This document shows positions 1 through 64,000 of a stretch of DNA of 64,000 nucleotides, piece after piece. The translations under genes and the position numbers were made by a program. The DNA is taken from the NCBI RefSeq assembly GCF_010091925.1, contig NZ_WVID01000001.1, forward strand, positions 1 through 64,000. The letters are read 5' to 3'. How positions within the stretch are numbered: the first letter of the stretch is position 1; each line of letters opens with the position of its first letter. The notes under the pieces are model-generated. The model was not told the origin of the DNA and made no database searches. It was given only the letters and a program-made list of their open reading frames with translations. Source of the stretch: Nostoc sp. B(2019) (GTDB lineage Bacteria > Cyanobacteriota > Cyanobacteriia > Cyanobacteriales > Nostocaceae).

Positions 1-532
1 TTCCTGAGATACCCAGGGGCATACCGTCACTGAATGAACCTTGTCCGATGGGGTAGATCAAGAAGACTGCGCTTGCTGCTGCTACTGGTGCTGAGTAGGC
101 GATCGCAATCCAAGGACGCATTCCTAAGCGGTAGGATAGTTCCCATTCACGTCCCATGTAGCAGAAGATGCCAATCAGGAAGTGGAATACTACTAACTGG
201 TAGGGGCCGCCGTTGTACAACCATTCGTCTAAGGATGCTGCTTCCCAAATTGGGTAGTGTAGTCCGATGGCGTTGGAGGAAGGTACTACTGCACCGGAGA
301 TGATGTTGTTTCCGTAGATTAAGGAACCTGCTACTGGTTCGCGGATGCCGTCGATGTCTACGGGGGGAGCGGCGATGAAGGCGATGATGAAGCAGGTGGT
401 GGCTGCTAGTAGGGTGGGGATCATTAGGACGCCGAACCAACCGATGTATAGACGGTTGTTGGTGCTGGTGATCCACTCACAGAATTTGTCCCATACGTTG
501 GCGCTTTGGCGCTGTTGTAAGGTTGCTGTCAT
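1..532 (-). CDS. psbA: Photosystem II D1 protein, N-terminal part
   Basis: The first 177 codons of D1, the reaction-centre core protein that binds the redox cofactors of photosystem II in the thylakoid membrane. It starts at the ATG read from 532 and runs off the window at base 1, so the C-terminal half is missing. Familiar stretches are seen: [15 protein letters not shown], the TyrZ region [18 protein letters not shown] and [12 protein letters not shown]. The residue after GR (canonical position 130) is Glu, which marks the high-light D1:2 type rather than the Gln form. Oddly, the usual LHFYPIW is LHYPIW here, one residue short, so TyrZ falls at 160 and the manganese-ligand Asp at 169 instead of 161 and 170. 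Identity is certain; the isoform role is inferred. Confidence 0.97.
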
Positions 533-565
533 GGTTTTATGAGTGCGTTTGGTTATGAATAAATT

Positions 566-587
566 AGGTGAGCAAATTTGCTTACCT
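566..587. promoter_or_regulatory. 22-base near-perfect palindrome in the psbA leader
   Basis: An inverted repeat centred on AAATTT, with arms reading AGGTGAGCAAA and TTTGCTTACCT and a single mismatched pair. It lies 34 bases upstream of the psbA start, inside the predicted 5' leader. It could be an operator for a dimeric regulator or a stem in the mRNA affecting stability or translation. Confidence 0.5.
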
Positions 588-596
588 ATGTTTATT

Positions 597-625
597 ACAT
601 TAGAAGCAAAATTGATATTTGTAAA
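597..625 (-). promoter_or_regulatory. Predicted psbA promoter
   Basis: Reading the minus strand there is TTTACA (625-620), a 17-base spacer, then TAATGT (602-597). This fits the sigma-70-type -35/-10 arrangement usual for psbA, and would put the transcript start near 590 with a leader of about 58 bases. It is a motif match only. Confidence 0.5.
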
Positions 626-669
626 GAAATATTACATAGGTATTAATTATGAGAGTGATTCATTTAGGT

Positions 670-699
670 GATGAATCGCATTTCTAGACGCGATTCATC
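670..699. terminator. Hairpin downstream of hinT
   Basis: GATGAATCGC and GCGATTCATC form a perfect 10-base stem around a 10-base loop, beginning 8 bases after the hinT stop. There is no T-run on the hinT side, so it may be a weak terminator, an mRNA 3' stabiliser, or a dispersed palindrome. Confidence 0.4.
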
Positions 700-707
700 A
701 GGTTTTA

Positions 708-1064
<357 letters not shown>

Positions 1065-1113
1065 TTACCAATTCATCTGCTAGAGATTCTAAAGGTTTAG
1101 GGCTGTAGAAGAA

Positions 1114-2646
1114 ATGCTTGCCAGAGTTTGGAGTGCATCAATTGTAGGTATCGATGCCGTTAAAGTGGGTGTGGAAGTCGATATATCAGGGGGACTACCA
1201 GGAATTGTTGTCTTAGGACTGCCAGATTCAGCGATTCAGGAATCTAGAGAGAGAGTCAAGGCAACACTGAAGAATGCAGGTTTTGCCTTTCCGATGCGAA
1301 AGATTGTGATTAATTTAACTCCAGCTGATTTACGCAAGGAAGGCCCCTGTTTTGATTTACCAATTAGTGTGGGAATTTTAGCGGCTTCTGAGCAAGTTAG
1401 TGCTGATTTGTTGGGAGATTATCTATTTTTAGGGGAAGTTTCTCTGGATGGCACTTTGCGGCCTGTGGCTGGCGTCCTACCGATCGCTGCTAATGCTCAA
1501 AAGATGGGAATTGCAGGTTTAGTTCTTCCTGCTGATAATGCACAAGAAGCTTCAGTAGTGCAAGGATTAGCTGTTTACGGCTGCAAACATCTGTCTGATG
1601 TAGTTAATTTTTTAAGTAATCCAGGACGTTACAAACCTGTGCAGATGGATGACACTGTAGAGACGTTACATGTAACGTCTCTACATTCCGCAGATTTGCA
1701 AGATGTCAAAGGACAAGCTCATGCTCGACGTGCTTTAGAAATTGCTGCTGCTGGCGGACATAATTTAATTTTTGTGGGGCCGCCTGGTAGTGGCAAAACG
1801 ATGCTAGCGCGACGCTTACCAGGAATTCTGCCGCCTTTGTCATTTGCTGAATCTTTGGAAGTGACTCGTATTCACTCGGTGGCTGGTTTATTGAAAAATC
1901 GCGGTTCATTGGTACGCGATCGCCCTTTCCGCAGTCCGCACCACTCAGCATCCGGGCCTTCTCTGGTTGGTGGTGGTACTTTCCCGCGTCCTGGCGAAAT
2001 TTCATTATCTCACCGAGGTATTCTTTTTCTCGACGAACTCACGGAATTTAAACGCGATGTGCTGGAATTTCTGCGTCAGCCTTTAGAAGATGGCTACGTA
2101 ACGATTTCCCGCACTAAACAATCAGTAATGTTTCCCGCTCAGTTTACTTTGGTGGCGAGTACGAATCCCTGTCCTTGCGGTTACTATGGCGATACCATTC
2201 AACAGTGTACTTGTTCGCCACGACAACGCGAGCAATATTGGGCAAAGCTTTCTGGGCCGTTAATGGATCGAATTGATTTACAAGTAGCGGTGAATCGCTT
2301 GAAACCAGAGGAAATTACCCAACAACCTACAGGAGAAGCATCAACATCAGTGCGTCAACGAGTACAACAAGCACGCGATCGCGCAATTACTCGTTTCCAA
2401 GAAGAAGTAAATCTGCGTTGCAATGCCCAAATGCAAAGTCGTCATCTCCAAAAGTGGTGTAAGCTTGATGACGCTAGTCGCAATTTATTAGAAGCAGCAA
2501 TTAGAAAATTAGGTTTATCAGCAAGAGCTAGCGATCGCGTTCTCAAAGTAGGGCGTACGATTGCAGATTTAGCTGGAGAAGATGAGCTAAAAGCCAATCA
2601 TCTGGCGGAAGCAATCCAGTATCGCACAATCGATAGAATGCAGTAA
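1114..2646 (+). CDS. comM: YifB/ComM family Mg-chelatase-like AAA+ ATPase
   Basis: A 510-residue protein with the three parts of the ComM/YifB family: an N-terminal S5-fold/Lon-like domain (about 1-175), an AAA+ Mg-chelatase core with Walker A GPPGSGKT (Lys228) and Walker B LFLDEL, and a C-terminal Mg-chelatase domain (about 400-510) with four cysteines near NPCPCGYYGD...CTC. ComM in other bacteria is a helicase that drives branch migration during natural transformation; the same role is inferred here. The linker between the first two domains contains an in-frame 30-base perfect palindrome (see 1656-1685). The ATG at 1114 gives the full family N-terminus MLARVWSASIVGIDA. Confidence 0.92.
   Translation: MLARVWSASIVGIDAVKVGVEVDISGGLPGIVVLGLPDSAIQESRERVKATLKNAGFAFPMRKIVINLTPADLRKEGPCFDLPISVGILAASEQVSADLLGDYLFLGEVSLDGTLRPVAGVLPIAANAQKMGIAGLVLPADNAQEASVVQGLAVYGCKHLSDVVNFLSNPGRYKPVQMDDTVETLHVTSLHSADLQDVKGQAHARRALEIAAAGGHNLIFVGPPGSGKTMLARRLPGILPPLSFAESLEVTRIHSVAGLLKNRGSLVRDRPFRSPHHSASGPSLVGGGTFPRPGEISLSHRGILFLDELTEFKRDVLEFLRQPLEDGYVTISRTKQSVMFPAQFTLVASTNPCPCGYYGDTIQQCTCSPRQREQYWAKLSGPLMDRIDLQVAVNRLKPEEITQQPTGEASTSVRQRVQQARDRAITRFQEEVNLRCNAQMQSRHLQKWCKLDDASRNLLEAAIRKLGLSARASDRVLKVGRTIADLAGEDELKANHLAEAIQYRTIDRMQ
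1656..1685. repeat. 30-base perfect palindrome inside comM
   Basis: The sequence from TGTAGAGACGTTACA to its exact reverse complement forms a perfect 15+15 palindrome. It is translated in frame as part of VETLHVTSLH, between the N-terminal and AAA+ domains. Its form matches short dispersed palindromic repeats of filamentous cyanobacteria that normally lie between genes. Confidence 0.8.
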
Positions 2647-2777
2647 AAGCATCGACTCTACTAAATTCTTCCTCAAGGAAGCTACACAAACACCCTTGGG
2701 ATGATGACATGAACTATAAAATCAGTATCAAATATATCAGGAAGTAAGCAAAATTCCCTGAGAAGGAGACTGATTGG

Positions 2778-3794
2778 ATGAGTTTGCAGGCAATTTGGAA
2801 GTTGTTACAAGAGACGTTTAAAGAATGGAATGAGGATAAAGCCTCACGATTAGCGGCAGCACTCGCTTATTACACGATTTTTTCGATCGCACCGTTGCTG
2901 ATTATTGTAATTGCGATCGCAGGCGCAGTATTTGGAGAAGAAGCAGCTAGAGGCGAAATTGTTCAACAAATTCAAGGTTTAGTCGGCAGAGACGGAGCAG
3001 AGTTTATCGAAACAGCCATCCAAAATGCTAACAAACCACAGACAGGAGCGATCGCCTCCATCATTAGTTTTTTAGTTTTGATATTAGGTGCTACTGGTTT
3101 ATTTACCGAGTTGCAAGATTCCCTTAACACAATTTGGGAAGTAAAACCTAAACCTGGACGCGGTATTGTCAACATCTTTCGCCAACGCTTTTTGTCGTTT
3201 GCAATGGTTATAGGTATTGGCTTTTTGCTTCTGGTTTCACTAGTAATTAGTACAGCGTTAACAGCGCTGGTAACATACTTTAGCAACCTGATACCTGGTG
3301 TCGATTTCATCTGGCGGATAGTCAACTTTATCCTTTCCTTTGCTATAACTACATTGCTGTTCGGGTCAATATTCAAAGTTTTGCCAGATGTCAAAATTAC
3401 TTGGAGTGATGTTTTAATTGGGTCTGTTATCACCTCACTGTTATTCTCAATTGGTAGGTTTTTATTAGGACAATATCTAGGGAATGGCAGTTTTGGTTCA
3501 ACCTACGGTGCTGCTGGTTCACTGGTGGTTATCTTAGCCTGGGTTAACTATGCCGCGCAGATTCTTTTCTTTGGTGCAGAATTTACCCAAGTGTATGCCA
3601 GAAGATACGGAAGTGGCATAGTCCCAACTAAGAATGCCATGCCTCTGTCTAGTAACACAAAACCCAATGACAATACTCAAAAAGAACAGCCTTCTTCTAA
3701 GAAAAAGCCTTCTTCTAGCTTAATTAATCGCTTAATTCGGTATTTTCGCAAACCCAAGCGTTTAAAACAAAAAAGGAAAAATCAGCGATTTTAA
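2778..3794 (+). CDS. YihY/BrkB family inner membrane protein
   Basis: A 338-residue polytopic membrane protein of the YihY/virulence factor BrkB family, once mis-described as RNase BN. Family features are the N-terminal SRLAAALAYYTIFSIAPLLIIVIAIAG segment read in short pieces as AAALAYYTIFS and the conserved YGAAGSLVVILAWVNY region near residue 240. About six hydrophobic segments are followed by a lysine-rich tail (about 285-338). AAGGAG at 2763-2768 lies 9 bases before the ATG. The function of the family is not established. Confidence 0.88.
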   Translation: MSLQAIWKLLQETFKEWNEDKASRLAAALAYYTIFSIAPLLIIVIAIAGAVFGEEAARGEIVQQIQGLVGRDGAEFIETAIQNANKPQTGAIASIISFLVLILGATGLFTELQDSLNTIWEVKPKPGRGIVNIFRQRFLSFAMVIGIGFLLLVSLVISTALTALVTYFSNLIPGVDFIWRIVNFILSFAITTLLFGSIFKVLPDVKITWSDVLIGSVITSLLFSIGRFLLGQYLGNGSFGSTYGAAGSLVVILAWVNYAAQILFFGAEFTQVYARRYGSGIVPTKNAMPLSSNTKPNDNTQKEQPSSKKKPSSSLINRLIRYFRKPKRLKQKRKNQRF

Positions 3795-3944
3795 TTACTG
3801 AATGCTAGATATTTATGTATACCTAATCGGTAGATATTGAATGATTCAACCTTTTGCAAAATTCAGTTATGTGATCAAACCACAGATAATCTCATCTCGG
3901 ATTTTGACTAAAACTTTATTCAAGAATCAATAAAATAAGCACTA

Positions 3945-4496
3945 ATGGAAAAATGGTTGTTTATTGATTGGCAGGCTATCTTTATTCCTAGCATCAGCGT
4001 CTTTGAGTTAATTATACGCGGGTCGCTGGTATATTTGGCACTGTTTTCAGTCCTACGTGTGCTTCCTAGTCGCCAACTAGGAACCCTAGGAATTACTGAT
4101 TTACTTGTAGTTGTGCTATTTGCTGAAGCCGCCCAAAATGCAATGGCTAGTAACTATACATCGATTACAGAAGGCGCTATTTTGGTAGGAACTGTAATTT
4201 TTTGGAGCTACCTACTTAATTGGTTAGGCTATAAACTTCCCCAGTTTCAGCGTTTCCTGAATCAGCCACCGTTGCTGCTGGTAAAAAATGGTCGGATGAT
4301 TGAGCGCCATCTGCAAAGGGAGTTGATCACCGACGATGAGTTGATGAGCAAGTTACGTCAGCAAGGTGTAGAATTTTTGGCTGAGGTAAAGTTTGCATAT
4401 ATGGAAGCTGACGGTAGCATTAGTATCATTACATTTGATTCAAAAACTAGTTCCCTAGCTGAGCCAAAAGCAGAGTTAAAAAGTGATGTACATTAA
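3945..4496 (+). CDS. DUF421 (YetF-type) membrane protein
   Basis: A 183-residue protein with three N-terminal hydrophobic segments (about 20-100) followed by a soluble domain containing the family pattern LLVKNGRMIERHLQRELITDDELMSKLR read in parts as LLVKNGRM and TDDELMSKLRQQG. This is the DUF421/YetF architecture. The soluble domain is thought to form small dimers; no enzymatic role is known. It stands alone between yihY and purB on the same strand. Confidence 0.85.
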   Translation: MEKWLFIDWQAIFIPSISVFELIIRGSLVYLALFSVLRVLPSRQLGTLGITDLLVVVLFAEAAQNAMASNYTSITEGAILVGTVIFWSYLLNWLGYKLPQFQRFLNQPPLLLVKNGRMIERHLQRELITDDELMSKLRQQGVEFLAEVKFAYMEADGSISIITFDSKTSSLAEPKAELKSDVH

Positions 4497-4536
4497 TTAG
4501 ACTGTAAAATATGACGGTTGTATTCTGTGCCAAACT

Positions 4537-5832
4537 GTGATTGAGCGTTATACTTTGCCCGAAATGGGTAATCTGTGGAGTGAAGCCTATAAGCTAAAAA
4601 CCTGGCTGCAAGTAGAAATTGCTGTTTGTGAGGCTCAGGCTGAACTAGGTTACATTCCATCTCAGGCGGTTGAGGAAATTAAGGCCAAGGCAGATTTTGA
4701 CCCGAAACGGGTGTTAGAAATTGAGGCTGAAGTCCGCCACGATGTCATCGCTTTCTTGACAAATGTCAATGAATATGTAGGTGATGCAGGACGCTATATT
4801 CACCTGGGTTTAACCAGTTCGGATGTGCTGGATACCGCTTTAGGACTGCAATTAGTTGCCAGTCTAGATGTGTTGTTGCAACGCCTAGAAGATTTGATTC
4901 AGGCAATTCGCCATAAGGCACAGGAACATCGTCATACGGTGATGACTGGCCGATCGCATGGAATTCATGCTGAACCAATCACCTTTGGTTTCAAGCTAGC
5001 TGGGTGGTTAGCAGAAGTGTTGCGACACCAAGAACGCTTGAGAATTCTGCGCGAAACTATTGCTGTGGGTAAGATTTCCGGTGCGGTGGGAACCTATGCC
5101 AATATTGAACCACGTGTGGAAGCGATCGCTTGCCAAAAACTCGGACTCAAACCCGATACGGCCTCAACACAAGTCATTTCCCGCGATCGCCATGCCGACT
5201 ACGTGCAACAATTAGCCTTAGTCGCGGCATCCATTGAGCGCTTTGCTGTAGAAATTCGCAATCTGCAAAAAACAGACGTTCTGGAAGTTGAAGAATTCTT
5301 CGCTAAAGGTCAAAAAGGCTCCAGTGCTATGCCACACAAGCGCAACCCCATCCGTTCCGAACGGTTGACGGGAATGGCGCGACTTGTCAGAAGTCATGCC
5401 GGTGCAGCTTTAGAAAACATCGCACTTTGGCATGAGAGGGACATTTCTCACAGTTCTGTAGAACGTGTAATTTTGCCGGATGCTTGCATTTTGACGCATT
5501 TCATGTTGTCAGAAATAACCGACTTGGTGAAAAACCTGTTGGTCTATCCTGAGAACATGGAACGGAATCTTAACTGTTATGGTGGCGTCGTCTTCAGCCA
5601 GAAAGTGCTACTCGCGTTGATAGACAAGGGAAGCAGCCGCGAAGAGGCTTATGCGATCGTCCAAGAAAACGCTCACGCCGCTTGGAACAAGCCAGAAGGC
5701 GATTTCCATGACTTGGTTAGCAAAGACCCGCGTGTTACCCAAAAGTTGTCTCCAGCAGAAATAGAGTTGTGTTTTGACCCCCAGCAACATTTACGGCATT
5801 TAGAAGAGGTTTACAAAAGACTAGGAATTTAA
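4537..5832 (+). CDS. purB: Adenylosuccinate lyase
   Basis: A 431-residue enzyme acting twice in purine synthesis: it releases fumarate from SAICAR and from adenylosuccinate. The fumarase/aspartase superfamily signature GSSAMPHKRNP is present, as are the substrate-binding LGLTSSDVLDTA and GRSHGIHAEPITFG blocks that carry the catalytic His. The start is a GTG (4537), giving the family N-terminus MIERYTLPEMG; no ATG upstream in frame fits. Length is normal for the bacterial PurB of this type. Confidence 0.96.
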   Translation: MIERYTLPEMGNLWSEAYKLKTWLQVEIAVCEAQAELGYIPSQAVEEIKAKADFDPKRVLEIEAEVRHDVIAFLTNVNEYVGDAGRYIHLGLTSSDVLDTALGLQLVASLDVLLQRLEDLIQAIRHKAQEHRHTVMTGRSHGIHAEPITFGFKLAGWLAEVLRHQERLRILRETIAVGKISGAVGTYANIEPRVEAIACQKLGLKPDTASTQVISRDRHADYVQQLALVAASIERFAVEIRNLQKTDVLEVEEFFAKGQKGSSAMPHKRNPIRSERLTGMARLVRSHAGAALENIALWHERDISHSSVERVILPDACILTHFMLSEITDLVKNLLVYPENMERNLNCYGGVVFSQKVLLALIDKGSSREEAYAIVQENAHAAWNKPEGDFHDLVSKDPRVTQKLSPAEIELCFDPQQHLRHLEEVYKRLGI

Positions 5833-5845
5833 AATTAATTTGCTT

Positions 5846-5871
5846 GTAGTGAGCGCTTAAGCGCTTACTAC
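5846..5871. repeat. 26-base inverted repeat after purB
   Basis: GTAGTGAGCGCTT followed directly by its near reverse complement AAGCGCTTACTAC, one mismatched pair. It starts 14 bases after the purB stop. It could act as a terminator stem, although no T-run follows, or be a dispersed repeat. Confidence 0.55.
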
Positions 5872-6042
5872 TAATTGATTACCCAAAGAATACGCAAGTG
5901 TTGGTTAAACGGTATATATAAAGTTACTAAAAATATTTAGTATTGCCTTGCTAAGTATCTCAATTTGTGCTATGAAAATTACAAGCAATGGGTAGTATAA
6001 ATAACAAATCTTGGCTCATTTATTAGCCCTTGGGATGCCCTG

Positions 6043-6594
6043 ATGATTGAAATCCTAGCCACACTTTCTGCTTCTGCGGCAGCAGGAATGAGAATAGGCA
6101 TACCTCTGCTGATTATTGGACTGTTGCAGGGCAGTAATTTTTGGTCGCAAGTTCCAATCTTATCTCACATTTCCCCACCAGTCTTGTTTGGCTTCCTTAC
6201 GAGTTGGTCGTTAGTTGAACTATTTGCCTCAAAAAAGCTAGTGGGGCAGAGAGTAATCCAACTGATTCAATTATTATTATCTCCCCTAGCAGGGGCAATC
6301 ATGGGGTTAGCAGTAGCTTCGGCAACAGCAACGCCAAACTGGCTAATCGGTTGTATTGGGGGCTTGTTAGCCTTGGTACTTCAGCTAGTTCAAGTTGGTT
6401 GGTTTTATCGCTTGCGTGGCTTACCTTTGTGGGCAGTCTTTCTTCAAGATACCTTATGTATTGCTCTAGTGCTTTTTGCCTTTGATGCTCCTTGGCAAGG
6501 AGGACTAATTGCTTTAATTCTGCTGTGGTTTGCAGTTCGTAGCGCTAAGCAATGGTATGACTGGTATCACAAGGGAATAGGGCATAGAGAATAG
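6043..6594 (+). CDS. DUF4126 domain membrane protein
   Basis: A 183-residue hydrophobic protein with five or six membrane segments. The opening LATLSASAAAGMRIGIPLLI and the later FLTSWSLVELFASK and QDTLCIALVLFAFDAP match the cyanobacterial DUF4126 proteins. No function is established. It converges on hemH, from which it is separated by 55 bases containing repeated GGGCATAG-type heptamers and a complementary GCCCAATGCCCAATG run. Confidence 0.75.
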   Translation: MIEILATLSASAAAGMRIGIPLLIIGLLQGSNFWSQVPILSHISPPVLFGFLTSWSLVELFASKKLVGQRVIQLIQLLLSPLAGAIMGLAVASATATPNWLIGCIGGLLALVLQLVQVGWFYRLRGLPLWAVFLQDTLCIALVLFAFDAPWQGGLIALILLWFAVRSAKQWYDWYHKGIGHRE

Positions 6595-6649
6595 GGCATA
6601 GGGAATGGGAGGGAGAAAAGTTTTTTCAATGCCCAATGCCCAATGATCC

Positions 6650-7816
6650 TTACTGCAAAAGGCCGATCATGTGCAGTAAACCTTGACCGGTAACTAGCTC
6701 AATTATCAAAGCAATAAAGCCCAGCATGGCAATACGACCATTCCATACTTCAGCGCTAGTAGTCAGACCCCATTCCCAACGCTCTTGGGGGTACATTTTC
6801 ACCCTTTTCTTCATTTGAGCGGCTTGGGAAAGCTTGAAACTGGGGTTTTTCAGCGCATCAATCACTAAGTCTGCTAATGCATTAATAAATACTGGATGGG
6901 TGTTGGGAGCAGGTACGCGACGGAAATTGTGAATTCCTGATTCTTCAGCTACTTCTCGATATTCAATATCAATTTCTTGTAATGTCTCAATGTGTTCTGA
7001 GACAAAACTTATAGGAACGACGACCAAATCTTTTACGCCTTGTGCGCCTAGTTCCTTCAGCGCATCTTCAGTATAGGGTTGGAGCCATTCCACTGGCCCG
7101 ACGCGACTTTGGTAAGCCAAGGTGTGGGCGTTGGGTCGATTGAGGGTCTGCATGATCAGAGCAGTACATTCCTCTATTTCTTGCTGGTAGGGGTCGCCTG
7201 CTTCTTCAACGTAGCTTTTAGGAACACCGTGAGCGCTGAAAAAGATATGCACCTCATCGGGATTAGGAAACTGATCAAGTTCTTGGGCTACGAGTTCCGC
7301 CATCGCTTGCAGATAACCTGGTTGTTTGTACCAAGAAGGAATGACGGTGTAGTCAATGCGTTGAAGTTTGGGGTCTTCTTGCCAAAGTTTTTCTAAAAGC
7401 CGGAAGCTAGAACCACTTGTACTGATAGAAAATTGGGGGTACAGTGGCAGAATTACCAGCTGTTCAATGTTATCTTGGGTAAGTTGAGCGATCGCTTCTT
7501 CGGTATAGGGATGCCAATAACGCATTCCCACATAAATACTGGCTTCTTGCCCCAAATCACTTAACTGTTCTTTTAGGGCTTCTCCTTGCGCTTCTGTGAT
7601 TCTTCGCAGTGGAGAGCCGCCGCCAATTTGTTTATAGTTTTCTTGGGATGTTTTGGTTCGCCGCGAGGCAATGAACCAAGCTAGGGGTTTTTGCAACCAA
7701 CGAAATGGTAGGCGAATAATTTCCGGATCAGAAAATAGGTTATACAAAAACGGCCCGACATCCTCTAATTTGTCGGGGCCACCGAGATTGAGTAATAAGA
7801 CGCCTACACGACCCAT
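6650..7816 (-). CDS. hemH: Ferrochelatase with C-terminal CAB-like helix
   Basis: Inserts ferrous iron into protoporphyrin IX to make protoheme. The conserved HGVP (in [11 protein letters not shown]) that supplies the catalytic His, and the family N-terminus [19 protein letters not shown], are present. The last 40 or so residues contain [19 protein letters not shown], a chlorophyll a/b-binding-like transmembrane helix found in cyanobacterial and plastid ferrochelatases and known to link the enzyme to membranes and pigment binding. I take the ATG read from 7816 ([10 protein letters not shown], 388 residues) as the start; an in-frame ATG at 7834 would add six residues not usual in the family. 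Confidence 0.95.
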
Positions 7817-7907
7817 AGCAATTATTTTCCCCAAATCTTATCAGCTTTTTTACTAATGTTAACAATATATCTTTATTAAATAAAGTTAAACGGGGAGGCA
7901 AGATGCA

Positions 7908-8531
7908 ATGGCAACAATATTAAGAGACTGGAGTTACCAATATCAGTGGTTATATGATGTAATCTCACGTTTAGCAGCCTTAATTGTAGGTGGTGAAGCC
8001 CGTTTTCGGGAACTAGCTTTACAAGGCTTAACGATTCACTCAGATACTCAGATTTTAGATTTGTGCTGCGGTAGTGGACAAGCGACGCAATTTTTAGTGA
8101 AATATTCAGAAAATGTAACGGGATTGGATGCTTCACCTAAGTCTTTGCAACGAGCGCGGCGGAATGTACCTGAAGCTGACTATGTAGAAGCTTTCGCGGA
8201 AGAGATGCCATTTGCAGAGCATCTGTTTGATGTGGTACATACCAGCACTGCATTACACGAGATGCAACCTGAGCAATTGCGAAAAATTATTAAAGAGGTT
8301 TATCGGGTATTGAAGCCAGGAGGGATATTTGTGTTAGTGGATTTTCATGCTCCTACTAATCCTGTCTTTTGGCCTGGATTATCACTATTTTTGCTGTTGT
8401 TTGAAACAGAAACAGCTTGGCAGTTGTTGAAAACTGATTTAGCTAAATTGTTAACTGAGACTGGGTTTGAGGTAGATAAATCAACTTTGTATGCGGGTGG
8501 AAGTTTGCAGGTGATACAAGCGCGTAAATAG
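7908..8531 (+). CDS. Class I SAM-dependent methyltransferase
   Basis: A 207-residue Rossmann-fold methyltransferase of the UbiE/type 11 group. The SAM-binding motif I ILDLCCGSGQATQFL is at about 47-61, with the acidic loop at the end of strand 2 in VTGLDASPKSL and the post-motif FDVVHTSTALHEM. GGGAGG at about 7892-7897 precedes the ATG. The substrate cannot be told from the sequence. It is divergent from hemH with about 90 bases between starts and converges on the FGGY kinase gene. Confidence 0.85.
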   Translation: MATILRDWSYQYQWLYDVISRLAALIVGGEARFRELALQGLTIHSDTQILDLCCGSGQATQFLVKYSENVTGLDASPKSLQRARRNVPEADYVEAFAEEMPFAEHLFDVVHTSTALHEMQPEQLRKIIKEVYRVLKPGGIFVLVDFHAPTNPVFWPGLSLFLLLFETETAWQLLKTDLAKLLTETGFEVDKSTLYAGGSLQVIQARK

Positions 8532-8609
8532 AGAGAGGTAGAGGAGCAGGGGAGCAAGGGGGCAATGAGAAAATTATTAACTCTTGACTTTTGACTCTTG
8601 ATTCTTGAC

Positions 8610-9866
8610 TCATTTCTCCACACCCCGTATCGCCAACAACGCCGTTCCATAAGCCGCTTCTGTATAAACCGACGCTACTACAGGAACTTGCAAATGACGC
8701 GCTCTAATTGCAGTCCAAGTGTCATTTGCCGCGCCACCCCCAGCAGTATAAACACGGGTCAATTTATTAGCGCCCATTTTTTGCAATAATTCATACCCTC
8801 GTGTCTCTATACGGGCAATGCTTTCGAGTAAACCATGCAGAAATTCAACGGAATTATTTGGGCGTGGTTCCAAGCGTGGGGGCAGATTAGAGTCGTTAAT
8901 GGGAAAGCGATCGCCTACTTTCAACAATGGATAATAATCTAGCTCGCTGGCTTTTGATCCATCAATTTCACGGCTAAGACTTTCTAACTCAGCGTCACTA
9001 AAAAATTGCTTGAGCACTGCACCCCCTGTATTAGAAGCACCACCAGTTAGCCACAAATCGCCCAGTCGATGACTGTAAATTCCATATCGCGCATCTTCAA
9101 TACGAGTATGACTCAAAAGTTTTAGTACCAGCGTTGAACCCAAGGAAGTCACTGCCTCACCAGGCAATTTTGCACCACTGGCCAGAAAAGCAGCAATACT
9201 ATCAGTCGTACCAGCACATACCAGGCAATCATGACGCAAACCAAATTTAGCTGCAATTTCAGCGCGTACTTCACTAATTGGAGTACCAGGAGGTAAAACC
9301 TTGGGTAGCTGAATTGATAGTTGCATGTTTTCCAGCCATTCTGGGTATTTTAACTGTTCCACGTCATAACCCAGCTTTAAAGCATTGTGGTAGTCACTAA
9401 CACCTAAATACCCATGCAAAAGAAACGCTAGCCAGTCGGCTTGATGTAAAAAATATTTAGCTTCGTTAAAAGAGGGTAATTGCCTCATCCACAAAAGTTT
9501 GACAAGGCTGGAGGTGGCGCTTAACACGTTATGATTGGGGGGTGCTACGCTCCTCAACTGCTCTCGCATAGATGAACCCCGCGCATCGTCATACAACAGT
9601 GGTGCATCTACAGGCTTACCAACAGCATCGCATATCAACACTGTAGAGGATGTACCATTAATTGCGATCGCCCTGATTTCTCGCCGCAATTCTCTAGGTA
9701 TTTGCTCTAGAAGCTCAAATAAAGCTTTCTGCCAAAAGTCTGGCATTTCACAGATAGGTAAACCCTCAAAGGCATAACGTACCTCAACCTGGATACAAGC
9801 TTCATCGTCAATCACTATACCGCGTGCGCCAGACGTTCCGAAGTCGATACCCAGATACATATCCAT
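8610..9866 (-). CDS. FGGY-family sugar kinase, probable D-ribulokinase
   Basis: A 418-residue carbohydrate kinase. The phosphate-binding DFGTSGARG is at residues 8-16, and the adenosine motif TAGGGAANDTW is near 374-384. The layout (Asp8, Thr11 and Asp222 in CAGTTDS) corresponds to the catalytic residues described for the cyanobacterial and Arabidopsis D-ribulose kinases of the SePSK/AtXK-1 group, which are about the same length and shorter than true xylulokinases. I infer phosphorylation of D-ribulose. The start MDMYLGIDFG is at 9866; the second Met at 9860 is also possible. Confidence 0.8.
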   Translation of the reverse strand: MDMYLGIDFGTSGARGIVIDDEACIQVEVRYAFEGLPICEMPDFWQKALFELLEQIPRELRREIRAIAINGTSSTVLICDAVGKPVDAPLLYDDARGSSMREQLRSVAPPNHNVLSATSSLVKLLWMRQLPSFNEAKYFLHQADWLAFLLHGYLGVSDYHNALKLGYDVEQLKYPEWLENMQLSIQLPKVLPPGTPISEVRAEIAAKFGLRHDCLVCAGTTDSIAAFLASGAKLPGEAVTSLGSTLVLKLLSHTRIEDARYGIYSHRLGDLWLTGGASNTGGAVLKQFFSDAELESLSREIDGSKASELDYYPLLKVGDRFPINDSNLPPRLEPRPNNSVEFLHGLLESIARIETRGYELLQKMGANKLTRVYTAGGGAANDTWTAIRARHLQVPVVASVYTEAAYGTALLAIRGVEK

Positions 9867-10025
9867 GAGTTTGATAAATTTTGCTAATAAAAAATAACTA
9901 GTGACTACAGATTAAATAACTGCTTTTGTTGCATCTTGTAACAAGATATTCCACAATCTTGGCAAAACAAGGAAAAGTAGTAAACGAACTGTTCAAAATT
10001 TATTCAGTTTAGGAGGTTTCAAACC

Positions 10026-10157
10026 ATGCCTATTTTAGATACTTTGTACCTCGCTCAAGTGTCTTCCATATCAGATACTCAAGTGTACATCGCTTTAGTT
10101 GTGGCGCTGATCCCAGGAGTTTTAGCTTGGCGGTTAGCTACAGAACTTTACAAATAA
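10026..10157 (+). CDS. psaM: Photosystem I subunit XII
   Basis: A 43-residue protein whose last 30 residues, SDTQVYIALVVALIPGVLAW then RLATELYK, are the PsaM single transmembrane helix, a small peripheral subunit that supports photosystem I trimers. AGGAGG at 10011-10016 lies 9 bases before the ATG at 10026, supporting this start. The protein has about 12 extra residues (MPILDTLYLAQV) before the usual PsaM beginning of about 31 residues. It is a single-gene unit between the divergent kinase gene and the next small gene. Confidence 0.9.
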   Translation: MPILDTLYLAQVSSISDTQVYIALVVALIPGVLAWRLATELYK

Positions 10158-10406
10158 CGCCCAATGTAAAACGGTTATAAAACCAATCATCCTGGCAATA
10201 CGGGGTGCATCCAGACACTTGTGGCTTTATGTCGTAAGTTATGCTGAAAAACTTGCACGTACGTAGGCCAGGTTCTTTTTAAAATCATGCGATACGTGTA
10301 GCAATTTCCAAAAAATGAAGTAATATGGCTGCTAAATCAAGCAGTAATTAGTGCCAGGGTGCTTTTTACCGTGCTTCCTTTGACTCAGAGAGGCTTTTTT
10401 AGCATC

Positions 10407-10814
10407 ATGAACGCGATTCAACCGTCCAGACCCCCAGTAAAACCTATACAGAAACGTCGGGTTGTTCCTCGACCCAAGCGCCACCTTCGTCAACGTTCTT
10501 ACCAAGTAATGGCACTGGAAGGTACAGCAAAGATAGCGGTTAACCTTGTAATTACAGCAGCAGCAGCGTCCGCCCTAGCGCAACTTTTACCTTATCACTG
10601 GTTACAGCAAGGCAAGTTGCGAGAAATCCAGACTGAAGTCAAGCTGATGGAAGGACGTGTCAATAATTTACAGGCGCAATTTAGCCGTAACTTTGATCCG
10701 CACCAGGCTAAAAGTATTATGCAAGAACAGAGCTACCGTTTTGACCCTAATCAGCGTCGGATTGCTTTTCCTAAAGAGACGACAGAAGTTGAATCAACAA
10801 AATCATCACCCTAA
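10407..10814 (+). CDS. Conserved cyanobacterial protein with one membrane segment
   Basis: A 135-residue protein of unknown function. A basic, proline- and arginine-rich N-terminus (KPIQKRRVVPRPKRHLRQR) is followed by one hydrophobic segment (about 38-58, IAVNLVITAAAASALAQLL), then a short coiled coil (about 65-90) and a polar tail. This suggests a bitopic inner-membrane protein with a cytoplasmic basic head. I chose the ATG at 10407; GTG codons at 10359 and 10371 would extend it by 16 or 12 less plausible residues. It follows psaM on the same strand. Confidence 0.6.
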   Translation: MNAIQPSRPPVKPIQKRRVVPRPKRHLRQRSYQVMALEGTAKIAVNLVITAAAASALAQLLPYHWLQQGKLREIQTEVKLMEGRVNNLQAQFSRNFDPHQAKSIMQEQSYRFDPNQRRIAFPKETTEVESTKSSP

Positions 10815-11211
10815 AGAAAATATTAAATTTGGATTTGAAGTTGTTTAGGTTTCTGTGATTCTGGCTACGTATATAGCGCTTACCAGCCGACTGAGGCATA
10901 AATCTATCTGTGGTTAATTATTTCTTCTGTGTACATCACTGAAGTGAGAACCGCTATAAGCTGGGTGTAATTTATATAATTGCTAATAAGTAATAGTTAA
11001 TAGCTAATTTTTGAGTAGCTATGCAGTTATCATCTATTAGCCATGAGCAATACAGCGTCGCTATCTTACCGAAGTTCAGAACCTATAGGCGCAGTTAAGC
11101 CGTGTCCGCGTAGCTTGCTTACCCGTGAGGGTACGGCTCAGATTTATCTCCAATTTAAAATCCAAAATAAAGAATCACTTTTTTGAATCTTGAATGCTTA
11201 AACAGGTTAAT
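10815..11211. other. Non-coding gap with a dispersed repeat
   Basis: No gene is supported here. Bases 11104-11137 contain one copy of a dispersed element with the core GTAGCTTGCTT followed by a hairpin-like CCCGTGAGGG and GTACGGC; related copies are at 17663-17704, 32418-32456 and 55761-55801. The rest is AT-rich with no recognisable signal. Confidence 0.6.
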
Positions 11212-11937
11212 CTACGAGTTGGAATGCTGAGGAGATAGCAGCTCGTTGAGCCAATTTTCGAGTTGTAAATGCAAGCGATAACTAGCAACATCCCTACTGT
11301 TGTCAGCGCAGGACAGTTGAGTAAGGGCGCGATAATAATCAGCGATCGCAAAATTCCAGTCACCCCAAAGATGATAAGTTCTGCCGCGTTCTGCCCAAAT
11401 ATTACCTTCTAGTTGACCAAAAAGCAGTGCTATCTCAAAATTCTCAATAGCTTCTTCGTATTGCCCTAAGTCACGTAAGGTAATACCTCGGTTAATCCAC
11501 GCCCGAACATGGCTAGGATTCAAATCTAGCGCCTGATCGTAGTCGGCGATCGCTGCGGCTAATTCCCCACAGGCTGCGTAGTAATTTGCCCGATTATTAT
11601 AAGCACTAGCCAACTTAGGATTAAGGTGTAGTGCGGTGTTGTAGTCACAAAACGCTTTTTGTGTATCACCACTTTGAAAATAAATCAGCCCGCGGTTGTT
11701 GTAATCAACAGCATTGTGAGGACGGCGGTGAATTAGTTGGTTTAAGAGTGCGATCGCCTCAGTATAATCTCCTTGTTGAGCTGACCTCAAAGCACGAGAG
11801 CGTAAGTAACTGTCTTTTGAAGCAGATTCGCCGCTACTGTTTGCCCCATTCTTTTGAAGATTATTTGTATGATTTGTAACAAATTTATAATAGTCACTTT
11901 GCGGGACACCAGAAGCTAAAAATGAGTGATTATTCAT
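11212..11937 (-). CDS. Tetratricopeptide repeat protein
   Basis: A 241-residue protein made largely of TPR units. At least four consecutive repeats (about 55-190) carry the TPR signature, e.g. AVDYNNRGLIYFQSGDTQKA, ASAYNNRANYYAACGELAAA and VRAWINRGITLRDLGQYEEA. The first 45 residues are Asn/Ser-rich and no signal peptide is visible. TPR proteins mediate protein-protein contacts; the partner is unknown. It is monocistronic, facing away from the next gene. Confidence 0.8.
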   Translation of the reverse strand: MNNHSFLASGVPQSDYYKFVTNHTNNLQKNGANSSGESASKDSYLRSRALRSAQQGDYTEAIALLNQLIHRRPHNAVDYNNRGLIYFQSGDTQKAFCDYNTALHLNPKLASAYNNRANYYAACGELAAAIADYDQALDLNPSHVRAWINRGITLRDLGQYEEAIENFEIALLFGQLEGNIWAERGRTYHLWGDWNFAIADYYRALTQLSCADNSRDVASYRLHLQLENWLNELLSPQHSNS

Positions 11938-12414
11938 ATTATCTTGCCTGATTTACCTACTCTGTGAAATCAAACTGTAGTTTTTTCCTGCTCGTGGTTT
12001 TACCACTTTCTTAAACTTATAAAGTATTTATCATTACTTAAAACCTATCTTAATGCTGAGTTTAATTGCTCAAATTAGTTGAGGTCTTCGCTGCACATAA
12101 ACAATTGATCCTCCAACCTAGTAATAGATACTTCATCCCCAAGTTGAATTCCAGAAATAGCAAATATCAATCTTAAAGACTAGTCAATTAGTAAGAGCGA
12201 CAACTTGGTAGAATGCCAACAAGCCGTTCATTAGAGATTGAAAAGAGAACACAGGGGCAAGGAAACACGGACAATGCAAAAACCATCTCTGTGCTTTCCC
12301 TAGTCTCCCTAACAACACCAGTTAAACCAAGTTGACTACCCTATGGGATCTTTGTGCAACATGGTGGCTCCTATCTACTGAATTTTAATTTTTTAAGTTT
12401 TGAGAATTTTTCTT
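11938..12414. other. Non-coding gap
   Basis: About 480 bases between the divergent TPR gene and the next plus-strand gene. It must hold the promoters of both, but I cannot pick out convincing -35/-10 pairs, repeats or RNA folds. Confidence 0.5.
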
Positions 12415-12879
12415 ATGACAACTACAATTTCTTATCCCAATGCCCCCGATTTAGCAGCTGATGATTATATTGCGATCGGCTTGGCGACTTGCTTCGTCAA
12501 GGAAGATGGAGAAGTTCATCAAATCGAAGTTATAGAACCTATCCCCTCCGCAGCTTTGGAAGCACTGTTAAAGGGCATTCCTACGTCCTATAAGCTGGCT
12601 TTTGCAACAACTTTGGGAAATGTACTAGACAGCGATACACTGCACTTACCAGATGGTTTTCCAGAGTCGGCTCAGTTCGGGGAAGAATTTGTACCACGAG
12701 CGTTTGCAGCGGCTCGTACCTACAAGCGTCGTGAATCTGCAAAATCTCTGATTCCCTTGGGTACAACCTACTCTGAGTTTAAGTATTCCATTGAGCGCAA
12801 ACGAGTGCTAAATGCTGCTAGAGTTGTTACCAAAGAAGACAACGTTAAGCAGCATTCCCACACTCACAAAGTTCTTTAG
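12415..12879 (+). CDS. Conserved cyanobacterial protein of unknown function
   Basis: A 154-residue soluble protein beginning MTTTISYPNAPDLAADDYI. It has a regular alpha/beta look (IAIGLATCFVKEDGEVHQIEVIEP read in pieces), a basic middle (ARTYKRRESAK) and a histidine-rich end KQHSHTHKVL. I do not recognise a catalytic motif. The ATG at 12415 is chosen; a TTG at 12400 would add five residues. It is followed after 12 bases by the glutathione S-transferase gene, so the two are probably co-transcribed. Confidence 0.6.
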   Translation: MTTTISYPNAPDLAADDYIAIGLATCFVKEDGEVHQIEVIEPIPSAALEALLKGIPTSYKLAFATTLGNVLDSDTLHLPDGFPESAQFGEEFVPRAFAAARTYKRRESAKSLIPLGTTYSEFKYSIERKRVLNAARVVTKEDNVKQHSHTHKVL

Positions 12880-12891
12880 TTCTAAGTAATT

Positions 12892-13446
12892 ATGCTGAAA
12901 CTCTATGGCGGCGCTCGTAGTCGCGCATCAATTGTTCACTGGTATTTAGAGGAACTAGAAGTTCCTTACGAATTTGTCAAGCTCGATATGCAAGCAGGTG
13001 AACATCGGCAACCTGAGTATTTAGCAATTAACCCCATTGGTAAAGTGCCAGCAATTGTTGATGGAGACTTTAAACTTTGGGAATCAGGAGCAATTTTGCT
13101 ATATCTTGCCGATAAGTATGGTAAGCCAGTTTCGCCAGAGGAGCGGGCTGTATTTTCTCAATGGGTATTGTTTGCCAATGCTACTCTTGGCCCAGGGATT
13201 TTTACGGAAGCAAATCGGGAGCGGGAAATGCCCATCTTGTTAACTGCGTTAAATAAAATTCTTGGACAGCAACCTTTTTTACTGGGCAATGAATTTACTG
13301 TTGTTGATGTGGCAGTGGGGTCTATCCTGAGTTACATTCCCATCATGCTGAAGCTAGACCTCAGTTCTTACCCAGCCGTGTTGAACTATATCAGGCGAAT
13401 GTCTGAGCGTCCGGCATTTCAAAAGAGTATTGGTGCAAAGGCATAA
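12892..13446 (+). CDS. Glutathione S-transferase family protein
   Basis: A 184-residue GST. The N-terminal thioredoxin-fold domain contains LYGGARSRASIVHWYLEEL with Ser/Arg at the glutathione-activating position, the cis-Pro motif NPIGKVPAIVD, and ESGAILLYLADKYG, which binds the gamma-glutamyl group. The C-terminal helical domain carries NEFTVVDVAVGSIL, the usual N-capping box with Asp. It could conjugate or reduce glutathione adducts; the substrate is unknown. It is the second gene of a probable two-gene unit. Confidence 0.88.
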   Translation: MLKLYGGARSRASIVHWYLEELEVPYEFVKLDMQAGEHRQPEYLAINPIGKVPAIVDGDFKLWESGAILLYLADKYGKPVSPEERAVFSQWVLFANATLGPGIFTEANREREMPILLTALNKILGQQPFLLGNEFTVVDVAVGSILSYIPIMLKLDLSSYPAVLNYIRRMSERPAFQKSIGAKA

Positions 13447-13461
13447 TTAATTGGTGGAATT

Positions 13462-13478
13462 GGTGGGCAATGCCCACC
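13462..13478. terminator. Hairpin between convergent GST and yajQ genes
   Basis: GGTGGGCA-A-TGCCCACC, a perfect 8-base stem, followed on the plus strand by CCTACAGA and a run of T. It lies between two converging genes and may terminate both. The same sequence type occurs as a dispersed repeat in Nostoc-like genomes, so it may have been recruited. Confidence 0.5.
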
Positions 13479-13489
13479 CTACAGATTTT

Positions 13490-13981
13490 TTAACGATAAT
13501 TTGTAAACTGCAAAGCAACAGGGTAGTCTTCTTGCTTTAGCCGCTGGATGACAGTTTGTAAGTCATCTTTATCTTTGGCAGAAACCCGCACAACATCGCC
13601 TTGAATTGAGGCTTGTACCTTTTTGAATTCGTCGCGAATCAATTTGGAAATTTGCTTGGCAATTTCCTGGCTGATACCTTTTTTGAGTTTGATTTCTTGA
13701 CGCACGCGATTACCGCTGGCCGATTCAACTTTGCCAAAATCAAAGATTTTTTGGGACAGATTCCGTTTGGCGGCTTTTTCCCGCAGGATGTTGTGGACAG
13801 ACTCTAAGGTAAACTCGCTGTCAGTGCTAACATTAATGCTTTGTTCGGCTAACTCGACAGTAGTTTTAGTATCTTTGAGGTCGTAACGGCTTTTAATGTC
13901 ACGCGCAACTTGGTCAACAGCGTTAACCAATTCTTGTTGGTCAAAGTCGCTCACAATGTCAAAGGAATAAGTAGAAGCCAT
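13490..13981 (-). CDS. YajQ family nucleotide-binding protein
   Basis: A 163-residue YajQ/UPF0234 protein. The typical beginning [22 protein letters not shown] and SRYDLKDT, and the ending [16 protein letters not shown] with [20 protein letters not shown], are present; length is standard. Members have two ferredoxin-like domains and bind nucleotides, in some bacteria cyclic di-GMP, so it may be a second-messenger receptor. It converges on the GST gene. Confidence 0.92.
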
Positions 13982-14049
13982 AGCAAATGTTGGATTATTT
14001 AGATGTTGGATTTTGAATAGGGACTAAGAAATAGGCGTTGGCAATAATC

Positions 14050-14090
14050 CCATTCCCCAGTCACCAGTCCCCAATTCCCAGTCCCCAATT
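14050..14090. repeat. CCCCAGT/CCCCAAT heptamer repeat
   Basis: Degenerate tandem heptamers (CCCCAGT, CACCAGT, CCCCAAT, TCCCAGT, CCCCAAT) before the end of the MAPEG gene. This is the short tandem repeat type known from heterocystous cyanobacteria. Confidence 0.65.
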
Positions 14091-14484
14091 AACTAGTGGC
14101 TTGGATGATGCTCAGAAGGATGAGAGTGCCAGAGCTCAGAGAGCCAATGGCAAACATGAGCGATCGCAAAAGGGGTATATTCACAATATAAAAAATCGAG
14201 TATAACAAGCGAGCTGCAACAAAGGCGATCGCAGCCACGGCTGCTGTAGAAGAATTTACACTCGTTACATAAGCCATTAATGCAGCTGCGGCAAAAATCA
14301 TAAATGCTTCAAAGGAGTTCTGATGTGCCCAAGTAGCTCGTTGAGCGTATGGTGGCAATTTATCAAACATAGCGCGAGGAGCAGAGGTATCGTACCCAAC
14401 ACGCGCACGGGCATAACCTACTACCAAAAATGGTAGATATATCAAAACGGCAGCAGCAGCAATAGAATACAAAAAAATTATCAT
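14089..14484 (-). CDS. MAPEG family membrane protein
   Basis: A 131-residue protein with four hydrophobic segments, the size and topology of the MAPEG family (membrane-associated proteins in eicosanoid and glutathione metabolism). Family-like residues include RATWAHQNSFEAF in the first cytoplasmic loop and RLLYSIFYIVNIPLLRS in the third helix. Bacterial members are mostly of unknown substrate; some use glutathione. Located just upstream of yajQ on the same strand but separated by a repeat-filled gap. Confidence 0.8.
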   Translation of the reverse strand: MIIFLYSIAAAAVLIYLPFLVVGYARARVGYDTSAPRAMFDKLPPYAQRATWAHQNSFEAFMIFAAAALMAYVTSVNSSTAAVAAIAFVAARLLYSIFYIVNIPLLRSLMFAIGSLSSGTLILLSIIQATS

Positions 14485-14597
14485 TAGTTATTAGTCATGG
14501 GTTACTAATCATTGGTCATTAGTCATTGTCATTGGTCAAACACATAGACACACCAGCGGTTTCCCGCAGGGTAAGACAAAAGACAAATGACAAATGA
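14485..14597. repeat. Heptamer repeats based on AGTCATT
   Basis: Degenerate copies of AGTCATT/GGTCATT, then the complementary AATGACA/AATGACT copies near 14575-14600, form an imperfect long inverted repeat between the MAPEG gene and the next gene. A TTTCCCGCAGGGTAAG stretch near 14560 resembles part of the dispersed element found elsewhere in the window. Confidence 0.6.
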
Positions 14598-15101
14598 CTA
14601 ATCAAAGTAGAAAAGTGTCACCACTTTTCTTTGTTCTTCTGCATCTTGGCAAGTTTGCAACAGAGTGCGACTGTCGTGAAATGCAAAGCAGATTAGTTGC
14701 TGGCAGCGGGAAACAATCTCCTTATTGCACAGGTAACTAGCTTCAGCAAGGGACAGATTATCATTACTGGGATTTTCCACTAAATGCATTACCTGTTCTA
14801 GTTGCTGGCGCGATTCCAAAGGCTGGCGTTCCAAGCTTTGGGGTAGGATTACCGTTAACAAATTGGCATCAGCCCGCATAGCTCCCTTGATGGCAGCTGA
14901 ATTAGTACCGATAGCCCCAGAGGTAATGACCCGATTCCCTGACAAAACGAGGGCATAGGTCATCATTTCAATTAGATTCTGATGTGTAATCGGCACATGG
15001 CGAGAACCCAGCAAGGCAATTCGTTTAGAACCTGTTTGCTGGATTGTCGCTAGTTCTTGCGCTAATGTATCGAGGTTAATAAGGTCTATTGACTGGCTCA
15101 A
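14598..15101 (-). CDS. DprA-like Rossmann-fold (SLOG) protein
   Basis: A 167-residue protein resembling the nucleotide-binding half of DprA. The phosphate-binding loop region GSKRIALLGSRHVPITHQNL (residues 23-42) and VLSGNRVITSGAIGTNSAAI fit the DprA/SLOG pattern, with EASYLCNKEIVSRCQQLICF further on. It lacks the second half of true DprA (about 300 residues or more), so it may bind a nucleotide signal rather than load RecA. Role not established. Confidence 0.7.
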   Translation of the reverse strand: MSQSIDLINLDTLAQELATIQQTGSKRIALLGSRHVPITHQNLIEMMTYALVLSGNRVITSGAIGTNSAAIKGAMRADANLLTVILPQSLERQPLESRQQLEQVMHLVENPSNDNLSLAEASYLCNKEIVSRCQQLICFAFHDSRTLLQTCQDAEEQRKVVTLFYFD

Positions 15102-15182
15102 TGATGAACATAATCAGATTAAACGACCCAGATATTTTACCAAACAGCGTGTAGGTGCGAAGCCAACCTGAGTTAGACAATG

Positions 15183-15731
15183 CTACAATTTCTCGATTGT
15201 TCTGCTCAGTAACCGGATTGCTTGGTCACACCAAGTCAGCCAATACGTTTCATAAGCAATGCCATTCAGCAGAGTTAGATACTGAAACTTTGCTGGTTCT
15301 GGCAGTTCTTGCGGATTCTGAAAATAACGCTGTTCTAAATTTTTGTAAGTAGACAATTTTTCTTGATGGGCTTTTTGATGATGCTCTAGTTCCGCCAAGA
15401 TAATCTGGCTAGGAGCAATATACCCAGCAAAGATTTTAACAAGTAAATCATCTTTAATCGGTGTGGGTTCACAAGGTTGAGCAATCCACTCTTTTAATTG
15501 CTGTGCTCCCAACTCTGTAACTCTGTAGAGCTTTTTATCTGGGCGTGCCGCTTGGAGAATCGTCTCGCAACTAATCCACCCTTGATCTTCTAGCTTCGAC
15601 AACTCTCGATAAATCTGCTGGTGACTTGCTGACCAGAAAAAGCCTACAGAGCCATCAAATCGCTTTGCTAAATCATACCCACTACATGAAGCTTCAACCA
15701 GAGCAGCCAGTATTGCGTGCGCTAAAGCCAT
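15183..15731 (-). CDS. PadR family transcriptional regulator
   Basis: A 182-residue repressor-type regulator. The PadR winged helix (about 1-80) contains MALAHAILAALVEASCSGYD and FFWSASHQQIYRELSKLEDQ, followed by a C-terminal helical dimerisation domain (about 90-180). I use the ATG at 15731; a TTG at 15761 would add ten residues and overlap the operator. It is divergent from the DUF4188 gene and probably represses it and itself through the paired palindromes between them. Confidence 0.9.
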   Translation of the reverse strand: MALAHAILAALVEASCSGYDLAKRFDGSVGFFWSASHQQIYRELSKLEDQGWISCETILQAARPDKKLYRVTELGAQQLKEWIAQPCEPTPIKDDLLVKIFAGYIAPSQIILAELEHHQKAHQEKLSTYKNLEQRYFQNPQELPEPAKFQYLTLLNGIAYETYWLTWCDQAIRLLSRTIEKL

Positions 15732-15755
15732 AATTTTTAATTCACTACTTGACTT

Positions 15756-15799
15756 ATGCAATTAATTGCATAATATTATTTATATACAACTAGTTGCAT
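15756..15799. promoter_or_regulatory. Two PadR-type operators in the divergent promoter region
   Basis: ATGCAATTAATTGCAT (15756-15771) is a perfect 16-base palindrome, and ATACAACTAGTTGCAT (15784-15799) is the same pattern with one mismatch. Their centres are 28 bases apart, close to three helical turns. PadR proteins bind inverted ATGCAA/TTGCAT-like half-sites, so these are likely binding sites of the adjacent regulator. Confidence 0.75.
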
Positions 15800-15831
15800 A
15801 TTAAACTAAAACAGTAAGGAGTCAATAGTAT

Positions 15832-16353
15832 ATGTCTCAAGTAATATCAGGGCGATTTACTGCCGAGATTGACGAACCTTTTGTCGTGTTTTTGATTGGG
15901 ATGCGAATCAATAAATTTTTTGCTTTCTCCAAATGGATTCCTACAGCGAGGGCGATGTCACCCATGCTACGCAGCCTTCGTCAGAATCCAGACAAGGGGT
16001 TTTTAGGGGGAGAAACGTTTATCTACTGGCGAGGGGTGGGACTAATTCAGTATTGGCGATCATTCGAGGATTTGGAGCATTTTGCTAGAAATCCATCTGA
16101 TACACATCTAGAAGCTTGGCAAAGGTTTAATCGAGCTATTGGTGCTGATGGCAGTGTCGGCATTTGGCACGAAACTTATTTAATCGAGCCGGGGAAGTAT
16201 AAGGCGATTTATGGGAATATGCCTGTTTTTGGATTAGCTGCTGCAACAAAGCACGTTCCAGTTATGGGGCAAAGAGAGACAGCACGCCGTCGCCTAGGAG
16301 GTGACAACGTGCCAGCTGTACCCTCACCGCCAACAGAGCCTTTTGATAACTGA
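15832..16353 (+). CDS. DUF4188 domain protein
   Basis: A 173-residue protein with the DUF4188 pattern: GRFTAEIDEPFVVFLIGMRI, KWIPTARAMSPMLRSL, FLGGETFIYWRGVGLIQYWR and the later WHETYLIEPGKYKAIYGNMP. The fold is related to monooxygenase/dehydratase-like dimeric alpha-beta barrels, and a haem-associated or oxidative role has been proposed for relatives; this is not proven. AAGGAG at 15816-15821 is 10 bases before the ATG. Expression is probably controlled by the divergent PadR gene. Confidence 0.85.
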   Translation: MSQVISGRFTAEIDEPFVVFLIGMRINKFFAFSKWIPTARAMSPMLRSLRQNPDKGFLGGETFIYWRGVGLIQYWRSFEDLEHFARNPSDTHLEAWQRFNRAIGADGSVGIWHETYLIEPGKYKAIYGNMPVFGLAAATKHVPVMGQRETARRRLGGDNVPAVPSPPTEPFDN

Positions 16354-16387
16354 GCATGGATGCTCTCAATTGTTTGAATTGATTGGG

Positions 16388-17482
16388 TTAAGGTAAGGCT
16401 GCTGCGGGAGTTAGACCTAATTTAGATAACAGGCGGTCAATGTCAAAATGCTCATTCATCAACTGACGAATGCACTGAACCTTAATTGGCTCGTGGACAC
16501 GTACTTGGCCAAAAGTGCGATCAACGATTTCTACAGTGGTGAGGGTATCAAGGTCAACAGACAAAATGGGAATTTCCAGTTCTTCAGCGCGACTGAGAAT
16601 GAATGGGGGAGGTGGTAGTTGCCCGGTGAGGATCAGGCATTGGGTAGAAGTTTCCAAAGCAGCTTGCTGAATTTCCACGCGATCGCCCCCTGTCACCACC
16701 GCCATATTCCGGCGTTTACGGAAATATTTGACAGCGGAGTTAACATTCATTGCTCCAATTGCCAGACTTTCGACCATCAAATCCATGCGATCATTGCGAC
16801 ACAGAACATCGGCATTTAACTGCTTTACTAGTTCGCCAACGCTGACGCTGCGGAGCAAATCGCTGTTTGGCAGTATTGCTAGCACGGGAATACCCCGCTG
16901 TTCCAAAAACGGGCGCAAGAGAGTGTCAACAGCTTCTAGTTGTTTGGTGGGGATATCATTGATGACAACACCAATCAAGCGATCGCCCACACGCTGTTTC
17001 GCTGATAATAGTGCCTCAACTGAAAGCAGCGATTTGTAACGGGCTACTAAAAGCACAGCAGCATCCAATACCTCAGCCACTTGCAGTAAAGACAAGTCAA
17101 ACAAATTGCCTTCTGACAAATCACCAGGCCCCTCTAGCAAGACCAAATCTCCTCGGCACATTTGCAAATATTGCCGGATGAGGGACTGCTGATAATCGGT
17201 TTTGTCTTCGCCGTATAAGCGTTTTTGCACATTGGCTTCATCTAAAGCCAGCATTATGGGTGCAATGCGGTTTTCCGGCAGATTGAGACTAGAAGCAATG
17301 AACTGGACATCTTCCTCAATTACGCTTCCATCAGATGCATTTAAACAAGTACCTAGCGGTTTACCGTAAGCAATGTCCAGTCCTTTCTGCTGTAGCTGAT
17401 GAGACAAACCCAGAACAGTTGCAGATTTACCGCTGTAAGTCTCGGTTGATCCAATCAGCAAATATTTAGGGGATTTTGGCAC
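16388..17482 (-). CDS. BioD-like P-loop plus DRTGG domain protein (phosphotransacetylase family)
   Basis: A 364-residue protein. The N-terminal half (about 1-215) is a BioD/AAA_26-like P-loop domain with GSTETYSGKSATVLGLSHQL, and the C-terminal half (about 220-330) is a DRTGG domain. This is the arrangement of the N-terminal part of long bacterial phosphotransacetylases, but the catalytic acetyl/butyryl transferase domain is absent. It is widely annotated in cyanobacteria as phosphotransacetylase family; I infer a regulatory or nucleotide-sensing role, not acetyl transfer. Confidence 0.8.
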   Translation of the reverse strand: MPKSPKYLLIGSTETYSGKSATVLGLSHQLQQKGLDIAYGKPLGTCLNASDGSVIEEDVQFIASSLNLPENRIAPIMLALDEANVQKRLYGEDKTDYQQSLIRQYLQMCRGDLVLLEGPGDLSEGNLFDLSLLQVAEVLDAAVLLVARYKSLLSVEALLSAKQRVGDRLIGVVINDIPTKQLEAVDTLLRPFLEQRGIPVLAILPNSDLLRSVSVGELVKQLNADVLCRNDRMDLMVESLAIGAMNVNSAVKYFRKRRNMAVVTGGDRVEIQQAALETSTQCLILTGQLPPPPFILSRAEELEIPILSVDLDTLTTVEIVDRTFGQVRVHEPIKVQCIRQLMNEHFDIDRLLSKLGLTPAAALP

Positions 17483-17902
17483 ACATGCACTCCTAATTTC
17501 AAAAGTCAGAAGAACCCAGTTCGGTGTTTACTAATTCTAGTTTGTTCTGGCGAAAGCCTTCTGCTCTCACAAAGTGAGGTTTCTTAGGAGATATTTTTAG
17601 TAAGGGTAGCTTCAGGAGTGCTGAGTCACGGAAGTTCAAAGCGGATATAGCGCCGATTCGCCGTGTCCACGTACCCCTACGGCGAAGCAAGCTACAAAGC
17701 AGCGTCTCTTAATCGGAAGCCTTCGCCCTGACAAAAGCACTCCGTTCTAACTTCTAGCTGAGTACTGTTAGTGTAGCGGGGCTTAGCTCAATACGAGGAT
17801 GAGATTTCTCACCGTTTTTAATAAAAAACTCCATCCACAATATGGTGCATGGGGATATGTTACCAATGCCCCATGCCCTATACCCCTTGTAGGCGTAATT
17901 TT
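17483..17902. other. Non-coding gap with a dispersed repeat
   Basis: No gene supported. Bases 17663-17704 hold an inverted copy of the dispersed element (GTACCCCTACGGCGAAGCAA then GCTACAAAGCAGCG) also seen at 55761-55801. ATGGTGCATGG and TGCCCCATGCCCTATACCCC repeats lie at 17840-17885. Confidence 0.6.
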
Positions 17903-18277
17903 TTATTCTTCTATATGCAATAGCTTGCGGTAAAACCCTTGTGAAAAATCGGTTACGCGATGGCGCTTATAGTTGTCCATAAGTTCAATTAAAAAATTAA
18001 TAAACTCGAAACTGGCCATCATCAGTTCGTAATTGAGGTCAGCATTGCCATCAAACTGAACTCGGCAACGCGTTAAGTCTGATGGTAGAGTAGCAACATT
18101 CCAGGTGGCAACAAAGGGAATATGCTCACTAGCTTCTATTTTTCGATGCCCTTCCAACACACCTTTTTGATAAAGACTGATGGCATAGGGTAAGAAATTG
18201 CGCTTAGTGCCCTGAATATAAGGTAAGTAGACACTAGCTTGTTGTTGAGTGGCTGGCTGGATTTGCTCTATAGACAT
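17903..18277 (-). CDS. Candidate type IV pilus biogenesis protein EbsA
   Basis: A 124-residue soluble protein conserved in cyanobacteria. Sequence features such as YLPYIQGTKRNFLPYAISLY, VPFVATWN-like FVATWNVATLP and DFSQGFYRKLL match my memory of the EbsA family, a small protein needed for type IV pilus assembly and for self-suppression of biofilm formation in Synechococcus elongatus. No enzyme motif is present. No pilus gene is adjacent, so the assignment rests on family resemblance only. Confidence 0.6.
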   Translation of the reverse strand: MSIEQIQPATQQQASVYLPYIQGTKRNFLPYAISLYQKGVLEGHRKIEASEHIPFVATWNVATLPSDLTRCRVQFDGNADLNYELMMASFEFINFLIELMDNYKRHRVTDFSQGFYRKLLHIEE

Positions 18278-18388
18278 TATTGAATATTCCTCAAGTTATT
18301 TGACAACTGGGGATACCTTTAGTGGCTCTCAATAGTGTTCCCAAAAAATGCAGCAAACCTCATCACCGACAAAGCAGTCAATCGCTGT

Positions 18389-18460
18389 CTACTTGTCCAT
18401 TTGTTGCAGTAAGCCCTCCGAAAGCTCAATAACTTGTGCCTGTGCTGCTCCCAGCATCAC
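18389..18460 (-). pseudogene. C-terminal fragment of an unidentified gene
   Basis: In the frame ending at the TAG read from 18391, the peptide LGAAQAQVIELSEGLLQQMD ends cleanly. It looks like the helical end of a protein, has no start of its own, and overlaps the ends of two other fragments in other frames. It is part of the scrambled 3' end of the hydrolase region. Confidence 0.3.
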
Positions 18461-18665
18461 CCGGTATCACCCGGCCTTTCGTTTGAGGAATGACTTCCGT
18501 CAGGGCACTTTTTCTGCTGAACATGGCCTTTCGGTTGAGCCAGACAATCAGAATGGCGGCAGCCATGAACGCAAATGTGTCGTAAGGTTGTGCGTCGGGC
18601 CAGATAGGATTGTTGAGTTGAAAATGGAACAACGCAGGGAGCAGGATGCTGCCCCGCGTCGCGAC
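18426..18665 (-). pseudogene. C-terminal fragment of a membrane protein
   Basis: In a different frame from the hydrolase, the translation reads ILLPALFHFQLNNPIWPDAQ, then a hydrophobic stretch (TFAFMAAAILIVWLN) and RKAMFSRKSALTEVIPQ. This looks like the genuine last segment of a multi-spanning membrane protein with no beginning. The family is uncertain; a CPBP-type protease tail is one possibility. It is joined to the hydrolase at about 18665-18680. Confidence 0.45.
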
Positions 18666-19734
18666 GTGCCGGGAGTTCGGCGGCTCCATCGAGCATATAC
18701 ACGGGTACCTCAAGCTGCTTGACGGTCTGGCGAAAGTCGATCGCTTGTAGTTGGGGATACATGACTGAAAACATATCAATCAACCCTCTCAACACATTTA
18801 CTTTCTCCACCAAGTTATACTCGCTGTCAAACATGCCCCAAGGCCCGAGGTTAGCTTCTGTGCCACGCTTGATGTAGGACTGCGGCGGTCTGTAAGGTTT
18901 AGAGAGCCGATCGTATTGCCCCAAGACAAAGGCATTGGCGTAAGGCATATCTTTGTAGGGCGGCTCACCATAGGCTCGCATTTTAGCGGACAGTGAGGCA
19001 TCACCCGTTACGGCTGCGAGGGTCAAAACATCCTGATAAAGCCGTCGATCGGTTTCACGCTGACTGACCATCTGACCACTGCCAATCCAGGCGTAATACA
19101 ATTCCGGCTGACTTTGCACAGCTAGTACTCCAAAGGTGCTGCCCCAAGATTCACCGAGCAGGTAGATTTTTTTCTCGTCGAATCGCTGGCGGAGATAGTT
19201 GGTTAGCGCGATCGTATCGGATACCGCTTGATCGAGGGTCAAAGTTTCAGTTGGATCGAGGGCTGAGTAAGATTTCCCCGTGCCACGCTGATCCCAACCT
19301 ACCACCACAAAATTTTGGGTCAGATCATCAAGTAGTACCCGCACAAAGGGTAGATCACTCTGCCCCGGCCCACCGCTTAAATAAAGCAATACGGGTTTAT
19401 CAGTGCTGTAACCGCGTAGCATAATCCATTGCTCGTGACCCCCCAGGCGCACCTTTTCCAGACGGGCAATACTACCCGCTAAGGCCTTACCGCTAGCGTC
19501 AAGAATCATCGGAGAATCCACCCCGCGCCGTAGCCAACCGCAAAGCTCGTCATCATTACGATGAAAGCCTGAGATGCTGTTGTCGGCCCACGCGGCATCG
19601 TCTGGGCAATCGATAAACCCAGTAGTACCACTGCCGTTGTCGTGATCACGCCCCTGTGCAGTAAATTTGGTTGAATCCTCATGACGCGCTTGCTCCAAAA
19701 TTAGCTCAGTACCCCCTTGAAGAAGGAAACTCAT
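18457..19734 (-). pseudogene. Alpha/beta hydrolase (prolyl aminopeptidase-like), disrupted at both ends
   Basis: The middle (about residues 75-360) is a good alpha/beta hydrolase: oxyanion region LYLSGGPGQSD, FVVVGWDQRGTGKSYSALDP, nucleophile elbow GESWGS, and VPVYMLDGAAELPARRD. The frame then runs into nonsense (AGQHPAPC onward), so the part carrying the catalytic His is lost. At the 5' end residues 1-75 also look out of frame; the alternative frame 19506-19682 gives a signal-anchor (TTTAVVLLGLSIAQT) ending in a stop at 19506-19508. The ATG overlaps the upstream stop (ATGA), so it was the second gene of an operon. Base composition is GC-richer than the neighbours. I judge it inactive. Confidence 0.75.
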
Positions 19735-20708
19735 TCACCCTTGCCTGTCGGTCTAATCATAGGCATTGTCACGCGATCGCTACGAATCAGAAAGCGGCCA
19801 TTGAGGCGAATGGGCAATGGATCGCCGGAAAACGGTGCCACAGGCGATCCGGGCCGCTGGGCATTGATGTGCAGGTGGGGTTCGTCGCTCGCACCAGAGT
19901 TGCCCACTTCTGCAATGCGATCGCCAACCTTAACAACCGTTCCAGTCTGCACCGAGAGACTCCGGGGACGAAAATGGGCGAGTAAGACATCGGTATCGCC
20001 ACAACGCAGGATGACGTAATTACCCGCACGATTTACCGGATCAATTTGTGGAATTGTCATATCTGAAAAGCCATCGATCGCTTGAACGATCTTGCCTGGA
20101 CAGGGGGCCAAAACAGGCTCTCCATAAATGTGGTAGGCCGCCGGATCACTGGGAACTAACCCGTTTGCCCGCAAGCCAAGCGGATCGATCTGGATAATAT
20201 CGATGCCGTAGCTCTGCCCTCGATAGGCACGAAAACGCGGCACTGACTCGTCCATCGTTTTCAGATGTGCATTAATCCGAATGTCGCTACCGCCATTGAG
20301 GATGAGATAGTCACCACCGTGCAGCGGAAAGGCGAGATCGACAGCGGGAATCGAGGGTGGAAACTGACCTGCCCAACTTTGCACTGCTTCGTTTCCTACA
20401 AAAACCCCAAAGGCAACGAAACCAATCATGGCAATCCAGCCGAGCCAGCTAGACGGCAGCTTGCGCTGGGGTTTGTGTCGTCGAAGCCCAATCATCAAAG
20501 CCAGAACAAAGAGCAACCCATAGAGATAAGGTGTCCACCAAGGCGGAAAAACCCAGACTCCCATGCGGGCGATCGCAAATAAGGTCATTGCCGTTACGAG
20601 GGCTTGTAGCGAAACACCCATCAAGTTGCGTGGCGGCGCGATCGCTATCCATGCAATTAGGACAAGCGGTAAAAGAATCTGAGCCAAAATCAGTGAGGCA
20701 ATCATCAT
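19731..20708 (-). CDS. M23-like peptidase domain membrane protein
   Basis: A 325-residue protein with three or four hydrophobic segments (about 3-23, 33-50, 58-75, 90-108) and a C-terminal LytM/M23-type domain (about 125-300). H245 (LLAHF) and the HLH pair at 278-280 fit M23 zinc and catalytic positions, but the first ligand motif, normally H-x-G-x-D, reads SYGID at 166-170 with Ser for His. It may therefore be a non-peptidase binding domain. GC content is visibly above that of neighbours. It precedes the broken hydrolase with a 4-base overlap, suggesting the pair arrived together. Confidence 0.75.
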   Translation of the reverse strand: MMIASLILAQILLPLVLIAWIAIAPPRNLMGVSLQALVTAMTLFAIARMGVWVFPPWWTPYLYGLLFVLALMIGLRRHKPQRKLPSSWLGWIAMIGFVAFGVFVGNEAVQSWAGQFPPSIPAVDLAFPLHGGDYLILNGGSDIRINAHLKTMDESVPRFRAYRGQSYGIDIIQIDPLGLRANGLVPSDPAAYHIYGEPVLAPCPGKIVQAIDGFSDMTIPQIDPVNRAGNYVILRCGDTDVLLAHFRPRSLSVQTGTVVKVGDRIAEVGNSGASDEPHLHINAQRPGSPVAPFSGDPLPIRLNGRFLIRSDRVTMPMIRPTGKGE

Positions 20709-21039
20709 TTTTTGTCTCGGATAGATAGCCTGATTGCTCGGTTCTAATCAGGCTGTCAGCAACGATAAAAACTAATCCCACTCAGAGAAAATAAAGAAAT
20801 TTTCTATATTTAAATGTAAGGCTTAAACTGTTGCCAAAAAATCTGTATTTGCACACAACAGGAAGGAGAGCAGGGGAAGCAAGGGGACAAGGAGGAGAAA
20901 ATACTGTCTGTTATCTCCTGCCTTCTGCTTCTTGACTTTTGACTCCTGACCACTTAATGACTAATTACTGAAGTTACTACTAAGAAATATGAAAATGTCG
21001 GTTACAATAAGGCTGCATTGGCTTTTATCGAAGCTAGGG
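20709..21039. other. Gap before the mgdA leader
   Basis: No gene supported. Near 20870-20955 there are purine-rich AGGGGAGCAAGG-type and complementary TCTCCTGCCTTCTGC/TTGACTTTTGACTCC heptamers, forming an imperfect inverted repeat of the type seen elsewhere in the window. Confidence 0.5.
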
Positions 21040-21092
21040 GCAATAACGCTAAAAACCTTCGCTGAAAAGCGATGGGTGTTGGTTGTTATTGC
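21040..21092 (+). ncRNA. Candidate structured RNA leader upstream of mgdA
   Basis: GCAATAAC (21040-21047) pairs perfectly with GTTATTGC (21085-21092), enclosing TCGCT-GAAA-AGCGA (21059-21072), a 5-base stem capped by a GAAA tetraloop. This nested fold starts 278 bases upstream of the mgdA start on the same strand. It could be part of a long 5' leader, a small RNA, or chance. I do not recognise a known riboswitch. Confidence 0.35.
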
Positions 21093-21317
21093 TATATGTC
21101 CCAACGGCAAGCTACTGCTACCTTGTCATAACTTTGCCTAACCCAAAGTTCCATTAATGGGCGACTTTACGAGGTTTATCGTGATTTCAGGAGATAAACA
21201 ATGATCACCAATCTCACGAAAGGTTAAAAATGGATGAAGGTTGCAAAATTTGATGTTGTCTGATTTCTAGCTTCTTTACGGGTGTAGACTAATACTGCTT
21301 TTTGCATCAAGTAACCT

Positions 21318-22730
21318 ATGCCAGCGAATTCCTGGCCCGAAAAAGATTCTTACAATGAGCTTGATCCGCTCAACTCCTTGTTGTCTGACCTATCAGCAGA
21401 CGAGGAGTCAATGATAGAGACAGATGCCGTGTCTCTAACATCACGGTTTCAAGGTCGTAGACGTAAAGCCGCTCTAGTTTTGACAATCGTCTGGAGTGGC
21501 ACGATCGCACTGCATTTAGCTTCTTGGGGTTCTATATTTATCCTGGGATTGACCACCATCTTAGGACTTCATGCCTTAGTGGTAGTGTTTACCAGACCTC
21601 GCCACTATTCTAAAGAAATGCAAGGAGATTTGCCTTGTGTGTCTCTATTAGTGGCAGCGAAAAATGAGGAAGCGGTAATTGCTAAATTAGTCAAAAATCT
21701 CTGTAGTCTGGAATATCCAGATGGACAGTACGAAGTATGGATAATTGATGATTACAGCACCGACAGCACGCCACAGTTATTAGCAGAACTAGAGCAGCAA
21801 TATGACCAACTTAAGGTACTTAGGCGCTCAGCCGAAGCAAGTGGCGGCAAGTCAGGGGCGTTAAATCAAGTACTCCCCCAGACAAAAGGCGAAATTATAG
21901 CAGTGTTTGATGCTGATGCCCAAGTGACACCAGACTTATTGCTACAAGTAATACCTTTATTTCAAAGAGAAAAGGTGGGGGCGGTGCAGGTGCGAAAAGC
22001 GATCGCCAACGCTAAAGAAAATTTTTGGACTAAGGGTCAAATGGCAGAAATGGCACTTGATACCTGGTTTCAACAACAACGGACTGCCCTTGGTGGAATT
22101 GGCGAACTACGGGGTAACGGTCAATTTGTCAGACGTTCAGCTTTAGATAGCTGTGGTGGATGGAATGAGGAAACCATCACCGATGATTTGGATTTGACAA
22201 TCCGCTTACATTTGGAGAAATGGGATATTGAATGTGTGTTCTACCCAGCGGTGCAAGAAGAAGGAGTGACGACGGCGATCGCCCTTTGGCATCAGCGTAA
22301 CCGTTGGGCAGAAGGTGGATATCAGCGCTATTTAGATTACTGGGGCTTGATTATCAAAAACCGCATGGGAGGGCGCAAAACCTGGGATTTGTTGATGTTT
22401 ATGCTGATTATGTATATCTTGCCTACAGCAACAGTACCAGATTTATTAATGGCGATCGCCCGGCATCGTCCCCCAATGCTCACTCCCGTAACTGGCTTGT
22501 CAGTCACTATGTCAATGGTCGGGATGTATACAGGTCTGAAGCGGATACGTCAAGATCAGAAATTTCAGGTTTATACATACTTCCTGTTACTGCTTCAGAC
22601 GTTGCGTGGCAATTTATATATGTTGCACTGGTTATTGGTTATGAGCAGTACCACAGCCCGGATGGCGGTAAGACCAAAGCGGTTGAAATGGGTGAAGACT
22701 GTGCATACGGGTATAGGACATGGGGCATAG
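21318..22730 (+). CDS. mgdA: Beta-monoglucosyldiacylglycerol synthase
   Basis: A 470-residue GT2 glycosyltransferase that transfers glucose from UDP-glucose to diacylglycerol, the first step of galactolipid synthesis for cyanobacterial thylakoids. The sequence is closely like the enzyme described in Anabaena (All3944) and Synechocystis (Sll1377). Features: two N-terminal membrane segments (about 48-90), a GT2 core with VSLLVAAKNEE, the metal-binding FDADAQ, the TDDLDL acceptor motif and QRNRW, then C-terminal hydrophobic segments (about 355-440). The product is epimerised by a separate enzyme. It converges on dnaX. Confidence 0.92.
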   Translation: MPANSWPEKDSYNELDPLNSLLSDLSADEESMIETDAVSLTSRFQGRRRKAALVLTIVWSGTIALHLASWGSIFILGLTTILGLHALVVVFTRPRHYSKEMQGDLPCVSLLVAAKNEEAVIAKLVKNLCSLEYPDGQYEVWIIDDYSTDSTPQLLAELEQQYDQLKVLRRSAEASGGKSGALNQVLPQTKGEIIAVFDADAQVTPDLLLQVIPLFQREKVGAVQVRKAIANAKENFWTKGQMAEMALDTWFQQQRTALGGIGELRGNGQFVRRSALDSCGGWNEETITDDLDLTIRLHLEKWDIECVFYPAVQEEGVTTAIALWHQRNRWAEGGYQRYLDYWGLIIKNRMGGRKTWDLLMFMLIMYILPTATVPDLLMAIARHRPPMLTPVTGLSVTMSMVGMYTGLKRIRQDQKFQVYTYFLLLLQTLRGNLYMLHWLLVMSSTTARMAVRPKRLKWVKTVHTGIGHGA

Positions 22731-22799
22731 GACTGGGGGCTGGGGAGGAAGCAGGGGAGCAAAAGAATAATTCTCTTTTCCAATACCCAATACCAGTCC
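22730..22799. repeat. Inverted repeat between convergent mgdA and dnaX
   Basis: GGACTGG (22730-22736) and CCAGTCC (22793-22799) bracket purine-rich GGGGCTGGGGAGG-like and pyrimidine-rich CCAATACCC copies. The element fills the short gap between two converging genes and may end both transcripts. Confidence 0.5.
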
Positions 22800-22810
22800 C
22801 CAATACCCTT

Positions 22811-25800
22811 TTACTCATCATCAACTTCTGATTCCTCTACCCACTCAGGCGTAGTTATGGAGTCAGAAAACTCTGTGGTATCTTCTGTGAAGCGGATAAT
22901 TTGTCCGTTGAAAAATTCTGCTAAGCGCTGAGCTGCGATCGCTACTTCGTCAGGTTCCCAATTAGCAGGGGGTGTCTGGGGTTGTGCTTGCGGCAAAGTT
23001 TGTACTGTACTCCCACCATTTGTCGCCACCGACTCAGTTATTGTTGGTGCTTGCTTGACTGGTTGCGGTACTGGTGCTGGAGACGAAATTTGATTCTCGT
23101 AACTGGCACTAGGTGGCTGCTGAACACGAGTAGAGTCTTTTGGTGGAGGCTCTTTTCTGACTGAGGTAGAGGTCGAAGAAATTCCTTTTTCTAGATTTAC
23201 CTTGACTTCATGTTGGAAAGTCTGCTGAAAAGCCGCCACAATCATCGGTAGATCAGATTTAACTTTTTCATACCATACCTGTTTGATTGCAATACAAGCT
23301 ACAGTCCCGTCAAACTCAATGAGATGGCACATTTGACGTAGCAGTTCTCGTCTTGAGATTGGCTGGAGGTTAGTAAGCACCTGTTGCCAAACCTGAGTTA
23401 AGTCATATTGTGATGTCTCAACCACTTCTGAGGTTACTGGTTCAATTCTTGCAGGTGGCGGAGGAACAGATACAGGTTCTAGGCTTGGTGGTGATGAGTT
23501 ACCAGCATTGTGATTTGTTTGCGGCTCATCTGGGAGAGATGAACTTACAGGGTGATTTTGGGCAACTGCTAGATGATGGTTTAGGGATGCAGAATTGTGA
23601 TTTGTTTGCGTCTCAGTTAAAGGCAAAGAAGAGACTGCGTGATTTTTAGGAACTGCTGGAGGAGATGAAGATACAGCAGGTGTATTGACTCGCGGTGAGA
23701 TACTTGAGACTTGTGGCTGAATATTGGTTGCACTGGGTAACAATCCGAGTAATGTTACCTCTAACCACAAACGTGGCTGGGTGGTGTTTTTAATTTGTAC
23801 TTCAGATGTTCGCAGGTGTTGCTGTCCCGCCAAAATTGCACTCATGTCCAACTTTTTGGCAAACTCAACTAGTGCTGTCCAGGTTTGGCGAGTGCAAGCA
23901 ACTAAATCGTGACGGTTAGGTGCAGTTTGAGCAATCAGTAAATCGCGGTAGAATGCGGCGAGATTTTGGAGAATAGTTAACGGTTCTCGACCAAGATCTA
24001 GGATTTTACGGGTGCAATCTAGAACGGCTTCTGGATTATTTTGAGCGATCGCATCTAAAAGCGCTAGTAAGTCCCGTTCGCTGACTGTACCGACTAAATC
24101 CCAAACTCGGTCTGGTGTCACCTCACCCGATAACAAAGCCAATTGATCGAGCAGACTTTCAGCATCCCGCAATCCTCCCTGAGCAATTTGGCCTACCAAG
24201 GTAACGGCGTCAGGCGAAATAGTAATGTTTTCTTTAAGAGCGATCGCGCTTAAATGTCTCACCATCGCTTCTAACTGAATACGTCTAAAATCAAACCGCT
24301 GACAGCGCGAAATAATAGTTGGCAATACTCGCTGGGGGTCGGTTGTCGCCAATACAAAAACTACATACTTCGGTGGTTCTTCTAGTGTTTTTAGTAGCGC
24401 ATTGAACGCCTGAGTACTGAGCATGTGGCAATTATGTACCAAAAGCCCATTTGCCACAAAGTTATGATTATCTGCCACTTCAATGTCATAGACTCGCTCA
24501 ATCCCAGCGAGGTGAACAGATTCGACTGTTTCCAAACTTGTAATCCATTGAGGGAATGGAATATTGTTTAAGGTCTGCCAGCCATTTTCTACTGGTACTT
24601 GCGCCCAACTGTATATAGTAGTAGGTCTTACTTGTACTACTTCTGGTGTAAAACTTTGTTGCGGCTGAATATCCCATTGCTGTAAGCCAACTGGCAATGA
24701 GTTGATTTTCTGCGTCAGAGAATCCTTCTGTATGCAATTGAATTCGTGGACTTCCTTGTGGACTGAGACTGAGTGAGCCATCATCCATGTACCACTAAGC
24801 GAGTCCTTCTGGGGTAATTTGATTAAGCCAGTCCATAGAGACAAGTTTTTTATCCCCATTTGGTTTAACCATTTCAAAGACATCTTTGAGTTGGGGATGG
24901 CAAGCTGTGTTACAGGTAACTGATATTTTTCCGTATCCTTTGTTAGCTGTAATTCGCAGTTTTGGACGTAATTCTTGAAGGCGACAGGCTTTGTATTCCA
25001 ACCATTCTTGCTGCTTTTCTGAGTGTGTCCAACACAATCTGGGGAATCTGCTGTATTTATTGGGATAACTGATAGAGCAATCCCCAAGTAAGGTTCCGTA
25101 GATAAGTCCAAGTGAATTTGGCTGTATAACTGTCGCATCCGCAAAGAACTTTTCTGTTCTAAGTTCCCAAATTCCGTGTCCTTTTTTATATGGATGTTTT
25201 TCCCAGCGAGACTGGATGCTGATGATTCCTCGGCCTTTTTTTTGTAAAAAGGTTGGGATATCCAGCTTTTCTCCACACCCGCAAGCACAGAAAGGCCGCA
25301 GTAATTCGGCTTGTTTAAAGATAGATTCCAGGTCGTATGATTTTTGCCCAGATGTATTGCCTTTAAACTGGTGTCCGCTAACAAATCTTCGGGTACGTCC
25401 ATCGATACCAAATTTGTAGATGAAGATGCCACATCCACATTCATAGGGGATAGTATCCTCACTCCTTCTTTTACGTCCTTTGCTGGTAGCCATCCCTGGT
25501 TTGTCCTAATTAAATGATTACCTGTACATCTAATTTCTCGGTTAGTTGTCTTGATAATCAGGGTTTGCCGTTCTCCTTGGTCTAACCACTTGACAACTTT
25601 TTTGAATTCCCACTTACCTGATGAGTCGTTGTAGCTCAAAACCCTCTTATCTTTGATTTTGGGGTCATCGATTCTTTTAAGTCCGTCATCAGTCAAGACC
25701 AGAGAATCTCCCGTTAGGCATTCATCCACCACATAAACCTTGTAGCGACACTGCACAGGAGCAAACTGGGCCTTTTCAATCAGTTCGCGGATGTTATCGA

Positions 25801-26107
25801 CACCAGTGTTACTAGCGGCGTCGATTTCTATTACATCTAGGGAATACCCTTTAGTGATTCCTTGACAAACATCGCACACGCCGCAGGGTTCAGCAGTTGG
25901 TTTGTCACTTTTCAAACAATTGAGAGATTTGGCCAAAATGCGGGCGCTAGAAGTTTTCCCTGTACCTCTGGGGCCAGTGAACAAATAGGCAGGGGCGATT
26001 TTGGCTGTACGAATTGCGTTGGTGAGAGTGGTAGCGATCGCCTCTTGGCCCACCAGTTCAGCAAAACTCTTGGGGCGATACTTGTGGTGCAGGGGTTCGT
26101 AAGACAT
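22811..26107 (-). CDS. dnaX: DNA polymerase III gamma/tau subunit with an intein
   Basis: The clamp-loader ATPase that loads the sliding clamp at the replication fork. The 1098-residue reading frame contains 668 residues of DnaX plus a 430-residue intein. Extein features: Walker A GPRGTGKTSSAR (45-56), the zinc site C64/C75/C78/C81, and Walker B VVDE-CHML, which the intein splits exactly between Glu129 and Cys. After the intein come LLKTLEEPP, the sensor region ATTDPQRVLPTI, and domain III, followed by a Pro/Ser-rich tail (tau-like). Splicing must occur for a working ATPase. A separate endonuclease is encoded out of frame inside the intein. Confidence 0.95.
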   Translation of the reverse strand: MSYEPLHHKYRPKSFAELVGQEAIATTLTNAIRTAKIAPAYLFTGPRGTGKTSSARILAKSLNCLKSDKPTAEPCGVCDVCQGITKGYSLDVIEIDAASNTGVDNIRELIEKAQFAPVQCRYKVYVVDECLTGDSLVLTDDGLKRIDDPKIKDKRVLSYNDSSGKWEFKKVVKWLDQGERQTLIIKTTNREIRCTGNHLIRTNQGWLPAKDVKEGVRILSPMNVDVASSSTNLVSMDVPEDLLADTSLKAIHLGKNHTTWNLSLNKPNYCGLSVLAGVEKSWISQPFYKKKAEESSASSLAGKNIHIKKDTEFGNLEQKSSLRMRQLYSQIHLDLSTEPYLGIALSVIPINTADSPDCVGHTQKSSKNGWNTKPVAFKNYVQNCELQLTKDTEKYQLPVTQLAIPNSKMSLKWLNQMGIKNLSLWTGLIKLPQKDSLSGTWMMAHSVSVHKEVHEFNCIQKDSLTQKINSLPVGLQQWDIQPQQSFTPEVVQVRPTTIYSWAQVPVENGWQTLNNIPFPQWITSLETVESVHLAGIERVYDIEVADNHNFVANGLLVHNCHMLSTQAFNALLKTLEEPPKYVVFVLATTDPQRVLPTIISRCQRFDFRRIQLEAMVRHLSAIALKENITISPDAVTLVGQIAQGGLRDAESLLDQLALLSGEVTPDRVWDLVGTVSERDLLALLDAIAQNNPEAVLDCTRKILDLGREPLTILQNLAAFYRDLLIAQTAPNRHDLVACTRQTWTALVEFAKKLDMSAILAGQQHLRTSEVQIKNTTQPRLWLEVTLLGLLPSATNIQPQVSSISPRVNTPAVSSSPPAVPKNHAVSSLPLTETQTNHNSASLNHHLAVAQNHPVSSSLPDEPQTNHNAGNSSPPSLEPVSVPPPPARIEPVTSEVVETSQYDLTQVWQQVLTNLQPISRRELLRQMCHLIEFDGTVACIAIKQVWYEKVKSDLPMIVAAFQQTFQHEVKVNLEKGISSTSTSVRKEPPPKDSTRVQQPPSASYENQISSPAPVPQPVKQAPTITESVATNGGSTVQTLPQAQPQTPPANWEPDEVAIAAQRLAEFFNGQIIRFTEDTTEFSDSITTPEWVEESEVDDE
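24431..25720 (-). mobile_element. DnaX intein (430 residues)
   Basis: Protein-splicing element between DnaX Glu129 and the following Cys. It starts with Cys1 (block A CLTGDSLVLT), has block B with GNHLIRTNQGWLPAKDV (68-84), and ends with block F VYDIEVADNHNFVANG and block G LLVHN, followed by Cys+1. All splicing residues (Cys1, block B His69, terminal His-Asn, Cys+1) are present, so splicing should work. The length equals the 430 residues I recall for the Synechocystis DnaX intein. Residues about 97-405 in this frame show no LAGLIDADG motif and are Ser/Lys-rich. Confidence 0.93.
24498..25493 (-). pseudogene. LAGLIDADG homing endonuclease nested in the -1 frame of the intein, amber-interrupted
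   Basis: Read one base back from the intein frame, the same DNA encodes about 331 residues typical of a homing endonuclease. There are cysteine-rich zinc-binding-like motifs YECGCGIFIYKFG...RRFVSGHQF (17-42) and FCACGCGEKLD (68-78), LAGLIDADG helix 1 LGLIYGTLLGDCS (128-140), and helix 2 GLA-stop-WYMDDGSLS. The single TAG (24797-24795) falls inside helix 2; a TGG-to-TAG change would explain it and would be only Gly-to-Ser in the intein frame. It has its own ATG at 25493, preceded by AGGA (25507-25504) with 10 bases spacing and by an in-frame stop at 25508-25506. It ends just before intein block F. Probably inactive in this strain unless the amber is suppressed. Confidence 0.85.
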
Positions 26108-26347
26108 GGAGAAATGGACTTCAATGCCTTTTAACGTTGATTAGTAGCACCGAGTCGAGTTTGGTATTTTACTATTTTAACTAATTCCACCAGAAGTCTG
26201 CCGCTATAAATATACTCAGTTGGCGCTGCTTTGTAGATGTTGTCATACCCTAGAAGAGATCAGGAAATTCCCGTCTATACATTTTATTGATGGGAGTAAG
26301 GTTATGATACATTGCGATCGCTACAATCTTAGGGTAAGCAATACTCA

Positions 26348-27043
26348 ATGGTGCAGCAAATGCTCAGGCGGCTAGTTCAGTGGCTCAAAAGGCTTTTTCA
26401 ACGCTTGTTTGGTAAAAAACAGACTGCCTCGAAAGTTAGGAGGGATGTGCAAAGAGAACCAGCACCACCCCTAACTGATACAGATTTGGAATTTCTCTTC
26501 AATGAACTTCTACAAGGAGTACATCAGGCAAGAGGGCAAGCGTGGGCACTGAAGTGGCTGCATAATATTGAACATCGCATTCCAACTGAACGGTGGGTCG
26601 AATGGTTACGGCGCTTTGGTGAAAGATTGCTAGCATCACCCACACCTAATAATGAAATAGCTGCGCGGTTGGTGCAACTGGGCGAGTTGGGCGTCGGCGA
26701 AATCGGAGACGTTGCATATAATATTGGCATGCAAATGCTGACGCGTAATCAAAGCGAACCAATTTGGGAATACGAAGGACCAGATCATCTCAGCATGATG
26801 CCGCTTGAAGAAACCTCACCAGTAGTCACAGAAGTAGATGGCACAGAAAACCCCCCAGACGAAGAATACCAAAGCGTCACCCTAGAAGAATTATTTGTGA
26901 TGTTGCAGCAGGATGAGAACTTACGCCAGCAGATGGCCCAACAACTGGCAATTGAGACAGATGATCCACAAATTATTGTCGATGCATTGTTGAATCAGTT
27001 CTATACTGCTGGTCAATCAACTACAGAGCAAACAGAAACTTGA
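26348..27043 (+). CDS. Conserved protein sharing modules with the adjacent TPR-CHAT protease
   Basis: A 231-residue protein of unknown function. An Arg/Trp-rich amphipathic N-terminus (MLRRLVQWLKRLFQRLFGKK, 5-24) is followed by an all-helical domain (about 42-135), with LLQGVHQARGQAW and LLASPTPNNEIAARLVQLGE, a short linker with WEYEGPD, and a C-terminal helical module TLEELFVMLQQDENLRQQMA (about 178-215). Each part has a close counterpart in the N-terminal 370 residues of the next gene, which adds TPR and CHAT domains. I infer an adaptor or regulator of that protease. AGGG at 26331-26334 precedes the ATG. Confidence 0.7.
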   Translation: MVQQMLRRLVQWLKRLFQRLFGKKQTASKVRRDVQREPAPPLTDTDLEFLFNELLQGVHQARGQAWALKWLHNIEHRIPTERWVEWLRRFGERLLASPTPNNEIAARLVQLGELGVGEIGDVAYNIGMQMLTRNQSEPIWEYEGPDHLSMMPLEETSPVVTEVDGTENPPDEEYQSVTLEELFVMLQQDENLRQQMAQQLAIETDDPQIIVDALLNQFYTAGQSTTEQTET

Positions 27044-27070
27044 CCAAATCAGTGAATATTTAGGAGTCCT

Positions 27071-27126
27071 GAGTCAAGGGTCAAGGGTCAAGAGTCAAAA
27101 GTCAAAAGTCAAAAGTCAAAAGTCAG
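27071..27126. repeat. Eight tandem heptamers, consensus RRGTCAA
   Basis: GAGTCAA, GGGTCAA twice, GAGTCAA, AAGTCAA three times, AAGTCAG in direct succession. A short tandemly repeated sequence of the kind typical of heterocystous cyanobacteria, lying between the two paralogous genes. Confidence 0.9.
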
Positions 27127-27291
27127 TATTTATTCCCCTGCTCCCCCTACCCCAGGGCGACTACTAGTTAAGTTTTGTGTATTTTTTGCCAGTTATGATG
27201 ACAGCGTTGTCCATATATAGTGGGTTTTTACGTAATTCATGATTTTTTTAACACAACGATGGCTACAATCTAGGAGAAACAAAATCCAAGA

Positions 27292-30200
27292 GTGCGGCAG
27301 ATGCTCAGGCGGCTATTGCATTGGCTTAATAGATATTGGAAGCGCCCCTTTGGCAGTAAGCAGACTCGTTCTCTAAAGGGTACAAGGCGGCACAAGCTCG
27401 TAAGATCACTACCAGAACTAACCAATGCGGATCTGGAACAATTGTTTGCCCAGTTGTTGGAAGGCGTGCATCAAGAACGAGGACAGCAATGGGTATTAAG
27501 TTATCTGCGGCGATTAGAAAATCGCGTTCCGGTTGAGCGCTGGATAGATTGGTTGCAGATGTTTGGCGAAACGTTGCTAACTTCACCTACACCGAATCAT
27601 CAGTTAGCAACGCGGATGGTGCAACTAGGTGAATTGGATGTTGGTAGAATAGGCTACCTTGCCTATGACATTGGTACACGGTTATTGATGCAAAACTTAC
27701 CCACAGAAAACCTACAGCCCATAGAGTATGAGGACAATGAGGCGCAAGATGGTGTCGAAAGCACAGTGCCGCAAGATACCTTGTTAACCTCTCCTGGGCA
27801 GGAATTGCTCCGCAATTTGGGCGAACAATTATGGGAATATGATGATCAAGATGATGTTGTTGAAACCACAGCGGTTGAAGAAATCCTACCAACATCTCCT
27901 GGGCAACAGCTAATCCGCAACTTAGGCGAACAGTTATGGGAATATGATCATGTAACTGCCGAGACAGTAGCACCAGCACCAGAAAACGCTTCTGTTGAGG
28001 AAAAATTGACGGATAACTTAGAAGAAATAAGAGGGGAGTATGAAGAGGATGCCCAAACTACAGAACCAGCAGGTTTCCTCGTCCCCGCACAAGAAGATTC
28101 AATTACTAACTTAGGCGAACTAAAGTGGGGGTACGAAGAGAATAATGCCCCAACTACAAAAGCAACAAGAGCAGCAAATCTCATTACTCCCCCTGAGCCA
28201 ATCTGGGATAACTCGTTGGTAAATTTAGAGCCAGATGTGGCATACACTTTAGATGAGTTGTGGATGAGGTTAGATCAGAGTACAAATTTAGTCCAACAAC
28301 TGGCTTCTAATCTGGCAATTCAAACAGGCAATACCCCAAGTATAATTGAGCGACAAATCCATCCATCAAATGCGGTTGCGCCAGATCAAGCATGGTTTTA
28401 CCAAGGTCTTCAGCAAGCTAAAGCTGGCGATTTGTTAGGAGCGATCGCATCTTACGATCAAGCTATAGAACTTCAGCCAAATTATCACGAATATTGGTTT
28501 AATCGAGGCTTAACGCTGTTTCATTTAGAACGTTTTACCGAAGCGATCGCAGCTTACGAAACAGCCATAGAACTGAAACCCGATTTTTACAAAGCTTGGC
28601 ACAAACATGGCGGAACTCTGGGAGAATTAGGAAACTTTGAAGAAGCGATCGCCTCGTTTGATAAAGCCATAGAAATCAAGCCGGACTATCAAGAAGCTTG
28701 GTCTAGCCGGGGTTTAGCTCTGCTAAAGTTAGGGTGGCTTAAAGAAGCAGTTTCTAGTTATGACCAAGCCCTAAATCTGCAACCAGAAGACCAAGAAAAC
28801 TGGTATTACCGAGGTATAGCCCTGGCTGTAGGCGAGCAATATGAAGAAGCGATCGCATCTTACGACAGAGCGCTAGAAATTCAACCGGAATTCCACGAAG
28901 TTTGGATAGACCGGGGTGTAGTGCTGTTTAATTTAGGAAAATGGTCAGAAGCGATCGCCTCTTGGGATAGAGCACTCTCAGACCAACCCGATTTCTACTT
29001 AGCTTGGTATAACAGAGGTATAGCTTTAGACAACTTAGGACGCCGTGAAGAAGCGATCGCCTCCTATCGCAAAGCTATAGAAATTAAACCCGACTTCCAC
29101 TTGGCTTGGTATAACCAGGCGATCGCCCTGTTTCATTTAGAACAATATGCCGAAGCGATCGCCTGCTATGACAGCGCTTTGCAAATTAAACAGGACTATT
29201 GGGAAGCTTGGATTGGCCGGGGGACTGCTGCGGGACATTTAGTTAATTCCGACGGGAGTAATGCCCTACAACAAGGAGGCTATGAGGGTAAATTAGCCAG
29301 CTACGAGGAAGGATTGAAACATCTGCGTCCAGATACCCACCCAGAAGGTTGGGGTAGATTGCATCTGGCGATCGGTAATACTTACTATGAACAAGGCAAG
29401 AAAAATCCTAAACCCCGTGATGATTGGCGCAAAGCTGTAGCTGAATATCACCAGGCGTTGTTAACCCTCACATCAGAAGATTTTGCACCGTTGCATCTGG
29501 AGGTTTTGCAATCTCTTAGTAAAGTGCTTGTGGGTTTGGGACAAACAACACAAGTACCAGAATTACAACAACGCGGCACAGATTTATTGCAACAATTGCT
29601 AAGTGAAACAACTCGCTCTGATGAAAGTAAAAAACAGCTAGCTTTGAAATTTTCAGGCTTTAATCAATTAGCAGTTGATTTAGCTGTAGAGTCCGGTGAT
29701 TTAGTTGAAGCTTGGGAAATGGCAGAACAAGGCAAAAATGCTTGTTTAAACTGGCTACTTTTTGGTTGGAGTGACGAGATTTCCGCACTCAATTATGGCG
29801 CAGTTCAACAACTGCTCGATCCCACAACAGCAATTGTTTACTGGCATATCAGCCCTGCTGCATTACATACCTTTATTCTCAAAGATGGAGCACCATCACC
29901 GATTTTGCTCTTTACACCTATACAAGATGTCGGGACAATATCTTCAGGTGAAACTGCTGTACGTCTAAACGAATTACCCCTACCCGAAGCGGCGCGACGC
30001 TTAGTTGAATTTGAAGATTGGCTGGAAGATTGGCATCAACAATACCAGGAATATAACACTGCCCAAGACAAAGAAAGTAAAGCTAAGCATTCCTGGCGAG
30101 TGGGCATGGAACAAAAGCTGTTGCAGCTGAAAAACATCCTGAATATTTCCACAATTGTCCAAGAACTTGAAGGTATCACCCAACTGATTTTAATTCTCCA

Positions 30201-31074
30201 CCGCGACTTGCACAGATTGCCCATTCACGCACTTTTTAATCTCTCTTTTCTATCCCAGGAAGAGTTACCAAATGTGGAGGAGAATTTTATAATTACTTAT
30301 TTGCCTAGCGCTCAAGTAGGTTTATCAATCAAAACCGAAGACATTAAACAGTGGCAAAATCAGTTATTGCTCAGTGTCGAATATCCCAATAGTGCAGGTT
30401 ATCCTTCACTAAAGTTTGCTAAACTTGAATCTGAAATTGTTAGCCAGATGTTTGATAATCCCCTGCGATTACAGGGGACGCAAGCCACAAAAAATCTTGT
30501 GGAAAATGCCTTCTTAGATGATTACAACATATTGCATTTTACAGGTCATGTTACTAACAATTTGAATGAGCCTAAAAAATCAGAATTGGCATTAGCAGGT
30601 GAAGACAAACTAACTTTAGAAGAAATCCACCAAAAAAATCTCGCAAGTTTTAACCTTGTTACGCTGTCTGCTTGTGAAAATGTAAGCATTAGTAACCACA
30701 ATATCAACACTGAATATTTAGGTTTAGTCAGTAGTTTTATAAATAGAGGAGTTCCTCATGTGGTTAGTACTCTTTGGACTGTAGAATCGTCTGCTAGCGC
30801 TTTAGTAATGATAGAGTTTTACCGAAGATTACTGCCAAATAAATCGGCAACTACTGCTTTAGCTGAAGCAACATTATGGCTGAAAGAACTAACTGCTGGA
30901 GAACTGACACAGTGGTATGAAGATTTATTGAGTAATCTGCAACCAGAGGAGTTAAGAATTAAAGCTTACTTGGCAACCCAATTGTATAGAAGTAGTAAAA
31001 TGGTAGCAGATAAAAAGCTTTATAATCATCCTTACTACTGGGCAGCATTTACAATTACAGGTAAGCCGAATTAA
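27292..31074 (+). CDS. TPR-CHAT caspase-like protease
   Basis: A 1260-residue protein. Residues 1-135 match the neighbour's amphipathic start and helical domain. Residues about 140-310 are an acidic linker with repeated (N)LGEQLWEYDD-type motifs, about 315-355 the second shared module (TLDELWMRLDQSTNLVQQLA), about 365-650 about eight TPR units, and about 880-1260 a CHAT domain. The caspase-like dyad is intact: His1086 in LHFTGH and Cys1128 in LSACEN. CHAT proteases act in bacterial regulated cell death and defence in some systems. The start is GTG with AGGAG at 27272-27276; ATG at 27301 is an alternative. Substrate and trigger are unknown. Confidence 0.9.
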   Translation: MRQMLRRLLHWLNRYWKRPFGSKQTRSLKGTRRHKLVRSLPELTNADLEQLFAQLLEGVHQERGQQWVLSYLRRLENRVPVERWIDWLQMFGETLLTSPTPNHQLATRMVQLGELDVGRIGYLAYDIGTRLLMQNLPTENLQPIEYEDNEAQDGVESTVPQDTLLTSPGQELLRNLGEQLWEYDDQDDVVETTAVEEILPTSPGQQLIRNLGEQLWEYDHVTAETVAPAPENASVEEKLTDNLEEIRGEYEEDAQTTEPAGFLVPAQEDSITNLGELKWGYEENNAPTTKATRAANLITPPEPIWDNSLVNLEPDVAYTLDELWMRLDQSTNLVQQLASNLAIQTGNTPSIIERQIHPSNAVAPDQAWFYQGLQQAKAGDLLGAIASYDQAIELQPNYHEYWFNRGLTLFHLERFTEAIAAYETAIELKPDFYKAWHKHGGTLGELGNFEEAIASFDKAIEIKPDYQEAWSSRGLALLKLGWLKEAVSSYDQALNLQPEDQENWYYRGIALAVGEQYEEAIASYDRALEIQPEFHEVWIDRGVVLFNLGKWSEAIASWDRALSDQPDFYLAWYNRGIALDNLGRREEAIASYRKAIEIKPDFHLAWYNQAIALFHLEQYAEAIACYDSALQIKQDYWEAWIGRGTAAGHLVNSDGSNALQQGGYEGKLASYEEGLKHLRPDTHPEGWGRLHLAIGNTYYEQGKKNPKPRDDWRKAVAEYHQALLTLTSEDFAPLHLEVLQSLSKVLVGLGQTTQVPELQQRGTDLLQQLLSETTRSDESKKQLALKFSGFNQLAVDLAVESGDLVEAWEMAEQGKNACLNWLLFGWSDEISALNYGAVQQLLDPTTAIVYWHISPAALHTFILKDGAPSPILLFTPIQDVGTISSGETAVRLNELPLPEAARRLVEFEDWLEDWHQQYQEYNTAQDKESKAKHSWRVGMEQKLLQLKNILNISTIVQELEGITQLILILHRDLHRLPIHALFNLSFLSQEELPNVEENFIITYLPSAQVGLSIKTEDIKQWQNQLLLSVEYPNSAGYPSLKFAKLESEIVSQMFDNPLRLQGTQATKNLVENAFLDDYNILHFTGHVTNNLNEPKKSELALAGEDKLTLEEIHQKNLASFNLVTLSACENVSISNHNINTEYLGLVSSFINRGVPHVVSTLWTVESSASALVMIEFYRRLLPNKSATTALAEATLWLKELTAGELTQWYEDLLSNLQPEELRIKAYLATQLYRSSKMVADKKLYNHPYYWAAFTITGKPN

Positions 31075-31629
31075 AGTTTTTAAATATAAAATAGCAGTCA
31101 AAAATACGAAACTTGTTAAAGTTAATCGTATAAAATTTCTTCAGCCTCAAATATGGTAATGAATAATCTCCGCTTATATATATATATCAAATATTGTGCT
31201 ATCTGAAATATTCATATTGTGTGACCACACGCTAGTAATAAACATAAAATAAAAAAATTAACGAAAACCAAGAAAATATCCTATTTATACCTATTAGCTT
31301 AGACAAGATATAATAGGATTACTATTTGATTTTGAACGAAATTAGGTATTGTAGGGTGTGTTAGAACGGAGTTCGTAACGCACCATTATCGAGGTTTTGG
31401 TGCGTTACGCTACGTATCTTTTGAGAAATCAAACCGGATTCCTATATCTAAGAAACTAAAATCTGAATTTTTACACTTTTTTATTTATCTAAACTTAAAA
31501 GGTTAAAATTTTTCTACTATAACCTTTGAGAGAGATAAAACTTATTCCAAGAGGCTGATGAGAATTAGAGTAAAAAATGTAGAAATGGTATTATTACATT
31601 TGTGAAGAAATAGTTTTTCTTATAACTCT
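31075..31629. other. AT-rich gap with a dispersed hairpin
   Basis: No gene supported. TAACGCACC (31376-31384) and GGTGCGTTA (31399-31407) form a perfect 9-base stem next to GTAGGGTGTGTTAG, a common Nostoc-type intergenic repeat. A TATATATATAT run lies near 31175. The CAAD gene promoter should be near 31590 but I cannot define it. Confidence 0.6.
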
Positions 31630-32085
31630 ATGGAAAGCCAAGTACAACAATCAGAATTCGCTGATGCTACCTTACCAAATAGTATGACAACGGTTCAAAG
31701 TTCAGAGCCAGGAAATTTGTCAACAATACCAAGTGCAAATAAATCTAGCGACCGAGTTTCAGAAATCGGCAGAAAAATTTCTAACTTTTTGGAACGTCTA
31801 CCGGAATACGTAGTCAATTTCTTCAATGAATACAAGTTACCAGTTATTAGCTTTGCGTTGCTTGTAGTGGGCGTTACTGGACTCAGGATACTACTGGCAA
31901 TAGTAGATGCAATAAATGATATTCCGCTTGTGTCTCCATTCTTTGAGTTGATTGGAATTGGTTACGTAACTTGGTCTGTTTTCCGCTATTTTCTCAAAGC
32001 TTCCACTCGCCAAGAATTAGCCGCAGAAATGCGTTCATTTAAAGACCAAATTGCTGGGGAAAATGTCTCAGAACCAATGAGTTAA
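31630..32085 (+). CDS. Stand-alone CAAD domain membrane protein
   Basis: A 151-residue protein: a polar N-terminus (about 1-60), then a CAAD domain (about 65-140) with two hydrophobic helices and the signature AINDIPLVSPFFELIGIGY. CAAD domains were described as membrane anchors appended to cyanobacterial aminoacyl-tRNA synthetases, and stand-alone relatives include the plant CURT1 proteins that bend thylakoid membranes. Here the domain is free, so a thylakoid-shaping or membrane role is inferred. The valS product encoded downstream in this window has its own copy. Confidence 0.88.
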   Translation: MESQVQQSEFADATLPNSMTTVQSSEPGNLSTIPSANKSSDRVSEIGRKISNFLERLPEYVVNFFNEYKLPVISFALLVVGVTGLRILLAIVDAINDIPLVSPFFELIGIGYVTWSVFRYFLKASTRQELAAEMRSFKDQIAGENVSEPMS

Positions 32086-32605
32086 CCGCAGCATAGTAGT
32101 GAATAAAAAAGTGTGTTTTTTTTGCAACGTTTCTCTGGATATAATTGCAAACCTGAAAATGGCTGTGGAATGTGGGTTAAAACGGCAGTCAATAAAGCAT
32201 ATCTACCTTAGAAGCTTAGTAAATGCTCTGGGTTGATGTGCTTTTGTATCTGTTTTACTTGATTTGTAGATTACCAATTGCGATCGCCATATCTGCGTTT
32301 AGCTGCTTCATTTCAGGATAGTGTTTTGCTCACTGGCAATTTGCAGAATTTAAGTTTTAGTGTCGGATTTTGGCGTTGCTGATTAAAGAGATGGATTTGT
32401 CTCAAGCACAGAGAAGTTTGTAGCTTGCTTCCCTGAAAGAGTACGGTGGACGCGGAGGCGCAGAGAGTAGGAGTTTAGAATAATCGCTACAATTAAGTAA
32501 AGAACTGGGTTACTAAAAAACTAAAGTAGCTTTAAACCTTTATTGCAACTCAGGACACCGCTACAATAGTACCCTAAAGCAGGATTATGCCCAAATAACG
32601 ATATT
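32086..32605. other. Non-coding gap with a dispersed repeat
   Basis: Bases 32418-32456 hold a copy of the dispersed element (GTAGCTTGCTTCCCTGAAAG then AGTACGGTGGACGCGG). No gene or clear terminator found; the gatB promoter must lie at the right end. Confidence 0.55.
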
Positions 32606-34081
32606 ATGACTTCTACTACGACTGTAAAAACTGAGTATGAAGCGATTATTGGTTTAGAAACCCATTGTCAGCTGAGTACCAACACCAAAATCTTCTCTAC
32701 TAGTTCTACAGCTTTCGGTGCTGACCCTAATACTAACATCGACCCAGTTTGTATGGGTTTACCTGGGGTATTACCCGTACTCAACCAAAAAGTTCTGGAA
32801 TATGCCGTTAAGGCGGGTTTAGCATTGAATTGTCAAATCGCCAAATATAGCAAGTTTGACCGTAAACAGTATTTTTATCCTGACCTACCCAAAAATTACC
32901 AAATTTCTCAGTATGACCTGCCGATCGCAGAACATGGTTGGTTAGAAATTGAGTTGGTGGATGCTGAGGGGAAGCCAATTCGTAAACGCATTGGGATCAC
33001 GCGTTTACACATGGAAGAAGATGCAGGAAAGTTGGTACACGCAGGCAGCGATCGCCTCTCTGGTTCTACTTATTCGCTGGTAGACTATAATCGCGCAGGT
33101 ATACCATTGGTGGAAATTGTCTCGGAACCAGACTTGCGTTCGGGACTAGAAGCGGCTGAATATGCCGAAGAGTTGCGCCGCATTGTGCGATATCTCGGTG
33201 TAAGTGACGGCAATATGCAAGAAGGGTCACTACGCTGTGATGTCAACATCTCCGTGCGTCCAGTGGGACGAAAGGAGTTTGGCACTAAAGTAGAAATTAA
33301 AAACATGAACTCGTTCAACGCCATTCAACGGGCGATTGACTATGAAATTGAGCGGCAAATAGCAGCAGTAGAAGCAGGCGATCGCATTATACAAGAAACT
33401 CGTCTGTGGGAAGAAGGCGCTCAACGCACAATTAGTATGCGGGTTAAAGAAGGTTCTAGCGATTACCGCTACTTCCCTGAACCAGACTTAGCACCAATTG
33501 AGGTGTCAAACGAACAATTAGAAAAGTGGCGTAGCGAACTACCAGAACTACCAGCTCAAAAACGTCATCATTATGAAAGTGAGTTGGGACTTTCAGCTTA
33601 CGATGCACGAGTCTTGACAGAAGATCGTCCTGTATCCGAATATTTTGAAGCTGCGATCGCAGCTGGAGCAAATCCAAAAGCTGCGGCTAACTGGATTACT
33701 CAAGATATTGCCGCACACCTTAACAAGCAAAAACTTGCTATCACAGAAATTGCCTTAACTCCAACCAATTTAGCTGATGTGATCACTCGCATTGAAAAAG
33801 GCAAAATTAGCAATGCCCAAGCTAAAGAAAAACTGCCAGATTTACTAAGTGGTATTTCTCCTGAAAAAGCTTTTGCTGGTAATGAGTTAATCACCGATCC
33901 TAGTGTACTCGAACCCATCGTTGATGAAGTCATTGCTGCCAATCCCAAAGAACTAGAAAAGTATCGCAACGGTAACACCAATCTTAAAGGCTTCTTTGTT
34001 GGGCAAGTTTTGAAAAAGACTGGCAAACGTGCTGATCCGAAGCTGACTAACGAATTGGTAGATAAGAAATTGAATGCCTAG
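32606..34081 (+). CDS. gatB: Aspartyl/glutamyl-tRNA amidotransferase subunit B
   Basis: A 491-residue GatB, which with GatA and GatC converts misacylated Glu-tRNA(Gln) (and Asp-tRNA(Asn)) to the correct amide form. The family block IGLETHCQLSTNTKIFS, the signature LPKNYQISQYDLPIAEHG and the cradle SLRCDVNISVR are present, with the C-terminal YqeY-like tail (GFFVGQVLKKTGKRADPKL) that contacts tRNA. Length is typical and no partner gene lies in the window. Confidence 0.97.
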   Translation: MTSTTTVKTEYEAIIGLETHCQLSTNTKIFSTSSTAFGADPNTNIDPVCMGLPGVLPVLNQKVLEYAVKAGLALNCQIAKYSKFDRKQYFYPDLPKNYQISQYDLPIAEHGWLEIELVDAEGKPIRKRIGITRLHMEEDAGKLVHAGSDRLSGSTYSLVDYNRAGIPLVEIVSEPDLRSGLEAAEYAEELRRIVRYLGVSDGNMQEGSLRCDVNISVRPVGRKEFGTKVEIKNMNSFNAIQRAIDYEIERQIAAVEAGDRIIQETRLWEEGAQRTISMRVKEGSSDYRYFPEPDLAPIEVSNEQLEKWRSELPELPAQKRHHYESELGLSAYDARVLTEDRPVSEYFEAAIAAGANPKAAANWITQDIAAHLNKQKLAITEIALTPTNLADVITRIEKGKISNAQAKEKLPDLLSGISPEKAFAGNELITDPSVLEPIVDEVIAANPKELEKYRNGNTNLKGFFVGQVLKKTGKRADPKLTNELVDKKLNA

Positions 34082-34346
34082 TTTTTGTTGAAACTCAAAT
34101 TTTGCATTTCCAGCAATCGCCTGAGATTCATTATCTCTCTGACAAGAAGGCTGGCTAAAAACCCTGCGGCTTTAGTCCAAGCAATGAAAGCTGCTAGTAG
34201 GCAAAAGGGTAAAAACAAGAACCTCTAAACAGGTGTTTTCCCCGTAATTTCTTCACAAATTGTTTACAAGAAGACCAAAAAGAAGGGTGACAACCCTCAT
34301 GCCTAAGATGCTATACTGTGGTATGTAGATGCACCCTGATGATCTG
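34082..34346. other. Possible small RNA region after gatB
   Basis: The gap between gatB and the terminator at 34347 contains a small stem AGGGT-GACA-ACCCT (34284-34297). A nine-codon reading frame from 34299 is followed at 34347 by a strong terminator. This could be the gatB 3' leader or a separate short transcript. Evidence is limited to structure. Confidence 0.3.
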
Positions 34347-34375
34347 GAGAGCTGCCTAAGTAGCTCTCTTTTTTT
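34347..34375 (+). terminator. Rho-independent terminator
   Basis: GAGAGCT, an 8-base loop, AGCTCTC, then seven T residues. It is 266 bases downstream of gatB and 288 bases upstream of argJ, on the plus strand. Confidence 0.85.
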
Positions 34376-34662
34376 GTTTTAGTGCTATGTAGGGTAGTAT
34401 GGTAAACAAAAATTTATCTTTTGGTGATTTTCAAAGCAACTGCTATTTTTTATAAGTAATAATTACCGATTATTATGGCACTCTCACTGCATATTACTTA
34501 GTCATAAGAAAGGTAAAAAAAATTATGCTAATCGCTAATTAGTGCATTATTATTGCCAACAGTAGAAATACTTGATTAGAAAGAGTTGGCTATTTAGTAA
34601 CTGAATAACTAATCTCAGTTAAATGTGCTACCTACCCAACCTGATAGTTGTAGGGAAAAATA

Positions 34663-35904
34663 ATGACAGATTGGCAGAAAATTGTTGGTGGTGTCACAGC
34701 CCCAAGAGGCTATCGGGCGGCAGGAATTACCGCAGGACTGAAACCTTCGGGGTTGCCAGATTTAGCTTTGATATTATCAGACGTAGAAGCGATCGCAGCT
34801 GGTGTATTTACCACCAGCCAAGTTAAAGCCGCCTGTGTAGACTATTGTCGCCAACAGTTACGAACCAAACATAGTGCTAGGGCAATTCTCTGCAATGCCG
34901 GACAAGCAAACGCCGCTACAGGTACTCAAGGCTGGGTTGATGCCCTAGAATCTGCTATGGCAGTAGCCCAAGCACTGAAAATTCCGACGGAGTCTATCTT
35001 ACTAGCTTCCACTGGGGTAATTGGGCAACGGATTCCTATGGATAAACTCAAAGCAGGAATTCCCAAACTAGTGGCAGAACTATCAGAAACAGGCTCAGAT
35101 GCCGCCGCTGGGGCAATTATCACTACAGACTTAGTGACAAAATCCATAGCCCTAGAGACAACTATAGGCGATCGCCCCGTGCGGATTGGCGGCATTGCCA
35201 AAGGTTCCGGGATGATTCATCCCAACATGGCAACCATGCTAGCATTTGTCACCTGTGATGCAGCTGTTTCACCCACCCTTTGGCAGCAGATGTTAACGAG
35301 GGCAGCTGATAGAAGTTTCAATTCCATCACCGTTGATGGTGATACCAGCACCAACGACAGCTTAATTGCCTTAGCAAATGGTCAATCCCGCACCCCAGCG
35401 ATTACCGAAATGGGGGTAGAAGCAGAAAAATTAGAGGCAATGTTAACAGCAGTATGCCAGCATTTAGCCAAAGCGATCGCTCGTGATGGTGAAGGTGCAA
35501 CCTGTCTGATTGAAGTGCAAGTAACTGGGGCCCACGATGAACTCTCAGCTCGTCAAATAGCCAAAACTATTGCTGGTTCATCCTTAGTTAAATCTGCAAT
35601 CTTTGGACGTGACCCCAACTGGGGACGCATCGCCGCCGCCGCCGGACGTGCAGGTGTGCCTTTTGAGCAAGAAAGCCTACAAATTAAGTTAGGTAATTTT
35701 TTAATGCTGGATAATGGTCAACCTTTAACCTTTGACCGTGCAGCAGCGAGTGCTTATTTGAAACAAGCCGCGATGGGGGCTTATCTTGAAAATGATACTG
35801 TGTTAATTTCTGTCAGCGTTGGCAATGGTCACGGTACAGGTAAAGCGTGGGGTTGTGACTTGAGTTACGACTACGTAAAGATTAATGCGGAGTATACTAC
35901 TTAA
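34663..35904 (+). CDS. argJ: Bifunctional ornithine acetyltransferase/N-acetylglutamate synthase
   Basis: A 413-residue ArgJ that transfers acetyl from N-acetylornithine to glutamate in the cyclic arginine pathway. The self-cleavage site is seen as NMATMLAF, with Thr191 as the nucleophile that becomes the N-terminus of the beta chain. Other family blocks are GVTAPRGYRAAGI, FTTSQVKAACVDYCR and FGRDPNWGRIAAAAGRAGV. Length is standard. It stands alone between the terminator at 34347 and the convergent kinase gene. Confidence 0.97.
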   Translation: MTDWQKIVGGVTAPRGYRAAGITAGLKPSGLPDLALILSDVEAIAAGVFTTSQVKAACVDYCRQQLRTKHSARAILCNAGQANAATGTQGWVDALESAMAVAQALKIPTESILLASTGVIGQRIPMDKLKAGIPKLVAELSETGSDAAAGAIITTDLVTKSIALETTIGDRPVRIGGIAKGSGMIHPNMATMLAFVTCDAAVSPTLWQQMLTRAADRSFNSITVDGDTSTNDSLIALANGQSRTPAITEMGVEAEKLEAMLTAVCQHLAKAIARDGEGATCLIEVQVTGAHDELSARQIAKTIAGSSLVKSAIFGRDPNWGRIAAAAGRAGVPFEQESLQIKLGNFLMLDNGQPLTFDRAAASAYLKQAAMGAYLENDTVLISVSVGNGHGTGKAWGCDLSYDYVKINAEYTT

Positions 35905-35981
35905 AATATAGCCCTGTAAGTAGGCGAAGCCTTCAAGTGTACGCAAACAATATTCAAAATAGCAGACCTTCAAATTTCCTC

Positions 35982-36944
35982 TTACTCTGCTAAACTCTTC
36001 AACGCCAACAAACCAGCACCATAAGCGGGTTCATCTCTTGGAAAAATTACTTTTACATAAGGAAATTTCTTGATAATTGATGCTGTAAACTTCCGGTGAA
36101 TTTTTGATTTCCCTCGCCACACACTTCCCGTTGTAACTACTTCAAAAACCTCCCCAGAACTAAAAATTGCATCAATTATTGTAGAAGTCGCTTTTACCAA
36201 CTCTTGCACAGCATCGTCAATAATTTTATTAGCTAATTCATCTCCTTCCGCTGCTGCTAAATCTACAATTGGTGCTAAAGCAGCTATCTGTTTAACTCCC
36301 CATTTCCGTCGATATATTACTTCTATTAAATCTTCAATACTCTCCAAACCAAGATACTGTTTAAAAACTTCTACCAAACTAGTTGACATTTCACGTCCAT
36401 CATGAGCTTTTAATGCTGCTTGCATACCAGCAACAGCAATTTTATAGGCACTACCTTCATCTCCTAAAATATATCCCCAGCCACCAACTCGCTTGGTATT
36501 CCCCTGATGATTTCGTCCGAAAACTATCGAACCAGTACCTACGGCAACTACAATTCCCACATCATGACCAATTCCACCCACTAAAGCAATCAAGGCATCG
36601 TTACAAATAACAATATTAGATGGTTTTAATGCCCAGATCATAGGCAAAACTTTGCTATTTTGTAACTGTTGAACTAAACCTTTTGCTACTTCGATATCTG
36701 CTACACGGCTTACACCTGCTAAACCTAAGCATATCGCTTCAATTTTTATAGATTTTGTAATTTCTACTGCCTGATTTATAGCAGAATAAATTGCAGATTC
36801 AATTGATTGTAAAGTTGCTTCGATGCCTATACTCTGATAATTAGATGGGCCTGCTTCACCGCGACCTAGTATCTGATGCGAATCATCCATCAACACGCAA
36901 ACAGTCTTGCTACCGCCGCCATCTATTCCCAAAACATAACTCAT
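35982..36944 (-). CDS. BadF/BcrA-type sugar kinase, likely N-acetylglucosamine kinase
   Basis: A 320-residue ASKHA-fold kinase. The phosphate-1 motif LGIDGGGSKTVCVLMD is at the N-terminus, followed by VAVGTGSIVFGRN and GGWGYILGDEGSAYKIA, which match the GlcNAc kinase branch of the BadF/BadG family. It probably phosphorylates N-acetylglucosamine or a related amino sugar. It is 14 bases downstream of an AmpG-like transporter gene, suggesting uptake followed by phosphorylation of cell wall sugars. Confidence 0.8.
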   Translation of the reverse strand: MSYVLGIDGGGSKTVCVLMDDSHQILGRGEAGPSNYQSIGIEATLQSIESAIYSAINQAVEITKSIKIEAICLGLAGVSRVADIEVAKGLVQQLQNSKVLPMIWALKPSNIVICNDALIALVGGIGHDVGIVVAVGTGSIVFGRNHQGNTKRVGGWGYILGDEGSAYKIAVAGMQAALKAHDGREMSTSLVEVFKQYLGLESIEDLIEVIYRRKWGVKQIAALAPIVDLAAAEGDELANKIIDDAVQELVKATSTIIDAIFSSGEVFEVVTTGSVWRGKSKIHRKFTASIIKKFPYVKVIFPRDEPAYGAGLLALKSLAE

Positions 36945-36958
36945 AAACTGGATTAATA

Positions 36959-38224
36959 TTAATTATTTTGATACTTCGATTCTTCTTTTAAAGGAATAAA
37001 AAAGAGAGCAATCATACCAGGAATAGTGAGTAAACAAACTAAAACGAAAAATAATGGATACCCAAGTGCTTTTTGCAGATAACCGCTAACGAGTCCTGGA
37101 AGCATCATACCTAAAGCCATGATGCCAGTAGATATAGCAAAATGAGAAGTTTTATATTCGCCGTGGCAAATATACATTAAATAAACGCTAAAAGCTGTAA
37201 ACCCAAAACCATATCCGAATTGTTCTAGAGAAACCAAAGGATACACTAATGTAAGTGAAGGTTTGGTGTAAGCCATGTATACATAGAAAACATCAGGTAA
37301 GTTCAATGCTAAAGCCATAGGAAATAGACATTTTTTTAAACCATATCTAGAAATCAGCAATCCTCCTAAAATCCCGCCGCAAATTAAGGAAAGTACTCCA
37401 AATGTCCCGTAGACTAATCCAACATCTGATGTTGATAGACCTAAACCACCTACTTCTGGTTTGTCCAGTAAAAATAGAGAGGCTATCTTGACAAGCATTG
37501 CTTCACCAAGCCGATAGAGCAAGATGAATGCTAGGATAGCTGTAATTTTAGGCTGAGTAAAATATGAAGTAATAATTGACCAAAATGGTATCTTTTCTGT
37601 AACTTGTGATTGTCTTTGGTAATCTAATTCAGGTAAAGGTAAGATTAGGCGGTGGAAGACAAAAAGTATTGCTAAAATTAAAGATGAGAAGCCAATAGCT
37701 AGAGTCCAGCTTAAAGGAATGTTGTTGAGAGATACCTCAAGCTGTCCAGCTAAGACTACTAAAATTCCAGAGCCAAAGATAACAGCAAGTCTATAAAAAA
37801 GTGAGCGAATGCCAACAAAAAAGGCTTGTTGTTCTGGGTTTAAAGTTAGTAGGTAAAAGCCATCTGTAGCGATATCATAGGTGGCAGAAATAAATGCTCC
37901 TATTGTCAATGCTGTGAGGGAGATGAAAAAGAAATTTGGTAGTTGTAAGCAGAAAGCTACTAAACCTAAACAGCAGAATGTGGCAAATTGGGTATAAAGT
38001 ATCCATTTGCGTTTGGTAGAGTAGATATCGACTATTGGGCCCCAAAACATTTTGATGACCCAGGGTAGGTAGAGGAAACTTGTCCATAAGGCGATTTGAG
38101 TGTTATCTATTCCTAGTTTTTTGTAGAAAATAACGGAAACTGTGTTGATGATGACGTAAGGTATGCCGGAGGCGAAGTATAGGGTGGGGATGAAAGTCCA
38201 AGGAGAGGTTGTTTGGTTTTGCAT
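36959..38224 (-). CDS. AmpG-like MFS transporter
   Basis: A 421-residue major facilitator protein with about 12 membrane segments. The pattern FIPTLYFASGIPYVIINTVS, WTSFLYLPWVIKMFWGPIVD and ATYDIATDGFYLL is typical of AmpG-type permeases, which import anhydro-muropeptides. Together with the downstream kinase it suggests peptidoglycan recycling. I have not seen other ampD- or nagZ-type genes in the window, and sugar or acetyl-CoA transport by relatives cannot be excluded. Confidence 0.8.
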   Translation of the reverse strand: MQNQTTSPWTFIPTLYFASGIPYVIINTVSVIFYKKLGIDNTQIALWTSFLYLPWVIKMFWGPIVDIYSTKRKWILYTQFATFCCLGLVAFCLQLPNFFFISLTALTIGAFISATYDIATDGFYLLTLNPEQQAFFVGIRSLFYRLAVIFGSGILVVLAGQLEVSLNNIPLSWTLAIGFSSLILAILFVFHRLILPLPELDYQRQSQVTEKIPFWSIITSYFTQPKITAILAFILLYRLGEAMLVKIASLFLLDKPEVGGLGLSTSDVGLVYGTFGVLSLICGGILGGLLISRYGLKKCLFPMALALNLPDVFYVYMAYTKPSLTLVYPLVSLEQFGYGFGFTAFSVYLMYICHGEYKTSHFAISTGIMALGMMLPGLVSGYLQKALGYPLFFVLVCLLTIPGMIALFFIPLKEESKYQNN

Positions 38225-38270
38225 GGATTTGGTAAACGAACCGCAAAGGACGCAAAGAACGCAAAGAAGA

Positions 38271-38660
38271 TTAAGAAGAAAGGATGATGCGTTTGATGCC
38301 GTCTTTGAGGAGGGGGACGTTAAAGTTGATGAGGAGGGCTAGGGGGTAATGAGTCATTTTAAGGTAGGAGAGGACTTGAGCTTCATGAATGGGAATTAAA
38401 TTTTGCACAGCTTTTAATTCAATAATTAGAGAGTCTCCAACCAAAAAATCTAATTTGCCTTCGCCTACGGGACGACCTTTGTAGTGTACTTGTACTCGAT
38501 GCTCAAACTTATGAGGTATCTCGCGCATCAGAAATTCTTCTCTAAGCGCCTTGTGATACACTTCCTCCAAAAACCCAGCCCCTAATACCTGATGTACCTC
38601 AATCGCCGCCCCAATCACCCTATAAGCCAAGTTTTCTAGCTGAACACTTGGTTGCCTCAT
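38271..38660 (-). CDS. GxxExxY family protein
   Basis: A 129-residue protein with the naming motif GAGFLEEVYHKAL and the restriction-enzyme-like core LDFLVGDSLIIELKAV, which gives a PD-(D/E)xK-like arrangement (Asp then E-x-K). Homologues are common and are annotated as GxxExxY proteins of unknown function. The flanks carry CGCAAAGGACGCAAAG heptamer-like repeats. It is upstream of the transporter gene on the same strand, about 45 bases away, and may or may not be co-transcribed. Confidence 0.85.
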   Translation of the reverse strand: MRQPSVQLENLAYRVIGAAIEVHQVLGAGFLEEVYHKALREEFLMREIPHKFEHRVQVHYKGRPVGEGKLDFLVGDSLIIELKAVQNLIPIHEAQVLSYLKMTHYPLALLINFNVPLLKDGIKRIILSS

Positions 38661-38798
38661 CTTACCTTCCTCCTCTTCCTTTGTGTACTTTGCGTCCTTT
38701 TCTGCGAAACGCTGCGCGAACGCGGTTCGTTCCCATCAAACCCTCTCCAACCCTGTGGCAAAATTTATTAGAGTCCTTCCATAGTTAGTTTGCCCCGC

Positions 38799-41783
38799 AT
38801 GTCCGCAAATATCCCCAATCTCCCCAGCCTTTACGACCCCTTTTCCACAGAAGCCAAGTGGCAAAAATTCTGGGAAGAAAACCAAGTTTACAAAGCCGAC
38901 CCCAATAAAGGTGGTGAACCTTATTGCATCGTCATTCCACCGCCTAATGTCACTGGCAGTTTGCACATGGGTCACGCTTTTGAGAGTGCTTTGATTGATA
39001 CCCTCGTCCGCTACCACCGGATGCAGGGGCGTAATACCCTGTGGTTGCCCGGAACTGACCACGCCAGTATTGCTGTGCATACGATGCTGGAAAGACAACT
39101 CAAGAAAGAGGGGAAGACTCGTGGCGAGTTAGGACGCGAGAAATTTCTAGAACGTGCTTGGCAGTGGAAGGCGGAGTCTGAGGGAACTATTCTTAATCAG
39201 CTGCGACGCTTGGGTGTCTCGGTGGACTGGTCACGGGAGAGGTTTACTCTAGATGAGGGTTTATCCAAAGCTGTTGTAGAGGCATTTACTCGCCTTTATG
39301 AAGAAGGCTTAATTTATCGTGGTGAGTATTTAGTTAACTGGTGTCCAGCTACTCAGTCAGCTGTGTCTGACGTGGAGGTGGAAACACAAGAGGTCAATGG
39401 GAATCTTTGGCACTTTCGCTATCCCCTCACAGATGGTTCTGGTTATGTGGAGGTGGCGACAACTCGACCAGAAACAATGCTAGGCGATACTGCCGTGGCA
39501 GTTAATCCCAATGACGATCGCTACAAAAACCTAATTGGCAAAACTGTAACTCTGCCAATTTTACACCGAGAAATTCCCATAGTTGGCGATGAATTTGTTG
39601 ACCCCACTTTCGGCACAGGTTGCGTGAAGGTGACACCTGCCCATGACCTCAACGATTTTGACATGGGTAAGCGTCACAATCTGCCGTTGATCAACATTAT
39701 GAATAAAGACGGCACGCTCAACGAAAATGCTCAGGAGTTTCAAGGACAAGACCGCTTTGTTGCTAGAAAGAATGTGGTTTCTCGCCTAGAAACAGATGGC
39801 TTTTTGGTGAAGATAGAAGATTATAAGCATAGCGTTCCTTATAGCGATCGCGGTAAAGTACCCATTGAACCCCTCCTTTCTACTCAGTGGTTTGTCAAAA
39901 TTCGCCCCCTAGCTGACAAAACTCTAGAATTCCTCGACCAGAAAAATTCTCCTGAGTTTGTCCCTCAGCGCTGGACAAAGGTCTATCGTGATTGGCTAGT
40001 AAAACTCAAAGATTGGTGTATCTCTCGCCAACTGTGGTGGGGGCACCAAATCCCTGCTTGGTATGCTGTCAGCGAAACAGGCGGGCAAATTACTGATAAC
40101 ACGCCTTTTGTAGTAGCGAAATCAGAAGCGGAAGCTTGGGAAAAAGCAAAATCACAATTTGGTGAAAATGTCAAGTTAGAACAAGACCCAGATGTGCTGG
40201 ATACCTGGTTTTCTTCTGGACTCTGGCCGTTTTCGACTTTGGGCTGGCCAGAACAAACTCAAGATTTAGCGACTTACTATCCTACTACTACCTTGGTAAC
40301 AGGCTTTGACATTATCTTTTTCTGGGTTGCCAGAATGACGATGATGGGTGGGCATTTTACGGGTGAAATGCCTTTCCAAACAGTTTACATCCACGGCTTG
40401 GTGCTGGATGAAAAAGGTCAGAAGATGTCTAAGACCAAAGGTAATGGCATTGACCCGTTGTTATTGATTGACAAATATGGTACTGATGCTCTGCGCTACA
40501 CCCTAATTAGAGAAGTGGCTGGTGCGGGACAAGATATCCGGCTAGAATACGATCGCAAAAAGGATGAATCATCTTCAGTGGAAGCGTCCCGTAACTTTGC
40601 TAATAAGTTGTGGAATGCTGCCCGCTTTGTGATGATGAATCTGGATGGACAGACGCCGCAACAATTGGGTCAACCACTCAGCAACGAATTGAGCGATCGC
40701 TGGATTCTCTCGCGGTATCATCAAGTTGTTAAGCAAACCACCAATTACATTGACAACTACGGTCTAGGGGAAGCTGCCAAAGGATTGTACGAATTTATTT
40801 GGGGCGATTTCTGCGACCAGTATATTGAACTGGTTAAATCTCGCCTTCAAAACGATGCAGATCCCGCATCCCGAAAGGCAGCACAGCAAACCCTCGCCTA
40901 CGTGCTGGAAGGGATTTTGAAACTACTTCATCCCTTTATGCCGCACATTACCGAAGAAATTTGGCAGACTCTCACCCAACAATCAGCAGATTCTCAACAA
41001 ACTTTACCACTGCAAATCTATCCACAGGTAGATGCAAACCTGATTGATCTAGCTTTAGAAGAACAGTTTGAATTGCTGATTGGTACTATCCGCACAATTC
41101 GGAACTTACGAGCTGAGGCGGATATCAAGCCAGGGGTAAAAGTGACAGCGAATTTGCAAACTGCAAGCGAAAAGGAACAGCAAATCCTCACTGCGGGACA
41201 ATCTTACATTAAAGATTTGGCTAAGGTCGAGACTTTAACCATTACCGCTGAACCACAGAGTCAAACGGTTGCTGCTAAAAAACCTCAGAGGGGTTTGAAG
41301 ACAATTGGCTTGATTGTTGTGGGGATTGTCTTTGCTAGGTTAGGCTTAGCTGCGGGGAATGCGATTAATGACATTCCCATAGTCGGAACTTTCTTTGAAA
41401 TAATTGGTTTTGGTTACACAGCTTGGTTTGTTAGCCAAAATTTACTGAGTACACAAGCTAGACAAAAGTTCTGGAGACAGTTTTTCCCACAGACACAATC
41501 ACAACAGGCACAAGAAACAGACAATGCAATCGCTGGTGTAATTGGTACAATCCAAGTGCTAATTCCCCTTGCTGGTGTGGTAGATGTCGAAGCAGTCAGT
41601 GCCAAACTGCAAAAACGCATCAGCAAAGTAGAAGCAGAAATTAGTGCTCTACGTGCTAGATTAAGCAATCCTAAGTTTGTTGAACAAGCACCTGCTGATG
41701 TGGTACAAGCAGCGCGGGATGCTTTAGTAGAAGCTGAAAAACAAGCAGAAATTTTGCGCGATCGCCTCAAGGGTTTACAGTAG
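38799..41783 (+). CDS. valS: Valyl-tRNA synthetase with CAAD membrane domain
   Basis: A 994-residue class Ia synthetase charging tRNA(Val). HIGH is HMGH at 56-59 and KMSKS is KMSKT at 542-546; the editing domain (about 200-340) contains [20 protein letters not shown] membrane domain (about 830-893, [19 protein letters not shown]) is inserted between the anticodon-binding domain and the C-terminal coiled-coil arm (about 925-990). CAAD-bearing ValRS is known to attach to thylakoid membranes in Anabaena. The ATG at 38799 is used; a TTG nine bases upstream is less likely. Confidence 0.96.
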
Positions 41784-42037
41784 GCATCGCCTACGTGGTT
41801 TAGGATAGCTGCAATGGGTAATAGAAAAAATATGAACTATAAATGCAGAATTATGAATTAGATTCATACTTCATCATTAACAATTCATAATTTGATCACC
41901 AATTACCCATTACAAATTAACTATGCCCAAAAAATAAATTAAAAATCTTTTTTTTTAATTTTGTGGAAAGTTGGGCGATGTCGATTTCTGTCTCACTCAA
42001 CTTTCCAAGAAGAATTTTGAATTGGAGCACGACTGTC

Positions 42038-42472
42038 ATGCTATATCTAGCCCAGGTGCGTAAAAACGATTTTTTAGACCAGCACCAGTTACGCTTGTTG
42101 GCGCGTCAGGAAGCTGAAAACTTCTGGGTAATAATTCCAGAAGAGGCTTTCATTTTACTGGGCAAGGGAAACACCATGAGTGAGAAATTACTTGTTTTAG
42201 TTGAACTTTCTCCTACAGGCGATATTGAAAGCCTAGAAGACGCTACCAGTTGGGTACTTGGTCTGATAGAAAATTACCTCACGACCGGCATCACTCCAGA
42301 ATTTTTGCAGCAAGAAGCCGAGCGAGCGGAACATTGGCGACAATCTCTGACGTTGCAAAACCAAGACTTGGCGCGTCGTTCTTTAGAATTAGAAGCCCGT
42401 CGTGAGCAAATTCAAGCCCTAGAGGAAACCCTCAAACGCGATAAAAACGGTTATCACAAAGATGAAGCATGA
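42038..42472 (+). CDS. Conserved cyanobacterial protein of unknown function
   Basis: A 144-residue protein starting MLYLAQVRKNDFLDQHQLRL. The N-terminal half is alpha/beta (LARQEAENFWVIIPEEAFIL, LLVLVELSPTGDIE), and the last 50 residues form a coiled coil (EAERAEHWRQSLTLQNQDLA onward). I chose the ATG at 42038 because GGAG (42024-42027) lies 10 bases upstream; an upstream start near 41963 would add 25 residues. No known domain recognised. Confidence 0.6.
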   Translation: MLYLAQVRKNDFLDQHQLRLLARQEAENFWVIIPEEAFILLGKGNTMSEKLLVLVELSPTGDIESLEDATSWVLGLIENYLTTGITPEFLQQEAERAEHWRQSLTLQNQDLARRSLELEARREQIQALEETLKRDKNGYHKDEA

Positions 42473-42509
42473 AGCAAAAAACGTTCTTACATCTCTGTCA
42501 CCAAATAAT

Positions 42510-42560
42510 TCGTAATTCTTAGTTCACAATTATGAATTATGAATTATAAATTATGAATTA
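42510..42560. repeat. ATGAATTAT tandem repeats
   Basis: Consecutive AATTATGAATTATGAATTAT-type units between the converging 144-residue protein gene and ubiB gene. Related AATTCATAA copies are at about 41870-41890. AT-rich intergenic repeats with no evident function. Confidence 0.6.
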
Positions 42561-42561
42561 T

Positions 42562-44550
42562 TTACGATGCCAACAATTGCCGAATTAACCTTGCTACAGC
42601 TTTTTGCGTGAAGCGGCTAGCAACTTGTTGACCCAAACGCTGCACACCTGGATTTACCAATAACTGAGCAACTTGAGGTGCAAGTTGTGCTGGGTCAAAG
42701 CCACGAGTTTCTTGGAGAATAGTCAAGATACGTTTAATATGCTCCAAGGTTTGTTGTTGCTCGACTGTCGCCGCCGGAGTTTCGTTGACAGCAGTCAACC
42801 CAATTCGTTCTCGCAGCAAGTAGGTGAAGTTATGCAAAACATTTTTACCTAAAGCATCGAGTCCATTAACAGATTCATCTACTAGCTTGTCACGAATAAA
42901 AGCGCCGCGTTCGGAAGCCAGAAAGTCTATTCCCTGATTCAACACCAAGTTTAAGTCGTAGTCTTGGCTGTTACGTGCATTACGTAACAAGTTTTCCAAG
43001 CGGTTCCAGCGGAATCTCCCATCTTTAAACAACAAATCCTGTAGTGACGCTCTTAATTGCGGTGCGGGATCGGTTAACAGGCGTTTAGAAACATAAGGGT
43101 AAGCTTCGCTGAGAACTTTAAAGTTGGGATCTATGTATATAGCGATACCTTCCAGCGTTACCAGAGAGCGAATAATTAAAGCGTAGTAGGGAGGTACACG
43201 GAAAGGATACTCATACATCAAAGCCGACAGTTCATCGGTGATGCTTTTAATGTTGAGTTCGGCTACGCTGGCTCCTTGAGCATCAGCAAACACTCTCGAA
43301 AAAGCTGGGATAATTGGTGTTAAGTCTGTTTCTGGGGATAAGAAATCTAACTTAACGTAGTCTTTTGCTAAACCTTCAAAGTCACGATTAACAACGTGGA
43401 CGATCGCCTCAATTAAACCATAACGCTGCGGCGGCTTAATCTCACTCATCATCCCAAAGTCGAGATAAGCTAATTTGCCATCAGGCATAGCTAATAGATT
43501 ACCAGGATGGGGATCGGCGTGGAAAAATCCATGTTCTAGCAACTGGCGCAGTGAACACTGCACACCCACTTCAATCAAATAACGAGCATCTATACCTTGG
43601 GCGCGAATTTCTTCTGTCTGGGTTAATTTTGTGCCGTTAATCCACTCCATCGTCAAGACACGACGGTTAGTATATTCCCAGTATATTTTCGGTACATATA
43701 TGTCTTTTATATGTCCATATAACTGGAAAAAGCGCTCGGCATTTTCGCCCTCGTGGATGTAATCCATCTCTTCAAAGATGCGATCGCCCAATTCATCCAA
43801 GATCCCAACTAAGTCACTCCGCACCCGTTTAACTTTTTTCTGCACCCAAGCGGCGAGGTGGCGCAAGATGTACAAATCAATAGTAATCCGCTCTCTTAAG
43901 TCAGGGCGTTGAACTTTAACGGCGACTTCCTCACCAGTTTTTAACTTACCTTTGTAGACTTGTCCCAAGGAGGCAGCAGCAATTGGCTGAGCCGAAAGTT
44001 CGGCGTAGACTTCTTCTGGAGGCGCTCCTAATTCTTCTTTGATAAACTGGTAAGCTAGTTCGTTGGGAAAAGGCGGTAATTGGTCTTGTAGCCTAGTTAG
44101 TTCTTCCAAGTACACAGGAGGAACTAAATCTGGCCTAGTGGATAAAGCTTGTCCAATTTTGATGTAAGCAGGCCCTAGTTGCGTCAGCAATTCTCGTAGC
44201 TGATTGGCTCGGCGGCGGTCATTTTTGACGACAATTCCCCGACGACTATCCCACCACAGTCCAAAAGCTAAGGAGAGTGTTGGCCCCAAAACTGCGAAAA
44301 TCCGTCGCAAAACTTGCAGGGGTCTATTTTGGTAATACGCCTTGATCTCTACGGGATCGTAACGCGTCTCAGGTTCGGCTATTGTCGTGACATTTTGAGT
44401 AGCTAGGAGTCTTGGCGATCTCACAACTAAAGCCTGTGTAGCATTTTCTGGCACTACTTCAGTAACATACAGTTCGTCTGGACGGTCTGTGCCGCCACGA
44501 CTGTCCTCCTGAATCGGTCGGGAACTAGGGGGAAGTGTCTTAACAATCAT
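42562..44550 (-). CDS. ABC1/UbiB family atypical kinase
   Basis: A 662-residue ABC1K protein. Kinase-like hallmarks: the KxGQ motif YIKIGQALSTRPDLVP, the Ala-rich loop PIAAASLGQVYKG, VAVKVQRP, HADPHPGNLL and LDFGMM. A long C-terminal extension (about 430-662) follows. Relatives regulate ubiquinone or, in cyanobacteria and plastids, plastoquinone and tocopherol metabolism. The ATG at 44550 is used; a GTG at 44562 adds four residues. A hydrophobic segment is present near 90-110 (ILRRIFAVLGPTLSLAFGLW). Confidence 0.88.
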   Translation of the reverse strand: MIVKTLPPSSRPIQEDSRGGTDRPDELYVTEVVPENATQALVVRSPRLLATQNVTTIAEPETRYDPVEIKAYYQNRPLQVLRRIFAVLGPTLSLAFGLWWDSRRGIVVKNDRRRANQLRELLTQLGPAYIKIGQALSTRPDLVPPVYLEELTRLQDQLPPFPNELAYQFIKEELGAPPEEVYAELSAQPIAAASLGQVYKGKLKTGEEVAVKVQRPDLRERITIDLYILRHLAAWVQKKVKRVRSDLVGILDELGDRIFEEMDYIHEGENAERFFQLYGHIKDIYVPKIYWEYTNRRVLTMEWINGTKLTQTEEIRAQGIDARYLIEVGVQCSLRQLLEHGFFHADPHPGNLLAMPDGKLAYLDFGMMSEIKPPQRYGLIEAIVHVVNRDFEGLAKDYVKLDFLSPETDLTPIIPAFSRVFADAQGASVAELNIKSITDELSALMYEYPFRVPPYYALIIRSLVTLEGIAIYIDPNFKVLSEAYPYVSKRLLTDPAPQLRASLQDLLFKDGRFRWNRLENLLRNARNSQDYDLNLVLNQGIDFLASERGAFIRDKLVDESVNGLDALGKNVLHNFTYLLRERIGLTAVNETPAATVEQQQTLEHIKRILTILQETRGFDPAQLAPQVAQLLVNPGVQRLGQQVASRFTQKAVARLIRQLLAS

Positions 44551-44609
44551 GAAGAAAGCCACCGGTCAGAACGATCATGTTAAGTATTGTAACAATAATA
44601 TGTTGAAGA

Positions 44610-44700
44610 ACTAGAGATTGGGGAATTGGGTATGGAGCATGAGGCATAGGGAAAGAATTATTTTTTTGCTCCTAGTCCTCAGTTCCCAATACCCAGTACT
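44610..44700. repeat. Inverted repeat between ubiB and recN
   Basis: GGGGAATTGGGTATGGAGC near 44617 and its complementary CCTCAGTTCCCAATACCCAG near 44677 form an imperfect long inverted repeat with an A/T centre. It lies in the divergent gap; the same purine/pyrimidine style appears at 6580-6650 and 22730-22799. Confidence 0.55.
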
Positions 44701-44833
44701 TAGAAGTTTGCTAAACTTATCAATGGACGTATTAGTCCAATAGTAGTAGGTATTGCTAGTTGATGAAAGATTATACTTATTGTCCTGTAAGTTAGAAGTA
44801 TTCGGCATCTGCCCTCACGGAGAATTAGGCTTG

Positions 44834-46582
44834 ATGTTGCTTTGCCTACGGATTGAAAACTTTGCCCTGATTGACCAACTGGAACTAGAATTTGGCGCTG
44901 GATTGAATGTATTGACAGGTGAAACCGGCGCTGGAAAGTCGATTATCCTAGATGCTATTGATGCTGTTTTGGGTGGTAAAGTCTCCAGTCGAGTGATCCG
45001 TACTGGGACAAGTCGGGCAATGGTAGAAGCCACTTTCACCTCAAATCCCCCCTTAACCGCTTGGTTGAGCGAACAGGAAATTGATTTGCTCGATGAGAAT
45101 TCCGTAGTTATCAGCCGGGAAATCACAGCCACCACTAGTAATATCCGCAGTCGATCGCGGATAAATGGTGTGTTGGTAAATCGCCAGATTATGGGGGGAC
45201 TGCGCGATCGCTTAGTAGAAATCACAGCCCAAGGTCAAACTGTGCAAGTAGGGCAATCAGCTCAAGTCCGCGACTGGTTAGACTTGTATGGCGGTAATGC
45301 CCCGATGCAGCAGCGCCAAAAGGTCGCCACTACTTTTACTGCTTATCAACAAGCCCATCTAGCACTAGAAAAACGCCGGACATCAGAACGAGAACGTTTG
45401 CAACAATTCGACTTACTCACCTATCAAGTTCAAGAATTGGGAGCCGCAAACCTCAGCGATTCTCAGGAATTGGAACAACTGGCGCAAGAACGGGAACGCC
45501 TAAATCATGTCGTTGATTTGCAACAACTGAGTTACAAAGTTTACCAGGCCTTGTATCAAAATGATCATGAAACTCCAGCCGCAGCTGATTTGTTAGGTGA
45601 CAGCGAAGCTACATTAAATGACATGGTGGAGTACGATGCTCAACTGCAACCGCTACTGGATTTGGTGAGAGACGCGCAAACTGCGGTGATGGAAGTGGGA
45701 AGACAGATTAATGCTTATGGCGAAGATTTAGAAGCCGATCCTCAGCGATTGGAGGAAGTAGAACAGAGAATTCAGGAATTAAAACAAATTTGCCGCAAGT
45801 ATGGCCCAACACTTACAGAAGCGATCGCCTACTACCAAAGAATTCAAGCAGAATTAGCAGAACTGAACGATAGTGAACAATCTATCGAAAGTCTAGAACA
45901 GCAAGAAAAGGCGTGTTTTGAAAAACTTACTCAAACCAGCGATCAGTTAACTCAACTGCGCCGTCAAGCTGCTGCTAATTTAGAATTACGATTGCTGTCC
46001 GAACTCAAGCCCCTAGCGATGGAAAAGGTACAGTTTCAAGTAGAGATTCTGCCTACTTCTCCAACTGCTACAGGAGCAGACAAAATTACTTTTATATTTA
46101 GTCCTAACCCCGGAGAACCGCTACAACCTTTGACAGAAATTGCTTCTGGGGGTGAAATGAGCCGCTTTTTACTAGCACTGAAAGCTTGTTTTTCTCAAGC
46201 CAGTACTGCTGGGACAATGGTGTTTGATGAAATAGATGTCGGGGTTTCGGGACGGGTAGCCCAGGCGATCGCTGAAAAATTACACCAACTAAGTCAGCGC
46301 AATCAAGTATTATGTGTTACCCACCAGCCCTTAGTCGCTGCAATGGCAGACCGTCATTTCCGTGTGGATAAGCAAACTATCAATCAAAGTAAGGGTAAAA
46401 AAGCTAACAATGGTAACGGTGAACAGCGTACCGTTGTGCGAGTCACTACCTTAGATAATTTAACCACTCGCCGGGAAGAATTGGCACAGTTAGCTGGTGG
46501 TAAATCTGCAACAGATGCGATCGCTTTTGCCGAATCTCTATTATTGCAAGCTGCTAACCACCGTCGCCAAGAGCAGGGTTAA
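44834..46582 (+). CDS. recN: DNA repair protein RecN
   Basis: A 582-residue SMC-like ATPase acting in recombinational repair of double-strand breaks. Walker A GETGAGKSIILDAI is near residue 31, the long coiled-coil centre spans about 160-350, the ABC signature EIASGGEMSRFLLALK and Walker B TMVFDEIDVGVSG follow, and the C-terminus has the usual CVTHQPLVAAMADRHF. The start at 44834 gives the family N-terminus MLLCLRIENFALIDQLELEF; an upstream reading frame from 44753 does not look homologous. Confidence 0.95.
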   Translation: MLLCLRIENFALIDQLELEFGAGLNVLTGETGAGKSIILDAIDAVLGGKVSSRVIRTGTSRAMVEATFTSNPPLTAWLSEQEIDLLDENSVVISREITATTSNIRSRSRINGVLVNRQIMGGLRDRLVEITAQGQTVQVGQSAQVRDWLDLYGGNAPMQQRQKVATTFTAYQQAHLALEKRRTSERERLQQFDLLTYQVQELGAANLSDSQELEQLAQERERLNHVVDLQQLSYKVYQALYQNDHETPAAADLLGDSEATLNDMVEYDAQLQPLLDLVRDAQTAVMEVGRQINAYGEDLEADPQRLEEVEQRIQELKQICRKYGPTLTEAIAYYQRIQAELAELNDSEQSIESLEQQEKACFEKLTQTSDQLTQLRRQAAANLELRLLSELKPLAMEKVQFQVEILPTSPTATGADKITFIFSPNPGEPLQPLTEIASGGEMSRFLLALKACFSQASTAGTMVFDEIDVGVSGRVAQAIAEKLHQLSQRNQVLCVTHQPLVAAMADRHFRVDKQTINQSKGKKANNGNGEQRTVVRVTTLDNLTTRREELAQLAGGKSATDAIAFAESLLLQAANHRRQEQG

Positions 46583-46635
46583 CATAAATTACTCTTTGTG
46601 TCTTAGTGTCTTTGTGGTAATTTAGCATCGCCATA

Positions 46636-47544
46636 TTACATTGACAAAGCGACATTCTTGAGTATGGTCATTGGGCCTTGATCTTTGAGAATCTGCATTT
46701 GTTGCTCATTTCGTACTAGCAAAGCACCCGCAAATCCTAATGAATTAACAGATATAGACTGGAAATGCTCTTGCGATCGCGGTACAATCAACATCCATTC
46801 TCTCGTCACTAAAAGATTGTAAGCACCAGATTGTCTGTTATCAACAGCGTCTAAACCTACAGCACGTAATAACTTGTGATAACACTCCAAAGTTGCCTCA
46901 GCGGTTGTTAACGGAGACTTCACCCAATGGGGGTTTATAGTTGCAAAAGCGTGTACAAAAGGAAATCCTGGTATAGTTGCGATCGAGTCCTGAAATTTTG
47001 CCGATGCTAGCAGCGGTTCAATGGGTATCTGCACTCCTGATGGTGTTAGTGGTAAAGGTACAACTTGTAAGTGTTTGTGTCGCTGACTAGCACCTGCAAT
47101 TTTACCACTATTGTAGAATGCTAAACCATCGAAATCAGCCAGACACGCCAACATAGCTACAAAATCTTCCAACGTGAGTAAGCTTTCTTGTTCCTCAAAG
47201 AAACGAGTAATAATTAGTAAGTGATATTCAACAACATTGAACTTATTTAAAATACATACATGAGTATCGGAAATATCCGCAACAAATAAATCCTCCTCGT
47301 AGGGAAGAAATGGATTGAAGTCTTTGCCAGAGGAAACAGTTTGTTTTTTCTGTTTCTGCTTAGCTGCATCTTTGCGGACAAGATTAGACAAAATTCGCAC
47401 CAAGAAGCGCACTTCATCCTGTTCTACAAATTCAAACTCTGTTGGTATTGACAGCAGTGCTCCACATTGCAAAGCATGTTGAGTTCGGTCTTTGACACTT
47501 GTCCATAAAGTGCCAGGTTTTAGCAATATTTTCCCTTGCGCCAT
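46636..47544 (-). CDS. ATP adenylyltransferase / Ap4A phosphorylase-like protein
   Basis: A 302-residue member of the Ap4A phosphorylase II family, which splits diadenosine tetraphosphate with phosphate to ATP and ADP. The histidine triad-like motif is GASQRHKHLQVVPL, and the N-terminal LLKPGTLWTSVKDRT and C-terminal YNLLVTREWMLIVPR blocks match. The start at 47544 is chosen because GGAAGG lies 7 bases upstream; an ATG at 47562 adds six residues. Function in signalling nucleotide turnover is inferred. Confidence 0.85.
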   Translation of the reverse strand: MAQGKILLKPGTLWTSVKDRTQHALQCGALLSIPTEFEFVEQDEVRFLVRILSNLVRKDAAKQKQKKQTVSSGKDFNPFLPYEEDLFVADISDTHVCILNKFNVVEYHLLIITRFFEEQESLLTLEDFVAMLACLADFDGLAFYNSGKIAGASQRHKHLQVVPLPLTPSGVQIPIEPLLASAKFQDSIATIPGFPFVHAFATINPHWVKSPLTTAEATLECYHKLLRAVGLDAVDNRQSGAYNLLVTREWMLIVPRSQEHFQSISVNSLGFAGALLVRNEQQMQILKDQGPMTILKNVALSM

Positions 47545-47705
47545 TTCTTTCCCTTCCGGCATAGTGAGATATTTTAGCAGTGTTCAAGTAAACATTAAAT
47601 AAAATCCTAGTTCGTAGTGTTCGCGTAGCGTCTCGGAGAGAGCGATTCATCGCTCTTGCATTATCAGGACTAAAGTCCTTACTACAAACTTTAATTGATT
47701 TACGC

Positions 47706-48971
47706 CTAGCTACTTAGCACAGGTAATTGCACACTTACTGTAGTACCTGTCAAAAGATCAGAATGAATTAATAGTTCGCCACCATGAGCAATAACAATGC
47801 GTTTGGTAATAGCAAGTCCTAGTCCAGTGCCACAAGGTTTCGTAGAGAAAAATGGTTGCGAAAGCTTAGCAAGAACTTCTGAGGGAATGGGATCTCCGCC
47901 ATTGTTGACATGAATGCAGACTTGATCTGCTAGCAAGCTATTTACTTGCCATTTGATGATATCTCCTGCTGCAACAGCCTCGCAAGCATTACGGACAATG
48001 TTGATAAACACTTGTTTGAGCTTGTCTTTATCCCCCAAAATTTTGATCACAGATGATGCTGGCATAAATTCGATTTGCCGCTCTAGAGCTTCTGGCATAT
48101 CACTGACTACTACAAGCAACTCCCGAATGAATTCATTGACGTCTAATTCACAAAGCTGTAACACCTGGGGCTTGGCGTAAAGTAAGATTTCACTCAATAG
48201 ACGTTCTAGACGGATGGCTTCGCTAAGTGCTAACGATAAGCGCTCTTGAGCAGATTCAGTCAAAACGGTTTTCTGGAAATACCTTAATCCCATGAGCATT
48301 GTGGTCAAGGGATTACGAATTTCATGCACAATACTAGCAGCAAATTCTCCGATCGCAGCTAAGCGCTCCTGCTCTACTAGCTGAGTTTGAGCTGCACGTA
48401 ACTGAGCAGTTCGTTTTTCGACTTCAGCCTCTAGAAGACGATTAAATTGACACTGCTGCTGATAAAGATGGTAATGGTCGATCGCTGTGGCTGCACGTTC
48501 AGCAAATAGTTCTACAATTTGAATTTCTTCTGAAGTAAACTCCCGTGGCTGCTGGTGAAAAGAGCAGATAGTACCAATTACTTCACCTTGAGCAGTCCGC
48601 AGGGGTATTCCTAAATATGAGCAATAACCTTCTGGAGCCTCTCCATATTCTGGGTATTTTTTAGCATCTTCCACCGCTAACGAGTGACCGATTTGGATGA
48701 CAGTGCCAGTTAATGAACCATGTAACGAATAAACATGTTCTCCCTCACCCATGTCAATACTACTTGCCAGCACTTTCTCAAACCCTTTTTGGCACAACGT
48801 GACAACTGACCAACTGACATCAAGTAAATTGCTGACTCCGCAAGCAATATTGTGCAAATAGCTACTTAGTTCACCAGTTCGATAGTTCAAAGAAGACAAA
48901 AGTGCCATTGCCTGCCGCTCACGCTGCCACGGTTGTTGCAACAACACTTCATCACTACTGGATTTGCTCAT
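47706..48971 (-). CDS. GAF domain sensor histidine kinase
   Basis: A 421-residue kinase without membrane segments. A GAF domain (about 20-165) with CSYLGIPLRTAQGEVIGTIC is followed by a coiled coil (about 170-205), a HisKA domain with SIVHEIRNPLTTMLMGL (H-box) and an HATPase domain with FINIVRNACEAV (N box) and GTGLGLAITKRIVIAHGGEL (G boxes). It is a cytoplasmic sensor; the ligand and response regulator are not known and no regulator gene is adjacent. Confidence 0.9.
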   Translation of the reverse strand: MSKSSSDEVLLQQPWQRERQAMALLSSLNYRTGELSSYLHNIACGVSNLLDVSWSVVTLCQKGFEKVLASSIDMGEGEHVYSLHGSLTGTVIQIGHSLAVEDAKKYPEYGEAPEGYCSYLGIPLRTAQGEVIGTICSFHQQPREFTSEEIQIVELFAERAATAIDHYHLYQQQCQFNRLLEAEVEKRTAQLRAAQTQLVEQERLAAIGEFAASIVHEIRNPLTTMLMGLRYFQKTVLTESAQERLSLALSEAIRLERLLSEILLYAKPQVLQLCELDVNEFIRELLVVVSDMPEALERQIEFMPASSVIKILGDKDKLKQVFINIVRNACEAVAAGDIIKWQVNSLLADQVCIHVNNGGDPIPSEVLAKLSQPFFSTKPCGTGLGLAITKRIVIAHGGELLIHSDLLTGTTVSVQLPVLSS

Positions 48972-49080
48972 GGATGCCTATTGCATATTAAGTGCAAAAT
49001 AAGTTTAAAAATTAACTGTTAAGTTTTAAATATTACAGTATTAACCTGGAAAATTCGGGTATTTTTTTCCTATCCTAGGT

Positions 49081-49125
49081 GATAAAAGCGTGTTTATCGT
49101 AGTACATAAATACTAAAATGTACTA
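49081..49125. promoter_or_regulatory. Two inverted repeats before the topoisomerase gene
   Basis: GATAAA (49081-49086) with TTTATC (49093-49098), and TAGTACAT (49100-49107) with ATGTACTA (49118-49125). They lie 50-95 bases upstream of the chosen start at 49175 and may be regulator-binding sites or leader structure. No known regulator is assigned. Confidence 0.35.
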
Positions 49126-49174
49126 TAAAGAATTAACTACCTACTTTTACAGAAAATCCCAAAAAGCAGGTGCT

Positions 49175-51337
49175 ATGCCGAAACGCCTTTTAGTCGTTGA
49201 ATCTCCTGGTAAAGTCAAAAAGCTCAGTCAAATTCTGGGTTCAGAGTGGATTGTGCGTGCCAGTTGTGGACATATCCGAGAACTCAGTGATGAGGGTGAG
49301 TCTTCATTAGGCTTCACTATGGACGGCAGGAGTATACGATGCAATTATGTGCCTCGTGATCAACGAGCAAAGGAAACGATTCAGCAGCTAAAGGCAGTTA
49401 CCAAGCAGGTTGATGAGGTTGTATTAGCAACCGACCCAGACCGGGAAGGAGAAACCATCGCTTGGCATCTGAAAGAAGTGCTGGGTTTAAGAGAACCGAA
49501 ACGAGTTATTTATACTGAAATTACCGCATCAGCGATTCGAGGAGCGATCGCCAACCCAAGAAAGCTTGACCTCAACTTGGTAGGTGCGGGATTGTGCCGA
49601 GATTGCCTAGATAAGCTAGTTGGGTACAAAGGAAGTCCCCTAGTTTGGGCGCTAAACAACGGGGCTAAAAGTGTCGGAAGAGTTCAGAGTGCGACATTAC
49701 ACCTAATTTGTCAGCGGGAAACAGAGATTTTGACTTTTGTTCCTCAAGACTATTGGAGTGTGTGGGTAGATTACGCTCTTGGGTTCCGTGCTTTTTACAA
49801 AGGAACGGTGAACACTCGCTCAGATGCACCGGAGCAAGAAGTAGAAGCTCATGATGATGCAGCGAGTAATAGCAAGGAAACGCCAGAGTCTAAGCGGGTT
49901 CTCTCTGAAGCCGAAGCAACACGCTTAGTTGAAGAAGCACGGCGCTATCCTCATCAAGTTATTCACGTTGAAGGGAAAGTTGTTCCTCGCCAACCACCTC
50001 CACCGTTTACCACCTCTACTCTCCAACAAGCAGCCGGTTCCAAGCTGAAATTTGCTCCAGATCAAACCATGCTTTTAGCCCAAAAGCTTTATGAGGCAGG
50101 GTTAATTACATATATGCGTACAGACTCAGTGATGTTGAGTCCAGAGTTTTGTACCAGTGTCAAAAAGTGGTTAGAACAGCATGATCCGCAAAATGTGCCG
50201 CAGCAGGTTGCCAAGCATCGCAGTGCTAAAACAGCGCAGGAAGCACACGAGGCGATTCGCCCAACAGATATATTTCGTCCCTCAGCCGAGTTGCGAGAGG
50301 AACTTTCGGCTTCAGAATTTAACTTGTATGTGATGATTTGGAAACGAGCAGTTGCTTCTCAGTGTCGCGCTGCTCAACTGCGTAAAACTCAGGTGATTAC
50401 TCAATCTGGTTCTTTGCTGTGGCTGGCTCGTGGGCAAGTGGTAGAGTTTCTCGGTTATGCTCGGTATTGGAATAACCTCAGCAAAGATACAATTTTACCT
50501 TCCTTACAGCAAGGGCAGGCGCTCATCCTGGAGAATGCGGGACATGACCAGAAGCAGACACAGCCACCACCCCGCTACAGTGAACCCAAACTAGTGCAGC
50601 TAATGGAACGCAAAGGAATTGGTCGCCCTAGTACCTATGCACCAACTGTCTCAACCCTGAAAAATCGCGGTTATGTGCAGTTAACAAAAGAACATCTACA
50701 ACCAACAACTTTGGGGTTAGAAGTTGATGCTTTTTTGGTCAAGGCATTGCCGGATTTACTAGAGGCAGAATTTACTGCCAAGATGGAAGATGCCCTAGAT
50801 GCGATCGCTCAAGGAAAACACTCTTGGCAGCACTACCTTACAGATTGGAATCAAGATTATTTTGCGCCAGCTTTAGCAAAAGCCAAGACTGTGGTTATTA
50901 GTTCCTCAGATCCCAAAAAAGCTTTACCAGTAGGCGATCGCAAATATGAAACTTCTAGAACTCGCTGTCAACAGTGCAACAACTTTCTAGCCAAAATTCC
51001 CAGCACTAAGGTCAAAAAGAAATACTTCCTCAAGTGTATTAGCGGCTGTGAAGATACTGTCCTGTTTTGGAGCGATTTCAACAAAACTTGGGAACCACCT
51101 CGTTTTAAGGCAGCTAAGGGTGAAAATCCTCAAATGTCGAAAGCCTTAATCACAAAATATCCCTGTCCAGTATGTAAGAAACCTCTGGAGGAGTATAGCT
51201 ACACCAAGGAAGGACAGAGCAAAACAATGCTCCGGTGTTCTGACCCTCAGTCCCGAAATGACCGGAAGCATAAAGATGCGGTTTATTTCACTACAGCCAA
51301 AGGCTGGTGGAGTCCCAAGTTTGGCGATTTAAAGTAA
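49175..51337 (+). CDS. Type IA DNA topoisomerase
   Basis: A 720-residue enzyme that relaxes negative supercoils. The Toprim start MPKRLLVVESPGKVKKLSQI, ATDPDREGETIAWHLKEVLG and the active-site region GLITYMRTDSV (Tyr313) are present. The C-terminus has cysteine clusters (CQQCNNF, CPVCKKPLEEY) that could bind zinc, fewer than in a full TopA. I use the ATG at 49175, the family N-terminus; a start at 49118 is also open. It is probably an accessory topoisomerase; a main topA is expected elsewhere. Confidence 0.88.
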   Translation: MPKRLLVVESPGKVKKLSQILGSEWIVRASCGHIRELSDEGESSLGFTMDGRSIRCNYVPRDQRAKETIQQLKAVTKQVDEVVLATDPDREGETIAWHLKEVLGLREPKRVIYTEITASAIRGAIANPRKLDLNLVGAGLCRDCLDKLVGYKGSPLVWALNNGAKSVGRVQSATLHLICQRETEILTFVPQDYWSVWVDYALGFRAFYKGTVNTRSDAPEQEVEAHDDAASNSKETPESKRVLSEAEATRLVEEARRYPHQVIHVEGKVVPRQPPPPFTTSTLQQAAGSKLKFAPDQTMLLAQKLYEAGLITYMRTDSVMLSPEFCTSVKKWLEQHDPQNVPQQVAKHRSAKTAQEAHEAIRPTDIFRPSAELREELSASEFNLYVMIWKRAVASQCRAAQLRKTQVITQSGSLLWLARGQVVEFLGYARYWNNLSKDTILPSLQQGQALILENAGHDQKQTQPPPRYSEPKLVQLMERKGIGRPSTYAPTVSTLKNRGYVQLTKEHLQPTTLGLEVDAFLVKALPDLLEAEFTAKMEDALDAIAQGKHSWQHYLTDWNQDYFAPALAKAKTVVISSSDPKKALPVGDRKYETSRTRCQQCNNFLAKIPSTKVKKKYFLKCISGCEDTVLFWSDFNKTWEPPRFKAAKGENPQMSKALITKYPCPVCKKPLEEYSYTKEGQSKTMLRCSDPQSRNDRKHKDAVYFTTAKGWWSPKFGDLK

Positions 51338-51556
51338 ATCAATACCTTCGCCAAAAAAAGAGCTATGGCACTAGACACAGAGAAGTTAGAGCCGTATCCC
51401 TACGCTGAAAGCTACGCCGAGCGTCTTGTAGAGAAGCTTCCTCATATCGAAACTTCAAAGAGGCAGGTTTTATTGTACCCAATATGAGGTAGCTCATAGA
51501 GAACGTTGAATTAATTTGTCAAAGTAAAGGTAGCATTAATTTTAAAGGTCAAGTAT

Positions 51557-52333
51557 ATGACCAACGCTACCCTCAACTTCCAAACTATATCAGGACACCA
51601 AGTCTTAGCAGCAGCAGGCAAAAAATATCTGCGTCCTGGTGGACGACTAGCTACAGAGCAGTTATTCCAATGGGCTAATTTTCAGCCAGGTGAGACAGTT
51701 TTGGAGCTAGCTTCGAGTTTTGGGTACAGTGCGATCGCGCTTGCTAAACGCTATGGTGTTAAAGTCGTCGGTGTAGAAAAAAATCCTGACAGTGTAGCTC
51801 GTGCGCGTACCAATATCCATGCTGCTGGTTTAGAAAATCAAATCGAAATTCTCGAAGGTGATATTTTGCACTTAGAGGCAATACCAGGAAAGTTTGATTA
51901 CGTTTTAGCCGAAGCAATTATTACAATGCAATCCCCAGCAGGGAAAGCTAAGATTTTAGCTGGCATTCACAATAAACTCAAACTTGGAGGTAAATTCCTC
52001 TGTCATGAATTATTAGCTCGTGATAAAGAAGAACAAATTCGTTCTGAGCTAGCACAAGTAATTCGAGTAAATTCTACACCCCTGTCAGAAGCTAACTGGA
52101 TTCTTGCTTGTGAAGCAGCAGGATTGCAAGTGCGAAAGCATCAAACTGGATCAATGGCTTTACTGAATTTGGGGCGGATGTTTCAGGATGAAGGCATTGT
52201 AAACACAGTTCGGATTTTGGGGAATATCTTGACGCACCAACCTATCCGCAAAAGGCTTTTAGAAATGCGTAGTGTTTTCCAGAAATATCGTAACGAATTA
52301 GGTTACATCATTCTGTGTACCGTTGCTCAGTAG
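51557..52333 (+). CDS. Class I SAM-dependent methyltransferase
   Basis: A 258-residue protein with a SAM-binding fold: motif I VLELASSFGYSAIALAKRYG (about 50-69), GVEKNPDSVARARTNI, and EILEGDILHLEAIPGKFDYV. The start ATG is preceded by AAAGG. It is the first gene of a run (methyltransferase, cupin, small protein, norB) with 28, 13 and 85 bases between reading frames. The substrate is unknown; association with the nitric oxide reductase is inferred from position. Confidence 0.82.
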   Translation: MTNATLNFQTISGHQVLAAAGKKYLRPGGRLATEQLFQWANFQPGETVLELASSFGYSAIALAKRYGVKVVGVEKNPDSVARARTNIHAAGLENQIEILEGDILHLEAIPGKFDYVLAEAIITMQSPAGKAKILAGIHNKLKLGGKFLCHELLARDKEEQIRSELAQVIRVNSTPLSEANWILACEAAGLQVRKHQTGSMALLNLGRMFQDEGIVNTVRILGNILTHQPIRKRLLEMRSVFQKYRNELGYIILCTVAQ

Positions 52334-52361
52334 CAGTATTAATCCAAAATCCAAAATTGCT

Positions 52362-52706
52362 ATGACTTCTAAAATCACAACAAACTCATCTTTCGTTACC
52401 CAATTGCAAGAACAAATTGAATATCCTGAAGCCGGAGTTATCAGTAAAGTATTACTGAAAGATCAAGCTTGTCAATACACGCTCTTTTGTCTGGCAGCTA
52501 ACACTGAGATTTCCGAGCATACGTCTCCTCGAAATGCCACTATTAATGTTATTGAAGGACGAGGTTTATTAACTTTGTCGGGGCAAGATTATGTACTAGA
52601 AACAGGTGTTTTTGTGTTCATGCCTGCCAACACTTGCCATGCATTAAAGTCTGAAGAAAATTTGACTTTCTTGCTGACATTTTCTGAAAAAGTAGATAGT
52701 AATTAG
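52362..52706 (+). CDS. Cupin domain protein
   Basis: A 114-residue single-domain cupin. The metal-site motif is altered to ISEHTSPRNATINVIEGRGL, with one His of the usual HxH pattern, and the second motif is FMPANTCHALKS. Related short cupins upstream of nitric oxide or redox genes bind a metal and may sense or protect. The ATG at 52362 is preferred over a TTG at 52323, which overlaps the previous gene. Confidence 0.75.
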   Translation: MTSKITTNSSFVTQLQEQIEYPEAGVISKVLLKDQACQYTLFCLAANTEISEHTSPRNATINVIEGRGLLTLSGQDYVLETGVFVFMPANTCHALKSEENLTFLLTFSEKVDSN

Positions 52707-52719
52707 TTTTTTCTGAACA

Positions 52720-53214
52720 ATGGAATCAATAATTTTAACCTTCGCTCAACATTTAGATTTACCCCAAACTCAGTTAAAAGCCTTACTCTCAAAACCGTTA
52801 ACTGAGTGTCTCAATTCACCCGAACTTAACCAACAGCTAGACAGCTTAGATATCAATTTGCTGAAGGAAACTTTACCCATAGCAGGAGCTATCTTAGCCA
52901 AGGAACTACCGCCTTTTTACAACTGGCTGAAAAATGAGTTAGGAGTCAAGCGTGTTCCTGATAGTCCAGATCACACAACAAAATGGGTAATTGGTTTCGT
53001 CAACAATCAAGAAAGCCTGAGCAGCTTAGTTGAGTTACATAAACCCGTTCCGCGTCCGGCTTTAGAAGCGTCTGTTCCTCGCTTGTTAAGCTTGTTTAAT
53101 GATGTCAAAGACGCGCATATTCGCCAGGAATGGCAAAAAGCGATCGCGGCTCTTTGCTTACCTCTGGTTGTTGCAGCGCGTGAAGATGAGCGAAAACTCA
53201 CAGTAACGGCATAA
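52720..53214 (+). CDS. Hypothetical protein upstream of norB
   Basis: A 164-residue, largely helical protein of unknown function. It begins MESIILTFAQHLDLPQTQLK and has LVELHKPVPRPALEASVPRL and a final IAALCLPLVVAARED. No known motif seen. It starts 13 bases after the cupin gene and ends 85 bases before norB, so it is probably transcribed with them and may serve nitric oxide reductase function or regulation. Confidence 0.6.
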   Translation: MESIILTFAQHLDLPQTQLKALLSKPLTECLNSPELNQQLDSLDINLLKETLPIAGAILAKELPPFYNWLKNELGVKRVPDSPDHTTKWVIGFVNNQESLSSLVELHKPVPRPALEASVPRLLSLFNDVKDAHIRQEWQKAIAALCLPLVVAAREDERKLTVTA

Positions 53215-53299
53215 AAATCAATCTTCAACAAGCTAATTACCTGATCAGCAATAATTCCACGAAATTTCAAGATTTTCACTAAATTTCGGAGGGTTTGCT

Positions 53300-55624
53300 A
53301 TGGCTAATACCACGTTAATTAATGCCGATATAGCAACGGCTTCTAAAAGGCGATCGCTCAGTCTCCCTGCATGGCTGGTACTGATCTGCATCGTCACTTT
53401 TACTGCTTTGCTGGCAGCTGGGGCTGTCATCTGGAAAAATGCCCCACCTGTGCCAGAGTTTGTACGTTCCTCGCAACAAGAAATCATCCTCACGAAAGCA
53501 GAAATTCAAGCCGGACAAGAAGTTTATCTGGCTCGCGGCGGCCAACACATTGGCAGCGTTTGGGGACACGGCAGCTATCTCGCCCCCGATTGGTCAGCCG
53601 ATGTTCTCCACCGTTGGGGATTAGCAACAGCTGGGGTTTTATTCAACGGTAATTCTGATTTTTCTCAAGCGGATTTAGAGGCTCTACCCGCCCCAGAAAA
53701 AGCCAGTTTACAAGCACAAGTTAGCGAACAGTTCAAAACTAATCGTTATGACCCCAAAACTCACGAATTAATCCTGACAAACGCTCAAACTCAAGGATTA
53801 AAACAAGTCTTCCAAGACTATCACCAGCTATTAGTCCAAGGCTCTCCAGTTCATTCAATTCCTCATGACTGGTTCAAAAACGATACCCAAATTCACAATG
53901 TCACAGGCTTCTTTGCCTGGACAGCTTGGGCAGCAGCAACCAATCGACCAAATGCCCCGTTTTCTTATACGGCAAATTGGCCTCACGATGACTTAATTGG
54001 TAATCAACCACCAGGGCAGTTTATTATCTGGTCGATTGTGTCAGTCATTATTTTAATTGCTGGAACAGGTGTATTTTTGTTTATCTACCTGACTCAAGAA
54101 CAAGAAGATGAAATTCAGCCAGTTCCAGCGCGTCCGGCGGTACAAATTCCCACTCCCAGCCAAAAAGTTACCGCGCTATTTTTTGGCGTAGCAATGGCAC
54201 TATTTTTAGTGCAAATTTTGATGGGAATGTTCACAGCTCATTACGCCGTAGAAGCGGAAGGTTTTTACGGTATTCCTTTGAGTAAATTTCTCCCCTATGC
54301 TGCTTCCCGCACCTGGCACTTACAATTAGCTATCTTCTGGATTGCCACTTGCTGGTTGGCGGCTGGACTTTACTTTGCCCCGCGTTTCGGGAATTACGAA
54401 CCTAAATATCAAGCGCTTGGGAATACTGTTCTCCTGGTTGCATTAACTATCGTTGTCGTCGGTTCGATGATTGGCACTTGGGAGGCGGTGACTGGAGTTT
54501 TAGATGTAAAGAGTAGCTTCCTCTGGGGACACCAAGGTTATGAGTACATCGAATTAGGTCGAGTTTGGCAATTGCTGCTAATTGCTGCTATGACCTTTTG
54601 GCTGTGGTTGATGTATCGTGCTTTCAAGCCTGCTTTGTTAAAAGAGAAAAATCCCACCGGCTTGAGTCACTTTTTCCTCTACAGCGCGATTACAATTCCT
54701 CTGTTTTACTCAGTGGGTTTAGCGTATAGCAATCACACATCTTTGAGCATTGCCGAGTATTGGCGCTGGTGGGTAATTCATCTGTGGGTTGAAGGCTTCT
54801 TTGAGGTATTTGCCACGGTTGTTATTGCTTATTTGTGTAGCGAATTGGGTTTCCTCAAGAAATCCTCTGCTTTGCGTGCGACTTATCTCACCACGATTCT
54901 ATATTTGGGTAGTGGTGTAATTGGAACGCTGCACCATTTGTATTTTTCCGGTACACCATCGTTTATTGCGGCAGTGGGATCGGTCTTTTCCGCCTTGGAA
55001 GTGGTTCCTTTGACGCTGATTGGTTTCGAGGTATTGAAAACTTTGAAACTATCTCAAGAAGCAGAAGGATTTTACCGTTGGCCGTTACGCTTTTTTCTCG
55101 CTACCTGTTTCTGGAATTTGGTAGGTGCAGGAGTCTTCGGTTTCTTGATTAATCCGCCAATTATTCTGTACTACTCTCAAGGTTTAAATACCACGCCAAT
55201 TCACGCTCATTCTGCCTTGTTTGGTGTCTATGGCTGTCTAGCACTGGCGCTGATGTTGTTTGCCTTGCGGGAATTTGTGCCGGAGGATGCTTGGAATGAG
55301 AAGTTACTGCGCTTTGCTTTCTGGACAATCAATGGTGGTTTAGTCGGGATGCTGGTTTTCGGCTTAATTCCCAATGGCTTCTATCAGTTGGCTATATCAA
55401 TTGATCGCGGTACCTGGTTTGCCCGCAGTGCTGAGGTGATTAGTAGTCCCTGGATGCGCTGGACTGTGTGGCTGCGGATTCCGGGAGATGTGGTTTTTGC
55501 GATCGGTGCTATGACTATGTTCTTGTTTACAATGAGAGCGATTATTGCGATCTTTCGCTTTCCGGTTCAGACGACTCAACCACAGTTAAACGCTGTTGTT
55601 GATGATAGTGGAACCAAATCTTGA
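53300..55624 (+). CDS. norB: Quinol-dependent nitric oxide reductase (qNor)
   Basis: A 774-residue single-subunit enzyme that reduces NO to N2O using quinol. Features: an N-terminal membrane segment (about 25-45), a periplasmic-side domain with GGQHIGSVWGHGSYLAPDWS characteristic of qNor, and about 13 more membrane helices of the haem-copper oxidase fold with histidine ligands (TRWHLQLAIFW-like RTWHLQLAIFW, GTLHHLYFSG, HAHSALFGVYG). GGAGG lies about 8 bases before the ATG. Without nir or nos genes nearby, detoxification of NO is the likely role. The cupin and small gene precede it. Confidence 0.95.
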   Translation: MANTTLINADIATASKRRSLSLPAWLVLICIVTFTALLAAGAVIWKNAPPVPEFVRSSQQEIILTKAEIQAGQEVYLARGGQHIGSVWGHGSYLAPDWSADVLHRWGLATAGVLFNGNSDFSQADLEALPAPEKASLQAQVSEQFKTNRYDPKTHELILTNAQTQGLKQVFQDYHQLLVQGSPVHSIPHDWFKNDTQIHNVTGFFAWTAWAAATNRPNAPFSYTANWPHDDLIGNQPPGQFIIWSIVSVIILIAGTGVFLFIYLTQEQEDEIQPVPARPAVQIPTPSQKVTALFFGVAMALFLVQILMGMFTAHYAVEAEGFYGIPLSKFLPYAASRTWHLQLAIFWIATCWLAAGLYFAPRFGNYEPKYQALGNTVLLVALTIVVVGSMIGTWEAVTGVLDVKSSFLWGHQGYEYIELGRVWQLLLIAAMTFWLWLMYRAFKPALLKEKNPTGLSHFFLYSAITIPLFYSVGLAYSNHTSLSIAEYWRWWVIHLWVEGFFEVFATVVIAYLCSELGFLKKSSALRATYLTTILYLGSGVIGTLHHLYFSGTPSFIAAVGSVFSALEVVPLTLIGFEVLKTLKLSQEAEGFYRWPLRFFLATCFWNLVGAGVFGFLINPPIILYYSQGLNTTPIHAHSALFGVYGCLALALMLFALREFVPEDAWNEKLLRFAFWTINGGLVGMLVFGLIPNGFYQLAISIDRGTWFARSAEVISSPWMRWTVWLRIPGDVVFAIGAMTMFLFTMRAIIAIFRFPVQTTQPQLNAVVDDSGTKS

Positions 55625-55760
55625 GATTAATTCCTTATACGTCGAATTTCCCAACCTTGGTTAACCGGTGTTGGGATTTCTGTGTGATCAACTAAAACAC
55701 ATTTAAATTGCATAATCATTAGACCTGCTTTGAAAAGTTCAGAGTCTCTTTAAGTGCGGG

Positions 55761-55880
55761 ACGCTGCTTTGTAGCTTGCTTCCCTGAAAGGGTACGGCGG
55801 GATCTTGCTACAGACTTCTGTGTTTGTCATTTGTCATTGATCAAAAGTATTTACAAATGACTAATGACAAATGACTAATG
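55761..55880. repeat. Dispersed repeat followed by inverted heptamers
   Basis: 55761-55801 holds the dispersed element ACGCTGCTTTGTAGCTTGCT then TCCCTGAAAGGGTACGGCGG. It is followed by GTCATTTGTCATTGATC (55827 on) and the complementary AATGACTAATGACAAATGAC repeats to 55880, an imperfect inverted repeat. The 325-base gap between norB and the SPS gene holds nothing else I can identify. Confidence 0.65.
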
Positions 55881-55949
55881 ACGGTCTTAACCAGTAAATG
55901 TGCAACTTGAACACACATTACCTTACTGCAAGTCTGGTGAAAGATTGTT

Positions 55950-58151
55950 TCACACTGCCATCATTTCCGATTCTGTGTGAGATAGAGTACCAAAAAAGTC
56001 ATAGCGATCGAGTGCTTCTAAAATTCCCCATGCATACTGTCCTTGAGCAAAGTAAATTTGTGGATAGCCACGCAACTTTTCAATTTCTTTACTGTAGTTG
56101 CTCACAACTACAGCTAGGGTATTCCCAGCCAGCATCGATTCATCGTTACCTGATGCACCTGCTACTAAAAAGCGTTTGATTGGTAATCCCCACTTCAAAG
56201 CACAATAACGAATCGCGTCTCCTTTAGAAGCTCGGATCGGTAACAGATCAAGATACATATTATGGCTGTATATGCCTTTAACGTGGAGCCGATGCCGTCG
56301 CAGGTGACGCATGATTTCCTTAAAGCTGATTGATTTGGCTTCATCAACAAAGTAGCTGAGTTTGAACTTACCTTGAACTTCCGGGGGTTGCGCTACCACT
56401 CCAGGCAGTTCCTCCATTGCTTTGCGAACGGCGTCAGCTTGCCAATGGTAATTAATATGTCTTAGCCAGTTCGTATCTGTGACTATCTGAGGTCCATAGT
56501 AGATTTCGCTACCTGCCGATACAATTAGCAGGTCTGGCATTGGAAACCGCCATTCTTCCAACATCTGCAAAGAACTTTCCAGGTTTCGCCCGGTAGCAAT
56601 TCCCATACCGATATTGTTACCTTTATTACGCAGCTGCTCGATTAATTTTTGCAGAGCTTCTTGGTCGCCTAATAGAGTATTATCAATTTCGCAAACGAGA
56701 AAACGATCTGCGGTTGGTAAGCGGTTTGTGCTCGGTATTTTCCAATCAGGCAAGTCGGTTGCTGGAGCTTTTGGCAGAGGACTGAGCATAGATTGGACTC
56801 GTCGTTGCGGCAATTGCAACACCTGTTCAAGATATTTCTCTACATGGCTATCCCAAGAGAAATTTTCTTGCACACTATTCAAGCCATTGGTAGACCAACG
56901 TTGCCATTGTTCAGTATTGGTTAGCGATGTTCGCAGAGCATCTTGGATTTGTTTAATATCGAGAGGGTCAATTAGCATCCCATTGTTGCAAGCCGCCAGG
57001 ATATCTCGCGGCCCACCATCCGATGTGGCAATAATTGGTACACCACAGGCTGTAGCTTCGATTAACGTTAGACCAAATGGCTCAGTTAATGCCGGATTGA
57101 TAAAGACTCCTCGTGTTTTCGCGATTAATCTATATAGCTCAGGCACTTCGTCAGCACTGTGATGCTTGGGATAGGCAACGTATCCATAAAGGTCGTAGCG
57201 GTCTATAAGCTGGAAGATTTCTGTGAGTACCTGGCGCGGGCCTGATTCCATCGTGGTGATGTCATCTCGGTTTCCTAATACCAGAACTAAGTTTGCTAAG
57301 TGACGCAACTGTGGATCTTCACCATAAGCTTTGACAAGAGTGCTAACATTTTTACGCATTGCCGCACGGGAAAGCGCCATAATAATTGGCTTTTGAGGGT
57401 CTATGAGAAATCTTTTTAATTGCTCATAGATTGGTGGTTCCTGCCAATTATTAGGTACTGGATAAAAGTGTTCCAGCGCTACTCCAGGAGGAATTACCAC
57501 CATTCGTTGCGGCTGATAGTGGTCGTAAATGCCGTACTGCTGCGTTACTTCTTGATGGGTGCTGGCAATGATTAACGCTGCACTCGCTAGGGTAGTTTCC
57601 TCGGCTTCAATTCGGGTACTTATATGAAAGTTATTTTCAATGGTTTCTGGTTTAGTTCCCTGTTCTAACAGTCGTTGTTGTTTCACACGTCCGAGAGAAT
57701 GACCAGTATGTACAAGTGGTATACCTAACCAACCAGCAACTCGACAACCCACATATCCAGCATCGGCGTAATGGGTATGAATTACATGGGGTAATTTTCC
57801 AATTTGGCGTAGGTGCTTTAGTAACTCGTCTGCAAAGTTATCTAAATGCGGCCAAAGAACTTCTTTGCGGAGATAGCGACGCGGGCCGCAGTTAAGACGA
57901 ATAATTCGAGCTTTGTCGGAAAGAATTTCTACGGGTTGAGCATAGTCGGGACTAACTTTTGGATCGTTAACTAAACGGGTTACTAAGTCTACACGCTCTA
58001 CTTGTGGATTTGCGGCTAGAGCTTGAGCGAGTTCTAGCACATATCTCGTTTGTCCGCCGGTATCAGCATCTCGTCCTAATTCTAAATTGTTACCGCGAAT
58101 TAAGCCGTGAACACTGACTAGTAGAATATACAACCCTGGGCTATTTGACAT
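55950..58151 (-). CDS. sps: Sucrose-phosphate synthase with phosphatase-like C-terminal domain
   Basis: A 733-residue enzyme making sucrose 6-phosphate from UDP-glucose (or ADP-glucose) and fructose 6-phosphate. The GT4 synthase part (about 1-440) has HGLIRGNNLELGRDADTGGQ, HTHYADAGYVG, VHTGHSLGRVKQQRLL and the nucleotide-sugar motif NPALTEPFGLTLIEATACG. A linker leads to an SPP-like HAD domain (about 480-730). Its motif I reads EIDNTLLGD, with Glu488 where the nucleophilic Asp is expected, so the phosphatase is probably inactive, as in plant SPS. A separate SPP is then needed. Confidence 0.92.
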   Translation of the reverse strand: MSNSPGLYILLVSVHGLIRGNNLELGRDADTGGQTRYVLELAQALAANPQVERVDLVTRLVNDPKVSPDYAQPVEILSDKARIIRLNCGPRRYLRKEVLWPHLDNFADELLKHLRQIGKLPHVIHTHYADAGYVGCRVAGWLGIPLVHTGHSLGRVKQQRLLEQGTKPETIENNFHISTRIEAEETTLASAALIIASTHQEVTQQYGIYDHYQPQRMVVIPPGVALEHFYPVPNNWQEPPIYEQLKRFLIDPQKPIIMALSRAAMRKNVSTLVKAYGEDPQLRHLANLVLVLGNRDDITTMESGPRQVLTEIFQLIDRYDLYGYVAYPKHHSADEVPELYRLIAKTRGVFINPALTEPFGLTLIEATACGVPIIATSDGGPRDILAACNNGMLIDPLDIKQIQDALRTSLTNTEQWQRWSTNGLNSVQENFSWDSHVEKYLEQVLQLPQRRVQSMLSPLPKAPATDLPDWKIPSTNRLPTADRFLVCEIDNTLLGDQEALQKLIEQLRNKGNNIGMGIATGRNLESSLQMLEEWRFPMPDLLIVSAGSEIYYGPQIVTDTNWLRHINYHWQADAVRKAMEELPGVVAQPPEVQGKFKLSYFVDEAKSISFKEIMRHLRRHRLHVKGIYSHNMYLDLLPIRASKGDAIRYCALKWGLPIKRFLVAGASGNDESMLAGNTLAVVVSNYSKEIEKLRGYPQIYFAQGQYAWGILEALDRYDFFGTLSHTESEMMAV

Positions 58152-58635
58152 TGTGCATTCCTCAATGTTGTTGCATGACAGCCTAGGTAAAGCTTCTCAT
58201 ACACATGGGTATTGTATTGATCGCTAGAGTGTAAAAAAAATTATGCCGATATTTGAAGATTATGAAATAGATTTTCCTTCATTAATGAATGTCGAATTTG
58301 TTACGCTTGTTACAAAATAAGCTAGTAACTTCATAATCATTTCCACACATCCGTTAATATTTATTACACAGTATTGGCTCAAAGTTTAAAAAAGAGTTGA
58401 AGTAGGATTAAAGCATTGACAAAATCGACAAAATGTAGATAAAAAATCAGTTGATGATTTATGAAATCTGGAATTAGTTTCTGCAAAATTTATGTTTTCA
58501 TCAGGGAAAATTTGTGAGGAAGTTCGCTAATGCATAAACTACAAATCGTAGGATGGATAATGTATAGAAAATTATCTATGAACACCATTGAAAATACTGT
58601 TGGATATTGCCTACCGTACAGAAAAACGCTGTCAA
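58152..58635. other. AT-rich gap before the DUF202 genes
   Basis: Divergent control region for the SPS gene and the first DUF202 gene. The sequence is AT-rich, with no repeat or RNA fold I can name. A 37-codon frame from 58530 has no supporting ribosome-binding site or homology and is not called. Confidence 0.5.
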
Positions 58636-59049
58636 ATGAATGACCCTATCCCTGCTCGCAAACCAATTAATATTCAAGCTGAACTTGCCAAAGAGCGCAA
58701 CCGAGCTGCTGCTGAGCGTACCCTGATGGCGTGGGTTCGCACCTGTCTTACCCTAATCAGCTTTGGTTTTGGGATTGATGCGATCGTGAGTGCTGTTTAT
58801 AGTTTAGAAATAGCTAAAAACATCAATCCTGTGCGGCTTTCTCGTATTTTGAGTATTGCTTTTATTATTTTGGGTACGTATGCCATGATCGTTGCAGCGA
58901 TAGAACACGGCAAAGAATTACGTCATATCCAGAGTAACGAGGAATATCTTTACACCCCTCGCCGCTCTTTGGGATTAACCGTTGCGATCGCACTAGTCTG
59001 CATTGGTATATTTGCCTTTGTAGGAATTTTGGTAAAGGCAACTTTTTAA
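58636..59049 (+). CDS. DUF202 (YidH-type) membrane protein
   Basis: A 137-residue protein with three hydrophobic segments (about 37-55, 70-95, 112-135). The family signature ELAKERNRAAAERTLMAWVR and CLTLISFGFGID precede the first segment. The function of DUF202/YidH proteins is unknown. The ATG at 58636 is used; a TTG at 58588 would add 16 residues. A related gene follows after 58 bases, suggesting a tandem pair. Confidence 0.8.
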   Translation: MNDPIPARKPINIQAELAKERNRAAAERTLMAWVRTCLTLISFGFGIDAIVSAVYSLEIAKNINPVRLSRILSIAFIILGTYAMIVAAIEHGKELRHIQSNEEYLYTPRRSLGLTVAIALVCIGIFAFVGILVKATF

Positions 59050-59107
59050 TTCAGCTTATGGAATTCTGACGTTTTCTATCAATTCTGCTTAGTCTAAAAA
59101 GCTGCTC

Positions 59108-59527
59108 ATGAGTTCTAACTCTTTCAAGAAACTCACTAATCTCACTAACGAATTAGCTAAAGAGCACAATCGCGCTGCTGCTGAACGAACCTTAACAAGC
59201 TGGATTCAGAATTGCTTATCTTTGATTGGGTTTGGTATTGCTTTTGATCGCATTTTTAATGCACTCCATCGAGCGTTTCCCGAGAATAGTACAGTAATTA
59301 ACATGAAATGGACTCACATCATTGGTTTGAGTGCAATTGCTTTGGGCATTTTTTTGTTAGTTATAGCTATCTTTATATACCTGATGGATGTTCAATCACT
59401 GAAGCAAAATGACTATTTATATAGACCAATTCGCTCGTATAATCTGATGATCATTACTGTTGGTTCAATTATTCTATTTGGTTTGGTTTCGTTAATTGCC
59501 GTTTTTACTGTTATTGCCTGGGGTTAG
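59108..59527 (+). CDS. DUF202 membrane protein, paralogue of the upstream gene
   Basis: A 139-residue protein with the same N-terminal signature (ELAKEHNRAAAERTLTSWIQ, CLSLIGFGIAFD) and three membrane segments as its neighbour. The two differ clearly in the loops, so this is an old duplication or a two-component membrane complex. Probable co-transcription with the upstream gene. Confidence 0.8.
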   Translation: MSSNSFKKLTNLTNELAKEHNRAAAERTLTSWIQNCLSLIGFGIAFDRIFNALHRAFPENSTVINMKWTHIIGLSAIALGIFLLVIAIFIYLMDVQSLKQNDYLYRPIRSYNLMIITVGSIILFGLVSLIAVFTVIAWG

Positions 59528-59580
59528 TTCTCAGGTTTCATATTAAACTAGTAGATTTAATTAGCTCTTATAAAATTGCA

Positions 59581-60186
59581 ATGCCAAACCCTTATAGTAA
59601 CAAGAAGAAAATTCGAGGTTGGAAAAGGCAGATTAGAAAAATTAACTACTGGAAGAATTATCATCTCAATTTAGATACAGCAAAATTGGATGATTCTCAA
59701 CGCGAGTATGTCAAGTTGACTATTGACCCTTGGTATCGCTTAGTGAAAAGAACTCCTCCCGCCTGGTACAACCGATTAATATTAGAGGCTTTAGTAGAAA
59801 TTTATTTAAGTTGGTACAAAACGCTTCAAGAGTGGGGAGAGCCTTTTTACTTGAAGATATGGTTATTTGACCCTCATTTTATCAACTCTCAAGTTGTGGC
59901 AGCAACTAGAGATTGGATTGTTGGATATAACAATACTTTTACAAAGAGCAACCAAAATCAGGCGTTTCCATTTGATAAATATAAAATTAGTAACTTCAGT
60001 CTTGAAGATTTTACATGGGAACTCCACATAGAGGAGAATTACTTTTATGAAAAGATGGATCAACTCAGTGAAGTAGAAATTAACAACATTAAACAGAAGG
60101 CTTATAGCTCAGGTTTGCTTCAGGATGGTGATAGGTACTTTGCCATTAAAACAGGAGATGTTTGGATTGGAACGTTACACAGGTAA
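59581..60186 (+). CDS. Hypothetical protein
   Basis: A 201-residue soluble protein with a basic start (MPNPYSNKKKIRGWKRQIRK), many aromatic residues (WYRLVKRTPPAWYNRLILEA, FYLKIWLFDPHF) and a C-terminal end DRYFAIKTGDVWIGTLHR. I do not recognise the family. The gene has low GC and lies 53 bases after the DUF202 pair on the same strand. Compositional bias could reflect recent acquisition, but this is not shown. Confidence 0.55.
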   Translation: MPNPYSNKKKIRGWKRQIRKINYWKNYHLNLDTAKLDDSQREYVKLTIDPWYRLVKRTPPAWYNRLILEALVEIYLSWYKTLQEWGEPFYLKIWLFDPHFINSQVVAATRDWIVGYNNTFTKSNQNQAFPFDKYKISNFSLEDFTWELHIEENYFYEKMDQLSEVEINNIKQKAYSSGLLQDGDRYFAIKTGDVWIGTLHR

Positions 60187-60225
60187 ATTGAAGTTGGTGC
60201 AAGATATCTGTTCTAACCAAAATTA

Positions 60226-60252
60226 GAAAAAGCATCTACCAAGATAGATGCT
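60226..60252 (-). terminator. Rho-independent terminator of the DAHP synthase gene
   Basis: On the minus strand AGCATCTA, loop TCTTGG, TAGATGCT, then TTTTTC. It lies 39 bases past the stop of the DAHP synthase gene, between two converging genes. Confidence 0.8.
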
Positions 60253-60290
60253 CCTTAATTAGCTTTATAGATAGAGTTGCCATCGAATAT

Positions 60291-61349
60291 TTAAGCGATC
60301 GCCACTGCTGGTTGTTGCCAGCGTCCCATTGCTTTAGCAATCACTGCCAATTCTGGCATGAGTTTGTCGAAACGGTCTGGTGTTAGGGATTGGGGGCCAT
60401 CGGATAAGGCTTTAGCGGGATTGGGGTGAACCTCAATCATTAAGGAATCTGTACCAGCTGCGATCGCAGCCATTGCCATTGAAGGTACAAACTCAGACCA
60501 ACCTGTGCCGTGGCTGGGGTCAATCATTATTGGTAGGTGAGTTAGCTTTCGCAACACTGGTACTACTGAGATATCCAGTGTATTTCTAGTATACTGGCGA
60601 TCAAAGGTGCGAATTCCCCGTTCACATAAAATCACATTGGGATTTCCCGCGGCCATAATATACTCAGCCGCCATTAACCAATCTTCAATGGTAGCCGCCA
60701 TTCCCCGTTTCAAGAGAACTGGTTTCGGCTGCGCTCCCACTTTTTTCAGCATGGAGAAATTCTGCATATTTCTTGCTCCCACCTGAATGACATCAGCAAT
60801 CTCTGCGATTTTATCCAGGTCGGCAGCGTCCATTACTTCCGTAATAATACCTAGTCCGCTGACTTCTCGTGCGATCGCCAATAATTCCAAAGCACTCTCG
60901 CCATGTCCTTGAAAGGCATACGGAGAAGTCCGGGGTTTGTACGCTCCACCACGCAAAAACTTTGCTCCAGCCGTCTTGACGCGCCGTGCCGTCTCTACAA
61001 TCATTTCTTCATTTTCTACGGAGCAGGGGCCTGCAACAACTACCAAAGGGTGGTGTTCACCAAATACAACTACTCCATTAGGAGTGTTAACCACAACTTC
61101 AGAAGCTTCCCCGTGGCGGAACTGGCGGCTAACCCGTTTGTAAGGTTGCTCTACCCGCAATACTTGCTCAATCCAGGGGCTAACTTCCTGAATTTGTAGC
61201 GGGTCTAAGCTAGCGGTTTCACCTACTAGACCAATCACTACTTTGTGCTGACCAACAATTTTTTCTGGTGTTAATCCCCAGCTGGTTAGTTCCTCGCTAA
61301 CGCGGTTTATTTCCGCTTCTGGGGAACCACTTTTCATTACGACAATCAT
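60291..61349 (-). CDS. aroF: 3-deoxy-7-phosphoheptulonate (DAHP) synthase
   Basis: A 352-residue enzyme of the type I beta group that condenses phosphoenolpyruvate and erythrose 4-phosphate, the entry to the shikimate pathway. An N-terminal ferredoxin-like regulatory domain (about 1-70) precedes the barrel, as in the Thermotoga enzyme. Catalytic regions GPCSVENEEMIVETA, FLRGGAYKPRTSPYAFQG, EVMDAADLDKI and MIDPSHGTGW are present. Single-gene unit ended by the hairpin at 60226. Confidence 0.95.
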   Translation of the reverse strand: MIVVMKSGSPEAEINRVSEELTSWGLTPEKIVGQHKVVIGLVGETASLDPLQIQEVSPWIEQVLRVEQPYKRVSRQFRHGEASEVVVNTPNGVVVFGEHHPLVVVAGPCSVENEEMIVETARRVKTAGAKFLRGGAYKPRTSPYAFQGHGESALELLAIAREVSGLGIITEVMDAADLDKIAEIADVIQVGARNMQNFSMLKKVGAQPKPVLLKRGMAATIEDWLMAAEYIMAAGNPNVILCERGIRTFDRQYTRNTLDISVVPVLRKLTHLPIMIDPSHGTGWSEFVPSMAMAAIAAGTDSLMIEVHPNPAKALSDGPQSLTPDRFDKLMPELAVIAKAMGRWQQPAVAIA

Positions 61350-61497
61350 ACGAAAGTTCCTAATTATTAAAGTAAATTCTTTAGTAAAGAGGCATAAGCT
61401 TAATTACAAATAATTAAAATAAGATACAGCGCTCAGTCACTTTAATACTTAATAACTGAATATTGGGTACAAAAATAATTATAAAATTTTAATTAGC

Positions 61498-61531
61498 AAT
61501 GTTGAAGTTATAAGGTTTCAACTTCAACATT
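61498..61531. terminator. 12-base-pair hairpin in the PAM68-aroF gap
   Basis: AATGTTGAAGTT and AACTTCAACATT form a perfect stem around a 10-base loop. It lies downstream of PAM68 and upstream of the aroF start on the same strand, without a strong T-run. It may end the rpsO-PAM68 transcript weakly, or be part of aroF control. Confidence 0.4.
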
Positions 61532-61583
61532 CACTTTAAAATTTACCCAATCTCGCAGTTATTTGATGCCTGAGCGCTGATAA

Positions 61584-62054
61584 CTATACTTTCTTTTGCC
61601 GAGTTTCGCGCCAAACCGCCACCATTCGTCCCCAATTGATGCTGAATTCGCCAAAACCCATTAGACTTCCAACTCTTTCTTCATCCCAAGAAGCAGAGAG
61701 AACGCCGTAAGTTATCCCTAACACCCCCAAACCAAATAACCCCATGTTGACCAATAACACGGCGATGGGAGGTAGTGTGATGTCAGAGTAGATGGCAAGT
61801 AGATAGCTGACCACTAAGGTAGTAATACCCAAAGCTGTTGGAATACCACAAAATCCAGCCACCCGTCGAATCATCCGTTGGCTGACGACTTGGGGGATTG
61901 TCATTTCTTCTTTGGTGTAAGGCGGTTGCTTGCGAGCCTGTTCCTCAGAAGTCTTTAACTTTGCTGGTGGCTTACTTTGAGTTTTTGCGGGTTTTGGGCG
62001 CTTTTTGTTCGGTTCAAAAGGCAAGCGACTGCGTTCAGATTCTTCAGTAGACAT
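61584..62054 (-). CDS. PAM68 family photosystem II assembly protein
   Basis: A 156-residue protein with a basic Lys/Pro-rich N-terminus (RLPFEPNKKRPKPAKTQSKP), then two membrane segments (about 75-95 and 105-128) and the C-terminal block ASWDEERVGSLMGFGEFSIN. This is the PAM68 pattern; the protein helps early photosystem II assembly in plants and cyanobacteria. It starts 12 bases after rpsO, so the two form an operon. Confidence 0.9.
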   Translation of the reverse strand: MSTEESERSRLPFEPNKKRPKPAKTQSKPPAKLKTSEEQARKQPPYTKEEMTIPQVVSQRMIRRVAGFCGIPTALGITTLVVSYLLAIYSDITLPPIAVLLVNMGLFGLGVLGITYGVLSASWDEERVGSLMGFGEFSINWGRMVAVWRETRQKKV

Positions 62055-62066
62055 AAGCTTTCGCTC

Positions 62067-62336
62067 CTATCCACGAATACCGAGACGAGCAATTAAAGCT
62101 TGATACTTTTCCCGGCTTCCTTGCTGGATATAGGCTAGCAGACTCTTGCGCTGACCAATTAGCTTCAAAAGTCCCCGCCGGGAAGAATGGTCTTTCTTGT
62201 TTGCTTGGAGATGTTCACTAAGGCGGTTGATGCGCTCGGTTAACATAGCAACCTGGACTTCGGCGGAGCCGGTATCGGTTTCGTGAACTTGGTAGTTGGA
62301 GATTATTTCCTGTTTTCGCAGTTGCGTCAGAGCCAT
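62067..62336 (-). CDS. rpsO: 30S ribosomal protein S15
   Basis: An 89-residue S15, which binds 16S rRNA early in assembly of the platform of the 30S subunit. It begins [20 protein letters not shown] and has the family core [20 protein letters not shown] and [20 protein letters not shown]. The start at 62336 is the family start; an upstream ATG at 62384 does not extend homology. PAM68 follows 12 bases downstream. Confidence 0.97.
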
Positions 62337-62429
62337 GATCGATTTAATTTCTAGTTTTTCTAAATGTATGCAGCAGTCTCCCATAATATCACAGCCCTCA
62401 AGCTGGATGTGGAATCACCTTTGTTGCTA

Positions 62430-64000
62430 CTACTGAGAAACAAATATCTTGGCTGTATAACTTGGTAAGTTTGTGATTAGACCATCCTCCCCAGTTTCTA
62501 CTTCACAGTTCCCAAACCAGTCTCGCCAGTATTCAGCTGTTGGGAAGTCTGAAATTTCATATTTATTTAGATTCTGGCCGGAGAAATTTGCTACGACGAC
62601 GACATAAGAATCCTGCTCATCCCAGCGGGTGTATGCTAGCACTTTCGCATCGGCGTTTTCGTGGAAAAATTCTATATTGTCACTTTGCAGAGCTAGATTT
62701 TCTTTGCGTAAAGCAATAAGTTTTTTGTAAAACTCAAGTAAATCTCGATTCTGCTTGTCTTCCAACAAAGACCAAGTAATTTTCTGCGGCTTAGTCACAC
62801 TTTCGCTTTTGGGTTGGTGTTCGCCAAACTCTTCTCCCATCCACAGCATCGGTATACCCATCGCTGTCATTAAGAGAATTGCTGCTAACTTCGCTCGCCC
62901 AAATGCGGCTGCATCAAAGATACCGTGATTGCCTAATTCTCGAAACAAACGCTGGCGATCGTGGGTTGCCAAATAATTTATCACGTTTAGGGCGATCGCA
63001 TATCCTTGCTGCTTGGGGTCTAAAACCTGCTTTAGTTGTTCTAATTCAAATTTTTCTCCACAAATCAGTGGCATTACAAAGTAGTGAAAACTCTCATGCC
63101 AACAAGCATCTAAGGGCCCATCTGGCTTGACCACAGTGCTTGTATCGGGAATACGTTCGGCAATATTATAAAACTGCTTGGGTGCAGCGTGGTTTTTCGC
63201 TTGCTTAGCCAGCCAATCTAAAAATTCAAAGTTAGCTAATTGGCTGACTGCATCAAAACGAATTCCATCAATGTGATACTCCTGAATCCAAAATTGCACT
63301 ACGTCCCCAACGTATTTCCATGCAGGCTTAACATCTAATTTTTCGTCGTAATTATTATAGTTAAACTCTGGCCCCCAGTAATTATCTGGGTCTTCTGGAT
63401 AATGCTTATATTCGTAGTACCAGTAATTTCGGTCAATTAGCATTAAGGGACATTCTTCATCTGTATGGTTATAAATTCCATCCATGAAAACCCGAATGCC
63501 TCTACCATGACACTCGTCAATCAACCGTTTTAAATCTTCTGTTGAACCATAACTAGATTCTGTAGCGAAGAAGTGACGCACTTTATAACCCCAGCTATAA
63601 TCACCAGGGTATTCATTGACTGGCATTAATTCAATTGCATTAATTCCCAATTCACAGAGATAATCTAACTTTTCAATTACTCCTAAATATTTGCCTTGTT
63701 TGTCAGGATCAACCTCATCACCTGTGAAATCTGCAACGTGCATTTCATATATAACTAATTCTCGATTATCAGGTAACGGTGTTTCGTCGTACTGCCAAAA
63801 ATAAGTATCAACAATGCGTTGCCCATCTTTTATCCGCAATAGTCCATGTTTTTTGCCTTCATTAATATCTGTGGCGTTGGGGTCAATGATATCTATCCAT
63901 TCATCAGGTGCAAAATTTGGACTTTTGCTTTGAACGCGAAACTTGTATTCATAAACGCCGTCTTCTAGTTTTACTTGAGTTCGGAAATACCCATCTTTCT
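62430..64000 (-). CDS. GH13 glucan branching enzyme-like protein, C-terminal part
   Basis: The frame is open to the window edge (5' end missing), so about 523 codons are seen. It begins within a CBM48-like beta domain (GYFRTQVKLEDGVYEYKFRV), followed by a GH13 barrel with VIYEMHVADFTGD, FMDGIYNHTD, catalytic Asp in DGIRFDAVSQ, Glu in YNIAERIPD, and LATHDRQ near the transition-state site, then a C-terminal beta domain. The pattern is of branching enzyme/amylase-type proteins in glycogen metabolism. Whether it branches or hydrolyses cannot be told from this part. Confidence 0.85.
   Translation of the reverse strand, partial: KDGYFRTQVKLEDGVYEYKFRVQSKSPNFAPDEWIDIIDPNATDINEGKKHGLLRIKDGQRIVDTYFWQYDETPLPDNRELVIYEMHVADFTGDEVDPDKQGKYLGVIEKLDYLCELGINAIELMPVNEYPGDYSWGYKVRHFFATESSYGSTEDLKRLIDECHGRGIRVFMDGIYNHTDEECPLMLIDRNYWYYEYKHYPEDPDNYWGPEFNYNNYDEKLDVKPAWKYVGDVVQFWIQEYHIDGIRFDAVSQLANFEFLDWLAKQAKNHAAPKQFYNIAERIPDTSTVVKPDGPLDACWHESFHYFVMPLICGEKFELEQLKQVLDPKQQGYAIALNVINYLATHDRQRLFRELGNHGIFDAAAFGRAKLAAILLMTAMGIPMLWMGEEFGEHQPKSESVTKPQKITWSLLEDKQNRDLLEFYKKLIALRKENLALQSDNIEFFHENADAKVLAYTRWDEQDSYVVVVANFSGQNLNKYEISDFPTAEYWRDWFGNCEVETGEDGLITNLPSYTAKIFVSQ

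What the first reader, a model, noticed from the sequence alone, without database searches (positions are those of the whole stretch)
24498..25493. Homing endonuclease encoded in a different frame inside the DnaX intein
Two protein-coding messages overlap for about 1 kb. The intein frame is open across 430 codons and splices DnaX, but its centre has no endonuclease motif. The -1 frame of the same DNA encodes zinc-binding-like cysteine motifs and a LAGLIDADG domain, with its own ATG, an AGGA 10 bases upstream and an upstream in-frame stop. A random -1 frame of this length should contain many stops (roughly one per 15-20 codons at this composition); only one is present. This suggests selection on both frames: an endonuclease gene nested in, not fused to, an intein. 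I cannot say whether an out-of-frame endonuclease has already been reported for cyanobacterial DnaX inteins.
Basis: partly seen in the sequence, partly recalled or inferred. Interest (0 to 1): 0.93.

Follow-up and report, generated by a model that had tools for sequence, protein, structure and literature searches.

The report
Homing endonuclease hidden inside DnaX intein
A selfish DNA-cutting gene is written in a shifted reading frame inside a self-splicing insert of a cyanobacterial DNA-replication gene; relatives with the same layout exist in phages, and this particular copy has a premature stop.

Summary
dnaX (26107-22811, -) carries a 430-codon intein (25720-24431). The -1 frame of the same DNA (25493-24498) encodes a LAGLIDADG endonuclease: Pfam E=2e-10 for the part before its stop, 7.5e-22 for an intact relative, whose fold model matches I-WcaI and I-SceI. 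Thirty distinct equal-length inteins, the window's included, show the frame of selection switching: codon position 3 varies most in exteins and splicing domain, intein position 2 (the endonuclease wobble base) in the centre. Both frames avoid stops far beyond chance. The intein-frame centre looks like a spacer kept open rather than a second conserved protein; clear dual constraint is seen only near endonuclease codons 1-25 and 316-331. The window's copy is probably dead: TAG replaces a Trp present in the 29 others, and Cys17 is Tyr. The layout recurs in phage helicase genes at the same DE/C site (two viral contigs; Xanthomonas phage FoX3, whose sisters FoX2 and Murka lack the insert), and as a split form in Pectobacterium and Escherichia phages. 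An out-of-frame endonuclease in a cyanobacterial DnaX intein may already be in print (Gorbalenya 1998; recalled, not readable here); the phage counterparts and the possible link to split inteins appear the newer part.

The parts
22811..26107 (-). dnaX, DNA polymerase III gamma/tau subunit, 1098 aa with the intein in frame
   Evidence: ORF list; Pfam DNA_pol3_delta2 9.6e-40, DNA_pol3_gamma3 4.5e-16, Intein_splicing 2e-13
24431..25720 (-). DnaX intein, 430 codons, inserted as ...YVVDE | CLTGD...LVHN | CHMLS (the Walker-B motif; motif name recalled)
   Evidence: TIGR01445 intein_Nterm 3.2e-10 and TIGR01443 intein_Cterm 5.2e-8
24498..25493 (-). nested homing endonuclease reading frame (331 codons + stop in most intact relatives), -1 relative to dnaX, ATG at 25493, stop at 24500-24498
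   Evidence: Pfam LAGLIDADG_2; fold match I-WcaI/I-SceI for the intact relative L019
24795..24797 (-). premature TAG at codon 233 of the endonuclease frame; Trp in the 29 other distinct 1290-nt inteins
25419..25493 (-). 5' zone with constraint in both frames (endonuclease codons 1-25; includes the first Cys cluster)
   Evidence: endonuclease wobble diversity 0.205 here against 0.37-0.40 in codons 26-300
24501..24548 (-). 3' zone with constraint in both frames (endonuclease codons 316-331)
   Evidence: endonuclease wobble diversity 0.199 against 0.353 in codons 301-315
25506..25508 (-). in-frame TAG five codons upstream of the endonuclease ATG
   Evidence: stop at codon -5 in 22 of 30, some stop within 20 codons in 29 of 30

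Best explanation
The DnaX intein is a mobile two-gene unit on one stretch of DNA. Frame 0 is read by every ribosome that makes DnaX; its central ~300 codons are a spacer kept open and removed when the intein splices. The -1 frame is a separate gene, started at its own internal ATG, for a monomeric I-SceI-like LAGLIDADG homing endonuclease with an N-terminal cysteine module. The endonuclease cuts intein-less dnaX near the insertion site and repair copies the whole intein in. In the window's genome the endonuclease has decayed by a nonsense mutation while the intein frame is preserved, as expected late in a homing cycle. Shown: the gene, its predicted fold (in a relative), selection on its frame, openness of the host frame, decay series, phage relatives. 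Inferred: translation from the ATG, cleavage, homing in cyanobacteria, splicing of this protein.
For: Pfam LAGLIDADG_2 2e-10 in the window, 7.5e-22 in L019; PHROG 11023 homing endonuclease 3.1e-16 for L019; AlphaFold model of the L019 endonuclease, pLDDT 79.8, Foldseek E 7.3e-11 to I-WcaI and 3.0e-10 to I-SceI, TM on target 0.74-0.75. Diversity at intein codon positions 1/2/3: N-extein .176/.135/.489, intein codons 1-74 .208/.122/.461, codons 78-405 .143/.364/.190, codons 409-430 .060/.054/.427 over 30 distinct inteins. Endonuclease aa identity exceeds intein-centre aa identity in 435 of 435 pairs. Stop avoidance in both frames. ATG at the same place in 30 of 30 distinct 1290-nt inteins. Deletion series 387-1017 nt with dnaX in frame. 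Natural empty sites beside an occupied one in phages FoX2 and Murka against FoX3.
Against: No expression or cleavage data. No conserved Shine-Dalgarno (AGGA in 20 of 30). The ATG is also kept in 13 of 13 mini-inteins with the GW pair, so its conservation does not prove its use. Endonuclease frame has a stop within codons 1-327 in 6 of 30 distinct full-length copies, the window's among them; one of the six, L010, stops only at codon 324. Endonuclease wobble diversity (0.35-0.40 in codons 26-315) is below that of the exteins (0.49), so some amino-acid constraint on the intein centre is not excluded. Extein and endonuclease DNA identities correlate at 0.92, so much of the cyanobacterial pattern may be vertical.
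Confidence: 0.87

Rival explanations
1. Programmed -1 frameshifting: ribosomes slip inside the intein and make a DnaX-intein-endonuclease fusion instead of starting at the internal ATG.
For: dnaX is a classic bacterial frameshift gene (recalled). Slippery-type heptamers A AAT TTG at +78 and T TTA AAG at +126 from the ATG occur in 22 and 21 of 30 inteins.
Against: A -1-frame stop lies within 20 codons upstream of the ATG in 29 of 30, which excludes slippage further upstream. The two heptamers lie inside the endonuclease, encode conserved residues (YKFG, QFKGN), are missing in 8 and 9 of 30, and slippage there would drop the first Cys cluster.
Confidence: 0.08
2. A dead relic: the endonuclease frame is a fossil in all lineages and no longer selected.
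For: The window copy is broken and 6 of 30 full-length frames have stops within codons 1-327; many relatives keep only fragments.
Against: 24 of 30 are intact; codon-position signal in the -1 frame and 0 stops against a mean of 12; D138, D237 and D238 are invariant in the 23 aligned intact proteins (22 of the 24 intact ones plus L040; L008 and L033 were not put in).
Confidence: 0.04
3. Chance open frame with spurious similarity.
For: None found.
Against: Profile, fold, cross-species conservation and codon-position signal agree.
Confidence: 0.01

Closest known systems
Synechocystis sp. PCC 6803 DnaX intein (Ssp DnaX)
   Same: Intein in a cyanobacterial DnaX (PMC3443213: introduction and passages; PMC3620165: passages); its 430-aa length is recalled. 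Gorbalenya 1998, Non-canonical inteins, may already describe an out-of-frame endonuclease in it (recalled, not held).
   Different: The passages seen in those two papers do not mention an out-of-frame endonuclease. The PCC 6803 sequence itself was not examined here.
ShiLan element, out-of-frame HNH endonuclease in a phage methylase (PMC11855218: abstract, outline, discussion, reference list part 1 and passages seen)
   Same: A homing endonuclease encoded out of frame in an insertion that keeps the host frame open.
   Different: ShiLan has no detectable splicing domain and an HNH nuclease; here the insertion has intein splicing motifs and the nuclease is LAGLIDADG.
Canonical bifunctional inteins such as PI-SceI
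   Same: Splicing domain divided around a LAGLIDADG endonuclease; PI-SceI is also among the fold matches.
   Different: There one polypeptide holds both; here they are in different frames.
I-SceI / I-WcaI
   Same: Predicted two-motif LAGLIDADG fold.
   Different: I-SceI is intron-encoded (recalled); this one is intein-nested and has an extra N-terminal Cys module.
Fractured genes with split inteins around a free-standing endonuclease gene (Dassa et al. 2009, recalled, not read)
   Same: In Ymer and AN_ECEAS the helicase is in two ORFs, each with part of an intein, with an endonuclease gene between them.
   Different: Here the endonuclease gene overlaps both intein parts and belongs to the same family as the contiguous nested ones.

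Membership tests
Intein (class 1) | N-terminal Cys, block B TxxH, C-terminal HN followed by Cys | tested here: met
   C1, TGNH, LVHN|C in the window; TIGR01445, TIGR01443 and Pfam PF14890 above cut-off
Intein (class 1) | protein splicing activity | not testable with these tools
   engineered Ssp DnaX mini- and split inteins splice per PMC3620165 (passages)
LAGLIDADG homing endonuclease | two LAGLIDADG motifs with acidic residues | tested here: met
   LIYGTLLGD and AWWYMDDGS; D138 and D237/D238 invariant in 23 of 23 aligned relatives. In the window the TAG lies inside the second motif, so the window's own product lacks it
LAGLIDADG homing endonuclease | pseudo-symmetric LAGLIDADG fold | tested here: met
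   model of relative L019, Foldseek to I-WcaI and I-SceI; the window's own broken copy was not folded
LAGLIDADG homing endonuclease | cleaves the intein-less allele | not testable with these tools
   no biochemical data
Canonical bifunctional intein | endonuclease in the same frame as the splicing domain | tested here: not met
   endonuclease codon position 1 = intein codon position 3 in the 30 distinct 1290-nt inteins
Overlapping gene | both frames open and at least one selected as protein across the overlap | tested here: met
   in the window's own copy one frame has one stop
Mobile element | present/absent alleles in near-identical backgrounds | tested here: met
   phage FoX3 against FoX2 and Murka, exact 942-nt difference, flanks 97.0-99.3% identical; shown only for a phage relative, not for cyanobacteria
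Split intein (Ymer-type and AN_ECEAS-type phages) | intein parts on two polypeptides that splice in trans | tested here: inconclusive
   two ORFs with intein parts are present; the C-terminal parts match Intein_splicing below its cut-off; trans-splicing not testable here

The most novel reading that the evidence does not exclude
One lineage of DE/C-site inteins carries its endonuclease in the -1 frame in both cyanobacterial dnaX and phage helicases, and is a direct source of split inteins: once the endonuclease has its own start, a stop in the host frame inside the endonuclease-only zone turns the intein into two trans-splicing halves with the endonuclease gene between them, as the layout of Ymer-type and AN_ECEAS-type phages suggests.
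Probability: 0.45. Interest if true: 0.75.

Novelty: new variant of a known kind. Interest (0 to 1): 0.62.

Why it matters
It is a clean natural case of a ~1 kb same-strand gene overlap in a bacterial replication gene, with the frame of selection switching twice along the DNA. It suggests that an intein can uncouple its endonuclease from its splicing domain and stay mobile, lets the endonuclease decay without harm to the host protein, and offers a testable route from contiguous to split inteins. It also means that inteins without an in-frame endonuclease motif can hide one, so inteins scored as endonuclease-free should be rescanned in all frames.

Tried and rejected
Frameshift fusion: examined and judged unlikely. 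Start-codon conservation as proof of use: rejected, because 13 of 13 mini-inteins with the GW pair keep the same GGATGG (2 of the 15 minis lack the pair; 5 of 6 mid-size ones keep it, one has GGGTGG). Shine-Dalgarno conservation: AGGA in 20 of 30, not strong. Promoter scan: 2 sites against 2.1 expected, uninformative. Homing in cyanobacteria from identity outliers: pairs with L025, with L029 and the pair L004/L028 have endonuclease DNA about 11-14 points more alike than exteins, and endonuclease exceeds extein identity in 328 of 435 pairs; suggestive only, because the overlapped DNA is also more constrained. PDB sequence search: no hit. Viral search with the window protein: none; with the alignment A1: 9 loci; with the FoX3 protein: only FoX3 itself, as an IMG/VR record of the same length; with the AN_ECEAS protein: none; with A2: 8 loci, of which L126 is L079 again and L127 is new. 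Tree of 25 endonuclease cores: nested plus split rows form one group with support 85/90, which is below the program's starred level; L127, found later, was not in it. NCBIfam gave RNase HI at E=0.067 over part of the intein-frame centre, far under its cut-off: taken as chance.

Full report
What is there. On the minus strand dnaX runs 26107-22811 without a stop and matches DNA polymerase III gamma/tau and intein splicing models. The intein is 25720-24431, 430 codons, between YVVDE and CHMLS. In the -1 frame an ATG at 25493 opens 232 codons to a TAG at 24797-24795; the frame then stays open to a TGA at 24500-24498. The first piece matches Pfam LAGLIDADG_2 at 2e-10; the second, from the next ATG, weakly at 0.026 and below the curated cut-off. 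The intein-frame centre matches no Pfam family at E<=1.

Relatives. The window's -1 protein found matches in 18 of 386 drawn genomes of the phylum, the window's own included and several of them short fragments, and 29 loci in the genome contig collection. Named and unnamed loci may overlap in species. Both intein ends were found in 45 of the 46 relatives L002-L047 (L040's contig ends inside the intein), and none of these 45 inteins has a stop in the dnaX frame. Thirty-one inteins, the window's included, are exactly 1290 nt; 30 are distinct (L020 repeats L002). L035 (1287 nt) and L040 were left out of the codon-position and stop counts. Of the 30, 24 have no stop in endonuclease codons 1-327; the others are L010 (only at codon 324), L023, L026, L029, L032 and the window. 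Twenty-three intact proteins (22 of the 24, without L008 and L033, plus L040) align over 331 columns; D138 and D237/D238 are invariant.

Frame of selection. Mean pairwise diversity at intein codon positions 1/2/3 is .176/.135/.489 in the last 150 N-extein codons.198/.110/.491 in 200 C-extein codons.208/.122/.461 in intein codons 1-74.143/.364/.190 in codons 78-405, and .060/.054/.427 in codons 409-430. The most variable base moves from intein position 3 to intein position 2, which is the endonuclease's third position. So the -1 frame is the selected protein in the centre and the intein frame at both ends. Endonuclease wobble diversity is 0.205 in codons 1-25 and 0.199 in codons 316-331 against 0.353-0.397 between: these ends look dual-coded. 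The wobble diversity between is still below the exteins' 0.49, so a weaker constraint on the intein centre is not excluded. Endonuclease protein identity exceeds intein-centre identity in 435 of 435 pairs, means 0.74 and 0.54.

Stops. Over endonuclease codons 26-315, with the endonuclease protein and codon usage kept, synonymous shuffles give a mean of 6.0 stops in the intein frame; with the intein protein kept, 12.2 in the endonuclease frame; observed 0 and 0 in the 24 intact ones. For the window over the whole overlap the figures are 6.4 expected against 0, and 14.9 against 1.

The window's copy is probably dead. The TAG stands where the 29 other distinct inteins have Trp, just before the second acidic pair, and residue 17 is Tyr where the 29 others have Cys; the shortened relative L013 also has Tyr there. 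An assembly error cannot be excluded.

Start. The ATG is present in 30 of 30, but also in 13 of 13 mini-inteins that have the GW pair, so it may be kept by the intein. AGGA is present in 20 of 30; a stop five codons upstream in 22 of 30 and within 20 codons in 29 of 30.

Decay series. A mini-intein query found E<=1e-8 matches in 39 of 386 genomes, 32 of them at E<=1e-35. Thirty loci were returned and all 30 gave an open intein at the same dnaX site (the script accepted only inteins without stops): 9 full length, 6 of 486-1017 nt, 15 of 387-438 nt. Of the 32, G172 and G014 were not among those loci; G014's dnaX intein is L009. Many short ones still carry pieces of the endonuclease frame at both ends, fitting loss by deletions that keep dnaX in frame.

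Fold. The AlphaFold model of the L019 endonuclease has pLDDT 79.8 and pTM 0.67, with low confidence at residues 1-8, 37-51 and 323-331. Foldseek's best PDB matches are I-WcaI (E 7.3e-11) and I-SceI (3.0e-10), TM-score on the target 0.74-0.75.

Beyond cyanobacteria. The same -1 nesting occurs in two viral contigs, L079 and L127, and in Xanthomonas phage FoX3, where no endonuclease is annotated at that place. The host proteins match ResIII and Intein_splicing, FoX3's also Helicase_C; the nested frames of L127 and FoX3 match LAGLIDADG_2 at 1.1e-13 and 9e-22. All three inteins sit between DE and C. In L079, FoX3 and the window the endonuclease ends 67-73 nt before the intein end. Both frames avoid stops in L079 and FoX3 (L127 not tested). 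FoX3's 942-nt intein is exactly absent from FoX2 and Murka, with flanks 97.0-99.3% identical; other sisters show the same 65% coverage but were not opened. In Pectobacterium phage Ymer and Escherichia phage AN_ECEAS the host frame has 13 and 10 stops across the endonuclease, and the helicase lies in two ORFs, each with part of an intein, overlapping the endonuclease gene in the same frame relation. Three further Pectobacterium phage records and Escherichia phage ES gave the same kind of hit and were not opened. In-frame relatives exist too: KLEP7 RNA ligase, a Miltoncostaea plasmid RNA ligase and a phage protein, L080. A tree of 25 cores groups nested and split ones with support 85/90, not starred.

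Mechanism. dnaX translation yields a precursor whose intein splices out; the endonuclease is translated separately from the internal ATG and drives homing into intein-less sites. Translation start, cleavage and splicing are inferred.

Prior work. Ten library searches listed no paper whose title, abstract start or opened passages describe an out-of-frame endonuclease in an intein; one search listed 20 of 303. Ten papers were opened, most for passages only. The nearest is PMC11855218 (ShiLan, out-of-frame HNH, not an intein). It cites Gorbalenya 1998 and a 2025 preprint on actinobacteriophage inteins with non-canonical architecture; neither is held. I recall, without proof, that Gorbalenya may have noted this for Synechocystis DnaX. 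Novelty is therefore claimed only as a variant, resting on the selection evidence, the phage counterparts and the split forms.

Noticed in passing
L088 (MT161383.1) 2342-3100: Unannotated LAGLIDADG endonuclease nested in the -1 frame of the FoX3 helicase intein; FoX2 and Murka lack the whole insert.
   Followed up: yes
L089 1791-4901 and L091 1818-4952: Phage helicases in two ORFs with intein parts and an endonuclease gene overlapping both: candidate natural split inteins.
   Followed up: partly
L064 1477-2130, L066 1357-2079, L078 1489-2124: A LAGLIDADG-like ORF at the same place between two conserved genes in three cyanobacterial genomes, apparently free-standing.
   Followed up: no
L128 2659-3126, L132 2998-3591: The CxCGCG...GH module of the nested endonuclease also occurs in other viral ORFs that look by eye like HNH nucleases (not scanned against families): perhaps a shared Cys module.
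   Followed up: no
L012 and L047: Two distant cyanobacteria have 687-nt remnants of the intein with different internal deletions.
   Followed up: no
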